The translations under genes and the position numbers were made by a program. The notes beneath the pieces are model-generated. The model did no database searches, was not told where the DNA came from, and saw only the letters and a program-made list of their open reading frames with translations. DNA of 64,000 nt from Enterobacteriaceae bacterium 89 (lineage in GTDB: Bacteria; Pseudomonadota; Gammaproteobacteria; Enterobacterales; Enterobacteriaceae): positions 898,331 to 962,330 of the forward strand of contig RQJH01000002.1 in NCBI GenBank assembly GCA_014156375.1, in the 5' to 3' direction. This document shows positions 1-64,000 of this stretch, piece after piece (positions within the stretch are counted from its first letter, which is position 1; each line of letters begins with the position of its first letter).

Positions 1-92
1 AACGCAATCTCAGCCCCGGCGGCAGCGCCGACCTGCTGATTGTCACCTGGTTTTTAGCGCATTTATCTCACGTCAGCTTTCACCTTTTATGA
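1..92 (+). CDS. citG: CitG, triphosphoribosyl-dephospho-CoA synthase, C-terminal fragment
   Basis: The window opens inside this gene. Reading from base 3, the frame gives RNLSPGGSADLLIVTWFLAHL and then a few residues to a TGA at 90-92. The run of residues around SPGGSADLL is the conserved end of CitG, which makes the prosthetic-group precursor of citrate lyase. In E. coli citG lies directly upstream of citT, as here. Only about 29 codons are present, so nothing can be said about the rest of the gene. The TGA overlaps an upstream in-frame ATG of citT at 89, but the citT start chosen here is at 110. Confidence 0.8.
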   Translation, partial: RNLSPGGSADLLIVTWFLAHLSHVSFHLL

Positions 93-109
93 GTTTCGGA
101 GAGTCACTC

Positions 110-1573
110 ATGTCACTAACTAAAGCGAACATATGGAAGTTACTGGCCCCCCTAATCACGATGGGCGTGCTGTTTTTGATCCCGGTTCCTGACGGCATGC
201 CGCCGCAGGCCTGGCACTACTTCGCCGTCTTTGTGGCGATGATTGTCGGGATGATCCTTGAACCCATTCCCGCCACCGCTATCAGCTTTATCGCGGTAAC
301 CATTTGCGTGATCGGCAGTCACTATCTGCTGTTCGATGCGACCGAGCTTGCCGATCCCAAATTTGACGCCGGTAAGCAGGCGTTAAAATGGGGGCTGGCG
401 GGCTTCTCCAGCACCACGGTCTGGCTGGTGTTTGGCGCATTTATCTTCGCGCTGGGATATGAAGTGACCGGATTAGGCCGACGTATTGCGCTGTTTCTGG
501 TGAAGTTTATGGGTAAAAGAACGCTGACGCTGGGGTACGCGATCGTCATCATCGATATCCTGCTGGCACCGTTTACCCCATCCAACACCGCCCGTACTGG
601 CGGAACGGTTTTCCCGGTTATCAAAAACCTGCCGCCGCTATTTAAATCGTTTCCCAACGAGCCTTCATCACGCCGGATCGGCGGCTATCTGATGTGGATG
701 ATGGTGATCAGTACCAGCCTTAGCTCCTCCATGTTTGTTACCGGTGCCGCGCCAAACGTGCTGGGACTGGAATTCGTCAATAAAATTGCCGGGATCCAAA
801 TTAGCTGGCTGCAGTGGTTTCTCGGCTTTTTACCGGTCGGGATTATTCTGCTGATCGTCGCCCCTTGGCTCTCTTACGTGCTGTACAAACCCGAAGTCAC
901 CCACAGCGCCGAAGTGGCAAGCTGGGCCGGGGACGAGCTCAAAACCATGGGGCCACTGAGCCGCAAAGAGCTGACGCTGATTGCTCTGGTGCTGCTGAGC
1001 CTCGGCCTATGGGTTTTCGGCGGTGAACATATCGATGCGACTGCGGTTGGCCTGCTGGCCGTTTCGCTAATGCTGGCGCTGCACGTTGTCCCCTGGAAAG
1101 AGATCACCCGCTACAACAGCGCGTGGAATACGCTGGTTAACCTCTCCACGCTGGTGGTGATGGCCAACGGACTGACTCGTTCGGGCTTTATTAACTGGTT
1201 TGCCACCACCATGAGTACGCATCTGGAAGGCTTTTCCCCCAATGCCACGGTGATTGTGCTCGTACTGGTGTTCTATTTTGCCCACTACCTGTTTGCCAGC
1301 CTCTCCGCGCATACGGCCACGATGCTGCCGGTCATTCTGGCAGTCGGAAAAGGCATTCCAGGTGTGCCAATGGAGCAGCTTTGCCTGCTGCTGGTGTTGT
1401 CCATTGGGATCATGGGCTGTCTGACGCCTTACGCCACCGGACCTGGGGTGATTATTTACGGCTGCGGTTACGTGAAATCGAAAGACTACTGGCGGCTCGG
1501 CGCTATCTTCGGGGTTATCTATATCTCGATGCTTCTGCTGGTAGGCTGGCCGCTGCTGGCGCTGTGGTACTGA
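110..1573 (+). CDS. citT: CitT, citrate/succinate antiporter
   Basis: This is a 487-residue inner-membrane antiporter of the divalent anion:sodium symporter (DASS/CitT) family. It imports citrate in exchange for succinate during anaerobic citrate fermentation. The protein is hydrophobic throughout and carries the family's SNTARTGGTVFPVI stretch in the first half and the CLTPYATGPG stretch near the C terminus; both repeat halves look intact. I chose the ATG at 110 (MSLTKANIW) because it gives the E. coli length of 487 and has a GGAG about 8 bases upstream. The frame is open to an ATG at 89, which would add seven residues and overlap citG. It follows citG closely, so it is probably the last gene of the citrate-lyase operon, and a terminator follows at 1601-1631. 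Confidence 0.95.
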   Translation: MSLTKANIWKLLAPLITMGVLFLIPVPDGMPPQAWHYFAVFVAMIVGMILEPIPATAISFIAVTICVIGSHYLLFDATELADPKFDAGKQALKWGLAGFSSTTVWLVFGAFIFALGYEVTGLGRRIALFLVKFMGKRTLTLGYAIVIIDILLAPFTPSNTARTGGTVFPVIKNLPPLFKSFPNEPSSRRIGGYLMWMMVISTSLSSSMFVTGAAPNVLGLEFVNKIAGIQISWLQWFLGFLPVGIILLIVAPWLSYVLYKPEVTHSAEVASWAGDELKTMGPLSRKELTLIALVLLSLGLWVFGGEHIDATAVGLLAVSLMLALHVVPWKEITRYNSAWNTLVNLSTLVVMANGLTRSGFINWFATTMSTHLEGFSPNATVIVLVLVFYFAHYLFASLSAHTATMLPVILAVGKGIPGVPMEQLCLLLVLSIGIMGCLTPYATGPGVIIYGCGYVKSKDYWRLGAIFGVIYISMLLLVGWPLLALWY

Positions 1574-1600
1574 TCTTTCACTAAATTTGCATTAAATCTT

Positions 1601-1631
1601 GCCGGACGGCTCACCCCGTCTGGCTCTTTTT
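1601..1631 (+). terminator. Rho-independent terminator after citT
   Basis: A 9-bp stem (GCCGGACGG at 1601-1609 with CCGTCTGGC at 1616-1624, one G-T wobble) closes a 6-base loop and is followed by TCTTTTT. It lies between citT and rna and should end the cit transcript. Confidence 0.8.
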
Positions 1632-1678
1632 ATGCTTAAATAGCCTACATTCCTCATTTCAATAAGTTTCAGACCAAC

Positions 1679-2485
1679 ATGAAAGCTCAGTGGCGTTATT
1701 TATCCCTGCTCGCGGCCTCTTTGCTGCCCGTGACCAGCGTCCATGCCGATCCTCTCGCGGCAACAAAATACGGCGATTTTGACAGCTACGTGCTGGCGCT
1801 CTCCTGGCAGACGGGTTTTTGCCAGAGCATGCAGGAGCGCAACCGCAACGAGCCTGAAGAGTGCCGTCTGCAAAAAGAAGAGAAGGATAAAGAGAATTAC
1901 CTGACCGTTCATGGTCTGTGGCCTTCGCTGCCTAAATCCATTGCCGCACGCGGCGTCGACGACCGACGCTGGATGCGCTACGGCTGTGCCACCCGTCCGG
2001 AGCCGAATATGCCGGAAGTCCGTGCCAGCCGGAAATGTTCCGCTGCGGAAACCGGGCTTTCTCTCGAAATGGCGAACAAGCTGAACAACGTGATGCCCGG
2101 TAGCGGTGGCCAGTCCTGCCTTGAGCGCTATGAATACGCCAAGCACGGCGTCTGTTTTGGCTTCGATCCGGATGCCTACTTCGGCACCATGGTGCGCCTG
2201 AATGGCGAAGTCAAAGAGAGCTCACTCGGCAAATTCCTCGCAGACAACTACGGCAAAACCGTCAGCCGCAGCGCCTTTGATAGCGCAGTAGCGAAAAGCT
2301 ACGGCCCTGAAAGCGTGAAAGCCTTCAAGCTGACCTGTAATGGCAACCCGGCGTACCTGACAGAAATGCAGATTGCGATTAAAGCCAACGCCATCAATGC
2401 TCCGCTCGCCGCTGGCTCCTTACTCCCGCAGCCGCATCCCGGCAACTGCGGCCAGCAGTTCATCATCGACAAAGCTGGCAACTAA
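1679..2485 (+). CDS. rna: Ribonuclease I (RNase T2 family), periplasmic
   Basis: This 268-residue exported endoribonuclease degrades RNA without base preference through 2',3'-cyclic phosphates and acts mainly in the periplasm. The first 23 residues are a signal peptide (basic start, hydrophobic LSLLAASLL core, cleavage after VHA). Both RNase T2 active-site motifs are intact: TVHGLWP with His78, and EYAKHGVC with Glu152, Lys155 and His156. Several cysteines fit the disulfides of the family. The length equals E. coli RNase I. The location next to citT matches E. coli, but the gene that normally follows (rnk) has been moved about 10 kb away by the fry insertion. A REP pair lies just downstream. 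Confidence 0.96.
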   Translation: MKAQWRYLSLLAASLLPVTSVHADPLAATKYGDFDSYVLALSWQTGFCQSMQERNRNEPEECRLQKEEKDKENYLTVHGLWPSLPKSIAARGVDDRRWMRYGCATRPEPNMPEVRASRKCSAAETGLSLEMANKLNNVMPGSGGQSCLERYEYAKHGVCFGFDPDAYFGTMVRLNGEVKESSLGKFLADNYGKTVSRSAFDSAVAKSYGPESVKAFKLTCNGNPAYLTEMQIAIKANAINAPLAAGSLLPQPHPGNCGQQFIIDKAGN

Positions 2486-2497
2486 GCCCATCCCCAT

Positions 2498-2586
2498 TGC
2501 CCGGTGGCGGCTTACGCCTTACCGGGCCTACACTCCCTGTTCCGTCAAAATGCCGTAGGCCTGATAAGCGCAGCGCATCAGGCAAT
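2498..2586. repeat. REP/BIME palindromic repeat pair
   Basis: Two REP-type palindromes occupy the 3' flank of rna. The first (2498-2529) is GCCCGGTGGCGG...CCGGGCCTA. The second (2552-2586) is GCCTGATAAGCGCAGCG-type with CATCAGGC closing the stem, the classic enterobacterial REP core. Such elements sit at 3' ends of transcripts, stabilise upstream mRNA and can bind gyrase or IHF. The rest of the 250-base gap up to fryB shows no further gene. Confidence 0.85.
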
Positions 2587-2736
2587 CCGTGTTTCATCGT
2601 AAAAACTGATAAGCAGACCTCTATCACACTTCCCTCTCACTGCATTAATCATCCTGAAAATGCGTCATTTGTCTGGTAACCAAAGTTCCGCACCTCTGCC
2701 CATAATCCTGCCAGTCCCTCACAACTGGAGTTCATG

Positions 2737-3063
2737 ATGAGCAAGAAACTGATTGCACTATGCGCCTGCCCGATGGGGCTGGCTCACACGTTTATGGCGG
2801 CTCAGGCGCTGGAAGACGCGGCAACTGAAGCAGGTTATGAAGTCAAAATCGAAACGCAGGGCGCGGACGGGATCCAGAACCGCCTGACGGCGCAGGATAT
2901 CGCCACCGCCGACGTCATCATTCATGCCATCGCCATTACGCCGGAAGACAACGAGCGTTTTGAATCCCGCGATGTGTATGAAATCTCCCTTCAGGACGCC
3001 ATTAAAAATGCGGCGGGTACCCTGAAAGAAATCGAAGAGCTGATCGCTGCAGAACAACAATAA
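2737..3063 (+). CDS. fryB: FryB, fructose-like PTS enzyme IIB
   Basis: This 108-residue cytoplasmic EIIB domain of the fructose-type phosphotransferase system passes phosphate from the EIIA domain of FryA to a sugar carried by FryC. The phospho-cysteine motif is near the N terminus (ALCACPMGLAHTF, Cys11), followed by a Rossmann-like fold. I chose the second of two adjacent ATGs (2737, MSKKLIAL) because the GGAG at 2727-2730 is 6 bases upstream of it but only 3 from the ATG at 2734, and it gives the 108-residue E. coli length. It is first in a five-gene operon with the same order as E. coli fryB-fryC-ypdF-ypdE-fryA. The true sugar substrate is unknown in any species I know of. Confidence 0.93.
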   Translation: MSKKLIALCACPMGLAHTFMAAQALEDAATEAGYEVKIETQGADGIQNRLTAQDIATADVIIHAIAITPEDNERFESRDVYEISLQDAIKNAAGTLKEIEELIAAEQQ

Positions 3064-3087
3064 TCTTCAACAGCAAGGGTGATTGAA

Positions 3088-4338
3088 ATGGCAATAAAAA
3101 AACGTAGCGCCATTCGTCCTGCTTCGCCTGACGGCGAGGCCATAGCGCTTCCTGCGGCCTCCGCAGAGTCTGCTTCAAGCTTCTGGAAAGAACTCCCGCA
3201 GCACATCATGTCGGGTATTTCCCGCATGGTCCCTACATTGATTATGGGCGGGGTGATCCTCGCCATTTCGCAGCTGATCGCTTACGTATGGCTGGAGATC
3301 CCGCCGGATATGGGGATGCTGGATGCGCTGAACTCCGGGAAGTTCACCGGGTTCCATCTGTCGTTGCTGAAATTTGGCTATCTGACCGAGTCTTTCGGCG
3401 GACTGCTGTTCAGCTTTGCCATTCCGATGTTCTCGGCGTTTGTGGCTAACTCGATTGGCGGAAAGCTGGCTTTCCCGGCAGGTTTCATCGGCGGGCTTGT
3501 CTCCACTCAGCCGACGCTGGTCCTGAACTTTGACCCGGAAAAACTGGCCTGGCTTGCCACTAAACCAGTGCCATCAACTTTCATCGGTGCGCTGATCATC
3601 GCCATCGCCGCGGGCTATCTGGTGAAATGGCTGAACACCAGAATTTCCGTTCCACAGTATCTGCTGGCGTTCAAAAGTACTTTCCTGATCCCTATTATCT
3701 CTGCGATGTTCGTGATGCTTGCGATGTACTACGTGATCACCCCGATTGGCGGATGGATCAACGCCGGTATGCGTTCGATGCTGCTGGCAGCAGGTCAGGC
3801 AGGTTCAATGATCTACGCCATCGGCCTGGCAGCGGCCACCGCCGTTGACCTGGGTGGCCCGATCAACAAAGCAGCCGGTTTTGTGGCGTTAGGCTTTACA
3901 ACAGATCACGTGCTGCCGATTACCTCCCGCGCCGTCGCCATTGTGATCCCACCGATTGGCCTGGGTCTGGCGACGATCATCGACCGTCGACTGACCGGCA
4001 AACGCCTGTTCAGCCCGCAGCTCTACCCGCAGGGTAAAACGGCGATGTTCCTCGCCTTCATGGGGATCAGCGAAGGGGCGATTCCGTTCCTGCTGGAAAA
4101 CCCGATTGCCACTCTACCTGCTTACATGGTGGGGGCGATTGCCGGAGCAATGACCGCTACCGCGCTGGGCGCCGTGCAGTGGTTCCCTGAATCCGCCATC
4201 TGGGCATGGCCTTTGGTGACAAACCTCGGTGCTTACATGCTGAGTATTGCGGTTGGCGCGGTGATCACCGCTCTGCTGGTCGTGCTTATCCGCAACAACC
4301 AGCACAAACGCGGCAAACTCGACATCGGCACGCTGTAA
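3088..4338 (+). CDS. fryC: FryC, fructose-like PTS enzyme IIC
   Basis: This is the 416-residue membrane permease of the Fry PTS. It should translocate and phosphorylate an unidentified sugar together with FryB. The N terminus (about 35 residues) is cytoplasmic and basic, followed by the EIIC-Fru domain with about nine to ten hydrophobic segments. The stretches GKLAFPAGFIGGL, DLGGPINKAAGF and GISEGAIPF are the conserved EIIC-Fru signatures. The frame is open to a GTG at 3079, but the ATG at 3088 (MAIKKRSA) matches the E. coli protein start and has AAGGG 8 bases upstream. The gap to fryB is 24 bases and to ypdF 12 bases, so the genes are co-transcribed. Confidence 0.94.
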   Translation: MAIKKRSAIRPASPDGEAIALPAASAESASSFWKELPQHIMSGISRMVPTLIMGGVILAISQLIAYVWLEIPPDMGMLDALNSGKFTGFHLSLLKFGYLTESFGGLLFSFAIPMFSAFVANSIGGKLAFPAGFIGGLVSTQPTLVLNFDPEKLAWLATKPVPSTFIGALIIAIAAGYLVKWLNTRISVPQYLLAFKSTFLIPIISAMFVMLAMYYVITPIGGWINAGMRSMLLAAGQAGSMIYAIGLAAATAVDLGGPINKAAGFVALGFTTDHVLPITSRAVAIVIPPIGLGLATIIDRRLTGKRLFSPQLYPQGKTAMFLAFMGISEGAIPFLLENPIATLPAYMVGAIAGAMTATALGAVQWFPESAIWAWPLVTNLGAYMLSIAVGAVITALLVVLIRNNQHKRGKLDIGTL

Positions 4339-4350
4339 GAGGAACAGAGA

Positions 4351-5436
4351 ATGAGCTTACTGACAGAGCTTCGCGGCTGGCTGCGTCAACAGCAGGTTGA
4401 TGGCGTAATTATCTCCTCACGGCAGAACAAATTGCCGCATCTGGGATTCTCCACTGCTTCGGGCTACGTGCTGGTGACACAGCATAATGCGCACATTCTG
4501 GTCGATTTTCGCTACTTCAGCGAAGTCGCTGCCAGAACCCACGGCTATCAGCTGCATCTGCTGGAAGCCAGTCGCCCAATGAGCGCCATCGTTAACCAGA
4601 TTGTCGCCGAAGAAGGCTTGCAGCGACTGGGTTTCGAAGGGGAACAGGTGAGCTGGCAGACCGGCAAGCAGTGGCAGGATACCCTGACGCCAAAGCTAAT
4701 CAATCTGCCGCTGGATGAGCTGCGTCAGATTAAAACCGGTGAAGAGATTGCGCTGATTCGCGAAGCCTGTCGGATTGCCGACATCACGGCGGAGCATATC
4801 CGCCGCTTTATTCAGCCCGGCATGCAGGAGCGTGAAGTCGCCGCCGAGCTGGAATGGTTTATGAAGCAACAGGGGGCAGAAAAAGCCTCCTTCGATACTA
4901 TCGTTGCCAGCGGCGCGCGCGGTGCGCTGCCGCACGGCAAAGCGTCAGACAAAGTGATTGTGGCCGGTGAACTGGTCACCCTCGACTTTGGCGCTCAGTA
5001 CCAGGGCTATTGTTCAGATATGACCCGCACATTTTTGGTGGCTGGTCGCTACAGCCATGCGTCTGAATCTCCGCTGTATCAGGTTTATCAGACCGTGCTC
5101 GAAGCCCAGCTTGCCGCCATCGAGGCAGTGCGTCCCGGTGCAAGCTGTCAGAGCGTGGACGCCGCCGCACGCGAGCACATCACCCGCTCAGGCTACGGGC
5201 CTAATTTCGGTCACAACACGGGCCACGCCATCGGCATTGATGTTCACGAAAACCCAAGATTTTCGCCAACGGACACCACGCTTTTACGGGCAGGAATGCT
5301 GCTGACCGTGGAACCCGGCATCTATCTTGCCGGAGAAGGCGGTGTGCGCATTGAAGATGTCGTGCTCGTCACCGAAAGCGGTGCAGAAGTGCTGTACCAG
5401 ATGCCGAAAACGCTGCTGATGACAGGAGAAGCGTAA
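4351..5436 (+). CDS. ypdF: YpdF, M24-family aminopeptidase
   Basis: This 361-residue metallo-aminopeptidase belongs to the pita-bread (M24B) family. E. coli YpdF releases N-terminal Met and cleaves Xaa-Pro bonds. The N-terminal about 130 residues form the creatinase-like domain. The C-terminal catalytic domain holds all five metal ligands in order: Asp in TLDFGA, Asp in SDMTRT, His in HNTGHAIG, Glu in TVEPGIY and Glu in RIEDVV. The length equals E. coli YpdF. It is the third fry-operon gene, 12 bases after fryC, and its stop codon shares one base with the ypdE start. Pairing a PTS with two peptidases suggests a substrate joining sugar and peptide, but that is inference. Confidence 0.94.
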
Positions 5437-6476
5437 TGGATTTTGCATTACTGAAGGCGCTCAGCGAAGCCGATGCCATTGCCGCATCAGAACAGGAGGT
5501 CCGTGACATCCTGCTGGCCGAAGCGGATCGGTTTGGCAAAGAAGTTCAGTTTGATGGCCTCGGCTCCGTGCTAATCCGCCTCAATGAAAGCCATGGGCCG
5601 AAAATCATGGTTTGCGCTCACATGGACGAAGTTGGCTTTATGGTGCGCAGCATCTCCTCCTCCGGTGCGATTGACGCCATCCCTATCGGCAATGTACGCA
5701 TGGCCGCCCGTGAGCTGCAGCCAGTGCGCATTACCACCCGCAGCGGCAAGAAAATCAACGGCCTGCTGGACGGCGAACGCCAGGCGAGCGACGTCAGCAA
5801 ATTACGCGTGGATATTGGTGCCCGCAGCGCAGAAGAAGTCACCGATGCCGGCGTCGAGCCCGGCGATCGCATTGCGTTTGCCACCCCGTGCAGCGAGCTG
5901 CCGCATAAACGAGTGATGGGCAAAGCCTTCGACGACCGTCTTGGCTGCTATCTGCTGGTCACGCTGCTGCGCGAACTGCATCAGACGCCGCTGGATGCCG
6001 AAGTCTGGCTGGTGGCCAGCTCCAGTGAAGAAGTGGGCCTGCGCGGCGGGCAAACGGCTGCACGCAAACTTAACCCGGATCTGGCTATTGTCCTCGATAC
6101 CGCCTGCTGGGCGAAAAACTTCGATTACGGCAGCGACAACCATCGTCAGATTGGCAACGGGCCGATGCTGGTGATGTATGACAAAACCCTGATAGCCCCT
6201 CCCCGGCTGGTGGAATGGGTGGAAGAGACCGCCGGACAAAACGCCATCCCACTTCAGCGGGATATGTTCAGCAACGGCGGCACCGACGGCGGAGCCATCC
6301 ACCTTAGCGGCAACGGCATTCCCACCGTGGTACTTGGGCCACCAACCCGCCACGGACACTGCGCGGCCTCGATTGCCGATGCCGACGATATTGACCTGAC
6401 CCATCTGCTGCTGGTCGCCCTGTTAAAACGCTCAAATGCCAACACCGTTTCTCATCTGACGGACTTCAGATGCTGA
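5436..6476 (+). CDS. ypdE: YpdE, M42-family broad-specificity aminopeptidase
   Basis: This 346-residue member of the M42 (PepA-like glutamyl/tetrahedral aminopeptidase) family is a co-catalytic two-metal exopeptidase. The visible ligands and catalytic residues are His in CAHMDEVGF, Asp in FDDRLG, the Glu pair in [11 protein letters not shown], Asp in IVLDTA and His in GPPTRHGH. The start ATG overlaps the stop of ypdF by one base (TAATG), so translation is coupled. In E. coli YpdE acts on peptides after YpdF exposes new N termini. The C terminus runs to DFRC, about the usual length. It is followed 22 bases later by fryA. Confidence 0.94.
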
Positions 6477-6498
6477 TGTTGAGTACTAAGGAATCGCG

Positions 6499-8994
6499 AT
6501 GATTACTCTGGATTTTTTATGCCCCTTACCCAACGGTCTTCACGCCCGCCCCGCCTGGGCGCTGAAAGAGCATTGCAGCGCCTGGCAAAGTGAGATCCGC
6601 TTTATCAACCATCGTCTGAACACGCACGCGGACGCCAAAAGTTCGCTGGCGCTGGTCAGCACCGGCACGCTGTTTAACGACAGCTGTTCGCTGGAAATCA
6701 GCGGCAGCGATGAGGAGCGGGCAAAGCGCGAGCTGGAAAGTTATCTCGAACACCGGTTTATCGACAGCGACAGCATCGAGCCGGTAGCGATTTCACCTCA
6801 GGCGCATCCTCTTCCCCGCTCGCTGTCGCGCCTGAACCCACGCCTTATCAGCGGCAAAGTGCTGGCAAGCGGTATCGGCAGCGGTGAAATTCTGCTGTGG
6901 CGCAGTGATAGCCTCGACGGCTATCGCGCCATTCCGGCGAACCCGGAAGATATGACTCTGCTGGAGCACAGCCTGGCCGAGCTTGCCGATAGTCTGAATC
7001 AGCAGCTCCGGGGACTGGGCGGAGAGAGCAAAACTATCCTCAGCGCACATCTGTCGCTGATTCAGGATGAGGAGTTTGCCAGCAATATCCGCCGCCTGAT
7101 GCGCGACCGTAAGCAGGGGCTGGCGGCAGCGATCATCGACAATATGGAAGCCATTTGCGACAAACTTCTGGCTTCCAGCAGCGACTACCTGCGTGAACGC
7201 GCCAGCGATATTCGCGACATCAGCGAACAACTGCTGCATATCACCTGGCCGCAGCATCGTAATCATGACGCACTGCGCCTCGAGCGCCCCTGCATCCTGG
7301 TTGCCGACGACCTGACACCGAGCCAGTTTCTGAGCCTGGATCTGCGCTATCTCAAAGGGATGGTGCTGGAGAAAACCGGCCGTACTTCCCATACGCTGAT
7401 CCTCGCCCGCGCGGCTTCCGTTCCGGTATTGAACGACCTGAGCGTGGCAGAACTGACGATTTACGAAGCACAGCAGGCCGTCCTCGACGGACAGTCCGGG
7501 GTACTAGTTATTGAGCCTGATGAAGCCGTACAGGGCTACTATCAGCTAGCCCACCAGCTTGCTGAAGTTCGGGCCAAACGCGAAATGCAGGACGCCGCGC
7601 TGCCCGCAGTTTCGCGCGATGGTCAGCGGCTTGAAGTGGCAGCTAACATCGGCAGCGCGCTGGAAGCACCGGGAGCCTTCAGCATGGGCGCGGAAGGCGT
7701 CGGGCTGTTCCGCAGCGAAATGCTGTATATGGACAGACAAACCCCGCCGGATGAGCAGGAGCAGTTTGAAGCCTATCAGCAGGTGCTGCTGGCGGCAGGC
7801 GATAAGCCGGTTATCTTCCGCACCATGGATATTGGCGGCGATAAACAGCTGAACTATCTCAACATTCCTGAAGAAGAAAACCCGTTCCTCGGTTATCGCG
7901 CGGTGCGTATTTATCCGGAGTTTGCCGGGCTGTTCCGGACTCAGCTAAGGGCGATTCTGCGGGCGGGCGCACACGGCAACGCGCGGCTGATGATCCCGAT
8001 GGTTCACAGTCTGGATCAGATCCTGTGGGTCAAAAATGAACTGCGCGAAGTGCGAGCGAAGCTTCAGGCTGAAGGTCTGCGTTTTACGGATTCGCTGCCG
8101 CTGGGGATCATGGTGGAAGTGCCTTCCGTCTGCTACATCATCGATCACTTCTGCGAAGAGGTGGACTTCTTCAGCATCGGTTCGAACGATATGACCCAGT
8201 ACCTGTACGCGGTGGATCGCAATAATCCACGGGTTTCCCCACTGTACAATCCGATCACCCCATCGTTTTTACGCATGCTGCGCCAGATTGTCAGCGTTGC
8301 CCATCGCCACGGGAAATGGGTAGGCATTTGCGGCGAACTGGGGGGAGAAAGTCGCTATCTGCCATTGTTATTTGGTCTGGAGCTGGATGAACTGAGCATG
8401 AGCGGCCCGCGCATTCCGGCCATCAAAAGCCTGCTGCGCCAGCTCGACGGTAGCGCCTGCCGCGAATTAGCAGACAGAGCCTGCGACTGCCGCAGTGCCG
8501 AAGAGATCGAACAGCTGCTGCTGGATTTTGTTCCGCAGGAAGAGACACGTCCGCTGCTGGCACTGGAAAATATCCTGTTCACCGATTCTCCCCTGCGTAA
8601 AGAGCAGATTATCCAGCTGCTGTGCGGCAATCTCGCTATCACTGGCAGAACGGACAACCCGCTGGAGCTGGAAGAAGACATCTGGCAGCGTGAAGAAATC
8701 GTCACCACCGGCGTGGGTTTCGGCGTGGCTATCCCGCACACCAAATCCGCCTGGATCCGTCACTCCAGCATCAGCATTGCGCGTCTGCCTGCGCTAACCG
8801 ACTGGCAGTCGGAAATGGGTGAGGTTGAGCTGGTGATCATGCTGACTCTTGGTGAGCACGAAGGCATTAATCACGTGAAGGTGTTCTCGCAGCTGGCGCG
8901 TAAGCTGGTGAACAAGACTTTCCGTCAGTCGCTGCTGACGGCCACCGATCCGCAGGCCATTCTTGATCTGCTGAACGCAGAGCTTACCCTGTAG
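6499..8994 (+). CDS. fryA: FryA, multiphosphoryl transfer protein (HPr-EI-EIIA fusion)
   Basis: This 831-residue cytoplasmic fusion carries a whole PTS phosphorelay, so the Fry system need not rely on the general PtsH and PtsI. Three domains follow each other. HPr covers about residues 1-90 with phospho-His15 in PNGLHARPAW. Enzyme I covers about 115-675 with phospho-His298 in GRTSHTLILARAA, PEP-binding arginines in RTMDIGGDK and RSEM, and Cys611 in GICGELGG. EIIA-Fru covers about 685-831 with phospho-His747 in GVAIPHTKS. The length equals E. coli FryA. It closes the fry operon and converges on ypdC, 13 bases away. Confidence 0.95.
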   Translation: MITLDFLCPLPNGLHARPAWALKEHCSAWQSEIRFINHRLNTHADAKSSLALVSTGTLFNDSCSLEISGSDEERAKRELESYLEHRFIDSDSIEPVAISPQAHPLPRSLSRLNPRLISGKVLASGIGSGEILLWRSDSLDGYRAIPANPEDMTLLEHSLAELADSLNQQLRGLGGESKTILSAHLSLIQDEEFASNIRRLMRDRKQGLAAAIIDNMEAICDKLLASSSDYLRERASDIRDISEQLLHITWPQHRNHDALRLERPCILVADDLTPSQFLSLDLRYLKGMVLEKTGRTSHTLILARAASVPVLNDLSVAELTIYEAQQAVLDGQSGVLVIEPDEAVQGYYQLAHQLAEVRAKREMQDAALPAVSRDGQRLEVAANIGSALEAPGAFSMGAEGVGLFRSEMLYMDRQTPPDEQEQFEAYQQVLLAAGDKPVIFRTMDIGGDKQLNYLNIPEEENPFLGYRAVRIYPEFAGLFRTQLRAILRAGAHGNARLMIPMVHSLDQILWVKNELREVRAKLQAEGLRFTDSLPLGIMVEVPSVCYIIDHFCEEVDFFSIGSNDMTQYLYAVDRNNPRVSPLYNPITPSFLRMLRQIVSVAHRHGKWVGICGELGGESRYLPLLFGLELDELSMSGPRIPAIKSLLRQLDGSACRELADRACDCRSAEEIEQLLLDFVPQEETRPLLALENILFTDSPLRKEQIIQLLCGNLAITGRTDNPLELEEDIWQREEIVTTGVGFGVAIPHTKSAWIRHSSISIARLPALTDWQSEMGEVELVIMLTLGEHEGINHVKVFSQLARKLVNKTFRQSLLTATDPQAILDLLNAELTL

Positions 8995-9007
8995 TTATTA
9001 AAAACGT

Positions 9008-9934
9008 TTACTGGAAACGTGAACGATACTCCCCCGGCGTCAGGCCAAACTGACGCCGGAACAACCGGCTAAAGTAATCACCGTCCGGATAACCGCAGCG
9101 CAAAGCCACATCGCCAATCGACAGCTGATATTTCTGCAAAATCATCCTCGCCCTCGTCATCCGCACCCAGCGCAGATAATCAACAAAACTCATCGTCCCA
9201 TGCTGGCTGAACAGGCGGGAGAGGTGGTTCGGTGTGATGTTAAAAAACGCCGCCACGTTTTCCCGAGTCAGCGGCTGGGCATAGTTTTCCTGCAGCCAGT
9301 TGCAGATGCTCTGGTACAGGAACTGCGGGCGTGACAGCGTGGCCTCTGCCGTAGTCATCACGCTTTTGCGATACAGATGCAGCAGGCTCAAGGTTAACGG
9401 CTGAATGATGGCCTGGTCCTGCGGCGAACGGCTGAGCAGAGTCAGGGCTGTGAGCATTGCTTCCCCTTCTCCACGCTGCTGATGCGGGATTTCAATTTTA
9501 CGCATCGGCGCAGGCGTGCTACCGTTGCGGCTGTCATAAAAGGCCATCCCCGTCCACGCAGGAGCAAACACCATGCTTAGCACCATCGCCGGACGGGTAA
9601 ACAGGGGCAAATTAGCTGCCCGGGCGGGAATAAACAGCATTTCCCCTTGCGCGATGGTGTGCTGGGCTTCATCGAGTTTATTGCCATATTCACCGCGCAG
9701 AACCACTTCGAGCCGCGGTAAATCCAGACACAAGCTGCCAGCAGGTAAAGTTCTGGGTGTTGAGGCAAACCACACGCGTCCCAGCTGCTGCGGGTTGAGC
9801 ACCAGACCACTGAGTAAATCGACAAAAAAACGCTGATCGGCAGGAAGTTGAGCGACAGGCACCGGTTCGCCTCGAAAAGAGAAAGAGTCGCAGTGTAGCC
9901 TGTTTAAGGGGGAGCTGTACGCCCGGCACGTCAC
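9008..9934 (-). CDS. ypdC: YpdC, AraC/XylS-family transcriptional regulator
   Basis: This 308-residue regulator has an N-terminal cupin-like AraC sensor domain and a C-terminal double helix-turn-helix of about 100 residues (ENVAAFFNITPNHLSRLFSQHG, then IGDVALRCGYPDGDYFSRLFRRQFG). It matches E. coli YpdC in wording such as LNPQQL.RVWFA and in lying next to fryA, so it moved together with the fry operon and may control it. The start is uncertain. The open frame begins with a GTG at 9934 that has no clear Shine-Dalgarno and sits inside a hairpin (9921-9943). A second GTG about 26 codons in has a GAGG 6 bases upstream, but using it would delete the segment NRLH.DSFSFRG, which is conserved with E. 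coli. Confidence 0.88.
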   Translation of the reverse strand: MTCRAYSSPLNRLHCDSFSFRGEPVPVAQLPADQRFFVDLLSGLVLNPQQLGRVWFASTPRTLPAGSLCLDLPRLEVVLRGEYGNKLDEAQHTIAQGEMLFIPARAANLPLFTRPAMVLSMVFAPAWTGMAFYDSRNGSTPAPMRKIEIPHQQRGEGEAMLTALTLLSRSPQDQAIIQPLTLSLLHLYRKSVMTTAEATLSRPQFLYQSICNWLQENYAQPLTRENVAAFFNITPNHLSRLFSQHGTMSFVDYLRWVRMTRARMILQKYQLSIGDVALRCGYPDGDYFSRLFRRQFGLTPGEYRSRFQ

Positions 9935-9943
9935 GTACCGGGC
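9921..9943. other. Imperfect hairpin across the ypdC start
   Basis: GCCCGGCACG (9921-9930) and CGTACCGGGC (9934-9943) form a 10-bp stem with one mismatch and a 3-base loop. It lies in the 16-base gap between the hydrolase stop and ypdC and runs into the ypdC 5' end. No T-run follows on the minus strand, so it may be a processing or attenuation element, or a REP remnant, rather than a true terminator. Confidence 0.5.
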
Positions 9944-9950
9944 AGGAAAA

Positions 9951-10781
9951 TCACGATTTGATAAACGCCAGCAGGTCTTCGTTGATCTGCTGCTTGTGGG
10001 TGGTACAGATGCCGTGTGAGCCGCCCTTGTACACTTTCAGTTCAGAGTGCGGGAGAATTTCTGCCGCCACTTTGCCGCAGGTTTCGAACGGCACAATCTG
10101 ATCGTCATCACCGTGGATCACCAGCGTCGGGATAGTCATCTTTTTGAGATCTTCACGCAAATCCGTTTCCGAGAACGCTTTGATGCAATCGTACATGGCT
10201 TTGATCGAACCCTGCAAACCCTGGGCGACAAAACCAGCGCGCACGGCCTCCGACACTTTCGCGCCAGGCCGGTTGTAGCCGTAAAACGCCATCGTCAGCT
10301 CATGGAAAAAGGCTCCGCGATCGTCAACCACGCCCTGACGAATACCATCAAAAACTTCCTTCGGCACGCCGTTAGGGTTGAAATCCGTTTTAATCATAAT
10401 CGGCGTCACCGCGCCAATCAGCGCCGCTTTTGCCACCCGAGAAGTGCCGTGTCGGCCAATGTAGCGAGCTACTTCACCACCACCCGTCGAGTGCCCGACG
10501 TGAACGGCGTCTTTCAGATTCAGATGGGCAGTCAGTTCGGCCAGATCGTCGGCATACTGATCCATATGGTTGCCTTCCCAGGTCTGTGAAGAGCGACCGT
10601 GCCCGCGTCTGTCATGGGCTATCACCCGAAAACCTTTGCTGCCGAGAAACAGCATCTGGTCTTCGAAAGCATCCGCGCTCAACGGCCAACCGTGGCTGAA
10701 TACCACCGGCTGGCCGCTTCCCCAGTCTTTGAAATAAAGAGTGCTGCCATCTTTCAGGGTCAGTTTGTCGTAACCACTCAT
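9951..10781 (-). CDS. Alpha/beta hydrolase, non-haem chloroperoxidase/arylesterase type
   Basis: This 276-residue cytoplasmic alpha/beta hydrolase has no signal peptide. The nucleophile elbow is GHSTGGGE with Ser98, the oxyanion segment is [12 protein letters not shown], the acid lies in [12 protein letters not shown], and the catalytic His is in [14 protein letters not shown] near the C terminus. This pattern is typical of the bacterial perhydrolase/non-haem chloroperoxidase group, whose natural role is usually ester hydrolysis. The ATG at 10781 has GGGAG upstream. It is the upstream gene of a likely two-gene minus-strand transcript with ypdC and is divergent from the GntP-type permease. The substrate cannot be inferred. 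Confidence 0.85.
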
Positions 10782-10966
10782 GGGATCTCCCGTTTCTCAA
10801 AAATGCTGACGCCAGAGGGCGCAGCGGTGCCTGTCAAGGATAGGTCAGATTTGAAACCGGTCACGTTTTCTGGCGAAACTTTCTCCAAATCCACAATTCT
10901 TTCGGATATTTGAAGCCTGTCGCAAAGTGTTAATAAATGTGTCGGATCGTATTTACAGCCCCTAGG

Positions 10967-10996
10967 ATGTTACCAGTATCATGTTACCGGTATCAG
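10967..10996 (+). promoter_or_regulatory. Tandem GntR/IdnR-type operators upstream of the gluconate permease
   Basis: Two near-identical 16-base palindromic sites, ATGTTACCAGTATCAT (10967-10982) and ATGTTACCGGTATCAG (10981-10996), are repeated with a 14-base period. They closely resemble the GntR operator of the E. coli gluconate genes (ATGTTACC then GTAACA/GTATCA). They lie 69-98 bases upstream of the permease ATG. Repression relieved by gluconate is the natural inference. Confidence 0.75.
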
Positions 10997-11064
10997 TGAT
11001 AAGCGTAAGGTTAATGCCAGGCTATCACTCCCTCTTTAGCTGTCAGGAAACAGAGGAATTTAAG

Positions 11065-12441
11065 ATGACAGAAGTTACGAACGCACTCGGAGCCGGTACG
11101 CTGCTCGGCATCGCCGCAGGTGCCGTCGCACTCCTGCTGGTATTGATCATGCGCTTCAAAGTGCATGCCTTTTTAGCCCTTACTCTCGTCAGTATCGTGG
11201 TGGCACTCCTGACCCGGGTTCCTTTCGACAAGGTCGTGCCAACGCTGCTGACCGGCTTCGGCGGTACGCTGGCTGGCGTCGCGTTGCTGGTAGGCCTTGG
11301 CGCTATGATTGGCCGCCTGCTGGAAGTCTCCGGCGGGGCAAAAGTGCTTGCCGATACGCTGATTAACAAATTCGGTGCCCATCGCGCACCGTTTGCGCTG
11401 GGCCTTGCCTCGCTGCTGTTCGGTTTCCCGATCTTCTTCGACGCAGGTCTGGTGGTGATGCTGCCTATCATCTTCAGCGTGGCGAAGCAGTTCGGCGGCT
11501 CAACGCTGAAGTATGCGTTCCCGGCAGCGGGTGCCTTCGCGGTAATGCACGCGCTGGTTCCGCCACATCCGGGTCCGGTGGCGGCCAGCGAGCTGCTGGG
11601 CGCTAACATCGGCCTGCTGGTGATTGTCGGCCTGATTATCGCGCTGCCAACCTGGTATCTCGGCGCGTATCTGTACGGCCTGTACGCGGGCAAAAAGTTC
11701 GACATCAAACTCCCTTCCTCCTTCCTTGGCGAAGTGGAAGCCGATGCTAACCATAAGCCGCCTTCATTCGGCATGGTGCTGACCATCCTCTTGATGCCGC
11801 TGGTGCTGATTTTCCTCGAAACCGGGCTCAACACCGCTGTGGTGCTTGGCTGGGTAGCAAAAGACGACACGCTGGTGAACTTCCTGCGCATGCTCGGCAA
11901 AACGCCGGTAGCGCTGCTGATCACCGTGTTCTTCGCGCTGGCCGTTTTCAGCCGCCAGCACAGCCTCAAGCATCTGGAAAAAATCTGTGACGGCGCATTA
12001 GGCCCGATCTGCGGCATCATTCTGGTCACCGGTGCCGGTGGGATGTTTGGTGGCGTGCTGCGCGCCAGCGGCATCGGCGACGCGCTGGCGGGCGTACTGT
12101 CCGATACCGGCATGCCGGTGATTGTGGCGGCGTTTGTGATTTCAACCGCACTGCGCGTGGCGCAGGGTTCCGCAACGGTGGCACTCACTACCACCGCCGC
12201 ATTAGTGGCACCAATGGTGCAGGCGACGACAGGCATCAGCCAGTTGGATCTGTGCTTTATCGTTATCGCCATCGCGGGCGGCGCAACGGTGCTGTCGCAC
12301 GTGAACGACTCTGGTTTCTGGCTGGTGGGACGCTTCCTCGAAATGGATGAGAAAACGACCCTGAAAACCTGGACGGTGATGGAAACCCTGCTCGGCGGGC
12401 TGGCCTTCCTGTTCGCGCTGATTGGCAGTCTGATCTTCTGA
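11065..12441 (+). CDS. GntP-family gluconate:proton symporter
   Basis: This 458-residue inner-membrane transporter of the GntP family has about 12 hydrophobic segments. The conserved blocks GFPIFFDAGLVVMLPI, HALVPPHPGPVAA, QGSATVALTTTAALVAP and HVNDSGFWLVGRFL are family signatures. Members carry gluconate, idonate or related aldonates; the operators just upstream favour gluconate. The open frame extends to 10981, but I chose the ATG at 11065 (MTEVTNALGAG) because GAGGAA lies about 8 bases upstream and family members begin here. It is a single-gene transcript ending at the terminator at 12497-12530. No gluconate kinase gene is nearby. Which paralogue (gntP, gntT, gntU or other) it corresponds to is unclear. 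Confidence 0.9.
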   Translation: MTEVTNALGAGTLLGIAAGAVALLLVLIMRFKVHAFLALTLVSIVVALLTRVPFDKVVPTLLTGFGGTLAGVALLVGLGAMIGRLLEVSGGAKVLADTLINKFGAHRAPFALGLASLLFGFPIFFDAGLVVMLPIIFSVAKQFGGSTLKYAFPAAGAFAVMHALVPPHPGPVAASELLGANIGLLVIVGLIIALPTWYLGAYLYGLYAGKKFDIKLPSSFLGEVEADANHKPPSFGMVLTILLMPLVLIFLETGLNTAVVLGWVAKDDTLVNFLRMLGKTPVALLITVFFALAVFSRQHSLKHLEKICDGALGPICGIILVTGAGGMFGGVLRASGIGDALAGVLSDTGMPVIVAAFVISTALRVAQGSATVALTTTAALVAPMVQATTGISQLDLCFIVIAIAGGATVLSHVNDSGFWLVGRFLEMDEKTTLKTWTVMETLLGGLAFLFALIGSLIF

Positions 12442-12496
12442 TTTGGACGATTTAACTTCAAAGATCTGACCACAACCAGTATTATGGAGTCACCCC

Positions 12497-12530
12497 AAAC
12501 CCTCGTCCTGAACGACGAGGGTTTTCTTTT
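12497..12530 (+). terminator. Rho-independent terminator after the gluconate permease
   Basis: CCCTCGTC (12500-12507) pairs with GACGAGGG (12514-12521) across a 6-base loop, with AAA before and TTTTCTTTT after, extending the stem. It lies between the permease and rnk. Confidence 0.88.
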
Positions 12531-12564
12531 GGATACAGATAGCTGGATAAACAAGGAGTCAACG

Positions 12565-12975
12565 ATGACCAGACCCGCCATTATCATTAACGAGTTTGAT
12601 GCCGAGCGTATCGACAAACTTCTTGAACGACCAGAGTGGGCTAACTCGCCGGTGGCGAGCGCGCTGAACGACGAGCTGGATCGTGCGCAAATGTGCGCCC
12701 CGCAGAAGATGCCGAATAACGTGGTGAGTATGAACAGCCAGGTCCGCTTCCGCGATTTAAGCAACGGCGAAGAGCGCGTGCGCACGCTGGTGTTTCCAAC
12801 CGCGATGACCGACAGCGCCACCCAGCTTTCCGTACTGGCTCCTGTCGGCGCAGCACTGCTCGGCCTGACCGTCGGCGCCACCATTCACTGGACGCTGCCG
12901 AACGGGACTTCCACCAACCTGGAAGTGCTTGAGCTGATTTACCAGCCCGAAGCTGCGGGTGAATTTCACCGTTAA
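12565..12975 (+). CDS. rnk: Rnk, nucleoside diphosphate kinase regulator (GreA-like)
   Basis: This 136-residue protein is related to the C-terminal half of GreA/GreB. Rnk binds RNA polymerase near the secondary channel, and in E. coli it influences nucleoside diphosphate kinase levels. The start ([20 protein letters not shown]) aligns with E. coli Rnk (MSRPTIIINDLDAERID) at the same length, and AAGGAG precedes the ATG at 12565. The longer open frame from 12484 runs through the terminator of the upstream gene and is rejected. The C-terminal FKBP-like domain ([31 protein letters not shown]) is intact. A strong terminator follows. Confidence 0.95.
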
Positions 12976-12995
12976 GGTCGCCTGACCTGTTTTTC

Positions 12996-13022
12996 AGAGG
13001 ATGTCCCCCACATCCTCTTTCC
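12996..13022 (+). terminator. Terminator after rnk
   Basis: A perfect 9-bp stem AGAGGATGT (12996-13004) and ACATCCTCT (13010-13018) closes a CCCCC loop and is followed by TTT. It separates rnk from uspG. Confidence 0.7.
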
Positions 13023-13146
13023 GACGTCCGTTCAACAAAACTTTACGCTACCCTCCCCGTCTTGCTGACAGATTTGCGACGTGAATGTCATATAAATTCC
13101 GCTGAATGTGCTTGAATAAAGTCAACAATCACAAGGAGGAGAATTT

Positions 13147-13575
13147 ATGTACAACACTATCATTATGCCGGTAGATGTTTTTGAAATGGAACTGAGTGAT
13201 AAAGCGGTTCGTCACGCAGAGTTTCTGGCGCAGGACAAAGGGGTGATTCACCTGCTGCACGTACTTCCTGGTTCCGCCAGTATGACCATGAGCCGCTTTG
13301 CCGCCGATCTGCGTCGCTTTGAAGAACATCTGCATCAGGAAGCGGAAATCCGCCTGAAGACGATGGTTGACCATTTCAGCATTGATCCCTCACGCATCAA
13401 GATGCACGTGCTGATGGGTAGCGTGCGTGACGTAGTGAATGAACTGGCCGAAGATCTGAAAGCTGACGTGGTGGTTATCGGTTCGCGTAACCCGTCCATC
13501 TCCACTCATCTGTTGGGCTCTAATGCCTCAAGCGTGGTGCGCCATGCGCACATTCCGGTGCTGGTTGTTCGCTAA
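13147..13575 (+). CDS. uspG: UspG, universal stress protein
   Basis: This 142-residue single-domain universal stress protein (UspG/UP12) is nearly identical to its E. coli counterpart ([20 protein letters not shown]). It has the ATP-binding pattern of the family: Asp in MPVDVF and the glycine-rich [19 protein letters not shown] near the end. In E. coli it is induced by starvation and stress and can be adenylylated or autophosphorylated. A strong Shine-Dalgarno (AAGGAGGAG) lies just before the ATG. It has its own terminator and converges on ahpF. Confidence 0.96.
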
Positions 13576-13590
13576 CCGTAGATAAAGAAA

Positions 13591-13616
13591 AACCCCGCTT
13601 ACGCGGGGTTTTGTTT
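13591..13616. terminator. Shared terminator between convergent uspG and ahpF
   Basis: AACCCCGC (13591-13598) and GCGGGGTT (13603-13610) form a perfect 8-bp stem with a TTAC loop. T-rich sequence follows on the plus strand and A-rich sequence precedes it, so it can work in both directions. Confidence 0.88.
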
Positions 13617-13643
13617 ATGCAGGTGTAGTCTTACTTTTTTGTA

Positions 13644-15209
13644 TTACGCAGTCTTAGTGCGAATCAGGTAATCGAACGAACTCAGTGAGGCTTTTGCGCC
13701 TTCGCCCGTCGCGATAATAATCTGTTTGTAAGGCACGGTGGTGCAGTCGCCCGCAGCAAATACGCCCTTCACGCTGGTTTCGCATTTAGCATCAATGATG
13801 ATTTCACCCATGCGGTTGCGCTCAATCGAACCTTCCAGCCAGTTGGTGTTCGGCAGCAGACCAATCTGTACAAAGATCCCGGACAGCGCCACGTGGTGTG
13901 CGTCACCGCTGACGCGGTCGCGGTAGTCCAGACCAACAACTTTACTGCCGTCGCCTTTCACTTCGGTAGTCTGCGCGTTCAGAACGATATCGACGTTTTT
14001 CAGGCTGCGAACTTTGTCCTGCAGTACCTGGTCCGCTTTCATCTCTGGCGCAAATTCCAGCAGCGTGACGTGCTCAACAATCCCTGCCAGGTCGATAGCT
14101 GCTTCCACGCCGGAGTTGCCGCCGCCGATCACCGCTACGCGTTTGCCTTTAAACAGCGGGCCGTCGCAGTGCGGGCAGTAGGTCACGCCCTTGGTACGAT
14201 ACTGATCTTCACCAGGAACATTCATGTTGCGCCATTTAGCCCCGGTGGCAATGATGATACTGCGTGCTTTTAGCACTGCGCCGGAGGCCGTTTCAATCTG
14301 ATGCAGACCGCCTTCCATCGAGGCTGGCGTCAGTTTGCTGGCGCTCTGGGAATCAATGACATCCACATCATAATCAGAAACGTGCTGTTTCAGCGCGCCC
14401 GCCAGCTTCTGGCCTTCGGTTTTTGGCACGGAGATATAGTTTTCGATATCGACGGTATCCAGCACCTGGCCGCCGAAGCGTTCACCCATTAAACCTGTGC
14501 GAATGCCTTTACGAGCGGAGTAAACCGCTGCCGCTGCGCCCGCAGGACCAGAACCCACAATCAGCACGTCGTAAACATCACGCTTGTTCAGCTCTTCCGC
14601 CGCGCGTTTCTCCGCTCCGGTATCTACTTTGGCAACGATTTCCGCCAGCGTCATACGACCCTGACCGAACTCTTTCCCATTCACGAACACCGCCGGAACG
14701 CCCATTACGTTGCGATCGGTGATTTCATTCTGGAACACGCCGCCGTCAATCGCGGTGTGTTTGATGCGCGGATTCAGCACCGCCATCAGGTTCAGCGCCT
14801 GTACTACATCCGGACAGTTGTGGCAGGACAGCGAGTAGTAGGTTTCAAACTCAAAATCACCATCGAGGTCGCGGATTTGTTCCAGCAGCGCCTGCGCCTC
14901 TTTTGACGGATGACCACCGGTCCACAGCAGCGCCAGCACCAGAGAAGTAAATTCATGCCCCAGTGGAGAACCGGCAAAACGCGGCCCCTGATGGGAACCC
15001 GGATTGGTGATCAGGAAAGACGGTTTGCGCACGGCCAGGGTGTTGTCTTCTTTAAAGGTCACCTTCGGGGAGAGTTCGGCAATTTCAGCCAGCAGTTCCT
15101 TGATTTCCGCCGATTTGGCGCTGTCGTCCAGCGTGGCAATCAGCTCAACAGGTTTTGTCAGTTTCTCAAGGTAAGCCTTGAGCTGGGTTTTCATGTTGGT
15201 GTCGAGCAT
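13644..15209 (-). CDS. ahpF: AhpF, alkyl hydroperoxide reductase flavoprotein subunit
   Basis: This 521-residue FAD-containing NADH:disulfide oxidoreductase recharges the peroxiredoxin AhpC. The N-terminal double-thioredoxin domain (about residues 1-200) holds the CHNC pair at Cys129/Cys132. After a linker come the FAD domain ([18 protein letters not shown]), the NADH domain ([17 protein letters not shown]) with the redox pair in YCPHCDG, and the closing FAD motif ([16 protein letters not shown]). The length equals E. coli AhpF. It lies 248 bases downstream of ahpC. That gap contains a terminator and an ERIC element, so part of ahpF expression probably comes from read-through or its own promoter. 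Confidence 0.97.
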
Positions 15210-15293
15210 CTTTTATCTCCTGCTAAGAAACATCATCATGCAAGCGGCCTTGCGGGCTACCTGAATGCGGCTTGGATGATGAGGCTGGGAAGA

Positions 15294-15321
15294 AAAACGG
15301 GTGGATAATTTCACCCGTTTA
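15294..15321 (-). terminator. Terminator/attenuator between ahpC and ahpF
   Basis: AAACGGGTG (15295-15303) pairs perfectly with CACCCGTTT (15312-15320) around an 8-base loop. On the minus strand it is followed by TTTTTCTT, a good intrinsic terminator for the ahpC transcript. It would lower, but need not abolish, ahpF expression. Confidence 0.75.
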
Positions 15322-15370
15322 TAAGTATTAATTTCCTGTGGATTTCGCGTCACAGGAAGGCGGCTAGCTT

Positions 15371-15455
15371 GTGAATCCCCGGGAGCTTACACAAAGTAAG
15401 TGACCGGGGTGAGCAAGTGACGCCAACGCACCTGTGGCGTGAAAGACGCCGGAAA
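15371..15455. repeat. ERIC (intergenic repeat unit) element
   Basis: The sequence starting GTGAATCCCCGGGAGCTTAC at 15371 and continuing AAGTAAGTGACCGGGGTGAG matches the well-known enterobacterial repetitive intergenic consensus, including both regions used as ERIC typing primers. CCCCGG...CTTAC pairs with GTAAG...CCGGGG to form its first stem. The element runs up to the end of ahpC, so its right boundary is approximate; it looks shorter than the full 126-127-bp form. It is transcribed as part of the ahpC 3' region. Confidence 0.88.
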
Positions 15456-15457
15456 TC

Positions 15458-16021
15458 TTAGATCTTGCCAACCAGATCTAAAGATGGAGCCAGGGTCGCG
15501 TCGCCTTCTTTCCACTTAGCCGGGCAAACTTCGCCTGGGTGAGAAGCCACGTACTGAGCCGCTTTCACTTTACGCAGCAGGTCAGATGCGTCACGGCCGA
15601 TGCCTTCAGCGGTCACTTCGATAGCCTGGATAATACCCTGCGGGTCAACGATGAAGGTGCCACGGTCAGCCAGACCTTCGTCTTCACGCATGTTGTCGAA
15701 GTTACGGGTCAGGGCACCAGTTGGGTCGCCGATCATCGCGTATTTGATTTTTGCGATGGTGTCAGAGCTGCTGTGCCATGCCTTGTGGGTAAAGTGGGTA
15801 TCGGTAGAAACGGAGTAGATGTCTACGCCCAGTTTCTGGAACTCTTCGTGATGGTCAGCCACGTCACCCAGTTCGGTTGGGCAAACGAAGGTGAAATCTG
15901 CAGGATAGAAGAAGAACACACTCCAGCGACCTTCGGTGTCTTTCTCAGTGACTTCTACGAATTCGCCGTTTTTGAAAGCCTGGTTTTTAAAAGGTTTGAT
16001 TTTAGTGTTAATTAAGGACAT
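15458..16021 (-). CDS. ahpC: AhpC, alkyl hydroperoxide reductase peroxiredoxin
   Basis: This 187-residue typical two-cysteine peroxiredoxin reduces hydrogen peroxide and organic hydroperoxides in the cytoplasm. The peroxidatic Cys47 is in DFTFVCPTE and the resolving Cys166 in EVCPAKW. The GG(V/L)G-type and YF-type segments of sensitive peroxiredoxins are replaced here by the usual AhpC C terminus (LDLVGKI). Length and sequence are almost those of E. coli. It is first in ahpCF; the leader GGAGGAAGT lies just upstream of the ATG. In enterics OxyR activates this promoter; I could not locate an OxyR site with certainty. Confidence 0.98.
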
Positions 16022-16426
16022 CTGTACTTCCTCCGTGTTTTCGTTGAGAAGTAAGGTAACCCACCCTCACCGATTCGGCTAATGCGTTTCCATTATCAAA
16101 TCAATAAGCGTTAGCTAACAAACTCCTTTCAGTAGTTCTTGAACCTTTAGCGACAATCGCCGACGTTTGCCGCAGTTAGCGCCACAACGTAAAAAGGCCA
16201 CCTTTTCAGGCGGCCCCGTTACCTGAATCCCTGCAAAGGAACTCAGTGCCAGCCAGGCTGGCGATGCGTTGCGCTCTGCTTTACCTTGTTCAGGGTCGTC
16301 ATAGCGGAAGTGATTAGACCACTCACCTTCTGCCAGAGCAATTGCAACACGCCGGGGTCTTCTCTATGGTTGTGATAGGTTCTGCCATTCACTATGACTA
16401 ATCCATTTATTTTACAAGGATTTACT
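16022..16426. other. Divergent ahpC-dsbG intergenic region
   Basis: This 405-base gap holds the ahpC promoter near its left end and the dsbG promoter near its right end. An imperfect hairpin (GGCCACC with GGCGGCC around 16196-16215) is the only other structure I see. No reading frame here resembles a gene. In E. coli this divergent region is under OxyR control. Confidence 0.6.
16092..16121 (-). promoter_or_regulatory. Probable sigma-70 promoter of ahpC
   Basis: On the minus strand TTGTTA (16116-16121) and GATAAT (16092-16097) are 18 bases apart. The sequence around them (TTGATTTGATAATGGAAACG) is, as I recall it, very similar to the E. coli ahpC promoter. Confidence 0.6.
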
Positions 16427-17170
16427 ATGCGTAAACTCGCGCTTGTGCTCAGCCTCCTGCCCGCTCTTGCCGCTGCGGAGGAACTTCCGGCACCGGTAAA
16501 AGCCATCGAGAAACAAGGGATTACCATCATTAAATCCTTTGACGCTCCAGGTGGGATGAAAGGCTATCTCGGTAAATACCAGGACATGGGGGTGACCATC
16601 TACGTGACTCCGGATGGTAAACAGGCTATTTCCGGTTACATGTACGACGACAAGGGCACCAACCTCAGTGAGCAGCTGATTCAGAAGGAAATCTACGCGC
16701 CTCAGGGCCGTGAACTGTGGAAGCAGATGGAAAACGCTCACTGGATCCTCGATGGCAAGAAAGACGCGCCACGGGTGATCTATGTCTTCGCCGACCCGTT
16801 CTGCCCGTACTGCAAGCAGTTCTGGCAGCAAGCACGCCCATGGGTTGAGTCCGGTAAAGTCCAGCTGCGCACGCTGATGGTCGGGGTGATCAAACCCGAG
16901 AGCCCGGCGACGGCGGCAACGATTCTGACCAGCAAAGATCCGGCTAAAACCTGGCACGACTACGAACAGTCGAACGGGAAACTGGCGCTTGATGTCCCTG
17001 GCTCCATACAGCCAGAGCAGCAAAACATTCTCGCGCAGAATCAAAAACTGATGGACGCGCTGGGCGCCAATGCCACTCCGGCAATTTATTACATGAATGA
17101 TGAAAATCAGCTGCAGCAGGTTGTCGGGCTACCGGATGAAACGCAGTTGAAAGCAATGATGGGTAATTAG
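16427..17170 (+). CDS. dsbG: DsbG, periplasmic disulfide isomerase/reductase
   Basis: This 247-residue periplasmic thiol-disulfide oxidoreductase isomerises disulfides and protects single cysteines from sulfenylation; DsbD keeps it reduced. A signal peptide of about 17 residues ([17 protein letters not shown]) precedes a mature start [15 protein letters not shown], the N-terminal dimerisation domain. The thioredoxin-like domain carries Cys126-Pro-Tyr-Cys129 in [11 protein letters not shown] and the cis-Pro in NATPAIYY. I chose the ATG at 16427 over an upstream one at 16394 because it begins the signal peptide and has AAGGA 6 bases upstream. It is divergent from ahpC, as in E. coli. Confidence 0.95.
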
Positions 17171-17179
17171 TTTTTGTTT

Positions 17180-17208
17180 GATGACTATTTTTCTCCAAAA
17201 TAGTCATC
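17180..17208 (+). terminator. Strong hairpin after dsbG
   Basis: GATGACTATTTT (17180-17191) and AAAATAGTCATC (17197-17208) are perfectly complementary 12-base arms around TCTCC. The T-run lies within the stem rather than after it, so it is a likely but not classical terminator. Confidence 0.65.
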
Positions 17209-17363
17209 TTCATCTCTGCCCTGACTGGATAAAATGACCTCCAAACCCTATATTACAGCCTGGCTGCACGCTGCACGGCGTAAAGCATTCATGGATGTAA
17301 TTATTAGCGCCTTTTTTTACTCTGTTTTAGATATATTACACTCCGGCAACCTCAAGGATAATC

Positions 17364-18257
17364 ATGGCAAACCTCTACGACCTCCGGAAATTCGATCTCA
17401 ACCTGCTGGTTATTTTCGAGTGCATCTATCAAAACCTCAGTATCAGCAAGGCGGCTGAAACATTGTTTATTACCCCTTCCGCCGTCAGCCAGTCTTTGCA
17501 ACGCTTACGCACGCAGTTAAACGATCCGCTGTTTATTCGTTCCGGAAAAGGTCTTACCCCTACCACCGTGGCCGTGAATCTGCACCATTATCTGGAAGAC
17601 AATCTCAATCAGCTTGAGAAAACCATTCAGCTGATGAACAGAACTGACATGGTGAAAAAATTTGTTATTTATGCGCCTCAGCTTGCCGTAGTTGCTCCGG
17701 TACGACAGTTACTCAACACGCTTCGCGAAGACCAGCATTTAATGATTGAGCATTACGACATGCTGATGTCGCATGAGAGCGCCGAAGACCTCCTGAACTA
17801 CCGCAAAGCCGATCTGATCATGACTACCTCACCCAGCACGCACCCTGCCGTCGTCTGCCAGGAACTGCAAATCTTCGATCTGCTTTTTGTTTGTAGCGCG
17901 TCGCATCCACGCCTGCAGTCAACGGCCACGGTTGAGGAATTACTGAGTGAAGAGTACGTGATGTATATGTCAGAGGAACCTGCCATTAAAGGAATCTATA
18001 AATTCGAGTACAGTTTTTTCAAAGAGCGCCAGGTGACCTATCGCAGTGATTCATTCTTCGCACTTATGAATTTAATCAGTTCCAGCGAACTGGTCGGCAT
18101 CATGCCTCGAGATATATACGAGCACTTTAAAGATTTTATGCAACTGAAAGAAGTTCAATCGCCGTTAAAAATGCCAAAAATTCGGATGTACATGATTTAC
18201 AATAAGGCTTCACTGAGCAACAGCAGCTTTGCCAAGTTTATCGACAGAATGAACTAG
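17364..18257 (+). CDS. ybdO: YbdO, LysR-family transcriptional regulator
   Basis: This 297-residue LysR-type regulator has a winged helix-turn-helix at residues 1-60 (LSISKAAETLFITPSAVSQSLQRLR) and a C-terminal substrate-binding-like effector domain. The N terminus (MANLYDL.KFDLNLLVIFECIY) matches E. coli YbdO. The effector domain is more diverged, as usual for this family. In E. coli, YbdO lies at the same site between dsbG and ybdN and has been linked to citrate-fermentation and capsule genes; I cannot test that here. AAGGA precedes the ATG. The effector is unknown. Confidence 0.9.
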   Translation: MANLYDLRKFDLNLLVIFECIYQNLSISKAAETLFITPSAVSQSLQRLRTQLNDPLFIRSGKGLTPTTVAVNLHHYLEDNLNQLEKTIQLMNRTDMVKKFVIYAPQLAVVAPVRQLLNTLREDQHLMIEHYDMLMSHESAEDLLNYRKADLIMTTSPSTHPAVVCQELQIFDLLFVCSASHPRLQSTATVEELLSEEYVMYMSEEPAIKGIYKFEYSFFKERQVTYRSDSFFALMNLISSSELVGIMPRDIYEHFKDFMQLKEVQSPLKMPKIRMYMIYNKASLSNSSFAKFIDRMN

Positions 18258-18418
18258 CCCACGGCAGATTGCAGCCTAATAAATAAATAGAATTAATATT
18301 ATTCACCAAATAAATAAAACGCACTCGTTAACAATCCAGAAATAATCTCATTTACAATCATTTGGTTTTCCTATACTTTCGCCAGTGTTATTCACCAGCT
18401 CTTTCAGGATAATTTCAA

Positions 18419-19642
18419 ATGTCGGTTTGCAAAATACCACTACCCCAGTCGGTGGTGGAGGCCGCAATAGAACGTATTTCATGGACGTTAGGAAATTATG
18501 AGCGTGTTTGCGTTTCATTTTCAGGTGGCAAAGACTCCACGGTAATGCTGCATCTCACCGGGCAGCTGGCGCGAAAAGCAGGTAAGAAATTTAGCGTCCT
18601 TTTTATTGACTGGGAAGCCCAATTTTCCAGCACCATTGAGCACTGTGAGAAACTTCGCCGGCAATACAGTGATGTCATCGACCAATTTTATTGGGTTGCG
18701 CTACCGCTGCTCACCACCAATTCACTCACTCAATTTAATCCGGAATGGCAATGCTGGGAAAAAGGCGTGGAATGGGTGCGTCAGCCCCCCGAGCATGCGA
18801 TTACCGATCACGCCTTCTTTTCGTTTTATCAGCCCGGAATGACCTTTGAGGCCTTTGTCCGCGACTTTGCTGAATGGTTTTCGCAGCAGCGCCCCGCCGC
18901 CGTGATGATTGGCATTCGCGCCGACGAGTCCTACAACCGTTTCCTGGCCATCGCTTCTCACCGCAAACAGCGCTTCGCCGATGATAAGCCCTGGACCAGC
19001 TTCGCGCCCGGTGGGCACGCCTGGTTTATTTATCCTATTTATGACTGGAAAACAGCGGACATCTGGACGTGGTTTGCGAAAACACAGCTTGCCTACAATC
19101 CCTTGTATAACCTGATGTACCAGGCAGGCGTGCCTTTACGTTACATGCGGATTTGTGAGCCCTTTGGCCCGGAACAGCGTCAGGGTCTGTGGCTGTACCA
19201 CGTGCTGGAGCCCGAGCGTTGGGCGGCAATGTGTCAGCGTGTCGGCGGCGTTCAGTGTGGAGGGATCTATGCCGGCCAGGATAATCAATTCTATGGCCAC
19301 CGCAAGCTTGAAAAGCCCGGGCACCACAGCTGGCAAAGCTACGCGCTGTTTTTGCTGGACAGCATGCCGCAGCCAACGGCAGAGCATTATCGCAACAAAA
19401 TTGCCGTTTATTTGCGCTGGTATCAAAAGCACGGCATGGAAGCCATCCCGGATACGCAGCCTGGCGACACGGGCTCGAAGGATGTCCCTTCCTGGAGGCG
19501 CATCTGTCGGGTGCTGCTCAGCAATGATTACTGGTGTCGGATGCTCTCATTCAGCCCAACCAAGCCAAAGCACTATCAGCGTTACAACCAACGGATGGCG
19601 TCAAAACGTCAGGAATGGGGGATCCTATGCAGCAAAAAATGA
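18419..19642 (+). CDS. ybdN: YbdN (IbrA-like), PAPS-reductase-fold protein
   Basis: This 407-residue protein has a PP-loop ATPase/adenine-nucleotide alpha-hydrolase fold near PAPS reductase and DndC. The nucleotide-binding PP-loop SFSGGKDST is at residues 33-41. Further conserved blocks are FIDWEAQF, MIGIRADESYNR, YPIYDWKTADIWTW and the C-terminal PSWRRICRVLL. It matches E. coli YbdN over its whole length. Homologues called IbrA act with IbrB (YbdM-like) to activate immunoglobulin-binding Eib protein genes in some E. coli. The biochemical activity is unknown. Its last 16 bases overlap ybdM, so the two are translated together. Confidence 0.93.
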   Translation: MSVCKIPLPQSVVEAAIERISWTLGNYERVCVSFSGGKDSTVMLHLTGQLARKAGKKFSVLFIDWEAQFSSTIEHCEKLRRQYSDVIDQFYWVALPLLTTNSLTQFNPEWQCWEKGVEWVRQPPEHAITDHAFFSFYQPGMTFEAFVRDFAEWFSQQRPAAVMIGIRADESYNRFLAIASHRKQRFADDKPWTSFAPGGHAWFIYPIYDWKTADIWTWFAKTQLAYNPLYNLMYQAGVPLRYMRICEPFGPEQRQGLWLYHVLEPERWAAMCQRVGGVQCGGIYAGQDNQFYGHRKLEKPGHHSWQSYALFLLDSMPQPTAEHYRNKIAVYLRWYQKHGMEAIPDTQPGDTGSKDVPSWRRICRVLLSNDYWCRMLSFSPTKPKHYQRYNQRMASKRQEWGILCSKK

Positions 19643-20253
19643 TGACTCAGATGACAGCATGGCTGAAAACGCTGCCGGAAGCCGAACGCATTGAAGCCAT
19701 CAATGCTTTTCGCCGCGCCCTGCACCAGGTCAGCCCATTTAACAATCAGCCCATCGACTGCGTGCTGTGGGTCAAACAGGAAAATATCGCCCCTAACGAT
19801 TACAACCCCAACAACGTGGCTCCCCCTGAGCGTCGGCTGCTGCAAAAATCGCTTGAGGCCGACGGCTTCACTCAGCCACTCGTGGTGCACGAGCAGCAGG
19901 ATCACCAGTATGAAATCATCGATGGCTTTCATCGCCACGAGCTGGCGAAATCCAAATCTAAGTTAAAAAAGCAGTTTAAAGGCTATCTGCCCGTGACGGT
20001 GATCCAAAAAGAAAATGAGGATGTTTCCAGCCGGATGGCCTCCACGATCCGCCATAATCGCGCCAGAGGGCGGCATCAGATCAACGCAATGTCCGAGATC
20101 GTTCGGGAGCTCACCCAGCTCGGCTGGGCGGATGCCAAAATCAGCGAGGAGCTGGGGATGGATGCCGACGAGGTGCTACGTCTGCGGCAAATTAACGGTC
20201 TGCAGGAATTGTTTGCAGACCGTCAGTTTTCGCAGGCGTGGACCGTCAAATAA
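19627..20253 (+). CDS. ybdM: YbdM (IbrB-like), ParB/Srx-domain protein
   Basis: This 208-residue protein has a ParB/sulfiredoxin-like domain in the middle (PLVVHEQQDHQYEIIDGFHRHELAKS, with the conserved DGFHR motif) and a helix-turn-helix-like C-terminal part (ISEELGMDADEVLRLRQINGLQELF). It matches E. coli YbdM and IbrB. I chose the ATG at 19627 (MQQKMMTQMTAWL); the frame is open further upstream inside ybdN but homologues start here. The 16-base overlap with ybdN points to a functional pair. Its stop codon directly abuts the stop codon of convergent ybdL. Function is unknown. Confidence 0.92.
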   Translation: MQQKMMTQMTAWLKTLPEAERIEAINAFRRALHQVSPFNNQPIDCVLWVKQENIAPNDYNPNNVAPPERRLLQKSLEADGFTQPLVVHEQQDHQYEIIDGFHRHELAKSKSKLKKQFKGYLPVTVIQKENEDVSSRMASTIRHNRARGRHQINAMSEIVRELTQLGWADAKISEELGMDADEVLRLRQINGLQELFADRQFSQAWTVK

Positions 20254-21414
20254 TCAGAGTTTGCACAGGCGCTCTGCGGCGGCCAGCAGCGTCGATTCCT
20301 GCTTCGCGAAGCACAGGCGAATCAGCTTGTGCGGGAAAGGATCGGCGCAGAACACCGACAGCGGAATGGCCGCTACGCCCACCTCTTTGGTCAGCCACTG
20401 GCAGAAGCTAACGTCATCGAGATCAGAAATCGCACTGTAATCCGCCAGCAGGAAATAGGTTCCTTCGCAGGGCAGAATTTCCAGCCGACTTTTGCTGAGT
20501 GCCCCGATAAACACATCGCGGCGAGCGCGATAAAAATCCGGCAGCTCACGATAATGTTCCGGCTCCTGTCGGAGCATATCTGCCAGCGCCAGCTGAGCCG
20601 GAGTGTTCACCGCAAAGGTCAGATACTGGTGCACTTTGCGCAATTCTGTACTTATCGCTGCGGGCGCCACGCAATAGCCCACCTTCCAGCCGGTCATGTG
20701 GAAAGTCTTGCCGAAAGAGGAAACGGCAATCGCTCTTTCACGAAGCTCCGGGTGTGCCAACACGCTGGCATGCCCTTCTTCTGCAAAACAGATATGCTCA
20801 TAAACTTCGTCGCTGAGCACATAGATTTCGCGCTCAGCAATGGCCTGCCACAAAGCGGCAAAGTCCGATTTCTGCCAGACGGTCGCCGAAGGGTTATGCG
20901 GCGTATTAAGGATCACCAGGCGTGTGCGGTCGCTTAACAGTTCGCTGAACGCCTGCCAGTCGACGCGAAAATACGGCGGTTGCAGCGCGATGCGTTTCAG
21001 AATACCGCCAGAGAGTTCAACCGCAGGGGCATAGCTGTCATAGCTTGGATCAAAACAAATCACCTCATCGCCTTCACGCACCAGCGCGGTGATTGCGGCA
21101 AACAGCGCTTCTGTCGCACCTGCCGTTACGGTTATTTCCGTATTGGCATCAGGCTGATAGCCATAAAGTTCAGCCGTTTTTCCGGCAATGGCTTCACGCA
21201 GCGCAGGAACCCCTGTCATCGGAGCATACTGGTTTGCTCCCTGAGAAACGTGGTGAGCTAAGCGCTCCTGAAGAAAGCGCGGACCATCAAAATCCGGAAA
21301 TCCTTGCGAAAGGTTTATCGCCTGATGTTCAAGGGCTAACGCGCTCATTTGGGTGAAAATGGTGGTGCCCAGGTTGGGCAGTTTGCTTCGTGGGATCAGC
21401 TTAGAATGGCTCAT
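20254..21414 (-). CDS. ybdL: YbdL, methionine/KMTB aminotransferase
   Basis: This 386-residue pyridoxal-phosphate enzyme of fold type I (class I/II aminotransferases) prefers methionine, histidine and phenylalanine in E. coli. It can make methionine from 4-methylthio-2-oxobutanoate, the last step of methionine salvage. The PLP lysine is in SSFGKTFHMTGWKVGY, the NPHNPS-like Asn in NTPHNPSATVW, the phosphate-binding segment in GATEALFAAI, and the carboxylate-binding Arg in KLIRLCFA. I chose the ATG at 21414 (MSHSKLIPRSKLPN), which gives the E. coli length of 386; the frame is open to 21453. It is divergent from mtnB across a MetJ-like operator, which supports a salvage role. Confidence 0.95.
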   Translation of the reverse strand: MSHSKLIPRSKLPNLGTTIFTQMSALALEHQAINLSQGFPDFDGPRFLQERLAHHVSQGANQYAPMTGVPALREAIAGKTAELYGYQPDANTEITVTAGATEALFAAITALVREGDEVICFDPSYDSYAPAVELSGGILKRIALQPPYFRVDWQAFSELLSDRTRLVILNTPHNPSATVWQKSDFAALWQAIAEREIYVLSDEVYEHICFAEEGHASVLAHPELRERAIAVSSFGKTFHMTGWKVGYCVAPAAISTELRKVHQYLTFAVNTPAQLALADMLRQEPEHYRELPDFYRARRDVFIGALSKSRLEILPCEGTYFLLADYSAISDLDDVSFCQWLTKEVGVAAIPLSVFCADPFPHKLIRLCFAKQESTLLAAAERLCKL

Positions 21415-21482
21415 GGCGTCATAGACCGATTGTAACGATGTTGTTGAAGCCACTATAACACGATGTTAAGATTTGGCAATCA

Positions 21483-21506
21483 AGACGCTTAGACGTCTAA
21501 ACGATA
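21483..21506. promoter_or_regulatory. MetJ-box array between ybdL and mtnB
   Basis: Three adjacent 8-base boxes lie here: AGACGCTT (21483-21490, 6 of 8 to consensus), AGACGTCT (21491-21498, a perfect met box) and AAACGATA (21499-21506, 4 of 8). Tandem 8-bp boxes are the MetJ binding mode. Methionine would repress mtnBCD and possibly ybdL through S-adenosylmethionine-bound MetJ. Confidence 0.82.
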
Positions 21507-21535
21507 CTACCCCGTTTGATCAGGAGAATGGCCGG

Positions 21536-22150
21536 ATGACAGTCAACCCGCAACTCAATGCCCTCGTCGAGGCCTGTCACTGGATCGGGGCCAAAGGCTG
21601 GGCCCCCGCGACCGGCGGGAATATGTCCGTGCGCGAAGATGCTGACTGGTGCTGGCTCAGCGAATCCGGCAAAGATAAAGGCCAGCTAACCTGCGCCGAC
21701 TTTTTACAGGTATCGATAGCCGATAATCAGGCCCCTTCAGGGCGCAATCCCTCGGCCGAAACCGGCTTGCACACCCTCGTTTATCGTCTTTTCCCTGACG
21801 CCAACGCGGTGCTGCATGTTCACACGGTGAATGCCACTGTCCTGTCGCGCATCGAAAAATCCGCAGAGCTGGTATTACAGGGCTACGAAATGCAGAAATC
21901 GCTGCGTGGGCAAAGCAGCCATCTGGACTGCGTGCCTGTTGCCATTTTCGATAACGATCAGGATATTGACGCACTTGCGCGCCGGATTGAACACTATGCC
22001 AGTGAGCGCCCGCTGAACTACGGTTTTCTGCTGCGCGGACATGGCCTCACCTGCTGGGGGCGCGATGTGGCGGAGGCCCGCCGTCATCTGGAAGGGCTGG
22101 AATTTTTATTTGAATGCGAGCTGCGCTTACGCCAACTGGAGAAACTATGA
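21536..22150 (+). CDS. mtnB: MtnB, methylthioribulose-1-phosphate dehydratase
   Basis: This 204-residue zinc enzyme of the class II aldolase/adducin family removes water from methylthioribulose 1-phosphate to give diketomethylthiopentyl phosphate in methionine salvage. Zinc ligands are the two histidines of [10 protein letters not shown] and the His of [11 protein letters not shown]; the catalytic acid is the Glu in SAETGLHT. I chose the ATG at 21536 ([13 protein letters not shown]) with CAGGAG about 10 bases upstream; the frame is open back to 21473 through the MetJ operator. The stop overlaps the mtnC start (ATGA), giving a coupled mtnBCD operon. Confidence 0.95.
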
Positions 22151-22836
22151 TCCGCGCTATTGTGACCGATATTGAAGGCACGACCAGCGATATTCGCTTC
22201 GTACACAACGTGCTGTTTCCCTATGCCCGCGAGCGTCTGGCCGACTTCGTCACGGCTCAGCAGTTTGCTGAACCAGTGAAATCCATTCTTGATGAACTGC
22301 GCACAGAAATTTCCCGCCCGCAGGCTAATCACGAAGAACTTATCGCCACGCTTTTCGCCTTTATGGACGAAGACCGAAAGTCGACAGCGCTGAAAGCCCT
22401 GCAGGGGATGATCTGGCGTGAAGGGTATGTGAACGGCGATTTTACCGGCCATCTCTACCCGGACGTACTGCCTGCCCTGGAAAAATGGAAGCAGCAGGGT
22501 ATTGATTTATACGTTTATTCCTCGGGCTCGGTGGCCGCGCAAAAACTGTTATTTGGCTACAGCGACGAAGGTGATATTACTCCTCTGTTCAGCGGCTACT
22601 TCGATACCCACGTGGGAGCCAAGCGCGAGGTGCAGTCCTACCGTAATATCGCCGATCGGATCGACCACAATCCAGGGCAAATTCTGTTCCTGTCGGACAT
22701 ACATCAGGAACTGGATGCCGCTGAGCAGGCTGGTTTTCGTACCGTACAGTTAATCCGTGGCGACAGCGATGCTGCCAGCCATCATCATCAGGTTTCCAGT
22801 TTCGATAATATTCATCCGGAGCAACTCCCTTCATGA
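22147..22836 (+). CDS. mtnC: MtnC, enolase-phosphatase E1
   Basis: This 229-residue bifunctional HAD-superfamily enzyme enolises and dephosphorylates diketomethylthiopentyl phosphate to the acireductone. HAD motif I is [10 protein letters not shown] at the N terminus, motif [14 protein letters not shown], and motif [15 protein letters not shown] with [13 protein letters not shown]. The start ATG at 22147 ([11 protein letters not shown]) overlaps the mtnB stop by four bases; the earlier frame opening lies inside mtnB. Its own stop overlaps mtnD in the same way. The length is typical. Confidence 0.96.
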
Positions 22837-23375
22837 GCGCACTGACTATTTTCTCTGACAGCAAGGCTAACGAACCCATCTGGTACAGCACCGACGCCAG
22901 TGAAATTCAGCAACGGCTCAATGGCAAAGGCGTGCGCTTTGAGCGCTGGCAGGCGGACCGGGATTTGGGCCGCGATCCTTCCCCGGAAAGCGTTATTGCC
23001 GCCTATCAGCACGCCATCGACAGGCTGGTGCAGGAAAAGGGTTACCAAAGCTGGGATGTGATCAGCCTGCGCGCGGATAATCCGCAAAAAGAGGCCATGC
23101 GTGCAAAATTCCTTAATGAGCACACCCACGGCGAAGATGAAGTCCGTTTCTTTGTTGAAGGGGCCGGGCTGTTTTGCCTGCATATTGGTGATGAGGTCTT
23201 TCAGGTTCTGTGTGAGAAAAACGATCTGATTTCCGTTCCGGCAGGTACGCCCCACTGGTTTGATATGGGCTCCGAACCCAACTTTACCGCGATCCGCATT
23301 TTTGATAATCCCGAAGGCTGGATTGCCCAGTTCACCGGCAGTGCAATTGCTGCAGGTTTTCCTAAGCTCGCCTGA
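22833..23375 (+). CDS. mtnD: MtnD, acireductone dioxygenase
   Basis: This 180-residue cupin enzyme is the ARD/ARD' of Klebsiella. With iron it yields 4-methylthio-2-oxobutanoate and formate; with nickel it makes methylthiopropionate, formate and CO off-pathway. The metal ligands are the two His and the Glu of [15 protein letters not shown] and the His of PAGTPHWFD. It overlaps mtnC by ATGA and ends the operon at the hairpin at 23388-23422. Its product is the substrate of YbdL, encoded divergently upstream. Confidence 0.97.
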
Positions 23376-23387
23376 ATACCGAAATAT

Positions 23388-23422
23388 TCCCTCTGAAGCA
23401 GGATAAAGCCGCTTCAGAGGGA
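23388..23422 (+). terminator. Hairpin after mtnD
   Basis: CCCTCTGAAGC (23389-23399) and GCTTCAGAGGG (23411-23421) are perfectly complementary 11-base arms with an 11-base loop. No T-run follows on the plus strand, so the terminator call is structural. Confidence 0.6.
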
Positions 23423-23469
23423 AAAGATATTGAGTTAGTCAGGCTGTGACGCAGAGGTTTAACCCACCC

Positions 23470-24069
23470 TCAGCACACAGAACCAAATTCTATCCTTTCT
23501 GCTTCTATAAGCTTCAGAAAAGCATCACATTCCGCATATTCTTTCCATGAATCACATATCGCCCTGGCGCTTTGCTGCGTCTCAGCGAAGACAAGATCGA
23601 CGTAAACTCCGTTTTCCAGACTGACTAAGTGCTGTTTCTTCCATCCGGGCAGGTTTGCCAGACAGTTAGTCACCATTCGTTGATAAACCTCACGCATTTG
23701 GCCTTCCTCAACGCCTGGCCGTAGACGAAATCTGCCCATTTCAATTCCACATCCTGATTTAGTCGGCGAAAGTGTCGCGTCAACGTCAGCGAGGAAGTGC
23801 CCCATGCTGTGCAGGCTACTGACAGAAGTTCTGAATGATAAAAATTCAGGCAGAACTTCTACGGCCTGTGCGGCGACTCGCGCTTCTTCCAGAGAACGCC
23901 AGATGAGTAGATCGGCTCTTTCACCGCTGCTTCCCATCCCCGAGAAGGCAATCCAGTCAATAAATCCCGGAAATTGTTCAAGCAGGCTGCGTGCCTCACT
24001 TCTGCTGGACTCTGCTTTTTCTTGATCCCTGACCTTGTAGGTCACTATTTCATAACAAGGTACACCCAT
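23470..24069 (-). CDS. Two-domain dimeric alpha-beta-barrel (ABM/NIPSNAP-like) protein
   Basis: This is a 199-residue protein of unknown function without a signal peptide. Two halves, about residues 1-95 and 100-199, each show the pattern of the ferredoxin-like dimeric alpha-beta barrel found in antibiotic-biosynthesis monooxygenases and NIPSNAP proteins. Compare YEIVTYKVRDQEKAESSRSEARSLL with FRLRPGVEEGQMREVYQRM, each followed by a hydrophobic FIDWIAF- or WKKQHLV-like strand. Such proteins may act on quinones or haem, or only bind small molecules. GGAG lies 6 bases before the ATG. It is divergent from a WYL regulator across 86 bases, so the regulator probably controls it. It lies at the left edge of the accessory block within the mtn genes. 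Confidence 0.7.
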   Translation of the reverse strand: MGVPCYEIVTYKVRDQEKAESSRSEARSLLEQFPGFIDWIAFSGMGSSGERADLLIWRSLEEARVAAQAVEVLPEFLSFRTSVSSLHSMGHFLADVDATLSPTKSGCGIEMGRFRLRPGVEEGQMREVYQRMVTNCLANLPGWKKQHLVSLENGVYVDLVFAETQQSARAICDSWKEYAECDAFLKLIEAERIEFGSVC

Positions 24070-24119
24070 GAATGGCTCCGTTTTCAGTGTGATAGAGAGC
24101 CAAAATTCTGGGCCAAACT

Positions 24120-24138
24120 CCTGACAGAAAGTGTCAGG
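24120..24138. promoter_or_regulatory. Inverted repeat, candidate operator of the WYL regulator
   Basis: CCTGACA (24120-24126) and TGTCAGG (24132-24138) form a perfect 7-base inverted repeat around GAAAG, 17 bases before the regulator ATG in the divergent region. YafY-type HTH-WYL proteins commonly bind such palindromes at their own promoter. Confidence 0.55.
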
Positions 24139-24155
24139 GTGATAGACTCTGTTTT

Positions 24156-24848
24156 ATGAAAACTATCCGGCTGTTTCTGTTGCTTGACGATCTTCGCGGT
24201 CGGGCTCACCCCGTATCAGCTGAAGTACTGGCACAGTCCTTTCAGGTCTCCGTCAGAACCATCTACCGGGATATGACTACGCTTCAGGCGCTTGGTGCAC
24301 CTGTTCGTGGGGAATCAGGAATGGGTTATCTGCTTGAGAAAGACTACTTTTTGCCACCGCTCAATTTCGATGCCGATGAACTGGATGCCATCATGCTGGG
24401 CATGCGGCTGATTGGTGCTCGCGGGGATGACATGCTCCTCTGCGCAGCAAAACGTGTATCAGCCAAGGTCAGTTCCGTGATTGATGCTAAAGCCTCTAAC
24501 GCCTATCAACGTCTCCCCTATCGGGCGGTGTCCAGACGAACGGAGGAGAACGACAAAGCCGCCAACCATCTGGCATTTCTCCGCCATGCACTGCGTAAAA
24601 AGTTAAAGCTGAACATCCACTATGTTGATCTGCAGGGTAAAGAGAGTCGCCGTATTGTTCGCCCGCTGGGGCTGACGGTGTTTGATGCCGTATGGCTGCT
24701 GACGGTTTGGTGTGAGAACCGTTCTGATTTTCGCAACCTGAGGGTGGATAACATCTTATCAGTAGAGGGCCTGGGGCAACATTTCAGGCCGGAGAGCGGT
24801 AAGCGGTTCGAGGACTATCTTAAAACAATTGAGACTCACGACAGCTGA
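24156..24848 (+). CDS. HTH-WYL domain transcriptional regulator (YafY family)
   Basis: This 230-residue regulator has an N-terminal DeoR-like winged helix (SAEVLAQSFQVSVRTIYRDMTTL, about residues 18-50) and a C-terminal WYL domain (about 140-225) with the variant pattern LNIHYVDLQGKESRRIVRPLGLTVFDAVWLLTVWC. The canonical W-Y-L triad is largely replaced, as is common in YafY relatives. These proteins sense a small ligand or nucleic-acid fragment. The ATG follows a perfect inverted repeat at 24120-24138, which suggests autoregulation. The partner is probably the divergent alpha-beta-barrel gene. It is convergent with the FidL-like gene, 35 bases away. Confidence 0.85.
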   Translation: MKTIRLFLLLDDLRGRAHPVSAEVLAQSFQVSVRTIYRDMTTLQALGAPVRGESGMGYLLEKDYFLPPLNFDADELDAIMLGMRLIGARGDDMLLCAAKRVSAKVSSVIDAKASNAYQRLPYRAVSRRTEENDKAANHLAFLRHALRKKLKLNIHYVDLQGKESRRIVRPLGLTVFDAVWLLTVWCENRSDFRNLRVDNILSVEGLGQHFRPESGKRFEDYLKTIETHDS

Positions 24849-24883
24849 ACAGAACTGAAAACACCCGATCATCGCCTCAGGCC

Positions 24884-25375
24884 TTACTGGTCATGATTCA
24901 CGCATAAGGCAAAAGGCGACTGAGGATTCCCCATTAGCCAGGCATTACCATAAGGGCTAAGCCGCATTTGCCGGTGTGTTCCTTGCTGAGTAAAAAAGAA
25001 ACTCTTTTTGAAGAAATCGTCACTCGTCGTGTCCCTTCTGTTCTTGACGTAATTCAGGTTTCGAATTGAAATTTCGCCCGGAGAGGTTATCTCATAGTCA
25101 AACTCAACTCGTCTGGAAACAACACTGGCTTCATTTTCAGAATGAACATTCCCTGACAGAACAACAAATCCGCTACGATCTTCTTTAAGGCGAAGATTCA
25201 TTTCGACGGTAGAAACAAAATCAGGATCCCGATGGTCGTAGTGCAGAATAGTTGAACAATTTACATCATGCCCGGGCGTACGAAAGCGGTGGTACACAAA
25301 AATAGCCAGTGAGAGGATCAGCATGGCCATCAGGGTAACAGAGATCGTAATTTTGACTTTACTCATTGCTTGCAT
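24884..25375 (-). CDS. FidL/YqeJ-like inner-membrane protein
   Basis: This 163-residue protein starts with a short basic segment and one transmembrane helix (about residues 8-27, VTLMAMLILSLAIFVYH), followed by a periplasmic domain of about 135 residues rich in beta strands (STVEMNLRLKEDRSGFVVLSGNV...VEFDYEIT). This layout and its position directly after a ToxR-like regulator are those of FidL in Salmonella SPI-3 and YqeJ in E. coli. I chose the ATG at 25375 (MQAMSKVKIT), which has GGAG 5 bases upstream and overlaps the regulator end by 17 bases; the longer frame inside the regulator is unlikely. By analogy with ToxS it may modulate the regulator, which is inference. Confidence 0.78.
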   Translation of the reverse strand: MQAMSKVKITISVTLMAMLILSLAIFVYHRFRTPGHDVNCSTILHYDHRDPDFVSTVEMNLRLKEDRSGFVVLSGNVHSENEASVVSRRVEFDYEITSPGEISIRNLNYVKNRRDTTSDDFFKKSFFFTQQGTHRQMRLSPYGNAWLMGNPQSPFALCVNHDQ

Positions 25376-26198
25376 ATCCGCTCCAGTAGAAATTCTGGCA
25401 AGAGATATAATGACTTTCTTTCGAGGTACACCGGCTAATAAACGCTCGTCCTTTTTTACCATAAAGGTAGGACTCAGAAACCTGAAAAAGAAAGGTTGAG
25501 CCATTCAGACATAATATCCCCTCTTTAGTCACGAGTTCGGTAAACATTTTTTTCTTTGTTTCGCTCAGTGCAATAGAGTTTTGCTGAATGGTATTAACCG
25601 GACAGGTTTCATAATCAAACAAATGATAGGTCGACATATCTTTTGGTTTATTGGCTATCCTGGCGGGATACCAGTATTGTGCAGATATCAACAGAGAACA
25701 TATCAACAGCGTTAAGAATGAAAGTACAAAGTATTTAACACCAGCTGTAGCAGCCAGAGTTTTCGCCGCAATATGCTCTTTTCCTTCGCGATGCACATTA
25801 TGTTCTTTGAAATCATCATCAGTAGCATGCTTGGGTTTAGCTGTTTTCTCAGAGGCGGTGCTCTCAATTATTTCAACAGCAATATCACCGTTAAAGATAA
25901 AGCCAACCCGAGGTACCGTTATAATGCACTCCTGGGTGATGCCAAACTGGACAAAATGCTTTCTGAGTTCAGAAATATATTTATTGAGAGTGTGATTCGA
26001 GGAGCGCAGACCATGAGCGTCCCAGACCCCCTCCAACAGTTCATTACGAGTCAACACCTGACCTCGTTTCTCCAGCACAAAGGCAAGCAACCTGTTCATG
26101 GTCATCGTCAGAGTGACGGCTGAATGTTCATCTTCTGAAAGCCACAGCGAGCCGTCCTCAGGACGATACCGAACCCTTGTGTCTATGAGGTAAACCAT
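25359..26198 (-). CDS. MarT/CadC/ToxR-like membrane-anchored transcriptional regulator
   Basis: This 279-residue regulator has an N-terminal OmpR-type winged helix (about residues 10-105: LTMTMNRLLAFVLEKRGQVLTRNELLEGVW..., ending IITVPRVGFIFNG). A polar linker, one transmembrane segment (about 150-170, YFVLSFLTLLICSLLISA) and a periplasmic domain of about 105 residues follow. The periplasmic part has four cysteines (ETCPV, GILCLN, SRCTS, ISCQN) that could form redox- or acid-sensitive disulfides. I chose the ATG at 26198 (MVYLIDTRV), preceded by GGGAGGGGC; the frame is open to 26243. Divergent from the autotransporter and overlapping the FidL-like gene, it matches the marT-fidL-misL arrangement, so it probably activates the adhesin gene. 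Confidence 0.85.
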   Translation of the reverse strand: MVYLIDTRVRYRPEDGSLWLSEDEHSAVTLTMTMNRLLAFVLEKRGQVLTRNELLEGVWDAHGLRSSNHTLNKYISELRKHFVQFGITQECIITVPRVGFIFNGDIAVEIIESTASEKTAKPKHATDDDFKEHNVHREGKEHIAAKTLAATAGVKYFVLSFLTLLICSLLISAQYWYPARIANKPKDMSTYHLFDYETCPVNTIQQNSIALSETKKKMFTELVTKEGILCLNGSTFLFQVSESYLYGKKGRAFISRCTSKESHYISCQNFYWSGYASNE

Positions 26199-26465
26199 CT
26201 TTGCCCCTCCCTGCCTCATGGTGATGACGGCATGATAGCACATACCCGTAAGTCAAACCTTTTTGCAGCACAACAGTTTGCAAAAGAAAAATTTAGAAGA
26301 TTTTAAATTTGTAAATAGCTGACATTGCAATACAAATTGCCAAAAACATAGCCTGTTTGTCAGGATAATTCGCAGAAATATATTTGAGCAAGAGCGTACT
26401 TCTCCCGACGAACACTCAGGACCTCAGGACTTTTGCACTTGAAAAAAATCTCAGGGAATAGCCAT
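26199..26465. other. AT-rich divergent promoter region of the regulator and autotransporter
   Basis: This 267-base gap is visibly more AT-rich than its surroundings, especially 26260-26350. It must hold the promoters of both genes and any binding sites for the ToxR-like regulator. AT-rich promoters of horizontally gained adhesins are typical H-NS targets. I could not define a specific operator. Confidence 0.5.
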
Positions 26466-29045
26466 ATGAAAAAATTCAAACTTAATGCACTCACCCTTGC
26501 ACTAGCGAGCATGTCTTTTATCTCCTCAAATATCGTACATGCTATGACCATAAACGAAGGTGAAATTGTCCATGACCTTGTTCTTAAGAATCAAAGCGTA
26601 GATATCGAAGGCAGCGTCTATGGACTCACTAATTCACCCAACGCTCATGCAATAATAGTGGTGAGAGGTAATGGTTATGTTGAAGATGCAGATTTGAAAG
26701 GATCAGGCGTCGAGTTAACTGTGACTGGACAAAATGCCGTTCTGAATAAAGGTGTTGTCGAGAACAGTGCCCAACTACGAGTTGGATACTGGGGAGGGAA
26801 TCAGCAGGAGGGGGGATTACTCGTCAGTGCCACGGCCAATGATGGCGGTCGGATACATGTTGCCAGTACAGGCACAGCCGAAAACTCAACAGCTAATTAT
26901 AACGGAACAATCATCACCTATGTCGGCGGCACGGATATTAACTCAGTTATAAACAACGGCGGTTCCCTGATTACTGAGGGGGGCAAGTCGTACAATACAG
27001 AGGTTAATAGCGGTGGATTCCATATTATTAACAAGAGTACAAACCCTGCTATTGGTATTACCGCCGGAGGAGAAAGTCATTCCGCAACAATTAATAGTAA
27101 TGGTCGCCAGTATGTTTACGGGGGAGCAACATCCTTTGGAACCATGGTTAACTCAGGCTTTCAATATGTAAAGAATGGCGGTCTCTCGTCTGGGACAACG
27201 CTCAATGGTGGCATTCAGTATATTGAAGCGGGAGGAAAAGCCGAAAGCTCCACCATTAATTGGGGCGATCAGTGGGTTTCCGGAGGGGTTGTTGTCGGCA
27301 CCACTTTAGACGGCGGTCGCCAATATCTTCAGGAAGCTTCTTCAGCCTTTAACACACATATTGAGGGCAATGGATATCAATTCGTTGATCACAATTCCAC
27401 AACAACCCACACCAGCATTCATTCCGGTCTGACAGACTTAGCCCCTGGAGCGCTTGCTGACGGAGTCACCAGCGTAGGCGCTGACGGTACCCTGTCTCTT
27501 CAGTCCGACGCACGTGCGACCGATATCAGAGTGAAGGGAGGCACAATTCTTATTTATGATCATCATCACTCGCTGACAGAGGACCGCGCACCAGCTCAGA
27601 TTGATAAACTAACCATGGATAATGGGAGCGTCTCATTTAGCAAGCTAGGCCACGGAGAACTCGCCAGGCTCAACGTTTCCGAGCTGTCAGGCACAGGAAA
27701 TTTCATCTTCAACACCTCACTGTCCGAGCGAGAAGCCAACTTCGTGACGATTGAACAAGGCACCGGACGATTCGGGGTTGCCATCTCCGACTCCGGTAAA
27801 GAAATCACCGATCATACCGATCTCACTCTCAACCTAATTCACGAGAAAGGCGGCGACATTGATTTTGAGATGGTGACAGCGAATGGGCGGAGCACAAAAG
27901 GCATTGATGGTGGTACCTACATGTACACACTGTATAGCGCTCAGGACAAGGATGGCCTGAACGGCGGAAACGTCTGGTACCTGGGGGCTATGGAAGAGAA
28001 TCCTGGTGGTGGTGAGAATCCTGGTGGTGGTGAGAATCCTGGTGGTGGTGAAAATCCTGGCGGTGGTGAAAATCCTGACGGTGGTGAGAATCCTGGCGGT
28101 GGCGAGAACCCTGGCGGCGGAAAAGTCCCTATGACAACGCCTGCAACCGATGCCGTGCTGGCCATGTCATCAGCAGGCCTGAAAGTCATCGGTGCCGAGC
28201 TTGACGGCTGGCGCATGTACCGCGCAGGTCTCGATAAAACCGGTCCGCAAAGCAATGTCTGGGGCCACTACCTCGGAAGCAAAAACAATATTGATACCAA
28301 CAGCGGCACGGCGTATCAGTTAAACCAGAACGGGATGGAAATCGGGGGTGATACGCGAACGGAATTCACTCGCGGCAGCCTGGTCACCGGAGCTTATGCT
28401 TCTTACAGCGACAACAAGGTTAACCATGCCAGAGGCGGTAAAAGCAAGATTGAAAGCTATGGTATCGGCGCCTATGCCGCCTGGTTTGATGCCCGTGGTT
28501 TCTATGCCGATGGGGTTGTTAAAGGAAACCGGCTTAACAACACGTTGAGCGCGACCATGACAAATGGAGGCAGAACCAGCGGTGACTGGAATCAGTACGC
28601 GCTCAGCACTTCTCTGGAAGGGGGATATCAGCTTGATGTCACAAGTGAAACAAGCCTGACACCCTACACCCGTCTCTCATTTGTTCAGACGACCCGCGAG
28701 GATGTGAAGCTCAGCAACGGAATGAAAGGAAATACCGGTACACCCCGTTCGACGGTCGGCGAGGCAGGTGCCAAAGTTGCTCTTAAACTGGCTATCGGGA
28801 AGGCTGAATTCAGGCCTTATCTGTCAGCCGCCATACTGCAGGAATTTGCAAATTCTAATACAGTCACCATCAACCAACGGCACCGTTTCGACAACAATAC
28901 GAAAGGAACATCCGGTAAATACGGCGTTGGCGCATCGGTCAAGCTTGGAAAAGACCTTACGCTATACGGTGAGGCAAATTATCGTCAGGGCAGTTATATC
29001 GAGACACCCATTCAGGGAATGCTGGGAATAAAAGCCTCTTTCTGA
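26466..29045 (+). CDS. Autotransporter adhesin with AIDA-type repeats (MisL-like)
   Basis: This 859-residue type Va secreted protein starts with a signal peptide of about 26 residues ending SSNIVHA. The passenger (about 27-500) is a beta-helix with AIDA/pertactin-type repeats of about 19-20 residues between about 150 and 340 (GGRQYVYGGATS.., NGGIQYIEAGGKA.., DGGRQYLQEASSA..). A linker of seven ENPGGG units covers residues 511-552, and a C-terminal beta-barrel translocator (about 575-859) ends in the aromatic IKASF. I chose the ATG at 26466 (MKKFKLNAL) with AGGGA upstream, not the earlier frame opening at 26433. It is divergent from the MarT-like regulator and probably mediates adhesion to host or surface ligands. 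Codon use is less GC-biased than in the backbone, which supports transfer. Confidence 0.9.
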   Translation: MKKFKLNALTLALASMSFISSNIVHAMTINEGEIVHDLVLKNQSVDIEGSVYGLTNSPNAHAIIVVRGNGYVEDADLKGSGVELTVTGQNAVLNKGVVENSAQLRVGYWGGNQQEGGLLVSATANDGGRIHVASTGTAENSTANYNGTIITYVGGTDINSVINNGGSLITEGGKSYNTEVNSGGFHIINKSTNPAIGITAGGESHSATINSNGRQYVYGGATSFGTMVNSGFQYVKNGGLSSGTTLNGGIQYIEAGGKAESSTINWGDQWVSGGVVVGTTLDGGRQYLQEASSAFNTHIEGNGYQFVDHNSTTTHTSIHSGLTDLAPGALADGVTSVGADGTLSLQSDARATDIRVKGGTILIYDHHHSLTEDRAPAQIDKLTMDNGSVSFSKLGHGELARLNVSELSGTGNFIFNTSLSEREANFVTIEQGTGRFGVAISDSGKEITDHTDLTLNLIHEKGGDIDFEMVTANGRSTKGIDGGTYMYTLYSAQDKDGLNGGNVWYLGAMEENPGGGENPGGGENPGGGENPGGGENPDGGENPGGGENPGGGKVPMTTPATDAVLAMSSAGLKVIGAELDGWRMYRAGLDKTGPQSNVWGHYLGSKNNIDTNSGTAYQLNQNGMEIGGDTRTEFTRGSLVTGAYASYSDNKVNHARGGKSKIESYGIGAYAAWFDARGFYADGVVKGNRLNNTLSATMTNGGRTSGDWNQYALSTSLEGGYQLDVTSETSLTPYTRLSFVQTTREDVKLSNGMKGNTGTPRSTVGEAGAKVALKLAIGKAEFRPYLSAAILQEFANSNTVTINQRHRFDNNTKGTSGKYGVGASVKLGKDLTLYGEANYRQGSYIETPIQGMLGIKASF
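27996..28121 (+). repeat. 18-bp in-frame tandem repeat encoding ENPGGG x7
   Basis: Seven consecutive 18-base units of the form GARAAYCCTGGYGGYGGY encode Glu-Asn-Pro-Gly-Gly-Gly (the fifth has Asp for the first Gly). The first three units are identical in DNA, which suggests recent duplication. The repeat forms the flexible linker between passenger and barrel, and copy-number change would keep the frame. Confidence 0.95.
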
Positions 29046-29087
29046 TGGTGTGCCCACTACAGAAGAATCAATCACCTCCCTGACAGC

Positions 29088-29114
29088 AAAAAAGGCCAGA
29101 GTTTCCTCTGGCCT
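29088..29114 (-). terminator. Terminator of the ldr-like transcript (and possibly the autotransporter)
   Basis: AGGCCAGAG (29093-29101) and CTCTGGCCT (29106-29114) form a perfect 9-bp stem with a TTTC loop. On the minus strand it is followed by six T residues, a canonical intrinsic terminator for the small toxin gene. On the plus strand it can act only as a hairpin after the autotransporter. Confidence 0.85.
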
Positions 29115-29160
29115 GATCCGGGCGCACGTTACCGTTGTAACGGCAATAACGCCCTTCCTG

Positions 29161-29253
29161 CTAAAACTTAAAGTACTTACGGATCAGCGCCACCGCGATA
29201 GGTGCGACAATGGACGTAAATACCGCCAGCCAGCAGGCTTCCTCGAGCGTCAT
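29161..29253 (-). CDS. ldr: Ldr/Fst-superfamily small hydrophobic toxin (type I TA)
   Basis: This 30-residue peptide has the sequence MTLEEACWLAVFTSIVAP followed by IAVALIRKYFKF. It has one transmembrane stretch with the central ...IVAPI... pattern and a basic tail, as in LdrA-D (MTLAQF...LAAPILAGII..) and Fst. AAGGCGG lies 4 bases before the ATG, and a strong terminator follows at 29088-29114. On the opposite strand, over its 5' leader, lies an RNA resembling Rdl (29303-29370), in the geometry known for E. coli ldr/rdl. Overproduced Ldr peptides damage the membrane and condense the nucleoid; the antisense RNA prevents translation. It is too short for ordinary gene calling. The family assignment rests on pattern and context, not an alignment. 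Confidence 0.78.
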   Translation of the reverse strand: MTLEEACWLAVFTSIVAPIAVALIRKYFKF

Positions 29254-29267
29254 ACAACCGCCTTGTG

Positions 29268-29296
29268 TTGCAACGACAACAGTTCGCGGCTATCCT
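29268..29296 (+). promoter_or_regulatory. Promoter of the Rdl-like antisense RNA
   Basis: TTGCAA (29268-29273) and TATCCT (29291-29296) are spaced by exactly 17 bases, reading away from the ldr frame. Transcription would start near 29303. Confidence 0.6.
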
Positions 29297-29302
29297 TGAA
29301 TT

Positions 29303-29370
29303 GTGTGGTTCAAGTAAGACCCCGAAATGTTGCCAGGTTTTTACCAAACAACATGCGGGGGCTTTCTCTC
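29303..29370 (+). ncRNA. rdl: Rdl-like antisense RNA (type I antitoxin)
   Basis: The stretch TTCAAGTAAGACCCCG... forms a long hairpin: CCCCG and TGTTG on the left pair with CAACA and GCGGGG on the right around CAGGT/ACC, and TTTCTCTC follows. This is the shape and much of the sequence I recall for E. coli RdlA-D (AAGATTAGCCCCCG ... TGCGGGGGTTTTCTC). It is antisense to the leader of the ldr-like gene and has its own promoter. The ends are estimates. Confidence 0.72.
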
Positions 29371-29510
29371 TCCAGCAACTCATGCCGCCGGGGATCAAGC
29401 CCCCGCAACATTGCACCTGGTCAGCGTTACGCTGACGTAACGCCATTTTAAGCCTCTGATTCCTGCCGTCCAACGCCATACCATCCGGATCCGGAGCAAG
29501 TTAGCGACCT

Positions 29511-30542
29511 TTAGCCATTAAGTCCGAATTCGAACACTCCTGCACGTACTTCGTTCGGCGAGACTACGCCACTGTCCAGCACCCAGCCGCTGATGAGTTC
29601 GGCTGGCGTCACGTCAAATGCCGGGTTATACACTTTGGCGTTCTGTGGAGCCCACTGCACGGCACCAAAGCTTCCAGCCACGCCAGTCACCTCTGATGCT
29701 GCACGTTGTTCAATCGGAATAGCATCCCCGTTCGGGCAGTGAGGATCGAGCGTGGTTTGTGGGGCGGCGACATAGAAAGGAATATTGTGGAACCGGGCTA
29801 ATACGGCCAGAGAGTAAGTGCCGATTTTGTTCGCCACATCGCCATTGGCAGCAATACGGTCAGCGCCAACCCACACGGCGTCCACCAGCCCTTTCGCCAT
29901 CAGGCTTGCCGCCATGGAATCGGTAATGAGCTGATAAGGCACGCCCAGTTCACCCAGCTCCCAGGCCGTCAGCCTGCCGCCCTGCAACAGCGGGCGGGTC
30001 TCATCCACCCAGACGTTTTCAACTTTCCCCTGCTGATGAGCCAGATTTATCACCCCTAATGCCGTGCCAACGCCAGCGGTCGCCAGGCCGCCGGTATTGC
30101 AGTGAGTCAACAAACGGCTACCCGGTTTCACCAGTTCACTACCTGCAACGGCGATCTGCTCACAAAGCCGCTTATCTTCTTCCACCAGCCGCAGCGCTTC
30201 ACTCACCAACGCAGGGACAAAATTATCTTCTGCCAGCCGGAGCTTCATGCGATCCAGATTATTCATCAGATTGACCGCCGTCGGACGCGAAGCTCGCAGA
30301 GTTTCCAGGGCAGCCAGCAGCTCATCGCGGTTGAGACCACGTTCCGCCAGCAGCGCCAGCAAAAGGCTGGCAGAAAGGCCAATTAACGGAGCGCCGCGCA
30401 CCCGCAGGGCGTGAATATGGCCAACCAACAGTTCAACGCTGTTGGCCTCCAGCCAGCGCGTTTCCTGCGGCAGAGCCTGCTGATCGAGGATAAACAACTG
30501 ATTATCGCGCACCCGCAGGCTGGTGGTCTGTAATGTCTGCAT
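29511..30542 (-). CDS. mtnA: MtnA, methylthioribose-1-phosphate isomerase
   Basis: This 343-residue enzyme converts methylthioribose 1-phosphate to methylthioribulose 1-phosphate. It belongs to the eIF2B-alpha-like isomerases. Conserved blocks include [38 protein letters not shown] with the catalytic Cys, [24 protein letters not shown] with the catalytic Asp, and [10 protein letters not shown]. Length is normal. It is divergent from mtnK across a 118-base region that carries a MetJ-box array. In the same pathway, mtnBCD lie 6-7 kb away beyond the accessory block. The gap beyond its stop holds the ldr/rdl locus. Confidence 0.97.
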
Positions 30543-30594
30543 ATCGTTAAATCTCTGTTGCGTTGTTGTATCACATTGTGTCAGGATGAATTAC

Positions 30595-30618
30595 AGATGT
30601 ATAGACGTCCAAACGGCT
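30595..30618. promoter_or_regulatory. MetJ-box array between mtnA and mtnK
   Basis: Three contiguous 8-base boxes lie here: AGATGTAT (30595-30602, 6 of 8), AGACGTCC (30603-30610, 7 of 8) and AAACGGCT (30611-30618, 6 of 8 to AGACGTCT). They lie midway between the divergent starts, so MetJ could repress both genes. Confidence 0.82.
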
Positions 30619-30660
30619 TTATTTTAGTTTTCCGTTTCCAGAGATATAAGGATCGAGGCA

Positions 30661-31860
30661 ATGTCGCACTACCACACCTTCACCGCTCACGACGCCGTGG
30701 CCTATGCGCAACAATTTGGCGGTCTGGATAGTCCCTCTGAGCTGGTCTCAGCCGAGGAAGTTGGCGACGGGAATCTCAATCTGGTTTTTAAAATCTTCGA
30801 TGCCAACGGCGTCAGCCGGGTGATTGTTAAACAAGCCTTACCCTATGTGCGCTGCGTTGGAGAGTCCTGGCCGTTAACGCTGGATCGCGCCCGCCTTGAA
30901 GCCCAGACGCTGGTAGAGCACCATCGCCACAGCCCTCAACATACCGTGAAAATTCATCATTTTGACCCGGCGCTGGCGGTGATGGTGATGGAAGATTTAT
31001 CTGACCATCGTATCTGGCGCGGTGAGCTGATCCAGGGCGTTTATTACCCACAGGCCGCGCAGCAGCTCGGTCACTATCTTGCGCAGACGCTGTTTCACAC
31101 TAGCGATTTCTTCCTGCATCCGCATGAGAAAAAAGCGCAGGTAGCTCAGTTTATTAACCCGGAAATGTGTGAGATCACCGAAGACCTGTTCTTTAACGAT
31201 CCGTACCAGATTCACGAACGGAACAACTATCCTGCTGAGCTGGAAACAGACGTAGCAGCGCTCCGCGAGGATACGCAGCTGAAACTTGCCGTCGCTTCGC
31301 TGAAGCATCGTTTCTTCTCACAGGCCGAAGCCCTGCTGCACGGGGATATTCACAGCGGATCTATTTTTGTCGCAGACGACAGCCTGAAAGCTATCGATGC
31401 CGAGTTTGGCTACTTCGGCCCGATCGGTTTTGATGTCGGGACGGCGATTGGCAACCTGTTGCTGAACTACTGCGGGCTGCCGGGTCATCTGGGCATTCGT
31501 GATGCCGCAGCCGCCCGTGAGCAGCGCCTGGTCGATATTCAGGAGCTGTGGAACACTTTCGCCGAACGTTTTCAGACACTGGCCAGCGAAAACACGCGTG
31601 ATGCCGCCCTCGCTTATCCGGGCTACGCGTCTGAGTTCCTGAAAAAAGTCTGGCAGGATGCGGTAGGATTTTGCGGCACTGAGCTGATTCGCCGCAGCGT
31701 TGGGCTTTCTCACGTGGCAGATATCGAGACGATCAAAGATGACGCGATGCGCCACGAGTGCCTGCGCCATGCGATTACCCTTGGGCGTGCGCTGATCGTT
31801 CTTGCGGATAAAATCAACGGCGTGGATGAACTGATTGCCCGTATTCGTCAGTACAGCTAA
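30661..31860 (+). CDS. mtnK: MtnK, S-methyl-5-thioribose kinase
   Basis: This 399-residue ATP-dependent kinase phosphorylates methylthioribose at C1, the entry step of the salvage branch that starts from free methylthioribose. It has the aminoglycoside-phosphotransferase/choline-kinase fold. The conserved segments are [14 protein letters not shown] for the nucleotide loop, the catalytic [10 protein letters not shown], and the metal-binding [14 protein letters not shown]. Length equals the Klebsiella enzyme. MtnK is typical of Klebsiella-type salvage and absent from E. coli K-12. A free-methylthioribose kinase implies an importer, and the ABC system next door is the obvious candidate. Confidence 0.97.
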
Positions 31861-31870
31861 GACCTGAGAT

Positions 31871-31892
31871 GCCCTCTCCATCACGAGAGGGC
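31871..31892. terminator. Hairpin between convergent mtnK and the ABC operon
   Basis: GCCCTCTC (31871-31878) and GAGAGGGC (31885-31892) form a perfect 8-bp stem with a 6-base loop. T-runs are lacking on both sides, so it is a moderate terminator at best. Confidence 0.55.
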
Positions 31893-31900
31893 GAACTTAA

Positions 31901-32968
31901 TTACTGCTTATTCTTCGCTTCAAGCGTGGCAAACCACGGGGCGATGAAATCTTCCGTCTGACCCCAACCCGGAACAATTTTACCCAGAGTGGCGACGTTT
32001 ACCGCTCCCGGCTGTGCAACCAGCAGCGCCTGAGGAATAGCGGCTGCTTTAAAGCTGTAGCTTGCAGGCGTAGTCTCACCAGCAATTTTGTTGGCAATCA
32101 GCCTTACGTTGGTGGCACCAATCAGCTTCGAATCCACGGCGACGCTAACCTTCCACGGGCTACCGGCTTCACGCATTAACTGCAAATCCTGATTGGAAAC
32201 GTCAATGCTGTAGAGTTTGATTTCAGTACGGCCATTCTCTTTCAGCGCTTTATAAGCGCCCTGGCTGAACGCATCCCAGGTACCCCAGATGGCATCAATT
32301 TTCCCTTTCGGGTATTTCGCCAGAATCGCGCCGACTTTGTTGGCCGTATCGCCCTGCACGTCAGAGGAAACCGCGCCGATTGACTCCAGCTCCTTGATGC
32401 CAGGGTTTTGCTGCAGCAGCGCTTTATAAGCAGTTTCACGACGTTCCATCGGTGGGAAGCCGGCAACCCATAATTTAATAATATTGGCTTTGCCGTTGAA
32501 ATCTTTTACCAACTGGCCGAAAGAGAGCTCGGTCAGAGAGGCGTCATCCTGCTGAGACACCGTCACGCCGGGAATATCTCCCTGCACCGCAGTATCAAAA
32601 GCTGCCACTTTAATTCCGGCATCCACCGCCTTCTTCACCAGCGCAGTAGAATAGGGATCGCGCCCCTGCGACAGAATTATCCCGTCATATTTCTGGCTGA
32701 TAGCCTGATTAACGAAGTCCTGGAATTTCGCATCATCGCCGTTGCTCAGAAAGGCGCTGACCTTGAAGCCCAGTTTTTTCCCTTCCTGAATCGCTCCGGC
32801 GACAAACTGAGTGGTGTTATCGTCAGAGCCCAGATTACGGATCACCGCAATACGAATCGGGCCGCTGTGGCTGGCAATAGCCGCTGGAACTGGGGCTGGC
32901 GTTTCAGCGAGCGAAGAAAATGACGTCAGCAGCCCCAGTGCAATAAGCGATAGCGTGGTGTTTTTCAT
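31901..32968 (-). CDS. Periplasmic sugar-binding protein of a ribose-type ABC importer
   Basis: This 355-residue exported protein has a signal peptide of about 21 residues (MKNTTLSLIALGLLTSFSSLA) and two Rossmann-like lobes of the RbsB/peripla_BP_4 family. Typical segments are QFVAGAIQEGKKLGFKVSAF, YDGIILSQGRDPYSTALVKKAVDAGIKVAAFDT and IDAIWGTWDAFSQGAYKALKENGR. It is the last gene of a minus-strand operon with permease and ATPase. It converges on mtnK, and the operon starts with MetJ-like boxes. I infer methylthioribose, a ribose analogue, as the ligand; direct evidence is lacking. Ribose, autoinducer-2 or another pentose are alternatives. Confidence 0.88.
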   Translation of the reverse strand: MKNTTLSLIALGLLTSFSSLAETPAPVPAAIASHSGPIRIAVIRNLGSDDNTTQFVAGAIQEGKKLGFKVSAFLSNGDDAKFQDFVNQAISQKYDGIILSQGRDPYSTALVKKAVDAGIKVAAFDTAVQGDIPGVTVSQQDDASLTELSFGQLVKDFNGKANIIKLWVAGFPPMERRETAYKALLQQNPGIKELESIGAVSSDVQGDTANKVGAILAKYPKGKIDAIWGTWDAFSQGAYKALKENGRTEIKLYSIDVSNQDLQLMREAGSPWKVSVAVDSKLIGATNVRLIANKIAGETTPASYSFKAAAIPQALLVAQPGAVNVATLGKIVPGWGQTEDFIAPWFATLEAKNKQ

Positions 32969-32988
32969 TGTGTTTACCCTGATTATAG

Positions 32989-33987
32989 TTATGTCCGGCG
33001 CGGGAAATAGGTCAGAGCCAGCGCGCCAGCCAGCACCAGACCTTTGATAATATCCATGGCGTAATAAGGCACCGACAGCATCACCAGACCATTGGAAAGC
33101 ACGCCGAGGATCACCGCACCAACCAGCGTCCCCAGTGCGTTTGGCTTGCCTGACCCTGCCAGCGAGAAACCAATCCAGGCCGCCGCCACCGCATCCATCA
33201 GGTAACCGCTACCGGCATTAACCTGCGATGAGCCAATTCGTGAGGCCAGCAGAATGCCGCCCAGTCCCGCCAGCAGTGAAGCAATCACATACGCCGCTAC
33301 TTTGTAGCGCGTGGTACGAATACCAGAAAGACGTGCCGCTTCAGGGTTGCCCCCAATGGCATACATGCGGCGGCCGTGAGTGGTGAGCGACAGCGCCAGT
33401 TGGGCAACCAGCGTCACCACCAGCATGATGATGACGATGGTCGGGACCTGCCCGAGTGAACCAAACGCCGCCGGGATCGTCCCTTCCGCCATATCGCCGC
33501 TCGGCAGCACCATGTTTTCAGTGATGGAGCCGCCAAAGCTGTAGGTGGCGGCCACGCCCTGCACTACGAACAGGCTGGCAAGCGTCGCCAGCATGTCAGG
33601 AATGCGCAGGACCACGATCAGAAAGGCGTTGAACAGCCCCACCAGCGTGCAAAGCGCAAGGGTGATAACAATCGCTTCCGTCGTGCCAAAGCCATGCCAG
33701 ACGAACAGCGACATCACCAGGGTATTCGCCAGCGAGGCCGTCGACCCAACGGAGAGATCAAAGCCGCCAACGGTCAGCGAAATCGACACACCGACCGCAA
33801 TCACCGTCACAATCGCGATAGAACGCAGGATATTGATGATGTTAAACGGATCGAGGAAGTTATCCGCAGCAAGACCGAAAATGGCGACCAGGGCCACCAC
33901 CGTCAGCAACATGCCCCATTTATAGAGAAAATCAAAAATATGCTGACGGCCCGACGCCGCCGCTTTTACTGCCTGGGCATTGCTCAC
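32989..33987 (-). CDS. ABC importer permease (RbsC/AraH family)
   Basis: This 332-residue inner-membrane protein of the BPD_transp_2 family has about nine to ten hydrophobic segments. The conserved GGIDLSVG motif appears as VGGFDLSVGSTASLANT, and GGNPEAARLSGIRTTRYK is the cytoplasmic coupling segment typical of RbsC. The start is a GTG at 33987 that overlaps the stop of the ATPase gene by four bases, with GGAGG upstream. It probably works as a homodimer with the fused two-domain ATPase. It is part of the candidate methylthioribose importer. Confidence 0.9.
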   Translation of the reverse strand: MSNAQAVKAAASGRQHIFDFLYKWGMLLTVVALVAIFGLAADNFLDPFNIINILRSIAIVTVIAVGVSISLTVGGFDLSVGSTASLANTLVMSLFVWHGFGTTEAIVITLALCTLVGLFNAFLIVVLRIPDMLATLASLFVVQGVAATYSFGGSITENMVLPSGDMAEGTIPAAFGSLGQVPTIVIIMLVVTLVAQLALSLTTHGRRMYAIGGNPEAARLSGIRTTRYKVAAYVIASLLAGLGGILLASRIGSSQVNAGSGYLMDAVAAAWIGFSLAGSGKPNALGTLVGAVILGVLSNGLVMLSVPYYAMDIIKGLVLAGALALTYFPRRT

Positions 33988-35486
33988 AGCGCCGCTCCTC
34001 CGGTGGAGTAATAAAGTAATGTCTCTTCACGGGCTTCATCGCCCGAAATTTCTGCCACGATGCGCCCGTCCCACAGCACGCAAATTCTGTCGCACAGCCC
34101 AACCAACTCGGCAAACTCGCCGGAGGCATAAATCACGCCCTTTCCTTCCCGGGCAAGGCCATCAATCAGCGTGAACAGATCCGTTTTGGCTTTGACGTCC
34201 ACGCCTTTGGTTGGCTCATCAAAAATCAGCACGCTGGCATGACCGCGCAGCCATTTTCCAATCGCCACCTTCTGCTGATTACCGCCGGAAAGGCGGCGCA
34301 GCGTTTGAGCAGGACCGGTAGCACGAACCCCAAGACGGGCAATCGCCTGTTCCGCCCAGCGCCATGCCTGACGATGACCAAACAGGCTCCAGCGCGAAAA
34401 ACTGTTGTCGGCGCTCACCGCCAGATTCATCCCGATGGATTTCTCAACGAAAATCCCTTCCTTGCGTCGTTCTTCCGGAACCAGCGCCAGCCCGCGGGTG
34501 ACGGAATCGGCGGGATCTTTCGGCTGCCAGCGCTGACCGTTTAGTTCTCCTTTCTCGATTATGCTTTTGCTCGCCCCAAACAGCGCTTTGCACAGCTCGG
34601 TTTTTCCCGCACCGGCCAGACCGGCGATGCCCAGAATTTCTCCCTTGCGCAGACTGAGCGAAATGTTTTGCAGCAGGCGCTCGTCATGCAGCCCTTCAAC
34701 CTGCAACACCACTTCTTCACTGTGAGCGCTGCGTTTTGGTGGGAAGAGATCCGTTAGCTCGTGGCCCAGCATTTTGGCGACAATCTGTTCACCGCTCAGC
34801 GCCGCCATCGGGCCGCTCTCAATCAGCCGCCCGTCGCGCAGCACCGTAAGGGTGTCGCAAATCGCCTTTAGCTCGTGGATGCGGTGTGAGATAAACACCA
34901 CGCCTATCCCCTGTTGTTGCAGGTGCCTGACGACGCCAAACAGCCGCTCGCTTTCATGGCTGTCCAGTGGCGCAGTGGGTTCATCGAGGATCAGAAAGCG
35001 ACAGTGATGGGAAAGTGCCCGCGCCAGCAAAATTTGCTGCTTTTCCGCCAGTGTACATCCGTCAATTGCACGCCTGACGTCGAGTTCAACGCCCAGCTGT
35101 GCCAGAGCCTCTGTTGCCTTTTGTCGTATCTGCCGCCAGCTGAAGCGGTAGCCCGGAACGGCCAGGTGATCGAGCATGATGTTTTCAGCAATCGACAACC
35201 CAGGCACCAAAGCAACATCCACCTCCTGCTGAACCAAATGGATACCAAGCTGTTTTGCATCCCGTGGGGTGCGGATGCTCACCGGCTGCTGGTTGATCGC
35301 TATCTCACCGTCATAGTGACCGTAGGTGCCACACAGCACGGCCATCAAAGTTGATTTCCCGGCCCCGTTGGCCCCCGTCAGCGCATGTACGGAGCCTCCT
35401 GTGAGGGTAAACGTCACCTGAGTCAGCGCGTTAAAACCTGAAAAAGCCAGGCTGATGCCACGCATCTCAAGGCAGTTATATGCCAT
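33984..35486 (-). CDS. ABC importer ATPase with two nucleotide-binding domains (RbsA/MglA family)
   Basis: This 500-residue cytoplasmic ATPase has two fused ABC domains. The first (about 1-240) has Walker A GANGAGKST, a degenerate signature LAEKQQILLARAL and Walker B FLILDEPT. The second (about 250-500) has the atypical Walker A GLAGAGKTEL, the canonical signature LSGGNQQKVAIGKWL and LIFDEPTKGVD. One degenerate and one good site is normal for sugar importers of this kind. It is first in its operon; AAGGAG precedes the ATG at 35486, and MetJ-like boxes lie about 90-115 bases upstream. Confidence 0.93.
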   Translation of the reverse strand: MAYNCLEMRGISLAFSGFNALTQVTFTLTGGSVHALTGANGAGKSTLMAVLCGTYGHYDGEIAINQQPVSIRTPRDAKQLGIHLVQQEVDVALVPGLSIAENIMLDHLAVPGYRFSWRQIRQKATEALAQLGVELDVRRAIDGCTLAEKQQILLARALSHHCRFLILDEPTAPLDSHESERLFGVVRHLQQQGIGVVFISHRIHELKAICDTLTVLRDGRLIESGPMAALSGEQIVAKMLGHELTDLFPPKRSAHSEEVVLQVEGLHDERLLQNISLSLRKGEILGIAGLAGAGKTELCKALFGASKSIIEKGELNGQRWQPKDPADSVTRGLALVPEERRKEGIFVEKSIGMNLAVSADNSFSRWSLFGHRQAWRWAEQAIARLGVRATGPAQTLRRLSGGNQQKVAIGKWLRGHASVLIFDEPTKGVDVKAKTDLFTLIDGLAREGKGVIYASGEFAELVGLCDRICVLWDGRIVAEISGDEAREETLLYYSTGGAAL

Positions 35487-35797
35487 TCGCTGACTCCTTT
35501 GTTAATGGATGGATCAAGCATGCGTTCACTGCAGATAACCCTGACGTAAAGGCATAAGATAAAGCCAAATGATATTAGCCGTCCGGATGTCCAGACATAT
35601 TCATGGATAGCGATAATACACAGAAAAATAACAAATGAGCAACAGCGTTGTTCAGCTCCAATCCATTTGTAAAAACGGCCAACCTAACTCGCTGATACAC
35701 AAAGCGCCGCAGATTCTCCAGCCGCCCCTCCATTGACGGCAGCGGAGCGCCTTCTATACCTAATGATGATTCTCAATCCACTTCCAGTGAGGCAACT
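35487..35797. other. Divergent region between ABC importer and SDR gene
   Basis: This 311-base gap holds no gene. Its left half carries the candidate MetJ boxes for the importer. Its right end carries a possible Fur-like site, TAATGATGATTCTCA (35761-35775), about 23 bases before the SDR ATG. Confidence 0.5.
35577..35600. promoter_or_regulatory. Candidate MetJ-box array upstream of the ABC importer
   Basis: Three adjacent 8-base boxes lie here: AGCCGTCC (35577-35584, 6 of 8), GGATGTCC (35585-35592, 5 of 8) and AGACATAT (35593-35600, 6 of 8 to AGACGTCT). They are weaker than the arrays at mtnB and mtnA/mtnK but have the same register and number. They would place the importer in the methionine regulon. 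Confidence 0.6.
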
Positions 35798-36541
35798 ATG
35801 CATATCGATTTAACGGGTAAAAAGGCGCTGGTGACCGGTGCCAGCCGTGGGCTTGGTCGCGCCATCGCGCTGTCGCTGGCGAAAGCTGGTGCTGACGTGG
35901 TGATTACTTATGAAAAATCCGCCGATAAGGCGCTGGCTGTGGCTGAGGAAATCCGTGCTCACGGACGAAACGGCCATGCGATTAAGGCCGACAGCAGCAA
36001 TGCTCAGGCAATCGTGCAGGCCGTTAACCAGACGGCAGAAAAGCTTGGCGGACTGGATATTCTGGTCAACAACGCCGGAATTGCCCGTGGAGGCCCGCTG
36101 GAGTCCATGTCGCTGGAAGATATCGATGCGGTGATTGGCGTGAACATTCGCGGCGTGGTGATCGCCACTCAGGCCGCCCTTCCCCATCTTGGCAAAGGGG
36201 GACGAATCATAAACATCGGCAGTTGCCTTGCCAACCGAGTGGCATTTGAAGGAATTGCCGTTTATTCAATGAGTAAGTCTGCACTGAACTCTTTCACCCG
36301 CGGGCTGGCGCGTGATTTGGGCCCACGCGGCATCACCGTCAATCTGGTTCATCCTGGTCCTACGGACAGCGATATGAACCCGGCGGACAGTGAACAAGGC
36401 AGGGAGCAGGTTAAACACATTGCCGTAGGCCACTACGGTAAACCAGAGGATATCGCCGCCGCGGTGACTTTCCTCGCCAGCCCCGCCGCAGCCCAAATAA
36501 CCGGTACCGGTCTGGATGTTGACGGAGGCGTCAACGCATAA
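35798..36541 (+). CDS. Short-chain dehydrogenase/reductase (FabG-like)
   Basis: This 247-residue classical SDR oxidoreductase has the cofactor motif TGASRGLGRA near residue 14, the structural NNAGIARGG, and a catalytic Ser in NIGSCLANRV with YSMSK (Tyr and Lys). The C-terminal DVDGGVNA matches FabG-like enzymes. GAGG precedes the ATG. The substrate is not evident: FabG-like, glucose-dehydrogenase-like and sugar-alcohol enzymes share these motifs. The neighbouring ABC importer is divergent, so a link with it is possible but unproven. Confidence 0.85.
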   Translation: MHIDLTGKKALVTGASRGLGRAIALSLAKAGADVVITYEKSADKALAVAEEIRAHGRNGHAIKADSSNAQAIVQAVNQTAEKLGGLDILVNNAGIARGGPLESMSLEDIDAVIGVNIRGVVIATQAALPHLGKGGRIINIGSCLANRVAFEGIAVYSMSKSALNSFTRGLARDLGPRGITVNLVHPGPTDSDMNPADSEQGREQVKHIAVGHYGKPEDIAAAVTFLASPAAAQITGTGLDVDGGVNA

Positions 36542-36598
36542 GTCCGTTTCCGTACTTCCGTCTTTGCTTTTGCGAACGATTTTCCGCATTTTCTGCAA

Positions 36599-36620
36599 GC
36601 CTTTGCAATCAGGCAAAGGC
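36599..36620 (+). terminator. Weak hairpin after the SDR gene
   Basis: GCCTTTGC (36599-36606) pairs with GCAAAGGC (36613-36620) around a 6-base loop, without a T-run. It lies in the gap between the SDR gene and the toxin-antitoxin pair, a stretch with no other structure. Confidence 0.35.
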
Positions 36621-36755
36621 GCTCCCGGCCTCGATCGCAGGCTGAAAACTTCATGCTTTTTTCCGCTGCCTGTACTCTCCAGAATGCCTGAATAATTTTC
36701 TAATACCACAGCAACTAATAATCTAATTATTTACTTATATTATTAAGGACGTAGC

Positions 36756-37073
36756 ATGGAAAAAAAGTTGACGATCGTTTGGACAAATGCGGCAAGAAAA
36801 GATCTGGCAGCAATAGATAAACGCTACCAGCAACACATCAGGAGAAGGATCGAGTTTCTGGGTGACATCAGCGCCCCACCTCTTGACCTTATGAAGCTCG
36901 CCCGTCCGGCCAATCACTACCGGCTTAGAGTCGGAGACTATCGGGTCATTTTCACCCGCGGTGATGAGGACAATGACACTTGCTTTATCGTGGCCGTCCG
37001 ACGCAGAACGACAACAACCTATTCCCTTCATGAGGAGCCAGGAGTCTATGAATATACAATTTATAAAAGATGA
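36756..37073 (+). CDS. RelE/ParE-family toxin
   Basis: This 105-residue small basic protein has the RelE fold pattern: IVWTNAARKDLAAIDKRYQQHIRRRIEFL, then KLARPANHYRLRVGDYRVIFTR and a C-terminal strand FIVAVRRRT. RelE-type toxins cleave ribosome-bound mRNA, whereas ParE types poison gyrase; I cannot separate the two here. The toxin gene precedes the antitoxin gene, as in higBA-type modules, and overlaps it by 26 bases. It lies where E. coli has ybdH, next to ybdD. Confidence 0.85.
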   Translation: MEKKLTIVWTNAARKDLAAIDKRYQQHIRRRIEFLGDISAPPLDLMKLARPANHYRLRVGDYRVIFTRGDEDNDTCFIVAVRRRTTTTYSLHEEPGVYEYTIYKR

Positions 37074-37455
37074 ACAGGGCAACACCCAATACGTCGTCGT
37101 GCCCTACCATATCTGGTTCAATATGCAATTGGACCGTCTGGAAGTAGAAGACGAAAGTGAGGAAGAAAACTGGGAAGAGATCCCCATCGAGCACGATAAA
37201 TACGATGATGTCGTCATCCCGCACGAAATCATTGCCATTACGATCGACGAGGATGTCAGCCTGCAGGCGGCCTGGCGTATCGCTCGCGGCCTCTCTCAAC
37301 AGGAAGTCGCGGAAAAGCTAGGGATCACCCAGTCAGCCGTTTCTCAGTTGGAGTCTCCTTTCTCGCGCCCGCAGAAACGTACTCGTGAAAAACTGGCGGC
37401 TATTTACAGCTGCAAGCAGGAGCAAATCAGCCTGTATCTGCCTAAAGAAGGCTAG
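37048..37455 (+). CDS. XRE-family antitoxin
   Basis: This 135-residue acidic protein has an N-terminal segment likely to bind the toxin ([30 protein letters not shown]) and a C-terminal helix-turn-helix of about 55 residues ([23 protein letters not shown]). I chose the ATG at 37048 ([10 protein letters not shown]) with AGGAG 4 bases upstream; the longer frame lies inside the toxin gene. It should neutralise the toxin and repress the operon. Its TAG stop shares the CTAG tetramer with the stop of convergent ybdD. Confidence 0.87.
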
Positions 37456-37649
37456 CAGCACTTCGCCCCGCCCTTCCCGCCGTAGCGCGCGTCCTGGCGT
37501 TCACGAAAGAACTCTTCGTAGGTCATCGGCGTCTGATCGGGGTGCGTCCTCTGCATATGCTCTACGTAGTTGTCGTAATCCGGCACGCCAATCATCATTT
37601 TGGCAGCCTGGCCCAGGTATTTACCGGCTTTGGATAGGGTATCGAACAT
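37452..37649 (-). CDS. ybdD: YbdD, small partner of CstA
   Basis: This 65-residue cytoplasmic protein of the DUF466/YbdD family is nearly identical to E. coli YbdD ([22 protein letters not shown]-terminal [11 protein letters not shown] with a Cys pair). In E. coli it is co-transcribed with cstA and needed for pyruvate transport by CstA. It lies 56 bases downstream of cstA with a hairpin in the gap. Its last four bases overlap the antitoxin end on the other strand. Confidence 0.95.
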
Positions 37650-37668
37650 GATTCAGATCTCGCTAACA

Positions 37669-37694
37669 GACCCTCTCCCGTTTGAGAGAGGGTC
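37669..37694 (-). other. Hairpin between cstA and ybdD
   Basis: GACCCTCTC (37669-37677) pairs with GAGAGGGTC (37686-37694) around an 8-base loop. It lacks a T-run. It belongs to the same CCCTCTC-type palindromes found near entF and entD and may reduce ybdD expression relative to cstA. Confidence 0.55.
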
Positions 37695-37705
37695 CGGATA
37701 AGGAA

Positions 37706-39811
37706 TTAATGTGCCCCTTTCGCCTTGGTCACAATCTCTTCCAGATTTTCAGGCATCGGCTCGTACGGTGTTTCTTTCGCAGTCGGTTTGTCTTCCTTCA
37801 GCGCCGCCAACGCGGTCTTAATGGAATACAACGCCAGTACCACCACCACGACCATAAAGAAGATGGTCAGGCCGGCATCCAGACGGTTGTTGAACACCAA
37901 CTGGCTCAGCTGTGATTCCGTATACTGCGCCGGAATTTTCCCGCTGTCGATCATCGCCTGGAACTTGTTGGCGATAGCGAGGAAGCCCACTTTGGTATCG
38001 CTGCTGAAGGCTTTTTGCCAGCCTGCGGTCAGCGTACAAATCAGCAGCCAGGCCGTTGGCACCAGGGCCACCCAGGCGTAACGCTGGCGCTTCATTTTGA
38101 ACAGCACCACGGCACACAGCATCAGCGCCATACCTGCCAGCATCTGGTTAGCAATGCCGAACAGCGGCCACAGGGTGTTGATACCGCCAAGCGGATCCAC
38201 CACGCCCTGATGCAGGAAGTATCCCCAGGCCAGCACGCACAGCGCCGTTGCCAGCAGGTTAGCAGGCAGAGAGTCCGTGCGTTTCAGGTTCGGGCTAATC
38301 ACGCCCAGCAGATCCTGCAGCATAAAGCGCGCTGCTCGAGTCCCTGCATCCACCGCCGTCAGAATAAACAGGGCTTCGAACAGAATCGCGAAGTGATACC
38401 AGAACGAGACGTCCATCAGCCCGCCAAGGGAACCGTGCAGGATGTACGCCATCCCGACGGCCAGCGTCGGTGCACCACCCGCTCGGGAGATAATAGACTG
38501 CTCGCCCACCTCATTGGCAATTTGCGTCAGCGTGTCGGGGGTGATGGTGAAGCCCCAGCTGCTGACTACCTGCGCGGCGGAAGCGACCACATCTGTGGTC
38601 CCGGCAGGAGCCAGCACCGCAATTGGACTGTTCATTGCAAAGTACACGCCCGGATCGATGATACAGGCCGCCACCAGCGCCATGATCGCCACGAAGGATT
38701 CCATCAGCATCCCGCCGTAGCCGATAAAGCAGGCCTGGCCTTCATTTGCCAGCATCTTCGGCGTAGTGCCGGACGCAATCAGCGCATGGAAACCAGACAC
38801 CGCACCGCAGGCAATGGTGATAAACAGGAACGGGAACATGTTACCGGTCCAGACCGGACCCGTACCGTCAATAAACTTGGTCAGCGCAGGCATGGTCAGC
38901 GTAGGTCGCAGGATCAGGATCCCAACCGCCAGGCCAACGATGGTGCCAATTTTGAGGAAAGTAGACAGATAATCGCGCGGTGCCAGCAGCAGCCACACCG
39001 GCAATACCGCCGCCACAAAGCCGTAGCCCACCAGCATCCAGGTCAGCTGCACGCCAGTAAAGTCAAACCACGGAGCCCAGGTCGGGCTTGCCGCCACCCA
39101 GCCGCCGGAAATAATGGCGAAAATCAGAAACACCAGACCAATCACCGACACTTCACCAATACGCCCCGGACGCAGGTAGCGAATGTAGATCCCCATGAAG
39201 ATCGCCAGCGGAATGGTGAACGCCACAGTGTAGGTTCCCCACGGGCTGTGGGTCAGCGCTTTCACTACGATCATCGCCAGCACCGCAAGGATGATGACCA
39301 TGATCATAAAGGTTGCCACCAGCGCAATCACCCCGGCGGTCGCCCCCATCTCTTCTTTCACCAGTTCGCCAAGCGAACGACCGTCGCGGCGGGTTGAAAC
39401 GAACAGCACCATAAAGTCCTGTACCGCCCCGGCTAACACCACCCCCGCCAGGATCCAGATCATCCCCGGCAGGTAACCCATCTGCGCCGCCAGCACCGGC
39501 CCTACCAACGGACCTGCTCCGGCAATCGCGGCGAAGTGGTGACCGAACAGCACTTTCTTGTCGGTCGGAACGTAGTCCAGCCCGTCGTTATGACGCACGG
39601 CAGGCGTCATCCGCGTCGGGTCTACCGCCAGCACATTTTTGGCGATATACAGGCCGTAAAAACGATAGGCAATGAGATAGATACACACCGCCGCAACAAC
39701 AATCCACAGCGCGTTGATCTGCTCACCGCGATTTAAAGCGATATAGCCAAGGGCGAAGGCTCCCACAATCGAGAGAACGGCCCATATAAGGTATTTCCCT
39801 GGGTTGCTCAT
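37706..39811 (-). CDS. cstA: CstA, carbon-starvation-induced pyruvate transporter
   Basis: This 701-residue inner-membrane transporter has about 18 hydrophobic segments. The N-terminal CstA domain includes GHHFAAIAGAGPLVGPVLAAQMGYLPG, and the C-terminal DUF4161-like part includes WPLFGIANQMLAGMAL. E. coli CstA takes up pyruvate, and peptides were proposed earlier. Length and sequence match. The operon is cstA-ybdD. In E. coli transcription needs CRP-cAMP; the 292-base upstream gap shared with the next divergent operon is the place for such a site, but I see only weak half-sites. Confidence 0.97.
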   Translation of the reverse strand: MSNPGKYLIWAVLSIVGAFALGYIALNRGEQINALWIVVAAVCIYLIAYRFYGLYIAKNVLAVDPTRMTPAVRHNDGLDYVPTDKKVLFGHHFAAIAGAGPLVGPVLAAQMGYLPGMIWILAGVVLAGAVQDFMVLFVSTRRDGRSLGELVKEEMGATAGVIALVATFMIMVIILAVLAMIVVKALTHSPWGTYTVAFTIPLAIFMGIYIRYLRPGRIGEVSVIGLVFLIFAIISGGWVAASPTWAPWFDFTGVQLTWMLVGYGFVAAVLPVWLLLAPRDYLSTFLKIGTIVGLAVGILILRPTLTMPALTKFIDGTGPVWTGNMFPFLFITIACGAVSGFHALIASGTTPKMLANEGQACFIGYGGMLMESFVAIMALVAACIIDPGVYFAMNSPIAVLAPAGTTDVVASAAQVVSSWGFTITPDTLTQIANEVGEQSIISRAGGAPTLAVGMAYILHGSLGGLMDVSFWYHFAILFEALFILTAVDAGTRAARFMLQDLLGVISPNLKRTDSLPANLLATALCVLAWGYFLHQGVVDPLGGINTLWPLFGIANQMLAGMALMLCAVVLFKMKRQRYAWVALVPTAWLLICTLTAGWQKAFSSDTKVGFLAIANKFQAMIDSGKIPAQYTESQLSQLVFNNRLDAGLTIFFMVVVVVLALYSIKTALAALKEDKPTAKETPYEPMPENLEEIVTKAKGAH

Positions 39812-40103
39812 GGTCTTAGTCCGTCAGTAGAGGAGGAAGATGTTACATTTTGTATCTATAACACCGATATTGCATTTAACAACCTGACAACCAAGGAAAT
39901 CCGATGCTTAACCACGTATTTACAACACAATGTTAAGCCGATCACTTTCCCGCGATAACCGCCGGGGAATGAGATTAGTTTTGCGCGTCACACTTTTCGC
40001 TTTTTATTAATACCCTCGTGTTACGAAATGATTTGTATCATTTTTTTTCATCTTCTAATCGCCAGAATGGAACGGCTAAATTGGTCATTACAAGGAAATG
40101 GAG

Positions 40104-40823
40104 ATGAGTACACAACCTCAGGAAAAGAAAGTGGGACCCGACGCGTACTTCGCGCTGGCCTTTGCCGCCGTATTTTTTTCCGGCCTGCTCGGCGGTAAAG
40201 AGTGGTACGGCGTATTTGATTTCACCACGCTGAATGGCGCCTTTGGCAAAGTCGTCAGCAGCGTCAATCAAACGGGCGATGCGATCGCCACCACCACTTC
40301 AGCCTTTCGTGGTCACGGCGGCCACGGTGCGATGGACGGCTTTCTGTTCGCACTGGGGCTGATCCCGGCGGTCATGTTTGCGCTGGGCATGATCAACGTG
40401 CTGGAGCACTACGGCGCGCTGCGAGCCGCACGCCGCCTGCTGACGCCGTTATTGCGTCCGCTGATGGGCATCCCGGGCAACACCGGGCTGGCGCTGATCG
40501 GCAGCCTGCAAAGCACCGACGTTGGCGCCTCGCTGACCCGCAATCTTGCCGATGAAGGGCAAATCACCGAGAAAGAAAAAGATATCTTCGCCATGTTCCA
40601 GTTTTCGGCAGGCGCGATGATCACCAACTTTTTCTCCTCCGGGGCGATCCTGTTTACCCTGGTCGCCGTTGACGGTACAGCGGCTGTTCCCACCTCAATT
40701 GGTGCCTGCATTGCGGTGATGTTCATCATGAAAATTGTCGGTGCCAACCTGATGCGCCTGTTCCTCAGCGTTGCCGACCGAAAAGCTACCGTCACCACCC
40801 CGGCACAAGGAGAAGCCTCATGA
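40104..40823 (+). CDS. YjiH-like nucleoside-recognition (Gate) domain membrane protein
   Basis: This 239-residue membrane protein has five to six hydrophobic segments and the Gate/nucleoside-recognition domain in GLIPAVMFALGMINVLEHYGALRAA and LIGSLQSTDVGASLTRNL. Such proteins occur in pairs (SpmA/SpmB, YjiH/YjiG) next to peptidases. I chose the ATG at 40104 (MSTQPQEKK) with GGAG immediately upstream and AAGGA further up, rather than the ATG at 40098. The stop overlaps the next gene by ATGA. It probably forms a transporter with its partner; the substrate is unknown, and a peptide or amino acid is suggested by the M20 peptidase that follows. Confidence 0.83.
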   Translation: MSTQPQEKKVGPDAYFALAFAAVFFSGLLGGKEWYGVFDFTTLNGAFGKVVSSVNQTGDAIATTTSAFRGHGGHGAMDGFLFALGLIPAVMFALGMINVLEHYGALRAARRLLTPLLRPLMGIPGNTGLALIGSLQSTDVGASLTRNLADEGQITEKEKDIFAMFQFSAGAMITNFFSSGAILFTLVAVDGTAAVPTSIGACIAVMFIMKIVGANLMRLFLSVADRKATVTTPAQGEAS

Positions 40824-41284
40824 GTGCACCAACATCTAATCCGGTTATCACCGACGTTTTTGTCGAAGGGGCTCGCAAGGGCTGGAACATTGCGACCACC
40901 AGCACCCTGCCAAACGTGGTGATGGCGTTCATTATCATCAAAGCGCTGGAGATCACCGGCGCGCTGAAGGGCCTTGGGATCCTGTTTGCTCCACTGATGG
41001 GGCTGTTTGGCCTGCCGGGCGAAGCCGCCGCAGTGCTGATTGGCGGCTGGATGTCGATGGGCGGCGCAATCGGCGTGGCCATCGGTCTGTTCGATAAAGG
41101 CATTCTCACCGGGGAGCATCTGGCGATCCTCGCCCCGGCTATCTACCTGATGGGCTCACAGGTGCAGTACCTCGGCCGTATTCTTGGCGTCATTGGCACC
41201 CGCGCCAAACGCATTCCATTGATGATTGCCATCTCCGTCATCAACGCCTTCTTAGCCATGCTGCTGATGCGCATTATTCTCTGA
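40820..41284 (+). CDS. YjiG-like Gate-domain membrane protein
   Basis: This 154-residue membrane protein has four hydrophobic segments and resembles E. coli YjiG: DVFVEGARKGWNIATTSTLPNVVMAFIIIKALEITG, then GLPGEAAAVLIGGWMSMGGA and LMGSQVQYLGRILG. It overlaps the YjiH-like gene by four bases and precedes the M20 peptidase by 13 bases. In E. coli yjiG and yjiH lie beside iadA, an isoaspartyl dipeptidase gene, so coupling this pair to a dipeptidase is a recurring theme. Confidence 0.84.
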   Translation: MSAPTSNPVITDVFVEGARKGWNIATTSTLPNVVMAFIIIKALEITGALKGLGILFAPLMGLFGLPGEAAAVLIGGWMSMGGAIGVAIGLFDKGILTGEHLAILAPAIYLMGSQVQYLGRILGVIGTRAKRIPLMIAISVINAFLAMLLMRIIL

Positions 41285-41297
41285 CAAAGGAAAGAAC

Positions 41298-42410
41298 ATG
41301 AAACTGGAACAGTACATTGAAGAACTGAGCACGCTGGTGAACGTCGACTGCGGCACGCAGACCCGCGAAGGTGTAGCCAAAGTAGCAGGAATAATGCAGC
41401 AACTCTGGCAGCAGGAAGGCTGGCATGCAGAGCAGATTGATTTAGGGGAAGCCGTTGGTCCGGGCGTATTTGTCTGCAACAAGCCTAAAGCCTCGGAGTT
41501 TGACGTGCTGCTGGTCGGCCATCTGGATACCGTTTTCCCGGCAGGCACCGTGTCGGAACGCCCGATGAGCCGCGATGAAAACCGCCTGTACGGCCCCGGC
41601 GTTTCCGATATGAAAAGCGGCCTGCTGAACATTCTGTGGGCGATGCGCACTCTCGCTGCTGACCACAAAGATCGCCTGTCGATCGCCATCGCCATGAACC
41701 CGGATGAAGAAACCGGCAGCGTCCATTCGCATCAGTGGATCGGCACGCTGGCCAAACATGCCCGCTGCGTGCTGGTGTGTGAAGCAGCACGTGCTGATGG
41801 CTCGCTGGTCAAAGCCCGTAAAGGAATGGCGGGCTACCACCTCACCTTTGAAGGTGTGGCGGCCCATGCGGGCAACGAGCCGGAAAAAGGCCGTTCGGCC
41901 ATCACCGCATTTGCCAACAGCGTACTGGCAATCAACGCGCTGGCCGATACGGATCGCGGTACCACCCTGAACGTTGGCGTAGTGGAAGGCGGCAGTGCCG
42001 CTAACGTGGTCCCGGATAAACTGCGTGCTGAGCTCGACGTACGCTTCTGGGAAAACGACGAATATGACCGGGTCAGCCAGGCATTGCAGCAGTTGTGTGA
42101 ACAAGGTTTTCTTGAAGGCGTGCAGACCCATCTGACTCGCGTGAATCATAAGCCGGCGATGGCCGCAAGCGAGGAAACGCAGCTGCTGATGCGTCTGGTT
42201 GAGCTGGCAGGTCAGGAAGAAGGAATTAAAGTCACATGGCAGGCGGTCGGCGGCGGCAGCGATGCCAACCACACCGCGGCGCTCGGTATTCCAACCCTCG
42301 ACGGTTTAGGTCCGGTGGGCGCTGGTTTCCACAGCCCGGCGGAGTGGCTGGATATTGCTTCCATTGAGCCACGGATTCGGTTGTTGAAACGGGTTGTTTC
42401 GATGCTTTAA
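41298..42410 (+). CDS. M20-family metallopeptidase (carboxypeptidase G2-like)
   Basis: This 370-residue zinc exopeptidase of the M20 family has metal ligands in LLVGHLDTVFP (His, Asp), in YGPGVSDMKSG (Asp) and the Glu pair in MNPDEETGS, with a further His near the C terminus (AGFHSPAEW). The dimerisation domain lies about residues 175-285 (AHAGNEPEKGRSAITAFANSVLAI). The closest named types are glutamate carboxypeptidases, which fit an aminoacyl-glutamate or small-peptide substrate. There is no signal peptide, so it acts in the cytoplasm. It ends a three-gene operon that separates entH from cstA, which are neighbours in E. coli. Confidence 0.88.
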   Translation: MKLEQYIEELSTLVNVDCGTQTREGVAKVAGIMQQLWQQEGWHAEQIDLGEAVGPGVFVCNKPKASEFDVLLVGHLDTVFPAGTVSERPMSRDENRLYGPGVSDMKSGLLNILWAMRTLAADHKDRLSIAIAMNPDEETGSVHSHQWIGTLAKHARCVLVCEAARADGSLVKARKGMAGYHLTFEGVAAHAGNEPEKGRSAITAFANSVLAINALADTDRGTTLNVGVVEGGSAANVVPDKLRAELDVRFWENDEYDRVSQALQQLCEQGFLEGVQTHLTRVNHKPAMAASEETQLLMRLVELAGQEEGIKVTWQAVGGGSDANHTAALGIPTLDGLGPVGAGFHSPAEWLDIASIEPRIRLLKRVVSML

Positions 42411-42416
42411 TCGAGA

Positions 42417-42498
42417 TTGCCCGGCGGCGCTAAAGCTTGCCGGACCTACAAAAATCCACGAACTGTAGGTCCGGTAAGGCGAAGCCGCCACCGGGCAA
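42417..42498. repeat. BIME (paired inverted REP elements)
   Basis: TTGCCCGGCGGCGCTAAAGC at the left and the matching ...CGCCACCGGGCAA at the right are inverted copies, each with an inner CCGGACCTAC/GTAGGTCCGG arm. The element fills the gap between the convergent M20 peptidase and entH genes. Confidence 0.9.
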
Positions 42499-42510
42499 AG
42501 CATACGGTAT

Positions 42511-42924
42511 CTAACCCAAAACCATCGTCCCCAACCGGCAGGTGCAGCAGCGCCGCCCCTGCTCGTCAAACACCACGATTTCCCAGCTTTGCGTTTGTCT
42601 GCCAGTATGCAGCGGCTGGCAAACGCCGCGAACTTTCCCCTGCGACACCGCGCGGTGGTGCGTCGCGTTAAGCTCCGTTCCCACCACGCACTGGCCTTCG
42701 CTGGTCATCAGAAAACCGGCCATTGATCCCAGCGTTTCCGCAAGCGCCGCCGAAGCCCCACCGTGCAGCAGGCCAAAAGGCTGATGCGTACGGCTATCGA
42801 CCGGCATTTCGGCTTCCAGAATATCGTCGCCGAGCCGGGTATAGACGATGCCAAGATGTGCCACCATCGTGTTGGCGCTGGTGGCATTCAGAGCTTTAAG
42901 CGTTAAATGACGTTTCCAGATCAT
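42511..42924 (-). CDS. entH: EntH, proofreading thioesterase of enterobactin synthesis
   Basis: This 137-residue hotdog-fold thioesterase clears wrongly charged acyl groups from the aryl carrier domain of EntB. The catalytic Glu lies in [20 protein letters not shown] and the conserved [11 protein letters not shown] is present. I chose the ATG at 42924 ([10 protein letters not shown]), one codon after a GTG at 42927; it shares one base with the entA stop (TGATG) and gives the E. coli length. It is the last gene of entCEBAH. Confidence 0.96.
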
Positions 42925-43679
42925 CACGCCCCCAGCGTTGAGCCGCCGTCCACCACGATATCCTGCATCGTAATATGGCTGGCGCAGTCAGAAGCGAGGA
43001 ACAGGATGGTGCTGGCAATCTCCTGCGGACGGGCGATTTTTCCCAGCGGAATGCCGAGCTTGAACTGCTCGCCAAAGCCGCGAATACGCTGCTGCTCCGC
43101 GTCATCGCTGACCCAAAGGGTGCGCTGCATATCCGTATCCGTCGAACCCGGCGAGACAATATTACAACGTACGCCGCTGGCGGCCAGTTCCAGCGCCACG
43201 GTTTGCGCCAGGCTTTTCAGCGCCGCCTTCGAGGCTCCATAGGCGCTCATCCCAATGCGCGGAGTGTGGGCCGCATCGGAAGCAACCGTAACAATCGCCC
43301 CGCCCTGCTGTTGACGGAACTGCGCCATTGTCTGTTGGAACAGATTGAACGCTCCGCCCACGTTGACCGCAAAAGTCTGCTGCCAGTCGCTCAGGCTCAG
43401 CGCATCGGTGGCTCCCATGCGCAGAATACCTGCGGCATTGACCAGCACATCCAGACGTTCAACGTCCTTCAGCAAACGCGAGCAAACCTGCTGAACCTGC
43501 TCGGCATCCGCCACGTCCAGCAGCTGAGTCGCGAACGGATAAGCCTGCTGCTCAAACGCCAGATCGAACCCTGTCACCTCCGCGCCAGCGTCCACAAACG
43601 CCAGCGCGGTGGCATAACCAATGCCCTTCCCGGCGCCGGTGATCCACACCGTTTTGCCGTGAAAATCAAAAGTCGCCAT
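42924..43679 (-). CDS. entA: EntA, 2,3-dihydro-2,3-dihydroxybenzoate dehydrogenase
   Basis: This 251-residue NAD-dependent short-chain dehydrogenase oxidises 2,3-dihydro-DHB to 2,3-dihydroxybenzoate. Motifs are [19 protein letters not shown], the catalytic Ser in [11 protein letters not shown], and YGASK. The C terminus ...[11 protein letters not shown] equals E. coli EntA. I chose the ATG at 43679 ([12 protein letters not shown]), which shares one base with the entB stop; the earlier frame opening lies inside entB. Expression is tied to the Fur-controlled entC promoter. Confidence 0.97.
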
Positions 43680-44530
43680 TACTGCACCTCGCGGGAGAGC
43701 AGCGCCCACCAGGCATCAAGCGTTGGCTTTTTCGCCAGCATCACAAAATCGATATCGCCATGCACCTTGCGCCAGCGTGCTGCCAGCGCCATCATCCGCA
43801 CGGAGTCCAGACCGTAGTCGATCAGGTTCTCATCATCCATTGGCTCATCAGATTCGTCCAGCAGCGGCAGAATGATGGCGCGCAGCGCTGCTTTAGAAGC
43901 AGGCAGCGGCAGCAGCGTTTCCGTCATCACCACCCGGCCGGAACGACCTGCAACATACTTCAGTGACATCAGATGTTCATCACGGCTGAAATCCGCCAGC
44001 GCATCCGCCACGAAGAACGGCTTGATGTCACGCATAAAAGCGTCCGTCGCGGTGGTCATACAGCCGATGTGCGCATACACGCCGGTGATGATCAGCTGGT
44101 TGCGGCCTGTCTCTTTAAGCATCTCCTCCAGCGGTGAGCGATGGAAAGCGCTGTAGCGCCATTTCACCAGCACGGTGTCGGCTTCATCAGGAGCCAGTGC
44201 GGCAATCACCCGCTGCTGCTCCGGTGAGCGAGTCAGGCCCGGTCCCCACATATCGTTGAGCAGCGCGCGATCTTCATCGCTCTGCTCTTTAGGCTGAGCG
44301 GTGTAGTAAACAGGAATGTTGTGCTGTTTGGCGTAATCGCGCAGGGCTTTGATGTTCGCCACCACGGTTTCCATCATCGCGCTGTTCTCGCCCCAAAAAT
44401 TGAGGAAATACTCCTGCATATCGTGGATCAGCAGCGCGGCGCGATCCGGTTCAAAGGCCCAGTCCACCTTGTTGGCAGGAATGTCGTTTGCGGTCGGCAG
44501 CGCATAGGCCTGCAGTTTTGGAATTGCCAT
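43679..44530 (-). CDS. entB: EntB, isochorismatase and aryl carrier protein
   Basis: This 283-residue bifunctional protein has two domains. Residues 1-210 form the isochorismatase domain (IHDMQEYFLNFW with the catalytic Asp, KWRYSAF, ITGVYAHIGCMTT) that makes 2,3-dihydro-DHB. The C-terminal 75 residues form the aryl carrier domain, with the phosphopantetheine Ser243 in GLDSVRMM, primed by EntD and loaded by EntE. GGAGAAG precedes the ATG. It is two residues shorter than E. coli EntB. It lies 10 bases after entE. Confidence 0.97.
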   Translation of the reverse strand: MAIPKLQAYALPTANDIPANKVDWAFEPDRAALLIHDMQEYFLNFWGENSAMMETVVANIKALRDYAKQHNIPVYYTAQPKEQSDEDRALLNDMWGPGLTRSPEQQRVIAALAPDEADTVLVKWRYSAFHRSPLEEMLKETGRNQLIITGVYAHIGCMTTATDAFMRDIKPFFVADALADFSRDEHLMSLKYVAGRSGRVVMTETLLPLPASKAALRAIILPLLDESDEPMDDENLIDYGLDSVRMMALAARWRKVHGDIDFVMLAKKPTLDAWWALLSREVQ

Positions 44531-44540
44531 GTTCTTCTCC

Positions 44541-46151
44541 TCAGGCCAGCGCGCGTTTGGCGAGCCACTGACGTAACTGTTTTTTATCGACTTTACCTAC
44601 CGGCGTGAGCGGCAGCGCTTCCACGCATTCCACCCGATCCGGCAGTTTGAATTCTGCAACGCCCTGATCGCGCAGGAAGCGACGTACCGCTACGGCACGC
44701 AGCGGCTCTTTGGCCACCAGATAGGCGCAGCTTTTCTCGCCCAGCAGGCTGTCTTCCATGCTCACCAGCGCGGCATGCACCACCGCGTCGTGGCGCAGCA
44801 ACAGATTTTCAATCTCTTCTGCGGCAATCTTCTCGCCGCCGCGATTGATCTGATCTTTTTCGCGGCCCTGCACCGTGATGTAACCGTGCTCATCAATCGA
44901 AATCAGATCGCCCGAGCAGTAAAACCCGTTGGCATCGAAAGCGCTGGCGTTGTGCTCCGGGCTTTTGTAATAGCCGCGAAAGGTATACGGACCTCTGGTC
45001 ATCAGCCTTCCGACTTCGCCCTGCGGCAAAGGATTACCGTCGGCATCGGCCACCCACACTTCATCATCCGGCGACATCGGGCAGCCCTGGGTATGGATGA
45101 TGCGCTCCTGCGGATCGTCCAGCCGGGTGTAGTTCACCAGCCCTTCCGCCATACCGAATACCTGCTGAAGCAGGCAGCCGATTTCGTTCTGAATACGAGC
45201 AGCCAGCGTGGCGGATAAGCGGGCTCCGCCCACCTGCAAAAGCTGCAATGAGCGCAGCTGTGCGTTACTGCCGATGGCCTGAATCTCCTGCAACCACAGG
45301 CTCACAGCAGGCGGCACCAGTGCTGCCACATTGACCTGATGTTGTTCGATCAGCGGGAAGCACAGCGTGGCGCTCGGGTCAGCCGCCAGCACCACGCAGC
45401 CGCCAGCCAGGAACACGCCGAGTGCGCCGGGGGAACTCAGCGCGTAGTTATGTGCCGCAGGCAGCGCGCAGAGATAGCGGGTATCCGCATCAAACTGGCA
45501 GATCTCATTACTGCGGCGAATGCTGTAGTAGTAATCGTTGTGCGTGCGCGGGATAAGCTTCGGCGTACCGGTGCTGCCGCCGGAAAGCTGGAAGAAGGCC
45601 ACCTCATCTGCCGCCGTGGGCGCAGGCAGCAGGTTATCCGCTGGCCGCTGAACTGCCGCCGTCAGGCAGTGTTCAGCGCCGTCGTTGCGCAGAAACACCG
45701 CCCGCACGGAGCGATGCTCATTGAGAAACTGATTCAGGAAAACATCGTCAGCAAACAGGGTATGCTCGCGATCCGCCACCAGCAGCGCCGGTTTAATCTG
45801 CATCGCATAGGCATTCAGCTCGCTGCGCTGATGGCTGAACAGCGCATTCACCGGTGCCACGCCGATACGTAACAGAGCAAAGAAAGTGACGTAAAATTCT
45901 GTCACGTTACCCAGGTGCACCAGCGCGGTTTCGCCAGACTTCAGCCCCTGACGCTGAAACGCCGACGCCAGGTTATCGACCTGGCGGTTAAACTCCCGGT
46001 AGCTCAGGCGATGCTCGCCCTCGATCACGGCCAGCCGCTCGCTGTCAGCATGGCGGGTCAGGATGTCGGTCAGCGGCAGATCCTGCCAGTATCCTTTTTC
46101 ACGATAGCGGGCAGCCAGCGCGTCCGGCCAGCGGGTAAAAGCTACGCTCAT
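44541..46151 (-). CDS. entE: EntE, 2,3-dihydroxybenzoate-AMP ligase
   Basis: This 536-residue adenylation enzyme activates 2,3-dihydroxybenzoate with ATP and loads it onto EntB. The A-domain core motifs are visible: [22 protein letters not shown] (P-loop), [22 protein letters not shown]-type [42 protein letters not shown] and the late Lys in [13 protein letters not shown]. Length equals E. coli EntE. It lies 9 bases downstream of entC in the operon. Confidence 0.97.
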
Positions 46152-46160
46152 TGTCGTTCC

Positions 46161-47336
46161 TTAATTGAGACCAAACACGTTCAGCATGGTGGTCAGCTTG
46201 ACGCCGGTTTCGCGCCATTCGCTGAGCGGTGAAGAGGCGGGCACGATGCCTGCGCCAGCAAACAGGCGAATATGGTTAGCGCGCACTTTGGCGCAGCGAA
46301 TGGTGACCACCCACTCACCGTTGCCCTCGGCATCGCACCAGCCGACGATCCCGCCAAACAGTTCACGTTCAAACGGCTCCAGTTCAGCAATCACCGCCTT
46401 CGCGGCCTCGTGCGGGAAACCGCTAAGCGCCGGGGTTGGATGCAGCAGACAGGCCAGAGACAGTGCATTTTCATCGGCCTTCGCCTGGCCTTCGATAGGA
46501 GTGGCAAGATGCCAGAGCGTCGGCGTGGTGATGAGCTGCGGCGAAGACGGCAAAGAGAGATGTTCACTGCGCGGCCCCAGCACTTTTTTCATCGCCTGGG
46601 TCACCAGCTCGTGCTCGTGGCGGTCTTTTTCCGACGCCAGCAGGCGATTGCCCGCTTCCCTGTCCAGCACACTGTCCGGCTGACGACGAGCAGAGCCTGC
46701 CAGCGGCAGAGAGCTGTAATGCTGGCCCTCTTTACGCAGCAGCAGTTCCGGGCTGGCACCCAGCAGCACGCCGCCATCAGCCAGCGGAACATGGAAATTA
46801 AAGCTCGCCGGGTTCTGCGCAATCAGCCGTTCCAGCAGCGCACCGGTGTCCACGGAAACGTCGGTGGTCAGCTCGATCAGGCGCGACAGCACCACTTTGT
46901 CCACCTGCGGCGTGGCGGTCAGCTCAGCGGCCTTCTGCACCATCGCCATAAACGGATCCTGCGCCGGGATTTCCTGACGTGAGGTCACCTGCATGGGTTT
47001 GAGAGTGGCGGCGTAAGGCGCGGAATGCTGTTTCTCAGTACGAGAGAAAGCTTCACTGCGACGAGGAATAAACAGCGCGGAAGGCTGAGCGGTATCGAAC
47101 GGAATGGCACCAACCAGCAGCGGTTTTTCGATCCCTGCGGCTTTAGCATCGGCGAAGGCTTTAGCAATAGTTTGCTGAAACTCACCCGCCAGATCATCCC
47201 CGCCTGTGACCGACTGTTCTATCCGGCGAAAACAGCCGGAGGTGGTAAAACTGCGGTACGGCGACATAAAAAAGAAGCTGTCGGGGGACAGCGTAGATTC
47301 GACTTTCTTTACGGCCTCAGCCAGTGACGTTTCCAT
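46161..47336 (-). CDS. entC: EntC, isochorismate synthase
   Basis: This 391-residue Mg-dependent chorismate-utilising enzyme commits chorismate to enterobactin synthesis. Conserved blocks of the family are KVVLSRLIEL, FNFHVPLADGGVLLGASPELLLRK, LPLAGSARR, EKDRHEHELV, HLATPIEGQAK, HPTPALSGFPHEAAKAVI and FGGIVGWCDAEGNGEWVVTIRCA. The ATG has GGAG 5 bases upstream. It is first in entCEBAH, and its promoter faces fepB across a Fur box. Confidence 0.97.
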   Translation of the reverse strand: METSLAEAVKKVESTLSPDSFFFMSPYRSFTTSGCFRRIEQSVTGGDDLAGEFQQTIAKAFADAKAAGIEKPLLVGAIPFDTAQPSALFIPRRSEAFSRTEKQHSAPYAATLKPMQVTSRQEIPAQDPFMAMVQKAAELTATPQVDKVVLSRLIELTTDVSVDTGALLERLIAQNPASFNFHVPLADGGVLLGASPELLLRKEGQHYSSLPLAGSARRQPDSVLDREAGNRLLASEKDRHEHELVTQAMKKVLGPRSEHLSLPSSPQLITTPTLWHLATPIEGQAKADENALSLACLLHPTPALSGFPHEAAKAVIAELEPFERELFGGIVGWCDAEGNGEWVVTIRCAKVRANHIRLFAGAGIVPASSPLSEWRETGVKLTTMLNVFGLN

Positions 47337-47355
47337 ATCATCTCCAAACGATAAA

Positions 47356-47374
47356 GATATTAATAATAATTATC
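47356..47374. promoter_or_regulatory. Fur box between entC and fepB
   Basis: GATATTAATAATAATTATC matches the 19-base Fur consensus GATAATGATAATCATTATC at 16 positions, in an AT-rich run about 20 bases from the entC ATG. Fe-Fur would silence entCEBAH and fepB together. Confidence 0.85.
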
Positions 47375-47509
47375 ATTTATATTTTGGTTGGGTAAACTAA
47401 AAGTTAAACCACCTAATGTCAACTTCCGCGACATCTTCTCGCTTGCATCTGCGCGATGCGCAAGTGAAAATGAGTCGCATTAACAACATTAAGACAGGAT
47501 ACTGACTTC

Positions 47510-48469
47510 GTGAAATTCCCGGCTTTTTTCCGTAACGCCCTGTTGTTTCTCAGCGCTTCCCTTTTAGGATTATCCTCAGCTCAGGCCGCCGACTGGCCCC
47601 GCCAGATCGTTGACAGTCGCGGCACTCAGACTCTCGAGCACAAACCCTTGCGCATTGTGTCCACCAGCGTGACGCTGACCGGCTCACTGCTGGCCATCGA
47701 TGCGCCGGTGGTTGCCAGCGGAGCAACCACGCCAAATAACCGCGTCGCGGATGGACAAGGCTTTTTGCGCCAGTGGGGCGAGGTCGCCAAACAGCGCAAG
47801 CTTGCACGCCTGTATATCGGCGAACCGAGCGCTGAAGCCGTGGCCGCCCAAATGCCGGACCTGATCCTGATTAGTGCAACCGGCGGTGATTCGGCGCTGG
47901 CGCTGTACGATCAGCTCTCCTCCATCGCGCCGACGCTGGTCATCAACTACGACGACAAAAGCTGGCAGCAGCTGTTGGCTGAGCTCGGGACAATCACCGG
48001 CAACGAAAAGCAGGCCGCAGCGCGCATTGCAGAATTCGACCAAAAGCTCGCCGCCCTGAAAAAGCAGATGAAGCTGCCACCGCAGCCGGTCAGCGCGCTG
48101 GTGTATACCGCTGCGGCACACTCCGCCAACCTGTGGACGCCAGAATCTGCACAGGGCAAGCTGCTGGAACAACTGGGGTTTGCGCTGGCTCCACTGCCTG
48201 CCGGACTGCACACCAGCCAGAGCCAGGGGAAACGTCATGACATCATCCAGCTCGGCGGCGAAAACCTGGCAACCGGTCTGAACGGTCAGTCGCTGTTCCT
48301 GTTTGCCGGCGACCAGAAAGATGCCGATGCGATTTACGCCAATCCTCTGCTCGCCCACCTTCCCGCGGTTCAGAACAAGCACGTTTATGCTCTCGGCACT
48401 GAGACTTTCCGACTTGATTACTACAGCGCGATGCTGATATTGAAACGGCTCGAAGCTTTATTTGGCTAA
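47510..48469 (+). CDS. fepB: FepB, periplasmic ferric-enterobactin-binding protein
   Basis: This 319-residue exported protein of the class III (TroA/FecB-like) binding proteins passes ferric enterobactin from FepA to FepDGC. The signal peptide (about 26 residues, [17 protein letters not shown]) starts from a GTG at 47510; the E. coli protein aligns to the same point. Conserved segments are [58 protein letters not shown] and [12 protein letters not shown]. It is convergent with entS across a BIME. Confidence 0.95.
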
Positions 48470-48474
48470 AGGCA

Positions 48475-48560
48475 TTGCCCGGCGGCGCTACGCTTGCACG
48501 GACCTACATCCGAATGGATTTACGGTTTTGTAGGTCCGGTAAGCGCAGCGCCACCGGGCA
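48475..48560. repeat. BIME between fepB and entS
   Basis: TTGCCCGGCGGCGCTACGC and its inverted partner GCGCAGCGCCACCGGGCA flank inner GGACCTAC/GTAGGTCC arms. It is the same type as the element at 42417-42498, again between convergent genes. Confidence 0.9.
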
Positions 48561-48573
48561 GGTTCCTCAGGTT

Positions 48574-49809
48574 TCATGCGTTCACTGGCATCTGGCGAAA
48601 GCGCCGTAATTCCACCAACACCGCCACCAGAATGATACCAACGGCCGCCAGCGCCCATCCGCTGACCGAAGCGGCGACAGCTGGCGTTAACATCGCGCCA
48701 AACCCACCTAACAACGCCGCCCCGATGGCATCACCCGTCACGTTTTGCGCCGTCCACAGGCCGTTAATTCTGCCGAGCATCGCTTCCGGCGTTTGCGTCT
48801 GGATCATCGTGTACTGCAACAGAGAGCTGATGGCGCTCAGCCAGCCAAACAGCGCAAGGAAGACCACGCCCAGCAGCCAGACGGGCATCAGGCTGAACAG
48901 GCCAATGGCGGCAAAAGCCCCAACGGTCGTTGCCAGCATCAGCGCACCAGGGCGAACAAACTGCGCCAGGCGTCCACTGGTCAGTGCGCCCAATGCTGCA
49001 CCTAGTGGAATGGCGGCATACAGCATGCCGATTTGCGCCGCCGACATCTGCCAGCCCAATGCCAAAGCGGGATAGAGCACGCGCACGGCGCTCGCCATCG
49101 TCAGTAATCCGCCCAGCAGAGCAATACCGCCAATCAGCGGGCTGCTGAACAAAAAGCGCAGTCCGGCCATCAACGATTTCAGCGGATGTTCACGTGGCTG
49201 CGGCGGCGGTGGAAGCAGCGGTAAACGCAGCAGCGTCAGGGTGGTCAGGAAGGTGCCAAGCGCCGCCAGCAGGTAGTTCCAGGAGAATCCACCGCTTGCC
49301 AGCAACAGGCCGCCGACCATTGGCGAAATCACCGAGCCCAGGCGCACCGTCAGCATCGTAATCGCCCCAGCTTGCATCAGATTTTCACGCCCGACCAGCG
49401 CAGGCGTCGCCGCCAGCAAAGCCGTCACGCCAATAGAGGCAAACAAACCATCCCAGATCCCGAGCAGATAAATTGCCAGCAGCGAGGGCTCCGGCAGCAG
49501 CGCATTCAGCCACAGCCCGAGAAAACCGATCCCACAGGTACCGCGCGCCAGCAGAATGAGTTTTTTGCGTTCATAGCGATCCGCCAGCACGCCGCCGAGC
49601 ATCAGCCCGACAAACATGGCCCCGCCGGTGAGCGTCACCGAAAGCCCCACCTGCCAGGTAGACTGGGTGAGCATCTGGATTTGGACAGGCACCGCCACGC
49701 CAAGCAGGCCCAGCGAAAGAATAGAGATAAAGCGGGCAATAAAGACGGCGCGAAACGCCGGATGGGTCTTCAGCAGGCTGAGGTTCAGCAGCCAGGATTG
49801 TCTTTGCAT
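48574..49809 (-). CDS. entS: EntS, enterobactin exporter
   Basis: This 411-residue major facilitator superfamily protein with 12 hydrophobic segments exports enterobactin across the inner membrane. The MFS motif A appears as [12 protein letters not shown] after segment 2. Sequence and length match E. coli EntS ([20 protein letters not shown]). I chose the ATG at 49809, one codon after a GTG, because AAGG lies 7 bases upstream. It is divergent from fepD across a Fur box, as in E. coli. Confidence 0.95.
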
Positions 49810-49884
49810 CACAGGGCCTTCAACGAACTTTCGGTACCATTTTTGAGGCTGTACATGCTAACATAAACGAATAAGATCGATAAC

Positions 49885-49903
49885 GATAATTACTATCATT
49901 ATC
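49885..49903. promoter_or_regulatory. Fur box between entS and fepD
   Basis: GATAATTACTATCATTATC agrees with the Fur consensus at 16 of 19 positions. It lies 17 bases before the fepD ATG and covers the divergent promoters of fepDGC and entS. Confidence 0.88.
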
Positions 49904-49920
49904 AAATCAGGGAAGTTGCT

Positions 49921-50928
49921 ATGTCGTTCTCCCCCGCCGCACTGCGAGCCGTCGCCGTGCCCGGTTTACTCATTCTGTTAGCTATTGCCGCTGCGCTCAG
50001 CCTGCTCGTGGGGGCTAAACCCCTACCCGTCAACGTGGTGTCTGATGCACTTTTCGGCAGCTGTCAAAGCGCCGATTGTCTGATCGTGCTCGATGCCCGC
50101 CTGCCGCGAACCCTGGCGGGATTACTGGCCGGGGCCGCACTGGGTCTCGCCGGCGCGCTAATGCAAACGCTGACCCGCAATCCCCTCGCCGACCCCGGCA
50201 TTCTGGGCGTGAACTCCGGTGCCAGTTTCGCCATCGTGCTGGGCGCTGCGCTGTTCGGGCTTTCTTCGCCGCAGGAACAGCTAATGCTCGCCTTTTGCGG
50301 CGCGCTGGTGGCTTCACTGTTAGTCGCGTTTACCGGCAGCCAGGGCGGCGGCCAGCTCAGTCCTGTCCGGCTGACGCTGGCGGGCGTGGCCCTGGCTGCG
50401 GTGCTGGAAGGCCTCTCGACCGGCATCTCATTACTCAATCCCGATGTCTACGACCAGCTGCGGTTCTGGCAGGCAGGTTCGCTGGATATTCGCACTCTCC
50501 AAACGCTGAAAGTTGTTGTTCTGCCGGTGGTACTGGCGGCTGGCGTGGCGCTGATGCTAAGCCGTTCGCTGAACGGTCTGAGTTTGGGTGCAGATACCGC
50601 TACGGCGCTCGGCAGCAAAGTGGCGCGCACGCAGCTTTTGGGATTGCTGGTTATCACCGTTCTCAGCGGCAGCGCGACGGCGGTGGTCGGGCCGATTGCC
50701 TTTATCGGCCTGATGATGCCGCACGTAGCGCGCTGGCTGGTGGGAGCCGATCACCGCTGGATGCTGCCCGTCACGCTGCTGGCGACGCCGACGTTACTGC
50801 TGCTGGCCGATGTGCTGGGCCGCCTGCTGGTTCCTGGTGAATTACGCGTTTCGGTGGTGAGTGCCTTTATTGGCGCACCGGCGTTGATTTGGCTGGTTCG
50901 TCGCAGACCTGGTGGAGGTGCCGCATGA
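49921..50928 (+). CDS. fepD: FepD, ferric-enterobactin permease
   Basis: This 335-residue inner-membrane permease of the FecCD family has about nine to ten helices. Family segments are DARLPRTLAGLLAGAALGLAGALMQTLTRNPLADPGILGVNSGA and GPIAFIGLMMPHVARWLVG, the latter being the cytoplasmic loop that docks FepC. It pairs with FepG. It is first in fepDGC; its stop overlaps fepG by ATGA. Confidence 0.96.
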   Translation: MSFSPAALRAVAVPGLLILLAIAAALSLLVGAKPLPVNVVSDALFGSCQSADCLIVLDARLPRTLAGLLAGAALGLAGALMQTLTRNPLADPGILGVNSGASFAIVLGAALFGLSSPQEQLMLAFCGALVASLLVAFTGSQGGGQLSPVRLTLAGVALAAVLEGLSTGISLLNPDVYDQLRFWQAGSLDIRTLQTLKVVVLPVVLAAGVALMLSRSLNGLSLGADTATALGSKVARTQLLGLLVITVLSGSATAVVGPIAFIGLMMPHVARWLVGADHRWMLPVTLLATPTLLLLADVLGRLLVPGELRVSVVSAFIGAPALIWLVRRRPGGGAA

Positions 50929-51917
50929 TCGCGCCTTCCCGCCGCCTGATTTTAAGCTGCCTGCTGCTGGCCTTCGCCAGCCTCATCGTGGCGCTGTGGA
51001 GTCTTCGCAGCGGCGCAGTGACGCTGGATCTGAGTCAGGTGGTTGCCGCCCTGACCGGCGAGGCAGCCAAAAATATCACCATGGTGGTTACCGAATGGCG
51101 ACTGCCGCGCGTGCTGATGGCGCTGCTGATTGGCGCAGCGCTCGGCGTCAGCGGAGCTATTTTTCAGTCGCTGATGCGCAACCCGCTCGGCAGTCCGGAC
51201 GTGATGGGCTTTAACACTGGCGCATGGAGCGGCGTGCTGGTAGCGATGGTGCTGTTCGGCGGCAATTTAACCACTATTGCGCTGGCGGCAATGGCTGGCG
51301 GCATTCTGACCTCGCTGATCGTCTGGGCGCTGGCATGGCGCAACGGTATCGACACTTTCCGGCTGATCATCATCGGTATCGGCGTACGCGCCATGCTGAT
51401 GGCGTTCAACACCTGGCTGCTGCTGCGCGCCTCGCTGGAAACGGCGGTTTCTGCCGGATTGTGGTACGCCGGATCGCTCAACGGCCTGACCTGGGCTAAA
51501 ACCTGGCCTTCTGCCCCGCTGCTGCTGGTGATGCTGGTGTTTTCCGCTTTGCTGGTACGCCGCCTGCGGTTGCTGGAAATGGGCGATGACAGCGCCTGCG
51601 CGCTGGGCGTGCGGGTGGAGTGGTCGCGCCTGCTGCTGATGCTGGTGGCGGTAGTGCTGACCGCCGGAGCCACCGCGCTGGCCGGGCCGATCTCGTTTAT
51701 TGCGCTGGTTGCCCCACATATCGCCCGCAGGATCAGCGGTACGGCACGCTGGGGGCTCACGCAGGCCGCGCTGTGCGGTGCTTTACTGCTTTCACTTGCC
51801 GATTTATGTGCTCAACAGCTGTTCCAGCCCTACCAGCTCCCGGTGGGAGTCGTGACCGTCAGCCTTGGCGGCCTCTATCTCATTGCGCTGCTCATTCAGG
51901 AGTCCCGTAAAAAATGA
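50925..51917 (+). CDS. fepG: FepG, ferric-enterobactin permease
   Basis: This 330-residue second permease subunit of the FecCD family contains TEWRLPRVLMALLIGAALGVSGAIFQSLMRNPLGSPDVMGFNTGA and GPISFIALVAPHIARRISG. I chose the ATG at 50925 (MIAPSRRLIL), which overlaps the fepD stop by four bases and gives the E. coli length; the earlier frame opening is inside fepD. Its own stop overlaps fepC by ATGA. Confidence 0.96.
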   Translation: MIAPSRRLILSCLLLAFASLIVALWSLRSGAVTLDLSQVVAALTGEAAKNITMVVTEWRLPRVLMALLIGAALGVSGAIFQSLMRNPLGSPDVMGFNTGAWSGVLVAMVLFGGNLTTIALAAMAGGILTSLIVWALAWRNGIDTFRLIIIGIGVRAMLMAFNTWLLLRASLETAVSAGLWYAGSLNGLTWAKTWPSAPLLLVMLVFSALLVRRLRLLEMGDDSACALGVRVEWSRLLLMLVAVVLTAGATALAGPISFIALVAPHIARRISGTARWGLTQAALCGALLLSLADLCAQQLFQPYQLPVGVVTVSLGGLYLIALLIQESRKK

Positions 51918-52708
51918 CCGCCCCACTCACTCGTCTGCGTGGCGAACAGCTCACGCTGGGCTATGGCAAAAAGACGATCGCCGAAGATCTCACGGTCGCC
52001 ATTCCGGACGGTCATTTCACCGCCATTATCGGCCCCAACGGCTGCGGGAAATCGACACTGCTGCGCTCGCTCAGCCGGCTGATGCCGCCGCAGAGTGGTC
52101 ATGTCTATCTGGACGGTGAGCAGATCCAGCGCTTCAACAGTAAAGAGGTGGCGCGACGCATCGGGCTGCTGGCACAAAACGCCACCACGCCGGGAGACAT
52201 TACGGTGCGGGAATTAGTGGCGCGTGGGCGCTATCCGCATCAGCCGCTGTTTACCCGCTGGCGCAGCGAGGATGAAGACGCAGTGACCAGGGCGATGCAG
52301 GCGACGGGCGTGACAGAACTGGCGAATCAAAGCGTGGATACGCTCTCCGGCGGCCAGCGTCAGCGCGCCTGGATTGCAATGGTGCTGGCGCAGGAAACGG
52401 CCATTATGCTGCTCGACGAACCCACCACCTGGCTGGATATCAGTCATCAAATCGATCTGCTGGAGTTGCTCAGCGAGCTGAATCGTGAAAAGGGCTACAC
52501 GCTGGCTGCCGTGCTGCACGACCTGAACCAGGCGTGCCGTTATGCCACGCATTTGATTGCGCTACGGGAAGGGAAAATTGTTGCAGAAGGCGCACCGGCT
52601 GAGATCGTGACGGCAGAACTGATCGAGCGTATTTACGGGATGCGCTGCATCATCATCGAAGATCCGGTGGCCGGAACGCCTTTAGTGGTGCCTTTGGGAC
52701 GAGGTTGA
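51914..52708 (+). CDS. fepC: FepC, ferric-enterobactin ABC ATPase
   Basis: This 264-residue ATPase drives FepDG. Walker A is GPNGCGKST, the signature LSGGQRQRAWIAMVLAQ, Walker B IMLLDEPTTWLD and the H-loop His in VLHDLNQA. Translation is coupled to fepG. It is a few residues shorter at the C terminus than E. coli FepC. In E. coli fepE follows; here a tandem repeat array lies in its place. Confidence 0.96.
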   Translation: MTAPLTRLRGEQLTLGYGKKTIAEDLTVAIPDGHFTAIIGPNGCGKSTLLRSLSRLMPPQSGHVYLDGEQIQRFNSKEVARRIGLLAQNATTPGDITVRELVARGRYPHQPLFTRWRSEDEDAVTRAMQATGVTELANQSVDTLSGGQRQRAWIAMVLAQETAIMLLDEPTTWLDISHQIDLLELLSELNREKGYTLAAVLHDLNQACRYATHLIALREGKIVAEGAPAEIVTAELIERIYGMRCIIIEDPVAGTPLVVPLGRG

Positions 52709-52710
52709 GT

Positions 52711-52921
52711 TTCCCTCTCCCCGGCCCTCTCCCAAAGGGAGAGGGAGAAAAGAAGCAACCCTCACCACTTGAGTGAGAGAATAAAAACCGGCGCCGAACA
52801 GTTCCCTCTCCCTTGAGGGAGAGGGAGAAAAGAAGCAACCCTCCCCCACTTGAGTGAGAGAGAAAAAACCAGCGCCGAACAGTTCCCTCTCCCTTGAGGG
52901 AGAGGGTTAGGGAGAGGGGGA
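52711..52921. repeat. Tandem 80-bp repeat array with CCCTCTCCC palindromes
   Basis: Palindromes of the type CCCTCTCCC-N4-GGGAGAGGG occur three times (about 52730-52748, 52803-52825, 52884-52907). The sequence between them, starting GAGAAAAGAAGCAACCCTC and ending CCGAACAGTTCCCTC, is present twice with an 80-base period (52741 and 52821) and only a few differences. The array fills the gap between the convergent ends of fepC and entF, where E. coli has fepE. Confidence 0.9.
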
Positions 52922-52933
52922 ACAGGCGATGAT

Positions 52934-55900
52934 CTACTGAAGGATCTCCTTCAACACCGGGCCAATCTTCTCAAATGCGGCAGGCGAGATAATCTCCACG
53001 TGCGCACAATCCTGACGATAAACCTCAAGCTCATTCACCCAGGGTGACCAGACTCGCTGCGGATCCATGCCCGGCGTCAGCGTTTTCTCTGCCACAAACA
53101 GCGTCGCCTTGCCCTCAAACCGCACGCTGTGCGCGGTGGTCAGCAGACGGACAGCATCGGCATAGTTGCCTTCGATAGCGTTGAACAACTCACCGGAAGC
53201 CTGCCCTTGCTGCGTTGCCAGGAACGCCTCGCGCTCGCGGTTAATTTCCGCCAGCACTTCAGGATCGAGACCGTTGGCCTGTTTCTCTGACCAGTTTTGC
53301 GACTCCGGCGGCCAGGTATCCAGCAGGCCAAGAAACGCCACTTTTTCGCCCCGCGCCTGGAGTCTGGCGGCAATGCCCTGGGCAAGAGTCCCGCCAAGAG
53401 AATAGCCCAGCAGGTAATAAGGGCCATGAGGCTGCTGAGCCAGCAAAGTCGCCAGATGACGATCGCAAAGTTCGTCGAGGGTGGCGGAACCGGCCATCGG
53501 CCCCTCCGGGCGCGGCGACTGCATTCCGGTAATCGACCAGCGCGGATTTAGCCAGCGGGCAAGCACGCTGAACTGCCAGGCAAACCCAGAAGCCGGATGG
53601 AAGCACCACAGCGTTGGTCCACTACTTTCGCGCAGCGGCAGCAGCATTTCATAGCCCAGACGCTGATTCAGCTCATCAGCATCCAGCAGCTGGCTGAGTT
53701 TCCCCACGCTGGAGGCGACCATCACCTGACCTGGCGTCACCTGACGGGCGAAGGTACGGCTGAGCTGCGCGGCCAGCCGCATCGCCAGCAGAGAATGCCC
53801 GCCAAGGGCAAAGAAATCGGCCTCGACGTCGTTGACTTCGCAGCCCAGCAGCTCGCTAAACGCCTGCGCCACGGCCCGTTCGGTCTCGCTTTCCACTTCC
53901 CTGCCCGCGGTTCTTTGTGCCAGTTCCGGCAACGGCAGCGCTTTTCTGTCCAGCTTGCCGTTGGCGCTGAGCGGCAGTTCGCTCAGGGAAATCATGGCGA
54001 CAGGCACCATATGCGGCGGCAGTTTATCGCGCAACTGTTCAAGCAGTTCTCCGCCGTTCAGCGGCAGTCCGCTTTCAGAGACCACATACCCCACCAACTG
54101 ACGCGCATCGCCACCGACGCTCGCCGCCTGATTGAGCACGCAGGCATGGGCAACGGCCTGCGCCACGCCCGGCAGCGTCAGTATCATCCGTTCGATTTCA
54201 CCGAGCTCGATGCGCTGGCCGCGAATTTTTAGCTGGTCGTCGCTGCGACCGAGATATTCCACCGCGCCGTTTTCCAGCCAGCGCGCCACGTCGCCCGTGC
54301 GATACATTCGTTCGCCGGGAGCAAAAGGATCGGCAATAAAGCGGCTGGCGGTCAGATCCGGACGGCCCATGTAACCCTGCGCCAGCTGGATCCCCGTCAG
54401 ATAAAGATCGCCCGCCACGCCAAACGGCACGGGACGCATCATCGCATCAAGAATACGCAAACCCGTGTTCCACACCGGGAAACCAATCGGCACGCTGTTG
54501 CCCGTTACCGCCGCCAGTTCCGGACCGCAGGCCGGATACCAGCTCACATCGACAGCGGCTTCCGTTGGGCCATACAAATTGTGCAGCGGCGCTCCCGTCA
54601 GCTGTTCCCATTCGCGGCACAGCGCCGTCGGCAGAGCTTCACCGCTGCAAAATACGTGCTTCAGCGTGCGGCAACTGTTCGCATTGTCTTCGTTGAGCGA
54701 CGCCACGAACGCCGCCAGCATCGAAGGGACAAAGTGGGTGGTGGTCACGCCATAGCGCGCGAAGAACTGCTGTAAAGCCTGCGGATCGCGATGGGCCTCC
54801 GGTTCGGCCATCACCAGACTCGCCCCGGCGATAAACGGCCACCAGAACTCCCACACCGAAACGTCGAAACTGCACGGCGTTTTCTGCGCTACCACGTCGT
54901 TCGCCGTGAGCGGATAATGATCCTGCATCCACAGCAGGCGATTGACGATAGCCGTTTGCCCCACCATCACCCCTTTCGGGCGACCGGTCGAGCCAGAGGT
55001 AAAGATGATGTAGGCAGTGCTTTCCGGCTTAGCCAGATCCAGCGTTTTGCCGCTAACAGGTGCTAATGGCGCGCTGTAGCACAGCGTTTCCAGCCCTGAG
55101 AAACGATGCAACTGGTCGTCTGAGGTGATCAGCAGCGACGGCTTCGCATCTTCCAGCATCATTTGCAGGCGGTCATCCGGGTAGCCCGTATCCAGCGGCA
55201 GCCAGGCTGCTCCGGCTTCCACAATACCGTGCAAGGCCAGCGTCAGGAACACGGAACGCGGCAATGCCACCGCCACGCAGTCGCCCGGTTTGACGCCACG
55301 TTGACGCAACAGCGCGGCTAATCCCAGCACCTGCTCGCGCATTTCGCGGTAGCTGAACTGCCAGCTGGCATCAGCCAGGGCCGGAGCCTCCGGCGATTTT
55401 GCCGCTTGTGCGGCAACCAGCGAACTCAGGGTAGCAGTGGGCAACATCATCCCGGTGTCGTTAATACGCGCCAGCTGCTGATATTCCGCCTCCGAGACCA
55501 GCTCCGCTTCGCCGCAGCGCAGAGCCGGGTTCTTCGCAAACTGCCCGAGCATCGCCAGCAAGCGATCCGCATGCTGGCGCAGTTCGCCCTCTGCATAGCG
55601 CTGTTTATTAGCGAGGATCTCAACCGACAGCCCGCCCTCTTCATCAGGGAACAGCGCCAGCTCAAGATCGTTGACCGGACCGGTCGCCAGGGTGTGAGTT
55701 GTCGCCTCCACGCCGTCAAGATCCAGCTGATAGTCAAAGACTTTCACGTTAAACACCGGGCCAAACAGCGGTTCGTCCCCCGCCGCTTTGCCGCTGTCGC
55801 GGACAATTTGCTCGGCGTCGTAGCGTTGATGGCGACGCATTTTTTTCAGCTGCGCGCCCAGCCGGTTAGCCAGCTCCGCCAGGGTTTCCTGCGGGTTAAT

Positions 55901-56794
55901 CGTCACTGCCAGCGGCAGCACGTTCAGCACCGGGCCAGTGGCGGTGAGCGCCGCCGAACCCAACCGGCGCATAAAGATATACCCGGCGGCATAGTCATTG
56001 CGCCCGGTCAGTCGCCCCAGCCACAGCGCCGCCAGCGCCAGTGCGAGATCGGTGCGCTGGCTGCCTGATGCCGCAGTGAGCTGGCTGAAGGCCTGTTTAT
56101 CTGCGGTCAATTTCAGCCGCCAGATATCGGTGGTATTCGCTCTGCCGGGCAGCGGGGCCGGGGAAAGCGAGGCCGGAGACGGCAGGCTTTTCCGCAGTTC
56201 CGCCCAGAATGCGCCATCCCGCTGCCAGCCTTCGCTGGCGCGATACTGCTGATACTCTTCAACCACTTCCGCAAACGGAGTAAAAGGATTTTCCGGCAGC
56301 GCTTCACCGCGCTGTAAAGCCCGATAAATCTGTGCGATCTGGCGGGTGATCGCCGGGAAGCTGAAGCCATCGACCAGTAAATGGTGATAACGCTGATACC
56401 AGTACCAGCGGTTTTCGTCCACGCGGTAAAGCTGATGGCAGACCAGCGGATTACCGCTGTCGATGCGAATATTACTGGCAATATCTGCCTGCATCAGCGC
56501 CATTGCCGCCGCATGCGCATCAGGCTCGTGGCGCAGATCGAGGCTCTCCGGTGCGGCAAACCCGAAGCTTTCATCTACCGATTGCCACGGCTCACCGTTC
56601 TCATCGCCAAAGCGCATACGGAGCGTATCGGCCTGACTCATTCCGCTGACAATCGCCTGTTGCAGGAGGCCAGAATTGATCTCGCCTGTCAGCTCAACGT
56701 AGTGCGCCACGCTCCAGGCATTCGGCAGGGTAGAAAGCTGCTCAGCCATCCAGATCCCCGGCTGTGCCGCCACCAGCGGTAAACGATTAGTCAT
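52934..56794 (-). CDS. entF: EntF, enterobactin non-ribosomal peptide synthetase
   Basis: This 1286-residue synthetase activates serine, joins it to dihydroxybenzoyl-EntB, and trimerises and cyclises the product to enterobactin. Domains in order are condensation (1 to about 430; HHLLVDGFS, the HHxxxDG motif), adenylation (about 450-960; FTSGSTGRPKGVMVG, GEALPTALC, RTGDVARWLENGAVEYLGRSDDQLKIRGQRIELGEIE, NGKLDRKALP), peptidyl carrier (Ser1001 in LGGHSLLAMRL) and thioesterase (Ser1132 in GYSLGG). I chose the ATG at 56794 (MTNRLPLVAAQPG), matching the E. coli start; it overlaps the ybdZ end by eight bases. It is last in fes-ybdZ-entF. Confidence 0.97.
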   Translation of the reverse strand: MTNRLPLVAAQPGIWMAEQLSTLPNAWSVAHYVELTGEINSGLLQQAIVSGMSQADTLRMRFGDENGEPWQSVDESFGFAAPESLDLRHEPDAHAAAMALMQADIASNIRIDSGNPLVCHQLYRVDENRWYWYQRYHHLLVDGFSFPAITRQIAQIYRALQRGEALPENPFTPFAEVVEEYQQYRASEGWQRDGAFWAELRKSLPSPASLSPAPLPGRANTTDIWRLKLTADKQAFSQLTAASGSQRTDLALALAALWLGRLTGRNDYAAGYIFMRRLGSAALTATGPVLNVLPLAVTINPQETLAELANRLGAQLKKMRRHQRYDAEQIVRDSGKAAGDEPLFGPVFNVKVFDYQLDLDGVEATTHTLATGPVNDLELALFPDEEGGLSVEILANKQRYAEGELRQHADRLLAMLGQFAKNPALRCGEAELVSEAEYQQLARINDTGMMLPTATLSSLVAAQAAKSPEAPALADASWQFSYREMREQVLGLAALLRQRGVKPGDCVAVALPRSVFLTLALHGIVEAGAAWLPLDTGYPDDRLQMMLEDAKPSLLITSDDQLHRFSGLETLCYSAPLAPVSGKTLDLAKPESTAYIIFTSGSTGRPKGVMVGQTAIVNRLLWMQDHYPLTANDVVAQKTPCSFDVSVWEFWWPFIAGASLVMAEPEAHRDPQALQQFFARYGVTTTHFVPSMLAAFVASLNEDNANSCRTLKHVFCSGEALPTALCREWEQLTGAPLHNLYGPTEAAVDVSWYPACGPELAAVTGNSVPIGFPVWNTGLRILDAMMRPVPFGVAGDLYLTGIQLAQGYMGRPDLTASRFIADPFAPGERMYRTGDVARWLENGAVEYLGRSDDQLKIRGQRIELGEIERMILTLPGVAQAVAHACVLNQAASVGGDARQLVGYVVSESGLPLNGGELLEQLRDKLPPHMVPVAMISLSELPLSANGKLDRKALPLPELAQRTAGREVESETERAVAQAFSELLGCEVNDVEADFFALGGHSLLAMRLAAQLSRTFARQVTPGQVMVASSVGKLSQLLDADELNQRLGYEMLLPLRESSGPTLWCFHPASGFAWQFSVLARWLNPRWSITGMQSPRPEGPMAGSATLDELCDRHLATLLAQQPHGPYYLLGYSLGGTLAQGIAARLQARGEKVAFLGLLDTWPPESQNWSEKQANGLDPEVLAEINREREAFLATQQGQASGELFNAIEGNYADAVRLLTTAHSVRFEGKATLFVAEKTLTPGMDPQRVWSPWVNELEVYRQDCAHVEIISPAAFEKIGPVLKEILQ

Positions 56795-57002
56795 GCTGCA
56801 CTCCGGCATAATGGGAAGGATTCAGGGTGGTCCAGCGCTCTGCCAGCCAGGCATTGCAGGCCTCTAAAGACTGCGGTTCACAGGCGATATCCCAGCCTGC
56901 GGGCAGCGCACACTGCTGGGGCCAGAGGCTGAACTGTTGATGACCGTTTTGCAGCAGATAAAAAAGCCCCTGCGCATCATCGAAAGGGTTACTGAATTGC
57001 AT
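56787..57002 (-). CDS. ybdZ: YbdZ, MbtH-like protein
   Basis: This 71-residue small protein of the MbtH family binds the adenylation domain of EntF and helps its folding and activity. The three conserved tryptophans are visible in SLWPQQCALPAGWD and AWLAERW. I chose the ATG at 57002 (MQFSNPFDDAQG), which aligns with E. coli YbdZ (MAFSNPFDDPQG); the longer frame runs into fes. It lies between fes and entF, overlapping entF by eight bases. Confidence 0.96.
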   Translation of the reverse strand: MQFSNPFDDAQGLFYLLQNGHQQFSLWPQQCALPAGWDIACEPQSLEACNAWLAERWTTLNPSHYAGVQHD

Positions 57003-57028
57003 ACCAAACTCCTGTCGTAAAGTGCGCG

Positions 57029-58252
57029 TTATGCCTGAACAAGCGGCTGCCAGAGCGCCATCAGCCCGGCCGTTAGTCCGCCTCGCCAGCACAGCGCATC
57101 GTGTCCGCCGTCAACCTGACGCCAGAAAAGCGGCTGCTGTGAATGCTGTAGCTGCTGTAAAAGGGCCTGGTTGGCCCGAAAAATAAGCGGTTCGCGACAC
57201 CCGGCCTCGAGCCAGATGCGCAAACCCTGCGGGGAAAGTTCGCCGCGGGAGAGTTTGTCGATAATCACGCCACCGTGCCGGTTGCCGCGTGACGGCCACC
57301 AGTACGACCCGGACTGGCTCAGCACGCAGCCAAAACGCTGCGGCCAGTTAAGCCCGGCAAACATCGCCGCCAGTCCGCCAAAGCTTTGCCCGGCAACCAG
57401 CGTGTGTTCCGGTCGATCGCTGAACGGGGCAATTCGATGGATCTGTGGCAGAAGCTCTTCCTGAAGGGCGAGCCAGAAATCGGTATTGCAGGGTAATTCT
57501 GCGCTGCGATGGGCGGTATCAATTGCATCGATTAGCACGTAGACCGCTGGAGGAAGCTGCCCCTGATCGGTTAAGTGCGCCAGAGGGGACCACACGGGCA
57601 GGCTTTCAGCCCAAAACTGACCGTCCAGCAGCAGCGCCAGCGGCCGCTCTTCGCTCTCGCCGGTGGCATAGATCCAGATCCGACGGGTATTTCCTAGCCG
57701 TTTGCTGTGCCATTGAATACAAAGCGGTGGGGAATGAGGAACGTTCGGCAGGTCCCAGCCTGGCTGAACGGGCGCATCGGGAAGTGAAAGCGCCGAGACG
57801 GCATGCCCTCGCCCGCCCAGCCAGCTTTGTTGATTCAGCGGATCGGCCACCGCATTCGGCAGCAGCCTGCGCCAGCCTTCACGCAGCAGCGACATATCCG
57901 GCGTAATCCCATGAAACAGCGAGGGAGCAAAATCGTCCTCGCGCTCTGAAGGCATAAAACAGTAGCTGCCGCGCCAGCTGGCGGGCAATGAGGTGCTCCA
58001 CTGCCAGACGTCCGTTCCGGGCAGACGGGACAGCGTCTGTGGGACGGAATTCTGGTGATGATCGGTGACGCCGGTGATGTAAATCCACACCCGTTTAAGC
58101 GGCGAAGTTTGCTCCGTTCCCGCCGCATCGCGCCAGTAAAACGTGACGTGGCAAACCTCGCCATGCCTTTGCCACTGCGGCCCGTCGATCCCTTCCCACC
58201 AGGCTGCACTCCCTGTCGCTGTCGTATCCGTCACGTTAACCCCATGTTTCAT
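57029..58252 (-). CDS. fes: Fes, enterochelin (enterobactin) esterase
   Basis: This cytoplasmic serine esterase hydrolyses ferric enterobactin and its linear forms so that iron can be released. The N-terminal domain (about 1-150) includes VWIYITGVTDHHQNS. The C-terminal alpha/beta hydrolase domain has the nucleophile in VAGQSFGGL and the catalytic His in QVDGGHDALCW. The ATG at 58252 gives 407 residues. A GTG at 58234, with GGGG five bases before it, would give 401, closer to the E. coli 400, and may be the real start. It is divergent from fepA and first in fes-ybdZ-entF. Confidence 0.94.
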   Translation of the reverse strand: MKHGVNVTDTTATGSAAWWEGIDGPQWQRHGEVCHVTFYWRDAAGTEQTSPLKRVWIYITGVTDHHQNSVPQTLSRLPGTDVWQWSTSLPASWRGSYCFMPSEREDDFAPSLFHGITPDMSLLREGWRRLLPNAVADPLNQQSWLGGRGHAVSALSLPDAPVQPGWDLPNVPHSPPLCIQWHSKRLGNTRRIWIYATGESEERPLALLLDGQFWAESLPVWSPLAHLTDQGQLPPAVYVLIDAIDTAHRSAELPCNTDFWLALQEELLPQIHRIAPFSDRPEHTLVAGQSFGGLAAMFAGLNWPQRFGCVLSQSGSYWWPSRGNRHGGVIIDKLSRGELSPQGLRIWLEAGCREPLIFRANQALLQQLQHSQQPLFWRQVDGGHDALCWRGGLTAGLMALWQPLVQA

Positions 58253-58284
58253 GTGGAAGTTTTTGTTACAAGGTAAAATTTATT

Positions 58285-58303
58285 GATAATATTATTGATA
58301 ACT
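58285..58303. promoter_or_regulatory. Fur site between fes and fepA
   Basis: GATAATATTATTGATAACT carries three successive Fur-type hexamers (GATAAT, ATTATT, GATAAC) in the 117-base divergent region. The full 19-base match is modest (11 positions), but the position is that of the known E. coli fes/fepA Fur operator. Confidence 0.7.
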
Positions 58304-58369
58304 ATTTGCATTTGCAATAGCGTATTGGCGCGCGTTTTGGATACACACAACTAAAAAATCGGGATAACA

Positions 58370-60619
58370 ATGAATAACAAACTCAAGTCATTGGCCTTGT
58401 TGGTCAATCTGGGAATTTACGGGGTGGCGTTCCCGCTTCATGCCGAAGGGACAACAGACACCACAGCAGAATCCGGTGAAACCATGGTGGTCACCGCCGC
58501 CCAGCAAAACTTGCAGGCGCCGGGCGTTTCCACCATCACCGCCGATGAAATTCGCAAAAATCCTCCGGCACGTGACGTTTCGGAAATTATCCGTACCATG
58601 CCGGGCGTTAACCTGACCGGTAACTCCACCAGCGGTCAGCGCGGCAACAACCGCCAGATCGACATTCGCGGTATGGGCCCGGAAAACACCCTGATCCTGA
58701 TTGACGGCAAGCCCGTCACCAGCCGTAACTCGGTGCGCCTCGGCTGGCGCGGCGAGCGTGATACCCGCGGCGATACCGGCTGGGTTCCGCCAGAAATGAT
58801 TGAGCGTATCGAAGTGATCCGTGGCCCGGCCGCAGCCCGTTACGGCAACGGCGCAGCAGGCGGCGTGGTGAACATCATCACCAAAAAAGGCGGCGATGAG
58901 TGGCACGGCTCCTGGAACACCTATATGGACTTACCGGAGCACAAGGACGAAGGGTCCACCAAACGCACCAACTTCAGCCTCAGCGGCCCGATGGGCGGCG
59001 ACTTCAGCTTCCGCCTGTACGGCAACCTCGATAAAACGCAGGCCGATGCCTGGGACATCAACCAGGGTCACCAGTCTGAGCGTACAGGGATTTATCAGAA
59101 CACCCTGCCTGCCGGGCGTGAAGGCGTTGAAAACAAAAATATTAACGGCGTGGTTCGCTGGGATTTCGCCCCGCTGAACTCGCTTGAGCTGGAAGCCGGT
59201 TACACCCGTCAGAACAACCTTTACGCCGGTGACACGCAGAACACCAACACCAATAACTTCGTCAAAGAAAACTACGGCAAAGAGACCAACCGTCTGTACC
59301 GCCAGAACTATGCTCTGACCTGGAACGGCGGCCTGGACAACGGTGTGACCACCAGCAACTGGGTGCAGTACGAGCGTACCCGCAACTCCCGCATTAACGA
59401 AGGCCTGGCGGGCGGCACCGAGGGGATCTTCAGCTCCAACAAATTCGGCGATATCGACCTGAGTGACGTGACGCTACACAGCGAAGTCAACCTGCCGTTC
59501 GATCTGCTGGTCAACCAGAACCTGACGCTGGGCACCGAGTGGAACCAGCAGAAGATGAAGGACATGACCTCCAACAGCCAGACCTTTATGGGCGGCAACA
59601 TTCCGGGGTACAGCAGCACCGACCGCAGCCCGTATTCCCAGGCGGAGATCTTCTCGCTGTTTGCCGAAGACAACATGGAAATCACCGATTCCACCATGCT
59701 GACTCCGGCGCTGCGATTCGATCATCACAGCATCGTCGGCAATAACTGGAGTCCGTCACTGAACCTGTCGCAGGGTCTGGGCGATGATTTCACCCTGAAG
59801 ATGGGCATCGCTCGTGCTTACAAAGCGCCGAGCCTGTACCAGACTAACCCGAACTATATTCTCTACAGTAAAGGCCAGGGCTGCTACGCCAGCGGCAACG
59901 GCGTCGGTTGCTACATGATGGGCAACGACGACCTGAAGGCAGAAACCAGCATCAACAAAGAGATTGGTCTGGAGTTCAAACGCGACGGCTGGCTCGCCGG
60001 AGCCACCTGGTTCCGTAACGACTACCGCAACAAGATTGAAGCGGGCTACGCACCAATCGGCCAGACGTCGATCACCAGCAAGAATACCACCACCTACACT
60101 GATATCTATCAGTGGGAAAACGTGCCGAAAGCCGTGGTCGAAGGGCTGGAAGGGACGCTGAATGTGCCCGTCAGTGATGCGGTGAACTGGACCAACAACA
60201 TCACTTACATGCTGCAGAGTAAAAACAAAGAGACCGGCGAACGTCTGTCGATCATCCCGGAATACACGCTGAACTCCACGCTGAGCTGGCAAATTCAGCA
60301 GGATCTTTCCGTGCAGTCGACCTTCACCTGGTACGGCAAGCAGCAGCCGAAGAAGTACAACTACAAGGGTCAGCCTGCCACCGGCAGCGAAACCAACGAA
60401 GTCAGCCCGTACAGCATCGTGGGCCTGAGCGCCACCTGGGATGCGACTAAATATGTCAGCTTCACCACGGGCATCGATAACCTGTTTGATAAACGCCACT
60501 GGCGCGCGGGCAACGCCCAGACCACCGGCGGCACAACGGGCTATATGTATGGCGCGGGCGCTGAGACGTATAACGAGTCTGGCCGGACTTACTACCTGAG
60601 CGTGAATACGCACTTCTGA
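58370..60619 (+). CDS. fepA: FepA, outer-membrane ferric-enterobactin receptor
   Basis: This 749-residue TonB-dependent receptor has a signal peptide of about 25 residues (KLKSLALLVNLGIYGVAFPLHA), the TonB box ETMVVTA, an N-terminal plug domain (about 40-175 with GPENTLILIDGKP and GPAAARYGNGAAGGVVNIITKKGG) and a 22-strand beta-barrel ending in the aromatic YYLSVNTHF. A Cys pair in GCYASGNGVGCYM matches the loop disulfide of FepA. It also serves as a colicin B/D receptor in E. coli. It is followed by entD after a palindromic repeat region. Confidence 0.97.
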   Translation: MNNKLKSLALLVNLGIYGVAFPLHAEGTTDTTAESGETMVVTAAQQNLQAPGVSTITADEIRKNPPARDVSEIIRTMPGVNLTGNSTSGQRGNNRQIDIRGMGPENTLILIDGKPVTSRNSVRLGWRGERDTRGDTGWVPPEMIERIEVIRGPAAARYGNGAAGGVVNIITKKGGDEWHGSWNTYMDLPEHKDEGSTKRTNFSLSGPMGGDFSFRLYGNLDKTQADAWDINQGHQSERTGIYQNTLPAGREGVENKNINGVVRWDFAPLNSLELEAGYTRQNNLYAGDTQNTNTNNFVKENYGKETNRLYRQNYALTWNGGLDNGVTTSNWVQYERTRNSRINEGLAGGTEGIFSSNKFGDIDLSDVTLHSEVNLPFDLLVNQNLTLGTEWNQQKMKDMTSNSQTFMGGNIPGYSSTDRSPYSQAEIFSLFAEDNMEITDSTMLTPALRFDHHSIVGNNWSPSLNLSQGLGDDFTLKMGIARAYKAPSLYQTNPNYILYSKGQGCYASGNGVGCYMMGNDDLKAETSINKEIGLEFKRDGWLAGATWFRNDYRNKIEAGYAPIGQTSITSKNTTTYTDIYQWENVPKAVVEGLEGTLNVPVSDAVNWTNNITYMLQSKNKETGERLSIIPEYTLNSTLSWQIQQDLSVQSTFTWYGKQQPKKYNYKGQPATGSETNEVSPYSIVGLSATWDATKYVSFTTGIDNLFDKRHWRAGNAQTTGGTTGYMYGAGAETYNESGRTYYLSVNTHF

Positions 60620-60624
60620 TACTG

Positions 60625-60765
60625 GTTTTCCCCTCTCCCCTGCCCTCTCCCAAAGGGAGAGGGAGAAAAGCCAGAAGGGCCCTCTCTTTGGGAGAGGGAG
60701 AAAGAACAGAACACACCGTACAGTTCCCTCTCCCTCCGGGAGAGGGTTAGGGAGAGGGGAAAATC
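60625..60765. repeat. CCCTCTCCC-type palindromic repeats between fepA and entD
   Basis: At least three palindromes of the GGGAGAGGG/CCCTCTCCC family (about 60642-60665, 60679-60702, 60725-60748) are separated by short spacers and end in GGTTAGGGAGAGGGG, as at 52711-52921. They lie within the putative fepA-entD transcript and could reduce entD expression or stabilise fepA mRNA. Confidence 0.85.
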
Positions 60766-60768
60766 GCC

Positions 60769-61431
60769 ATGAACATCCAGCACACCCCCCTTCCCCTGGC
60801 CGGACAAAAAGTCCACCGCATAGACTTCACCCCACAAACATTCACAGAAACAGATCTGCTGTGGCTCCCCCACCACCGCAAGCTCAGCCATGCAGGCAAA
60901 AAGCGCAAAGCGGAACATCTTGCCGGGCGAATAGCGGCATTTTATGCGTTAGGTGAGCACGGGCTGACACACATTCCGGATATCGGTGATAACCGTCAGC
61001 CGCTATGGCCAGTGGGCTGGCACGGTGGCATCAGCCATTGCGGGAGCACGGCTATTGCTGTCGTCAGTCAGAAAGCTGTCGGGATTGATCTGGAGGAGAT
61101 TTTTAGTGCTTCAGTTTGCGATGACGTCGCCGCAGAGATCATCAACGCCAACGAGCGTGAAACGTTAGCCGCTTCCGTGCTGCCCTTCCCGCTGGCGTTA
61201 ACGCTGGCCTTTAGCGCCAAAGAGAGCCTGTACAAAGCACTTTCATCTTTCGCCACACCGCTGCCAGGCTTCCACAGCGCAGAAATCATAGCGATTGACG
61301 CTCAGCATCTGACGCTGGAAGTTAAAAAACCGTTCTGTGAAGACTTTGCCGGGCAACGCTATCAGGTTGCCTGGCAGCAACAAGGACAGCGGGTTATCAC
61401 CCTACTGGCGGAAACTTTCCAGCTTGCGTAA
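60769..61431 (+). CDS. entD: EntD, enterobactin phosphopantetheinyl transferase
   Basis: This 220-residue Sfp-type enzyme transfers phosphopantetheine from CoA to EntB and EntF. Conserved motifs are KRKAEHLAGRIAAFYAL, GGISHCGSTAIAVVS, the metal-binding VGIDLEEIF and FSAKESLYKALS. It is about 10 residues longer than E. coli EntD at the C terminus, and its last 30 bases overlap the 3' end of the GNAT gene on the opposite strand. It lies 149 bases after fepA with palindromic repeats between. Confidence 0.95.
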   Translation: MNIQHTPLPLAGQKVHRIDFTPQTFTETDLLWLPHHRKLSHAGKKRKAEHLAGRIAAFYALGEHGLTHIPDIGDNRQPLWPVGWHGGISHCGSTAIAVVSQKAVGIDLEEIFSASVCDDVAAEIINANERETLAASVLPFPLALTLAFSAKESLYKALSSFATPLPGFHSAEIIAIDAQHLTLEVKKPFCEDFAGQRYQVAWQQQGQRVITLLAETFQLA

Positions 61432-62100
61432 CTGCTGGCCCTGCTCATCAAAATTATCAGGTTTCAGCCATGCCTGAAGCGCAGCGTCAATCGCGGGCCA
61501 TTCCCCATCGATAATCGACAGCCAGTCGCTGTCGCGGTTGCGCCCTTTGCGCACCATTTTCTGGCGAAATCTCCCTTCGAAGATGAAGCCGATACGCTCT
61601 GCGGCACGGCGTGAAGCGGTATTGAGAGCATCGCATTTCCACTCCACCCGCCGATAGCCGCAGGCAAAGGCTTCGCGCAGCAGCAGCCAGACCACTTCGG
61701 TGCTGACGGTGCTGCGTTTCATGCGCAGCGACCAGGTCACATGGCCGATTTCGACGGTGCCATTTCCCCGGTCTATAGCCATAAAACACACCACGCCCAC
61801 CGCACGTTCGCTGCGATCAATCACCGCAAAAGGTACCAGCGCGGAGTCATCAACTTTGTTCTGGATCCAGGCATGCACTGCCGCCAGCGATGCCGGGCGC
61901 TCGCTGCCGAGCCATGTCCAGTCGCGGTCGTCCTCTGCCTGAGCAAAGGCGTCAAACAACTCAGCGCTATGCAGCTCCGCGCTGAGCTGCACCAGCTGGC
62001 AGCTGCGTCCTGACAGCGTTTTGCGTTCAAGTAACCCTGCGCCCTGCCAGTCGGGCAAAGCATCGCCCACCTGTTGTCCAAACTGATTGATCTCTGCCAC
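61402..62100 (-). CDS. GNAT-family N-acetyltransferase (RimJ/RimL type)
   Basis: This 232-residue acetyltransferase of the RimJ/RimL/Acetyltransf_3 group is cytoplasmic. The GNAT fold is seen in VPFAVIDRSERAVGVVCFMAIDRGNGTVEIGHVTWSLRMKRSTVSTEVVWLLLREAF and the acetyl-CoA segment AERIGFIFEGRFRQKMVRKGRNRDSDWLSI. Substrates in this group include ribosomal protein N termini, amino acids and antibiotics; none can be assigned. The start is a GTG at 62100 with GAGG about 8 bases upstream. It is convergent with entD with a 30-base overlap. Confidence 0.85.
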   Translation of the reverse strand: MAEINQFGQQVGDALPDWQGAGLLERKTLSGRSCQLVQLSAELHSAELFDAFAQAEDDRDWTWLGSERPASLAAVHAWIQNKVDDSALVPFAVIDRSERAVGVVCFMAIDRGNGTVEIGHVTWSLRMKRSTVSTEVVWLLLREAFACGYRRVEWKCDALNTASRRAAERIGFIFEGRFRQKMVRKGRNRDSDWLSIIDGEWPAIDAALQAWLKPDNFDEQGQQLRKLESFRQ

Positions 62101-62368
62101 GGAGCGTCCTCGTCTATGTTGGTGCCCATGTTATAGCATGGCGATCTCCACCCTTTCGATACCACAACAGAGATTAGTGCCATCAACAAATACATTTACC
62201 GAATCAAAAACCAGATAAAACCGAACCATTTAGCATTAGACTCTGTAAATGCGATCATAATCAGAAAAAGACTCGAAAAAGAGATAGTCTGCGCCCATCA
62301 ATCTCTCTATTATCCCTCTGAAATATTCAGCAACGAAATGAAACACTCAGTCGGTCGCGAGGGAATCT

Positions 62369-63931
62369 ATGAATACACTGACACGGAATAAAAAGGAGGG
62401 GCAGGAAAGTCGCCTGATGAGCGGCTTCCTGAACGCCATTGAAAAAGCAGGTAACCGCCTGCCAGAGCCCGCTCTGATCTTCTTCTACTTCTTACTGGCG
62501 GTGATGGGCCTGTCCGCCGTGCTGTCGATGGTCGAATTTGACATCGTTAACCCGGTCACCCAACAGACGGTTCACGTCAACAACCTGCTGTCTGCCGAAG
62601 CGTTAACCAGCACGCTGGCCAATATGGTCACCACCTTCACCAGCTTCGCTCCGCTGGGCATTGTACTGGTGGCGATGCTTGGGGTTGGCGTGGCGGAAAG
62701 CTCCGGCTTTATTAACGTCGCGCTGAAAAAAATGCTGCGCGTGACGCCGAAAAAACTGCTGACGCCAATGCTGATTTTCGTGGCGATGTTCAGCCACGTG
62801 GCCGCTGATGCGGGCTACGTGCTGGTTATCCCACTCGGTGCCATCATCTTTATGTCGGCCGGTCGTCATCCGCTGGTGGGGATTGCCGCTGCATTTTCAG
62901 GCGTTTCCGGCGGCTTCGCAGCCAACATGGTGCCGACGGGCAACGACGCATTGTTACAGGGCTTCACTCAGGCCGCGGCCCAGCTGCTCGACAGCACCTA
63001 TACCGTCAATACCCTGTGTAACCTGTTCTTCGGCATCGGTTCTTCCATCATGATCACCCTCGTCGGCTGGTGGGTCACCGAGCGCATCGTTGAGCCGCGC
63101 GTCAGCAAAATGGTCGTTGATGGTGATTTCAAACACGATGAAGATATGTCTCAGGTCTCTGCCCAGGAAAGCCGTGCGTTTAACCGTGCCGGTCTGGTGA
63201 TGCTGCTGGGTCTGGTCGCGCTGGCCGCTGCCGCATGGCCGGAAAGCTCCATGCTGCGCAGCCCTGAAGGTTCACTGACGGCCTTCAGCGCGCCGATCAT
63301 GAAGTCCATCGTTCCGCTGATTTTCCTGATCTTTATCATCCCGGGGATCGTCTACGGCTTTGCTTCCGGCACCTTCAAAACCGGTAAAGACGTCATCGGC
63401 GCGATGAATGACTCGATGAGCAAAATGGGCTCGTACATGGTGATGGCCTTCTTCTGCGCCATGTTCATCAAAGCGTTCAGCGATTCCAATATCGGAACGC
63501 TGGTGGCGCTGGCCGGGGCTGATGGCCTGAAAGCGATGGCGCTGCCGGGCGAAGCCACTATCATCGGCATGATTGTGTTGACGGCGGTGGTCAACCTGCT
63601 TATCGGCTCTGCCTCTGCCAAATGGGCGCTGCTGTCACCGATTATGGTACCGATGCTGATGGCGGTGGGTATTTCGCCTGAGCTGACTCAGGCGGCGTTC
63701 CGTATCGGCGACTCCTGCACCAACATCATCACCCCGCTGATGGTCTTCTTCCCGCTGATTGTGATCTACTGCCAGCGCTATGTGAAAGGCGCGGGCGTGG
63801 GCACGCTGGTGTCGATGATGATGCCTTACTCTATCGCGTTCTTTATCAGCTGGAGCGTGTTCCTGCTGGTGTGGTGGGGTCTCGGGATGCCGCTGGGCGT
63901 AGCCGCACCTTACACCTGGTCTGCGGGCTAA
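62369..63931 (+). CDS. AbgT-family transporter (p-aminobenzoyl-glutamate type)
   Basis: This 520-residue inner-membrane transporter of the AbgT family has about 11-13 hydrophobic segments. Family segments are FSHVAADAGYVLVIPLGA, GVSGGFAANMVPTGNDALL, LIGSASAKWALLSPIMVPML and RIGDSCTNIITPLM. E. coli AbgT takes up p-aminobenzoyl-glutamate, while other members export sulfonamides and p-aminobenzoate derivatives. No abgA/abgB hydrolase genes lie in view, so the substrate is open. GAGGGAATCT precedes the ATG. It stands alone, divergent from the GNAT gene across a 268-base AT-rich gap in which I see nothing else. Confidence 0.9.
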   Translation: MNTLTRNKKEGQESRLMSGFLNAIEKAGNRLPEPALIFFYFLLAVMGLSAVLSMVEFDIVNPVTQQTVHVNNLLSAEALTSTLANMVTTFTSFAPLGIVLVAMLGVGVAESSGFINVALKKMLRVTPKKLLTPMLIFVAMFSHVAADAGYVLVIPLGAIIFMSAGRHPLVGIAAAFSGVSGGFAANMVPTGNDALLQGFTQAAAQLLDSTYTVNTLCNLFFGIGSSIMITLVGWWVTERIVEPRVSKMVVDGDFKHDEDMSQVSAQESRAFNRAGLVMLLGLVALAAAAWPESSMLRSPEGSLTAFSAPIMKSIVPLIFLIFIIPGIVYGFASGTFKTGKDVIGAMNDSMSKMGSYMVMAFFCAMFIKAFSDSNIGTLVALAGADGLKAMALPGEATIIGMIVLTAVVNLLIGSASAKWALLSPIMVPMLMAVGISPELTQAAFRIGDSCTNIITPLMVFFPLIVIYCQRYVKGAGVGTLVSMMMPYSIAFFISWSVFLLVWWGLGMPLGVAAPYTWSAG

Positions 63932-63941
63932 TTCTCCTCTT

Positions 63942-63964
63942 CCCGGCAGGTTTCGCCTGCCGGG
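63942..63964 (+). terminator. Hairpin after the AbgT-family gene
   Basis: CCCGGCAGG (63942-63950) and CCTGCCGGG (63956-63964) form a perfect 9-bp stem with a TTTCG loop, 11 bases after the stop. No T-run follows; it may be a terminator or part of a REP element that continues to the window end. Confidence 0.65.
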
Positions 63965-64000
63965 TCACTGGCGTAAGCCGGACAAGCCAGCAATACTTTT

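Follow-up and report, generated by a model that had tools for sequence, protein, structure and literature searches.

The genes at 31901-35486 on the minus strand of the window (the whole 64-kb stretch of DNA that was analysed) encode an ABC importer that very probably takes up methylthioribose for the kinase MtnK and the methionine salvage pathway, probably under moderate repression by MetJ. It belongs, as an unexceptional example, to a known system whose function is still predicted: Augustus and Spicer (2011, PMC3228920) reported mtrACB as the probable methylthioribose transporter of Enterobacteria and also described its MetJ control in related bacteria. To this our analysis adds counts of the co-occurrence with mtnK, the relatedness of the receptor to the structure 4RY8, the presence of a separate RbsB and LsrB in the same genome, and sister importers linked to the DHAP shunt.

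The mtrACB locus and the methionine salvage genes

The original prediction described a ribose-type importer (ATPase, permease and binding protein) converging on mtnK, and the open reading frames and Pfam domains bear this out:

31901..32968, minus strand: mtrB orthologue, periplasmic binding protein (ORF of 355 aa; Pfam Peripla_BP_4, 109 bits)
32989..33987, minus strand: mtrC orthologue, permease (ORF of 332 aa, GTG start; Pfam BPD_transp_2, 116.6 bits)
33984..35486, minus strand: mtrA orthologue, two-domain ATPase (ORF of 500 aa; Pfam ABC_tran in two stretches)
31870..31893: stem-loop with a 9-bp stem, lying between the mtnK and mtrB stop codons where the two genes converge

CUT2-type sugar ABC importers combine a type I sugar binding protein, a BPD_transp_2 permease and a fused two-domain ATPase, and Pfam finds these three components here. 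The NCBIfam models that match MtrA (the best 25 of 192 matches), MtrB and MtrC, i.e., those for ribose, autoinducer-2 (AI-2), rhamnose, xylose, arabinose and others, all score below their cut-offs.

The locus was compared with the best 80 of 269 relatives, to which MtrB is 80-95% identical; identities are 86-95% for MtrC (70 near-full-length orthologues) and 73-88% for MtrA (69 near-full-length orthologues). Klebsiella pneumoniae ATCC 13883 has the same gene order, likewise converging on mtnK, with 90% identity for mtrB, 92% for mtrC and 86% for mtrA. The three orthologous genes (73-95% over near-full-length copies), their order ATPase-permease-binding protein, the position beside mtnK and mtnA, the co-occurrence with salvage genes and the boxes upstream of mtrA all match the mtrACB system. 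In the window mtrB lies on the minus strand and mtnK on the plus strand, and the two genes converge in 63/80 loci, that is, in every locus whose DNA covers mtnK. The stem-loop between them (-19.1 kcal/mol over the 56 nt folded, z -4.3) is possibly a shared mtnK/mtrB terminator. One difference concerns mtrY, which encodes an LVIVD-repeat protein. It is the gene immediately after mtrB in 72/80 loci and is absent from this one: no match was found in the mtrB-mtnK gap, as in 8/80 loci, and none in this genome by a search run without a positive control. The location of mtrY closely after mtrB has been described as usual, not universal (PMC3228920). The 3586-base importer gave no match at E 1e-50 in an E. 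coli collection searched in distant mode, in agreement with the published loss.

The window also holds mtnA, mtnB, mtnC, mtnD and mtnE together with mtnK, a complete salvage pathway:

20254..21453, minus strand: mtnE, methionine aminotransferase (NF006569, 695 bits, cut-off 420)
21473..22150, plus strand: mtnB (NF006672, 327 bits, match starting at residue 21)
22114..22836, plus strand: mtnC, acireductone synthase (TIGR01691, 336.6 bits, cut-off 128.1)
22833..23375, plus strand: mtnD, acireductone dioxygenase (Pfam ARD, 117.9 bits; no NCBIfam model matched at 1e-10)
29511..30542, minus strand: mtnA, methylthioribose-1-phosphate isomerase (TIGR00512, 402.4 bits, cut-off 279)
30661..31860, plus strand: mtnK, methylthioribose kinase (TIGR01767, 506.6 bits, cut-off 275)

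Translation of mtnB probably begins near 21533; the TTG given as its start in the ORF list precedes the MetJ-like boxes.

Co-occurrence of the importer with mtnK

A survey of co-occurrence with mtnK had been proposed together with the original prediction, and in it the importer was never found without the kinase. Among 295 genomes of the family, MtrB is present in 89, mtnK in 112, both in 89 and MtrB alone in 0 (Fisher 3e-54, computed over related genomes, which are non-independent observations), and 23 genomes carry mtnK without MtrB. These counts take as MtrB-positive three genomes with a stop-interrupted or split MtrB (G365, G443, G520), and as mtnK-positive four with a broken or partial mtnK (G365, G383, G386, G434). 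In 12/89 genomes the genes share a contig but are separated by more than 300 kb, and in 34/89 they are on different contigs; among the latter, five have a match near a contig start (G097, G516, G586, G587, G610), so that some of the splits may be assembly breaks. As a control, RbsB occurs in 181/295 genomes, 101 of which have mtnK; within these 181, the ratio with to without mtnK is 86:0 for MtrB carriers and 15:80 for genomes without MtrB. In a sample of the order that overlaps with that of the family, MtrB at 75% identity or more was found in 17/345 genomes, with mtnK above its cut-off in 17/17.

A co-occurrence that is complete in the family sample, even where the genes are far apart, speaks against a ribose importer that would lie beside mtnK by accident. 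Outside this sample the link has exceptions, since most Yersinia pestis strains are reported to retain mtrCBY with a broken mtrA and to have lost the salvage enzymes (PMC3228920).

MetJ-like boxes upstream of mtrA

The original prediction had also placed three tandem MetJ-like boxes in the promoter region of the importer. They are found there with a score above chance, and the window has two further sites of this kind:

35577..35600: three MetJ-like boxes in tandem, upstream of mtrA, AGCCGTCC GGATGTCC AGACATAT (17/24 against three copies of AGACGTCT)
30595..30618: MetJ-like boxes between the divergent mtnA and mtnK (19/24 against three copies of AGACGTCT, the best site of the window)
21483..21506: MetJ-like boxes between the divergent mtnE and mtnB (18/24 against three copies of AGACGTCT)

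The single boxes at 35577-35600 have 2, 3 and 2 mismatches, which makes the wording "MetJ-like" apt. In 20,000 first-order Markov simulations, a best score of at least 17 in 311 bp had a probability of 0.00015-0.00035, on which we reject a chance origin of these boxes. In 100 simulated sequences of 64 kb, such positions numbered 0.05 on average and 1 at most, as compared with 4 positions (3 sites) in the window. As in a MetJ regulon, the gene is preceded by tandem 8-bp boxes near AGACGTCT, and metJ was found in the genome. The corresponding score in K. pneumoniae is 16/24. Across the 69 loci with an mtrA start, the best score upstream of mtrA is 15 in 46, 16 in 10, 17 in 7 and 18 in 6, a three-box score of 15 being not unusual by chance (P about 0.013-0.015 per 311 bp).

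In an alignment of 19 non-redundant loci, the boxes lie within the best-conserved stretch upstream of mtrA. Three loci (L033, L038 and L069, with box scores of 13, 15 and 16) were left out of this alignment, as each gave only a partial hit to mtrA. The conservation runs beyond the boxes into a probable promoter, and a consensus scan of the intergenic stretch upstream of mtrA gave no sigma-70 promoter. It could be argued that the boxes are a non-working MetJ operator and that the conservation marks another promoter element: the boxes are degenerate, the conserved block is poorly kept in three loci (L022, L052, L062), and metboxes have been credited to only 19/41 enterobacterial mtrA genes (PMC3228920). 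We consider this improbable, given the low chance probability of the three-box score, the position of the block in the most conserved stretch, and the moderate MetJ repression reported for the Klebsiella mtrA operator in a lacZ reporter (ratio 0.42), which is weaker than that of the other salvage genes tested (PMC3228920).

Methylthioribose uptake genes named mtnXYZ, presumably the same genes as mtrACB, have also been placed in MetJ regulons, where they are classed as genome-specific members of low conservation (Leyn et al. 2014, PMC4239095). MetJ is not the sole control reported, since mtrB is listed as PhoP-activated in Pectobacterium versatile (PMC7843439).

Substrate of the binding protein

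One of the two closest structures to MtrB, for which an AF2 model has a pLDDT of 89.6, points to methylthioribose. Profile scores against the PDB are 621 bits for 5ulb and 281 for 4ry8, followed by 103.5 for the next structure and 43 for the best LsrB; the structural Z scores are 46.4, 40.1, at most 31.4 for others and 27.8 for LsrB, and sugar binding proteins account for most of the top 50 structural hits (Z 27.6-46.4). The first structure, 5ULB, is the orthologous receptor of Yersinia enterocolitica 8081 (82% identity), deposited as a "sugar ABC transporter" with a title that names no ligand. The second, 4RY8, is titled as the 5-methylthioribose transporter solute binding protein of Thermotoga lettingae (Tlet_1677), and its crystal presumably contains bound methylthioribose. 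It aligns with MtrB over 320 residues and agrees with it at five of the RbsB contact positions (D, Q, R, W and D); however, it comes from another phylum, shares about 32% identity, and has G, F and F in the first pocket loop where MtrB has D49, N51 and T52. In a tree, MtrB, 4ry8 and four distant relatives are split by a 100/100 branch from five other binding proteins of the genome. MtrB is closer to 4RY8 than to the receptors of ribose or AI-2.

The RbsABC ribose importer resembles mtrACB in layout and fold class, and each of the three subunits matches a ribose model among others. Nevertheless, MtrB reaches 22.3 bits with the RbsB model NF007936, far under its cut-off of 337, and the genome has its own RbsB above cut-off on another contig. 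Moreover, R90, N190 and Q235 of RbsB, which we take to be ribose-contact positions, are replaced in MtrB by T126, W231 and V278. A ribose importer is thus very unlikely. Uptake of AI-2, also a small sugar-like molecule out of S-adenosylmethionine metabolism, is more unlikely still. LsrB does give a weak sequence match (NF011937, 24.6 bits), but the cut-off of this model is 384 bits, a true LsrB is present in the genome (662 bits), and LsrB structures fall far below 4ry8 both by profile and by structure. With both models far below cut-off and the true RbsB and LsrB in the genome, we reject these two readings as the main explanation.

The alternative of 5-deoxyribose, alone or together with methylthioribose, is less easily set aside. 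Both sugars are reportedly handled by the MtnK and MtnA enzymes of the DHAP shunt, and the gene set of that shunt is described as serving both (PMC12632272). The DHAP shunt is here the kinase-isomerase-aldolase route found in operons of other lineages. Sister importers in three loci (L082, L083, L086; 29-33% identity for the binding protein and 42-43% for the permease) adjoin mtnK-like, mtnA-like and class II aldolase genes, so that 5-deoxyribose remains a live co-substrate, and D125, Q140, R177 and D256, at RbsB contact positions, are common to MtrB and the sister receptors. On the other hand, the window has a sulphur context, with full methionine salvage and MetJ-like operators, under which a sulphur-free sugar is not expected; the two kinds of receptor form separate groups in the tree (97/99 and 100/100 support), and W231 of MtrB is Y or F in the sister receptors. 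We regard 5-deoxyribose as possible but unlikely here, and its uptake besides methylthioribose would be compatible with the main reading. A broader view, for which we see not quite an even chance, is that MtrB, 4RY8 and the mtnK-linked relatives form a dedicated family of importers of 5-substituted riboses with two sugar fates, O2-dependent MetJ salvage in many Enterobacteriaceae and the DHAP shunt elsewhere, the choice between methylthio and methyl being set by pocket positions 49-52, 231 and 278.

The preferred reading, a methylthioribose importer, agrees with the original proposal, which was already in print and is supported by mtnK in 89/89 genomes and by 4RY8 as the nearest structure after the orthologue 5ULB. 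We found no sign that the importer binds ribose or AI-2 in place of methylthioribose. The substrate and the direction of transport are those that we infer. Periplasmic 5-methylthioribose would be bound by MtrB and then moved over the inner membrane by MtrC and MtrA using ATP, and MtnK would phosphorylate it upon entry; MtnA, MtnB, MtnC, MtnD and MtnE would then convert the product to methionine. When methionine is plentiful, MetJ with S-adenosylmethionine on the boxes at 35577-35600 would moderately repress the importer.

YfnA of Bacillus subtilis is of the amino-acid-permease type, unrelated to ABC importers. This protein, also called MtrA, is reported to serve B. subtilis for the influx of methylthioribose (PMC5743806), which is also the proposed substrate of mtrACB. 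In our search of mostly open-access literature, we found no binding or transport assay of enterobacterial mtrACB; the structure of an orthologous receptor (5ULB) is already solved.

Methylthioribose is a sugar that contains sulphur and from which the cell regenerates methionine. E. coli, which is without the pathway, is reported to excrete it (PMC3228920), and thus, if there is a dedicated importer, bacteria would feed one another with reduced sulphur.

Importer genes and methionine salvage

The three importer genes overlap or almost touch one another, and therefore they probably form a single operon whose transcription starts at the ATPase gene. A gap of 40 bases containing a strong stem-loop separates them from mtnK, with which they are convergent.

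Importer genes and mtnK in the window
31901-35486, minus strand: importer, encoding a binding protein (MtrB, 355 aa), a permease (MtrC, 332 aa) and a two-domain ATPase (MtrA, 500 aa)
30661-31860, plus strand: mtnK

The mtnA gene lies on the far side of mtnK, divergent from it, and about 8 kb further left is mtnE, with mtnB, mtnC and mtnD divergent from mtnE. Since all six mtn genes are present, the window carries the entire salvage route from methylthioribose to methionine. A PAPS-reductase/DUF3440 protein gene (18419-19642) is found near mtnE, an arrangement resembling the ybd neighbourhood of E. coli. The stretch 25359-29045 holds the gene of an autotransporter of 870 aa, in which a series of GGENP repeats precedes the beta-domain, and the adjoining gene of a winged-helix regulator (25359-26243). 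At 36756-37455, a ParE-type toxin gene overlaps the reading frame listed for an HTH gene, the two being a probable toxin-antitoxin pair.

Genome contigs yielded 269 binding-protein relatives, the best 80 of which are 80-95% identical, their named records being nearly all from Enterobacterales. In K. pneumoniae ATCC 13883 the three genes are 86-92% identical and likewise convergent on mtnK. One locus titled Chryseobacterium sp. (L011, CACSKA010000002.1) is a typical enterobacterial mtrACB-mtnKA locus with mtrB 90% identical, and this assembly is probably mislabelled or contaminated. The gene mtrY, encoding an LVIVD-repeat protein, immediately follows mtrB in 72 of the 80 loci; it had no match at 31861-31900 of the window or in eight of the 80 loci (L002, L011, L016, L022, L078-L081), and thus the importer may in some cases work without it.

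Augustus and Spicer (2011; PMC3228920) gave the same gene set the name mtrACB; they treat it as a probable methylthioribose transporter, originally recognised in B. cereus, and report metboxes in gammaproteobacteria. Methylthioribose uptake (mtnXYZ) is also listed among genome-specific MetJ regulon members by Leyn et al. (2014; PMC4239095). The observation is confirmed and the original prediction of a MetJ-controlled methylthioribose importer supported, but both of its parts were already in print and the system is a known one.

A MetJ-like operator upstream of mtrA

The 64-kb window was scored with the consensus AGACGTCT repeated three times, out of 24 bases. Three sites reached at least 17/24, for an expectation of 0.05 positions per 64 kb in first-order Markov sequence.

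MetJ-like sites in the window
mtnA/mtnK divergence: 19/24
mtnE/mtnB divergence: 18/24
35577-35600, upstream of the ATPase gene: 17/24

In such simulated sequence a score of 17 is reached within a 311-base stretch with a probability of 0.00015-0.00035, and the predicted boxes at the importer promoter therefore stand above chance. The genome also has metJ, whose own locus scores 19. In the 320 bases before mtrA at the 69 other loci with the mtrA start present, the best score was 15 in 46, 16 in 10, 17 in seven and 18 in six, the lowest of these being individually not rare. When 19 non-redundant upstream regions were aligned, the 24 operator bases came eighth of 197 windows (identity 0.85 versus a median of 0.66), and the seven better-conserved windows (up to 0.88) all overlap the boxes. 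The conserved stretch extends downstream past them, so block conservation is no proof of MetJ alone. The block is poorly kept in three regions (L022, L052, L062), L052 having a 16/24 site further upstream. In PMC3228920, the Klebsiella mtrA operator gave a MetJ repression ratio of 0.42 with a lacZ reporter, whereas no other salvage gene assayed there, mtrB included, exceeded 0.12; a table in that paper lists metboxes for 19 of 41 enterobacterial mtrA genes.

Co-occurrence with mtnK and distant importers

In a sample of 295 genomes from the window's family, MtrB (E <= 1e-30) was found in 89 and mtnK in 112. The association was complete in this sample: each of the 89 also carries mtnK, and MtrB never occurs alone. 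The two genes lie within 5 kb in 39 of the 89 and within 20 kb in another four, but at least 309 kb apart on one contig in 12 and on different contigs in 34 (some perhaps through assembly breaks); thus, co-occurrence goes beyond what linkage alone explains. As a control, the ribose receptor occurs in 181 of the 295 genomes, 101 of them with mtnK; within these 181, 86 have both MtrB and mtnK, 0 MtrB only, 15 mtnK only and 80 neither. MtrB is spread over 45 of 154 genera, so the count does not reflect one clone, though the genomes remain related. A sample of 345 genomes from the order gave 17 with MtrB at an identity of at least 75%, every one of them also having mtnK above the cut-off. Y. pestis is a published exception (PMC3228920): the majority of its strains have lost the enzymes yet keep the cluster, with mtrA broken.

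Distant importers, whose receptors are 29-33% identical to MtrB, are lined up with mtnK-like and mtnA-like genes and a class II aldolase gene in three genomes of the order.

Importer, mtnK, mtnA and class II aldolase rows
L082: 2694-9427
L083: 4310-10924
L086: 4039-10856

Each of these rows appears to be a DHAP-shunt operon that includes an ABC importer of its own. A fourth importer (L084) belongs to a genome in which mtnK and mtnA (L085) lie some 20 kb away. PMC12632272 reports that the DHAP-shunt gene set handles both methylthioribose and 5-deoxyribose, and sugar transporter genes in such clusters had already been noted (Beaudoin et al., 2018; PMC6079011). Dual use by the importer is therefore the main further possibility.

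The receptor and its likely ligand

A profile of MtrB and its relatives matched the PDB chains 5ulb, the MtrB orthologue from Y. enterocolitica, with 621 bits and 4ry8 with 281, the next chain having 103.5. The AlphaFold model of MtrB (pLDDT 89.6) gave the same order (Z 46.4 and 40.1; remainder at most 31.4). The 4ry8 entry is titled 5-methylthioribose transporter solute binding protein Tlet_1677, and we take its crystal to have methylthioribose bound. In a tree, MtrB, 4ry8 and four distant relatives separate from five other binding proteins of the genome on a 100/100 branch, which carries a long-branch warning. Taking the contact positions of the ribose receptor RbsB to be D89, R90, R141, N190, D215 and Q235, both MtrB and 4ry8 keep D89, R141 and D215 (D125, R177 and D256 in MtrB), whereas R90, N190 and Q235 become T126, W231 and V278 in MtrB and L, W and T in 4ry8; polar contacts are thus lost and an aromatic side chain is gained. 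The first loop of 4ry8 differs from that of MtrB. RbsB and the AI-2 receptor LsrB are separate genes in the same genome, each over the cut-off. The solved structure of the MtrB orthologue offers a route to direct proof of the substrate.
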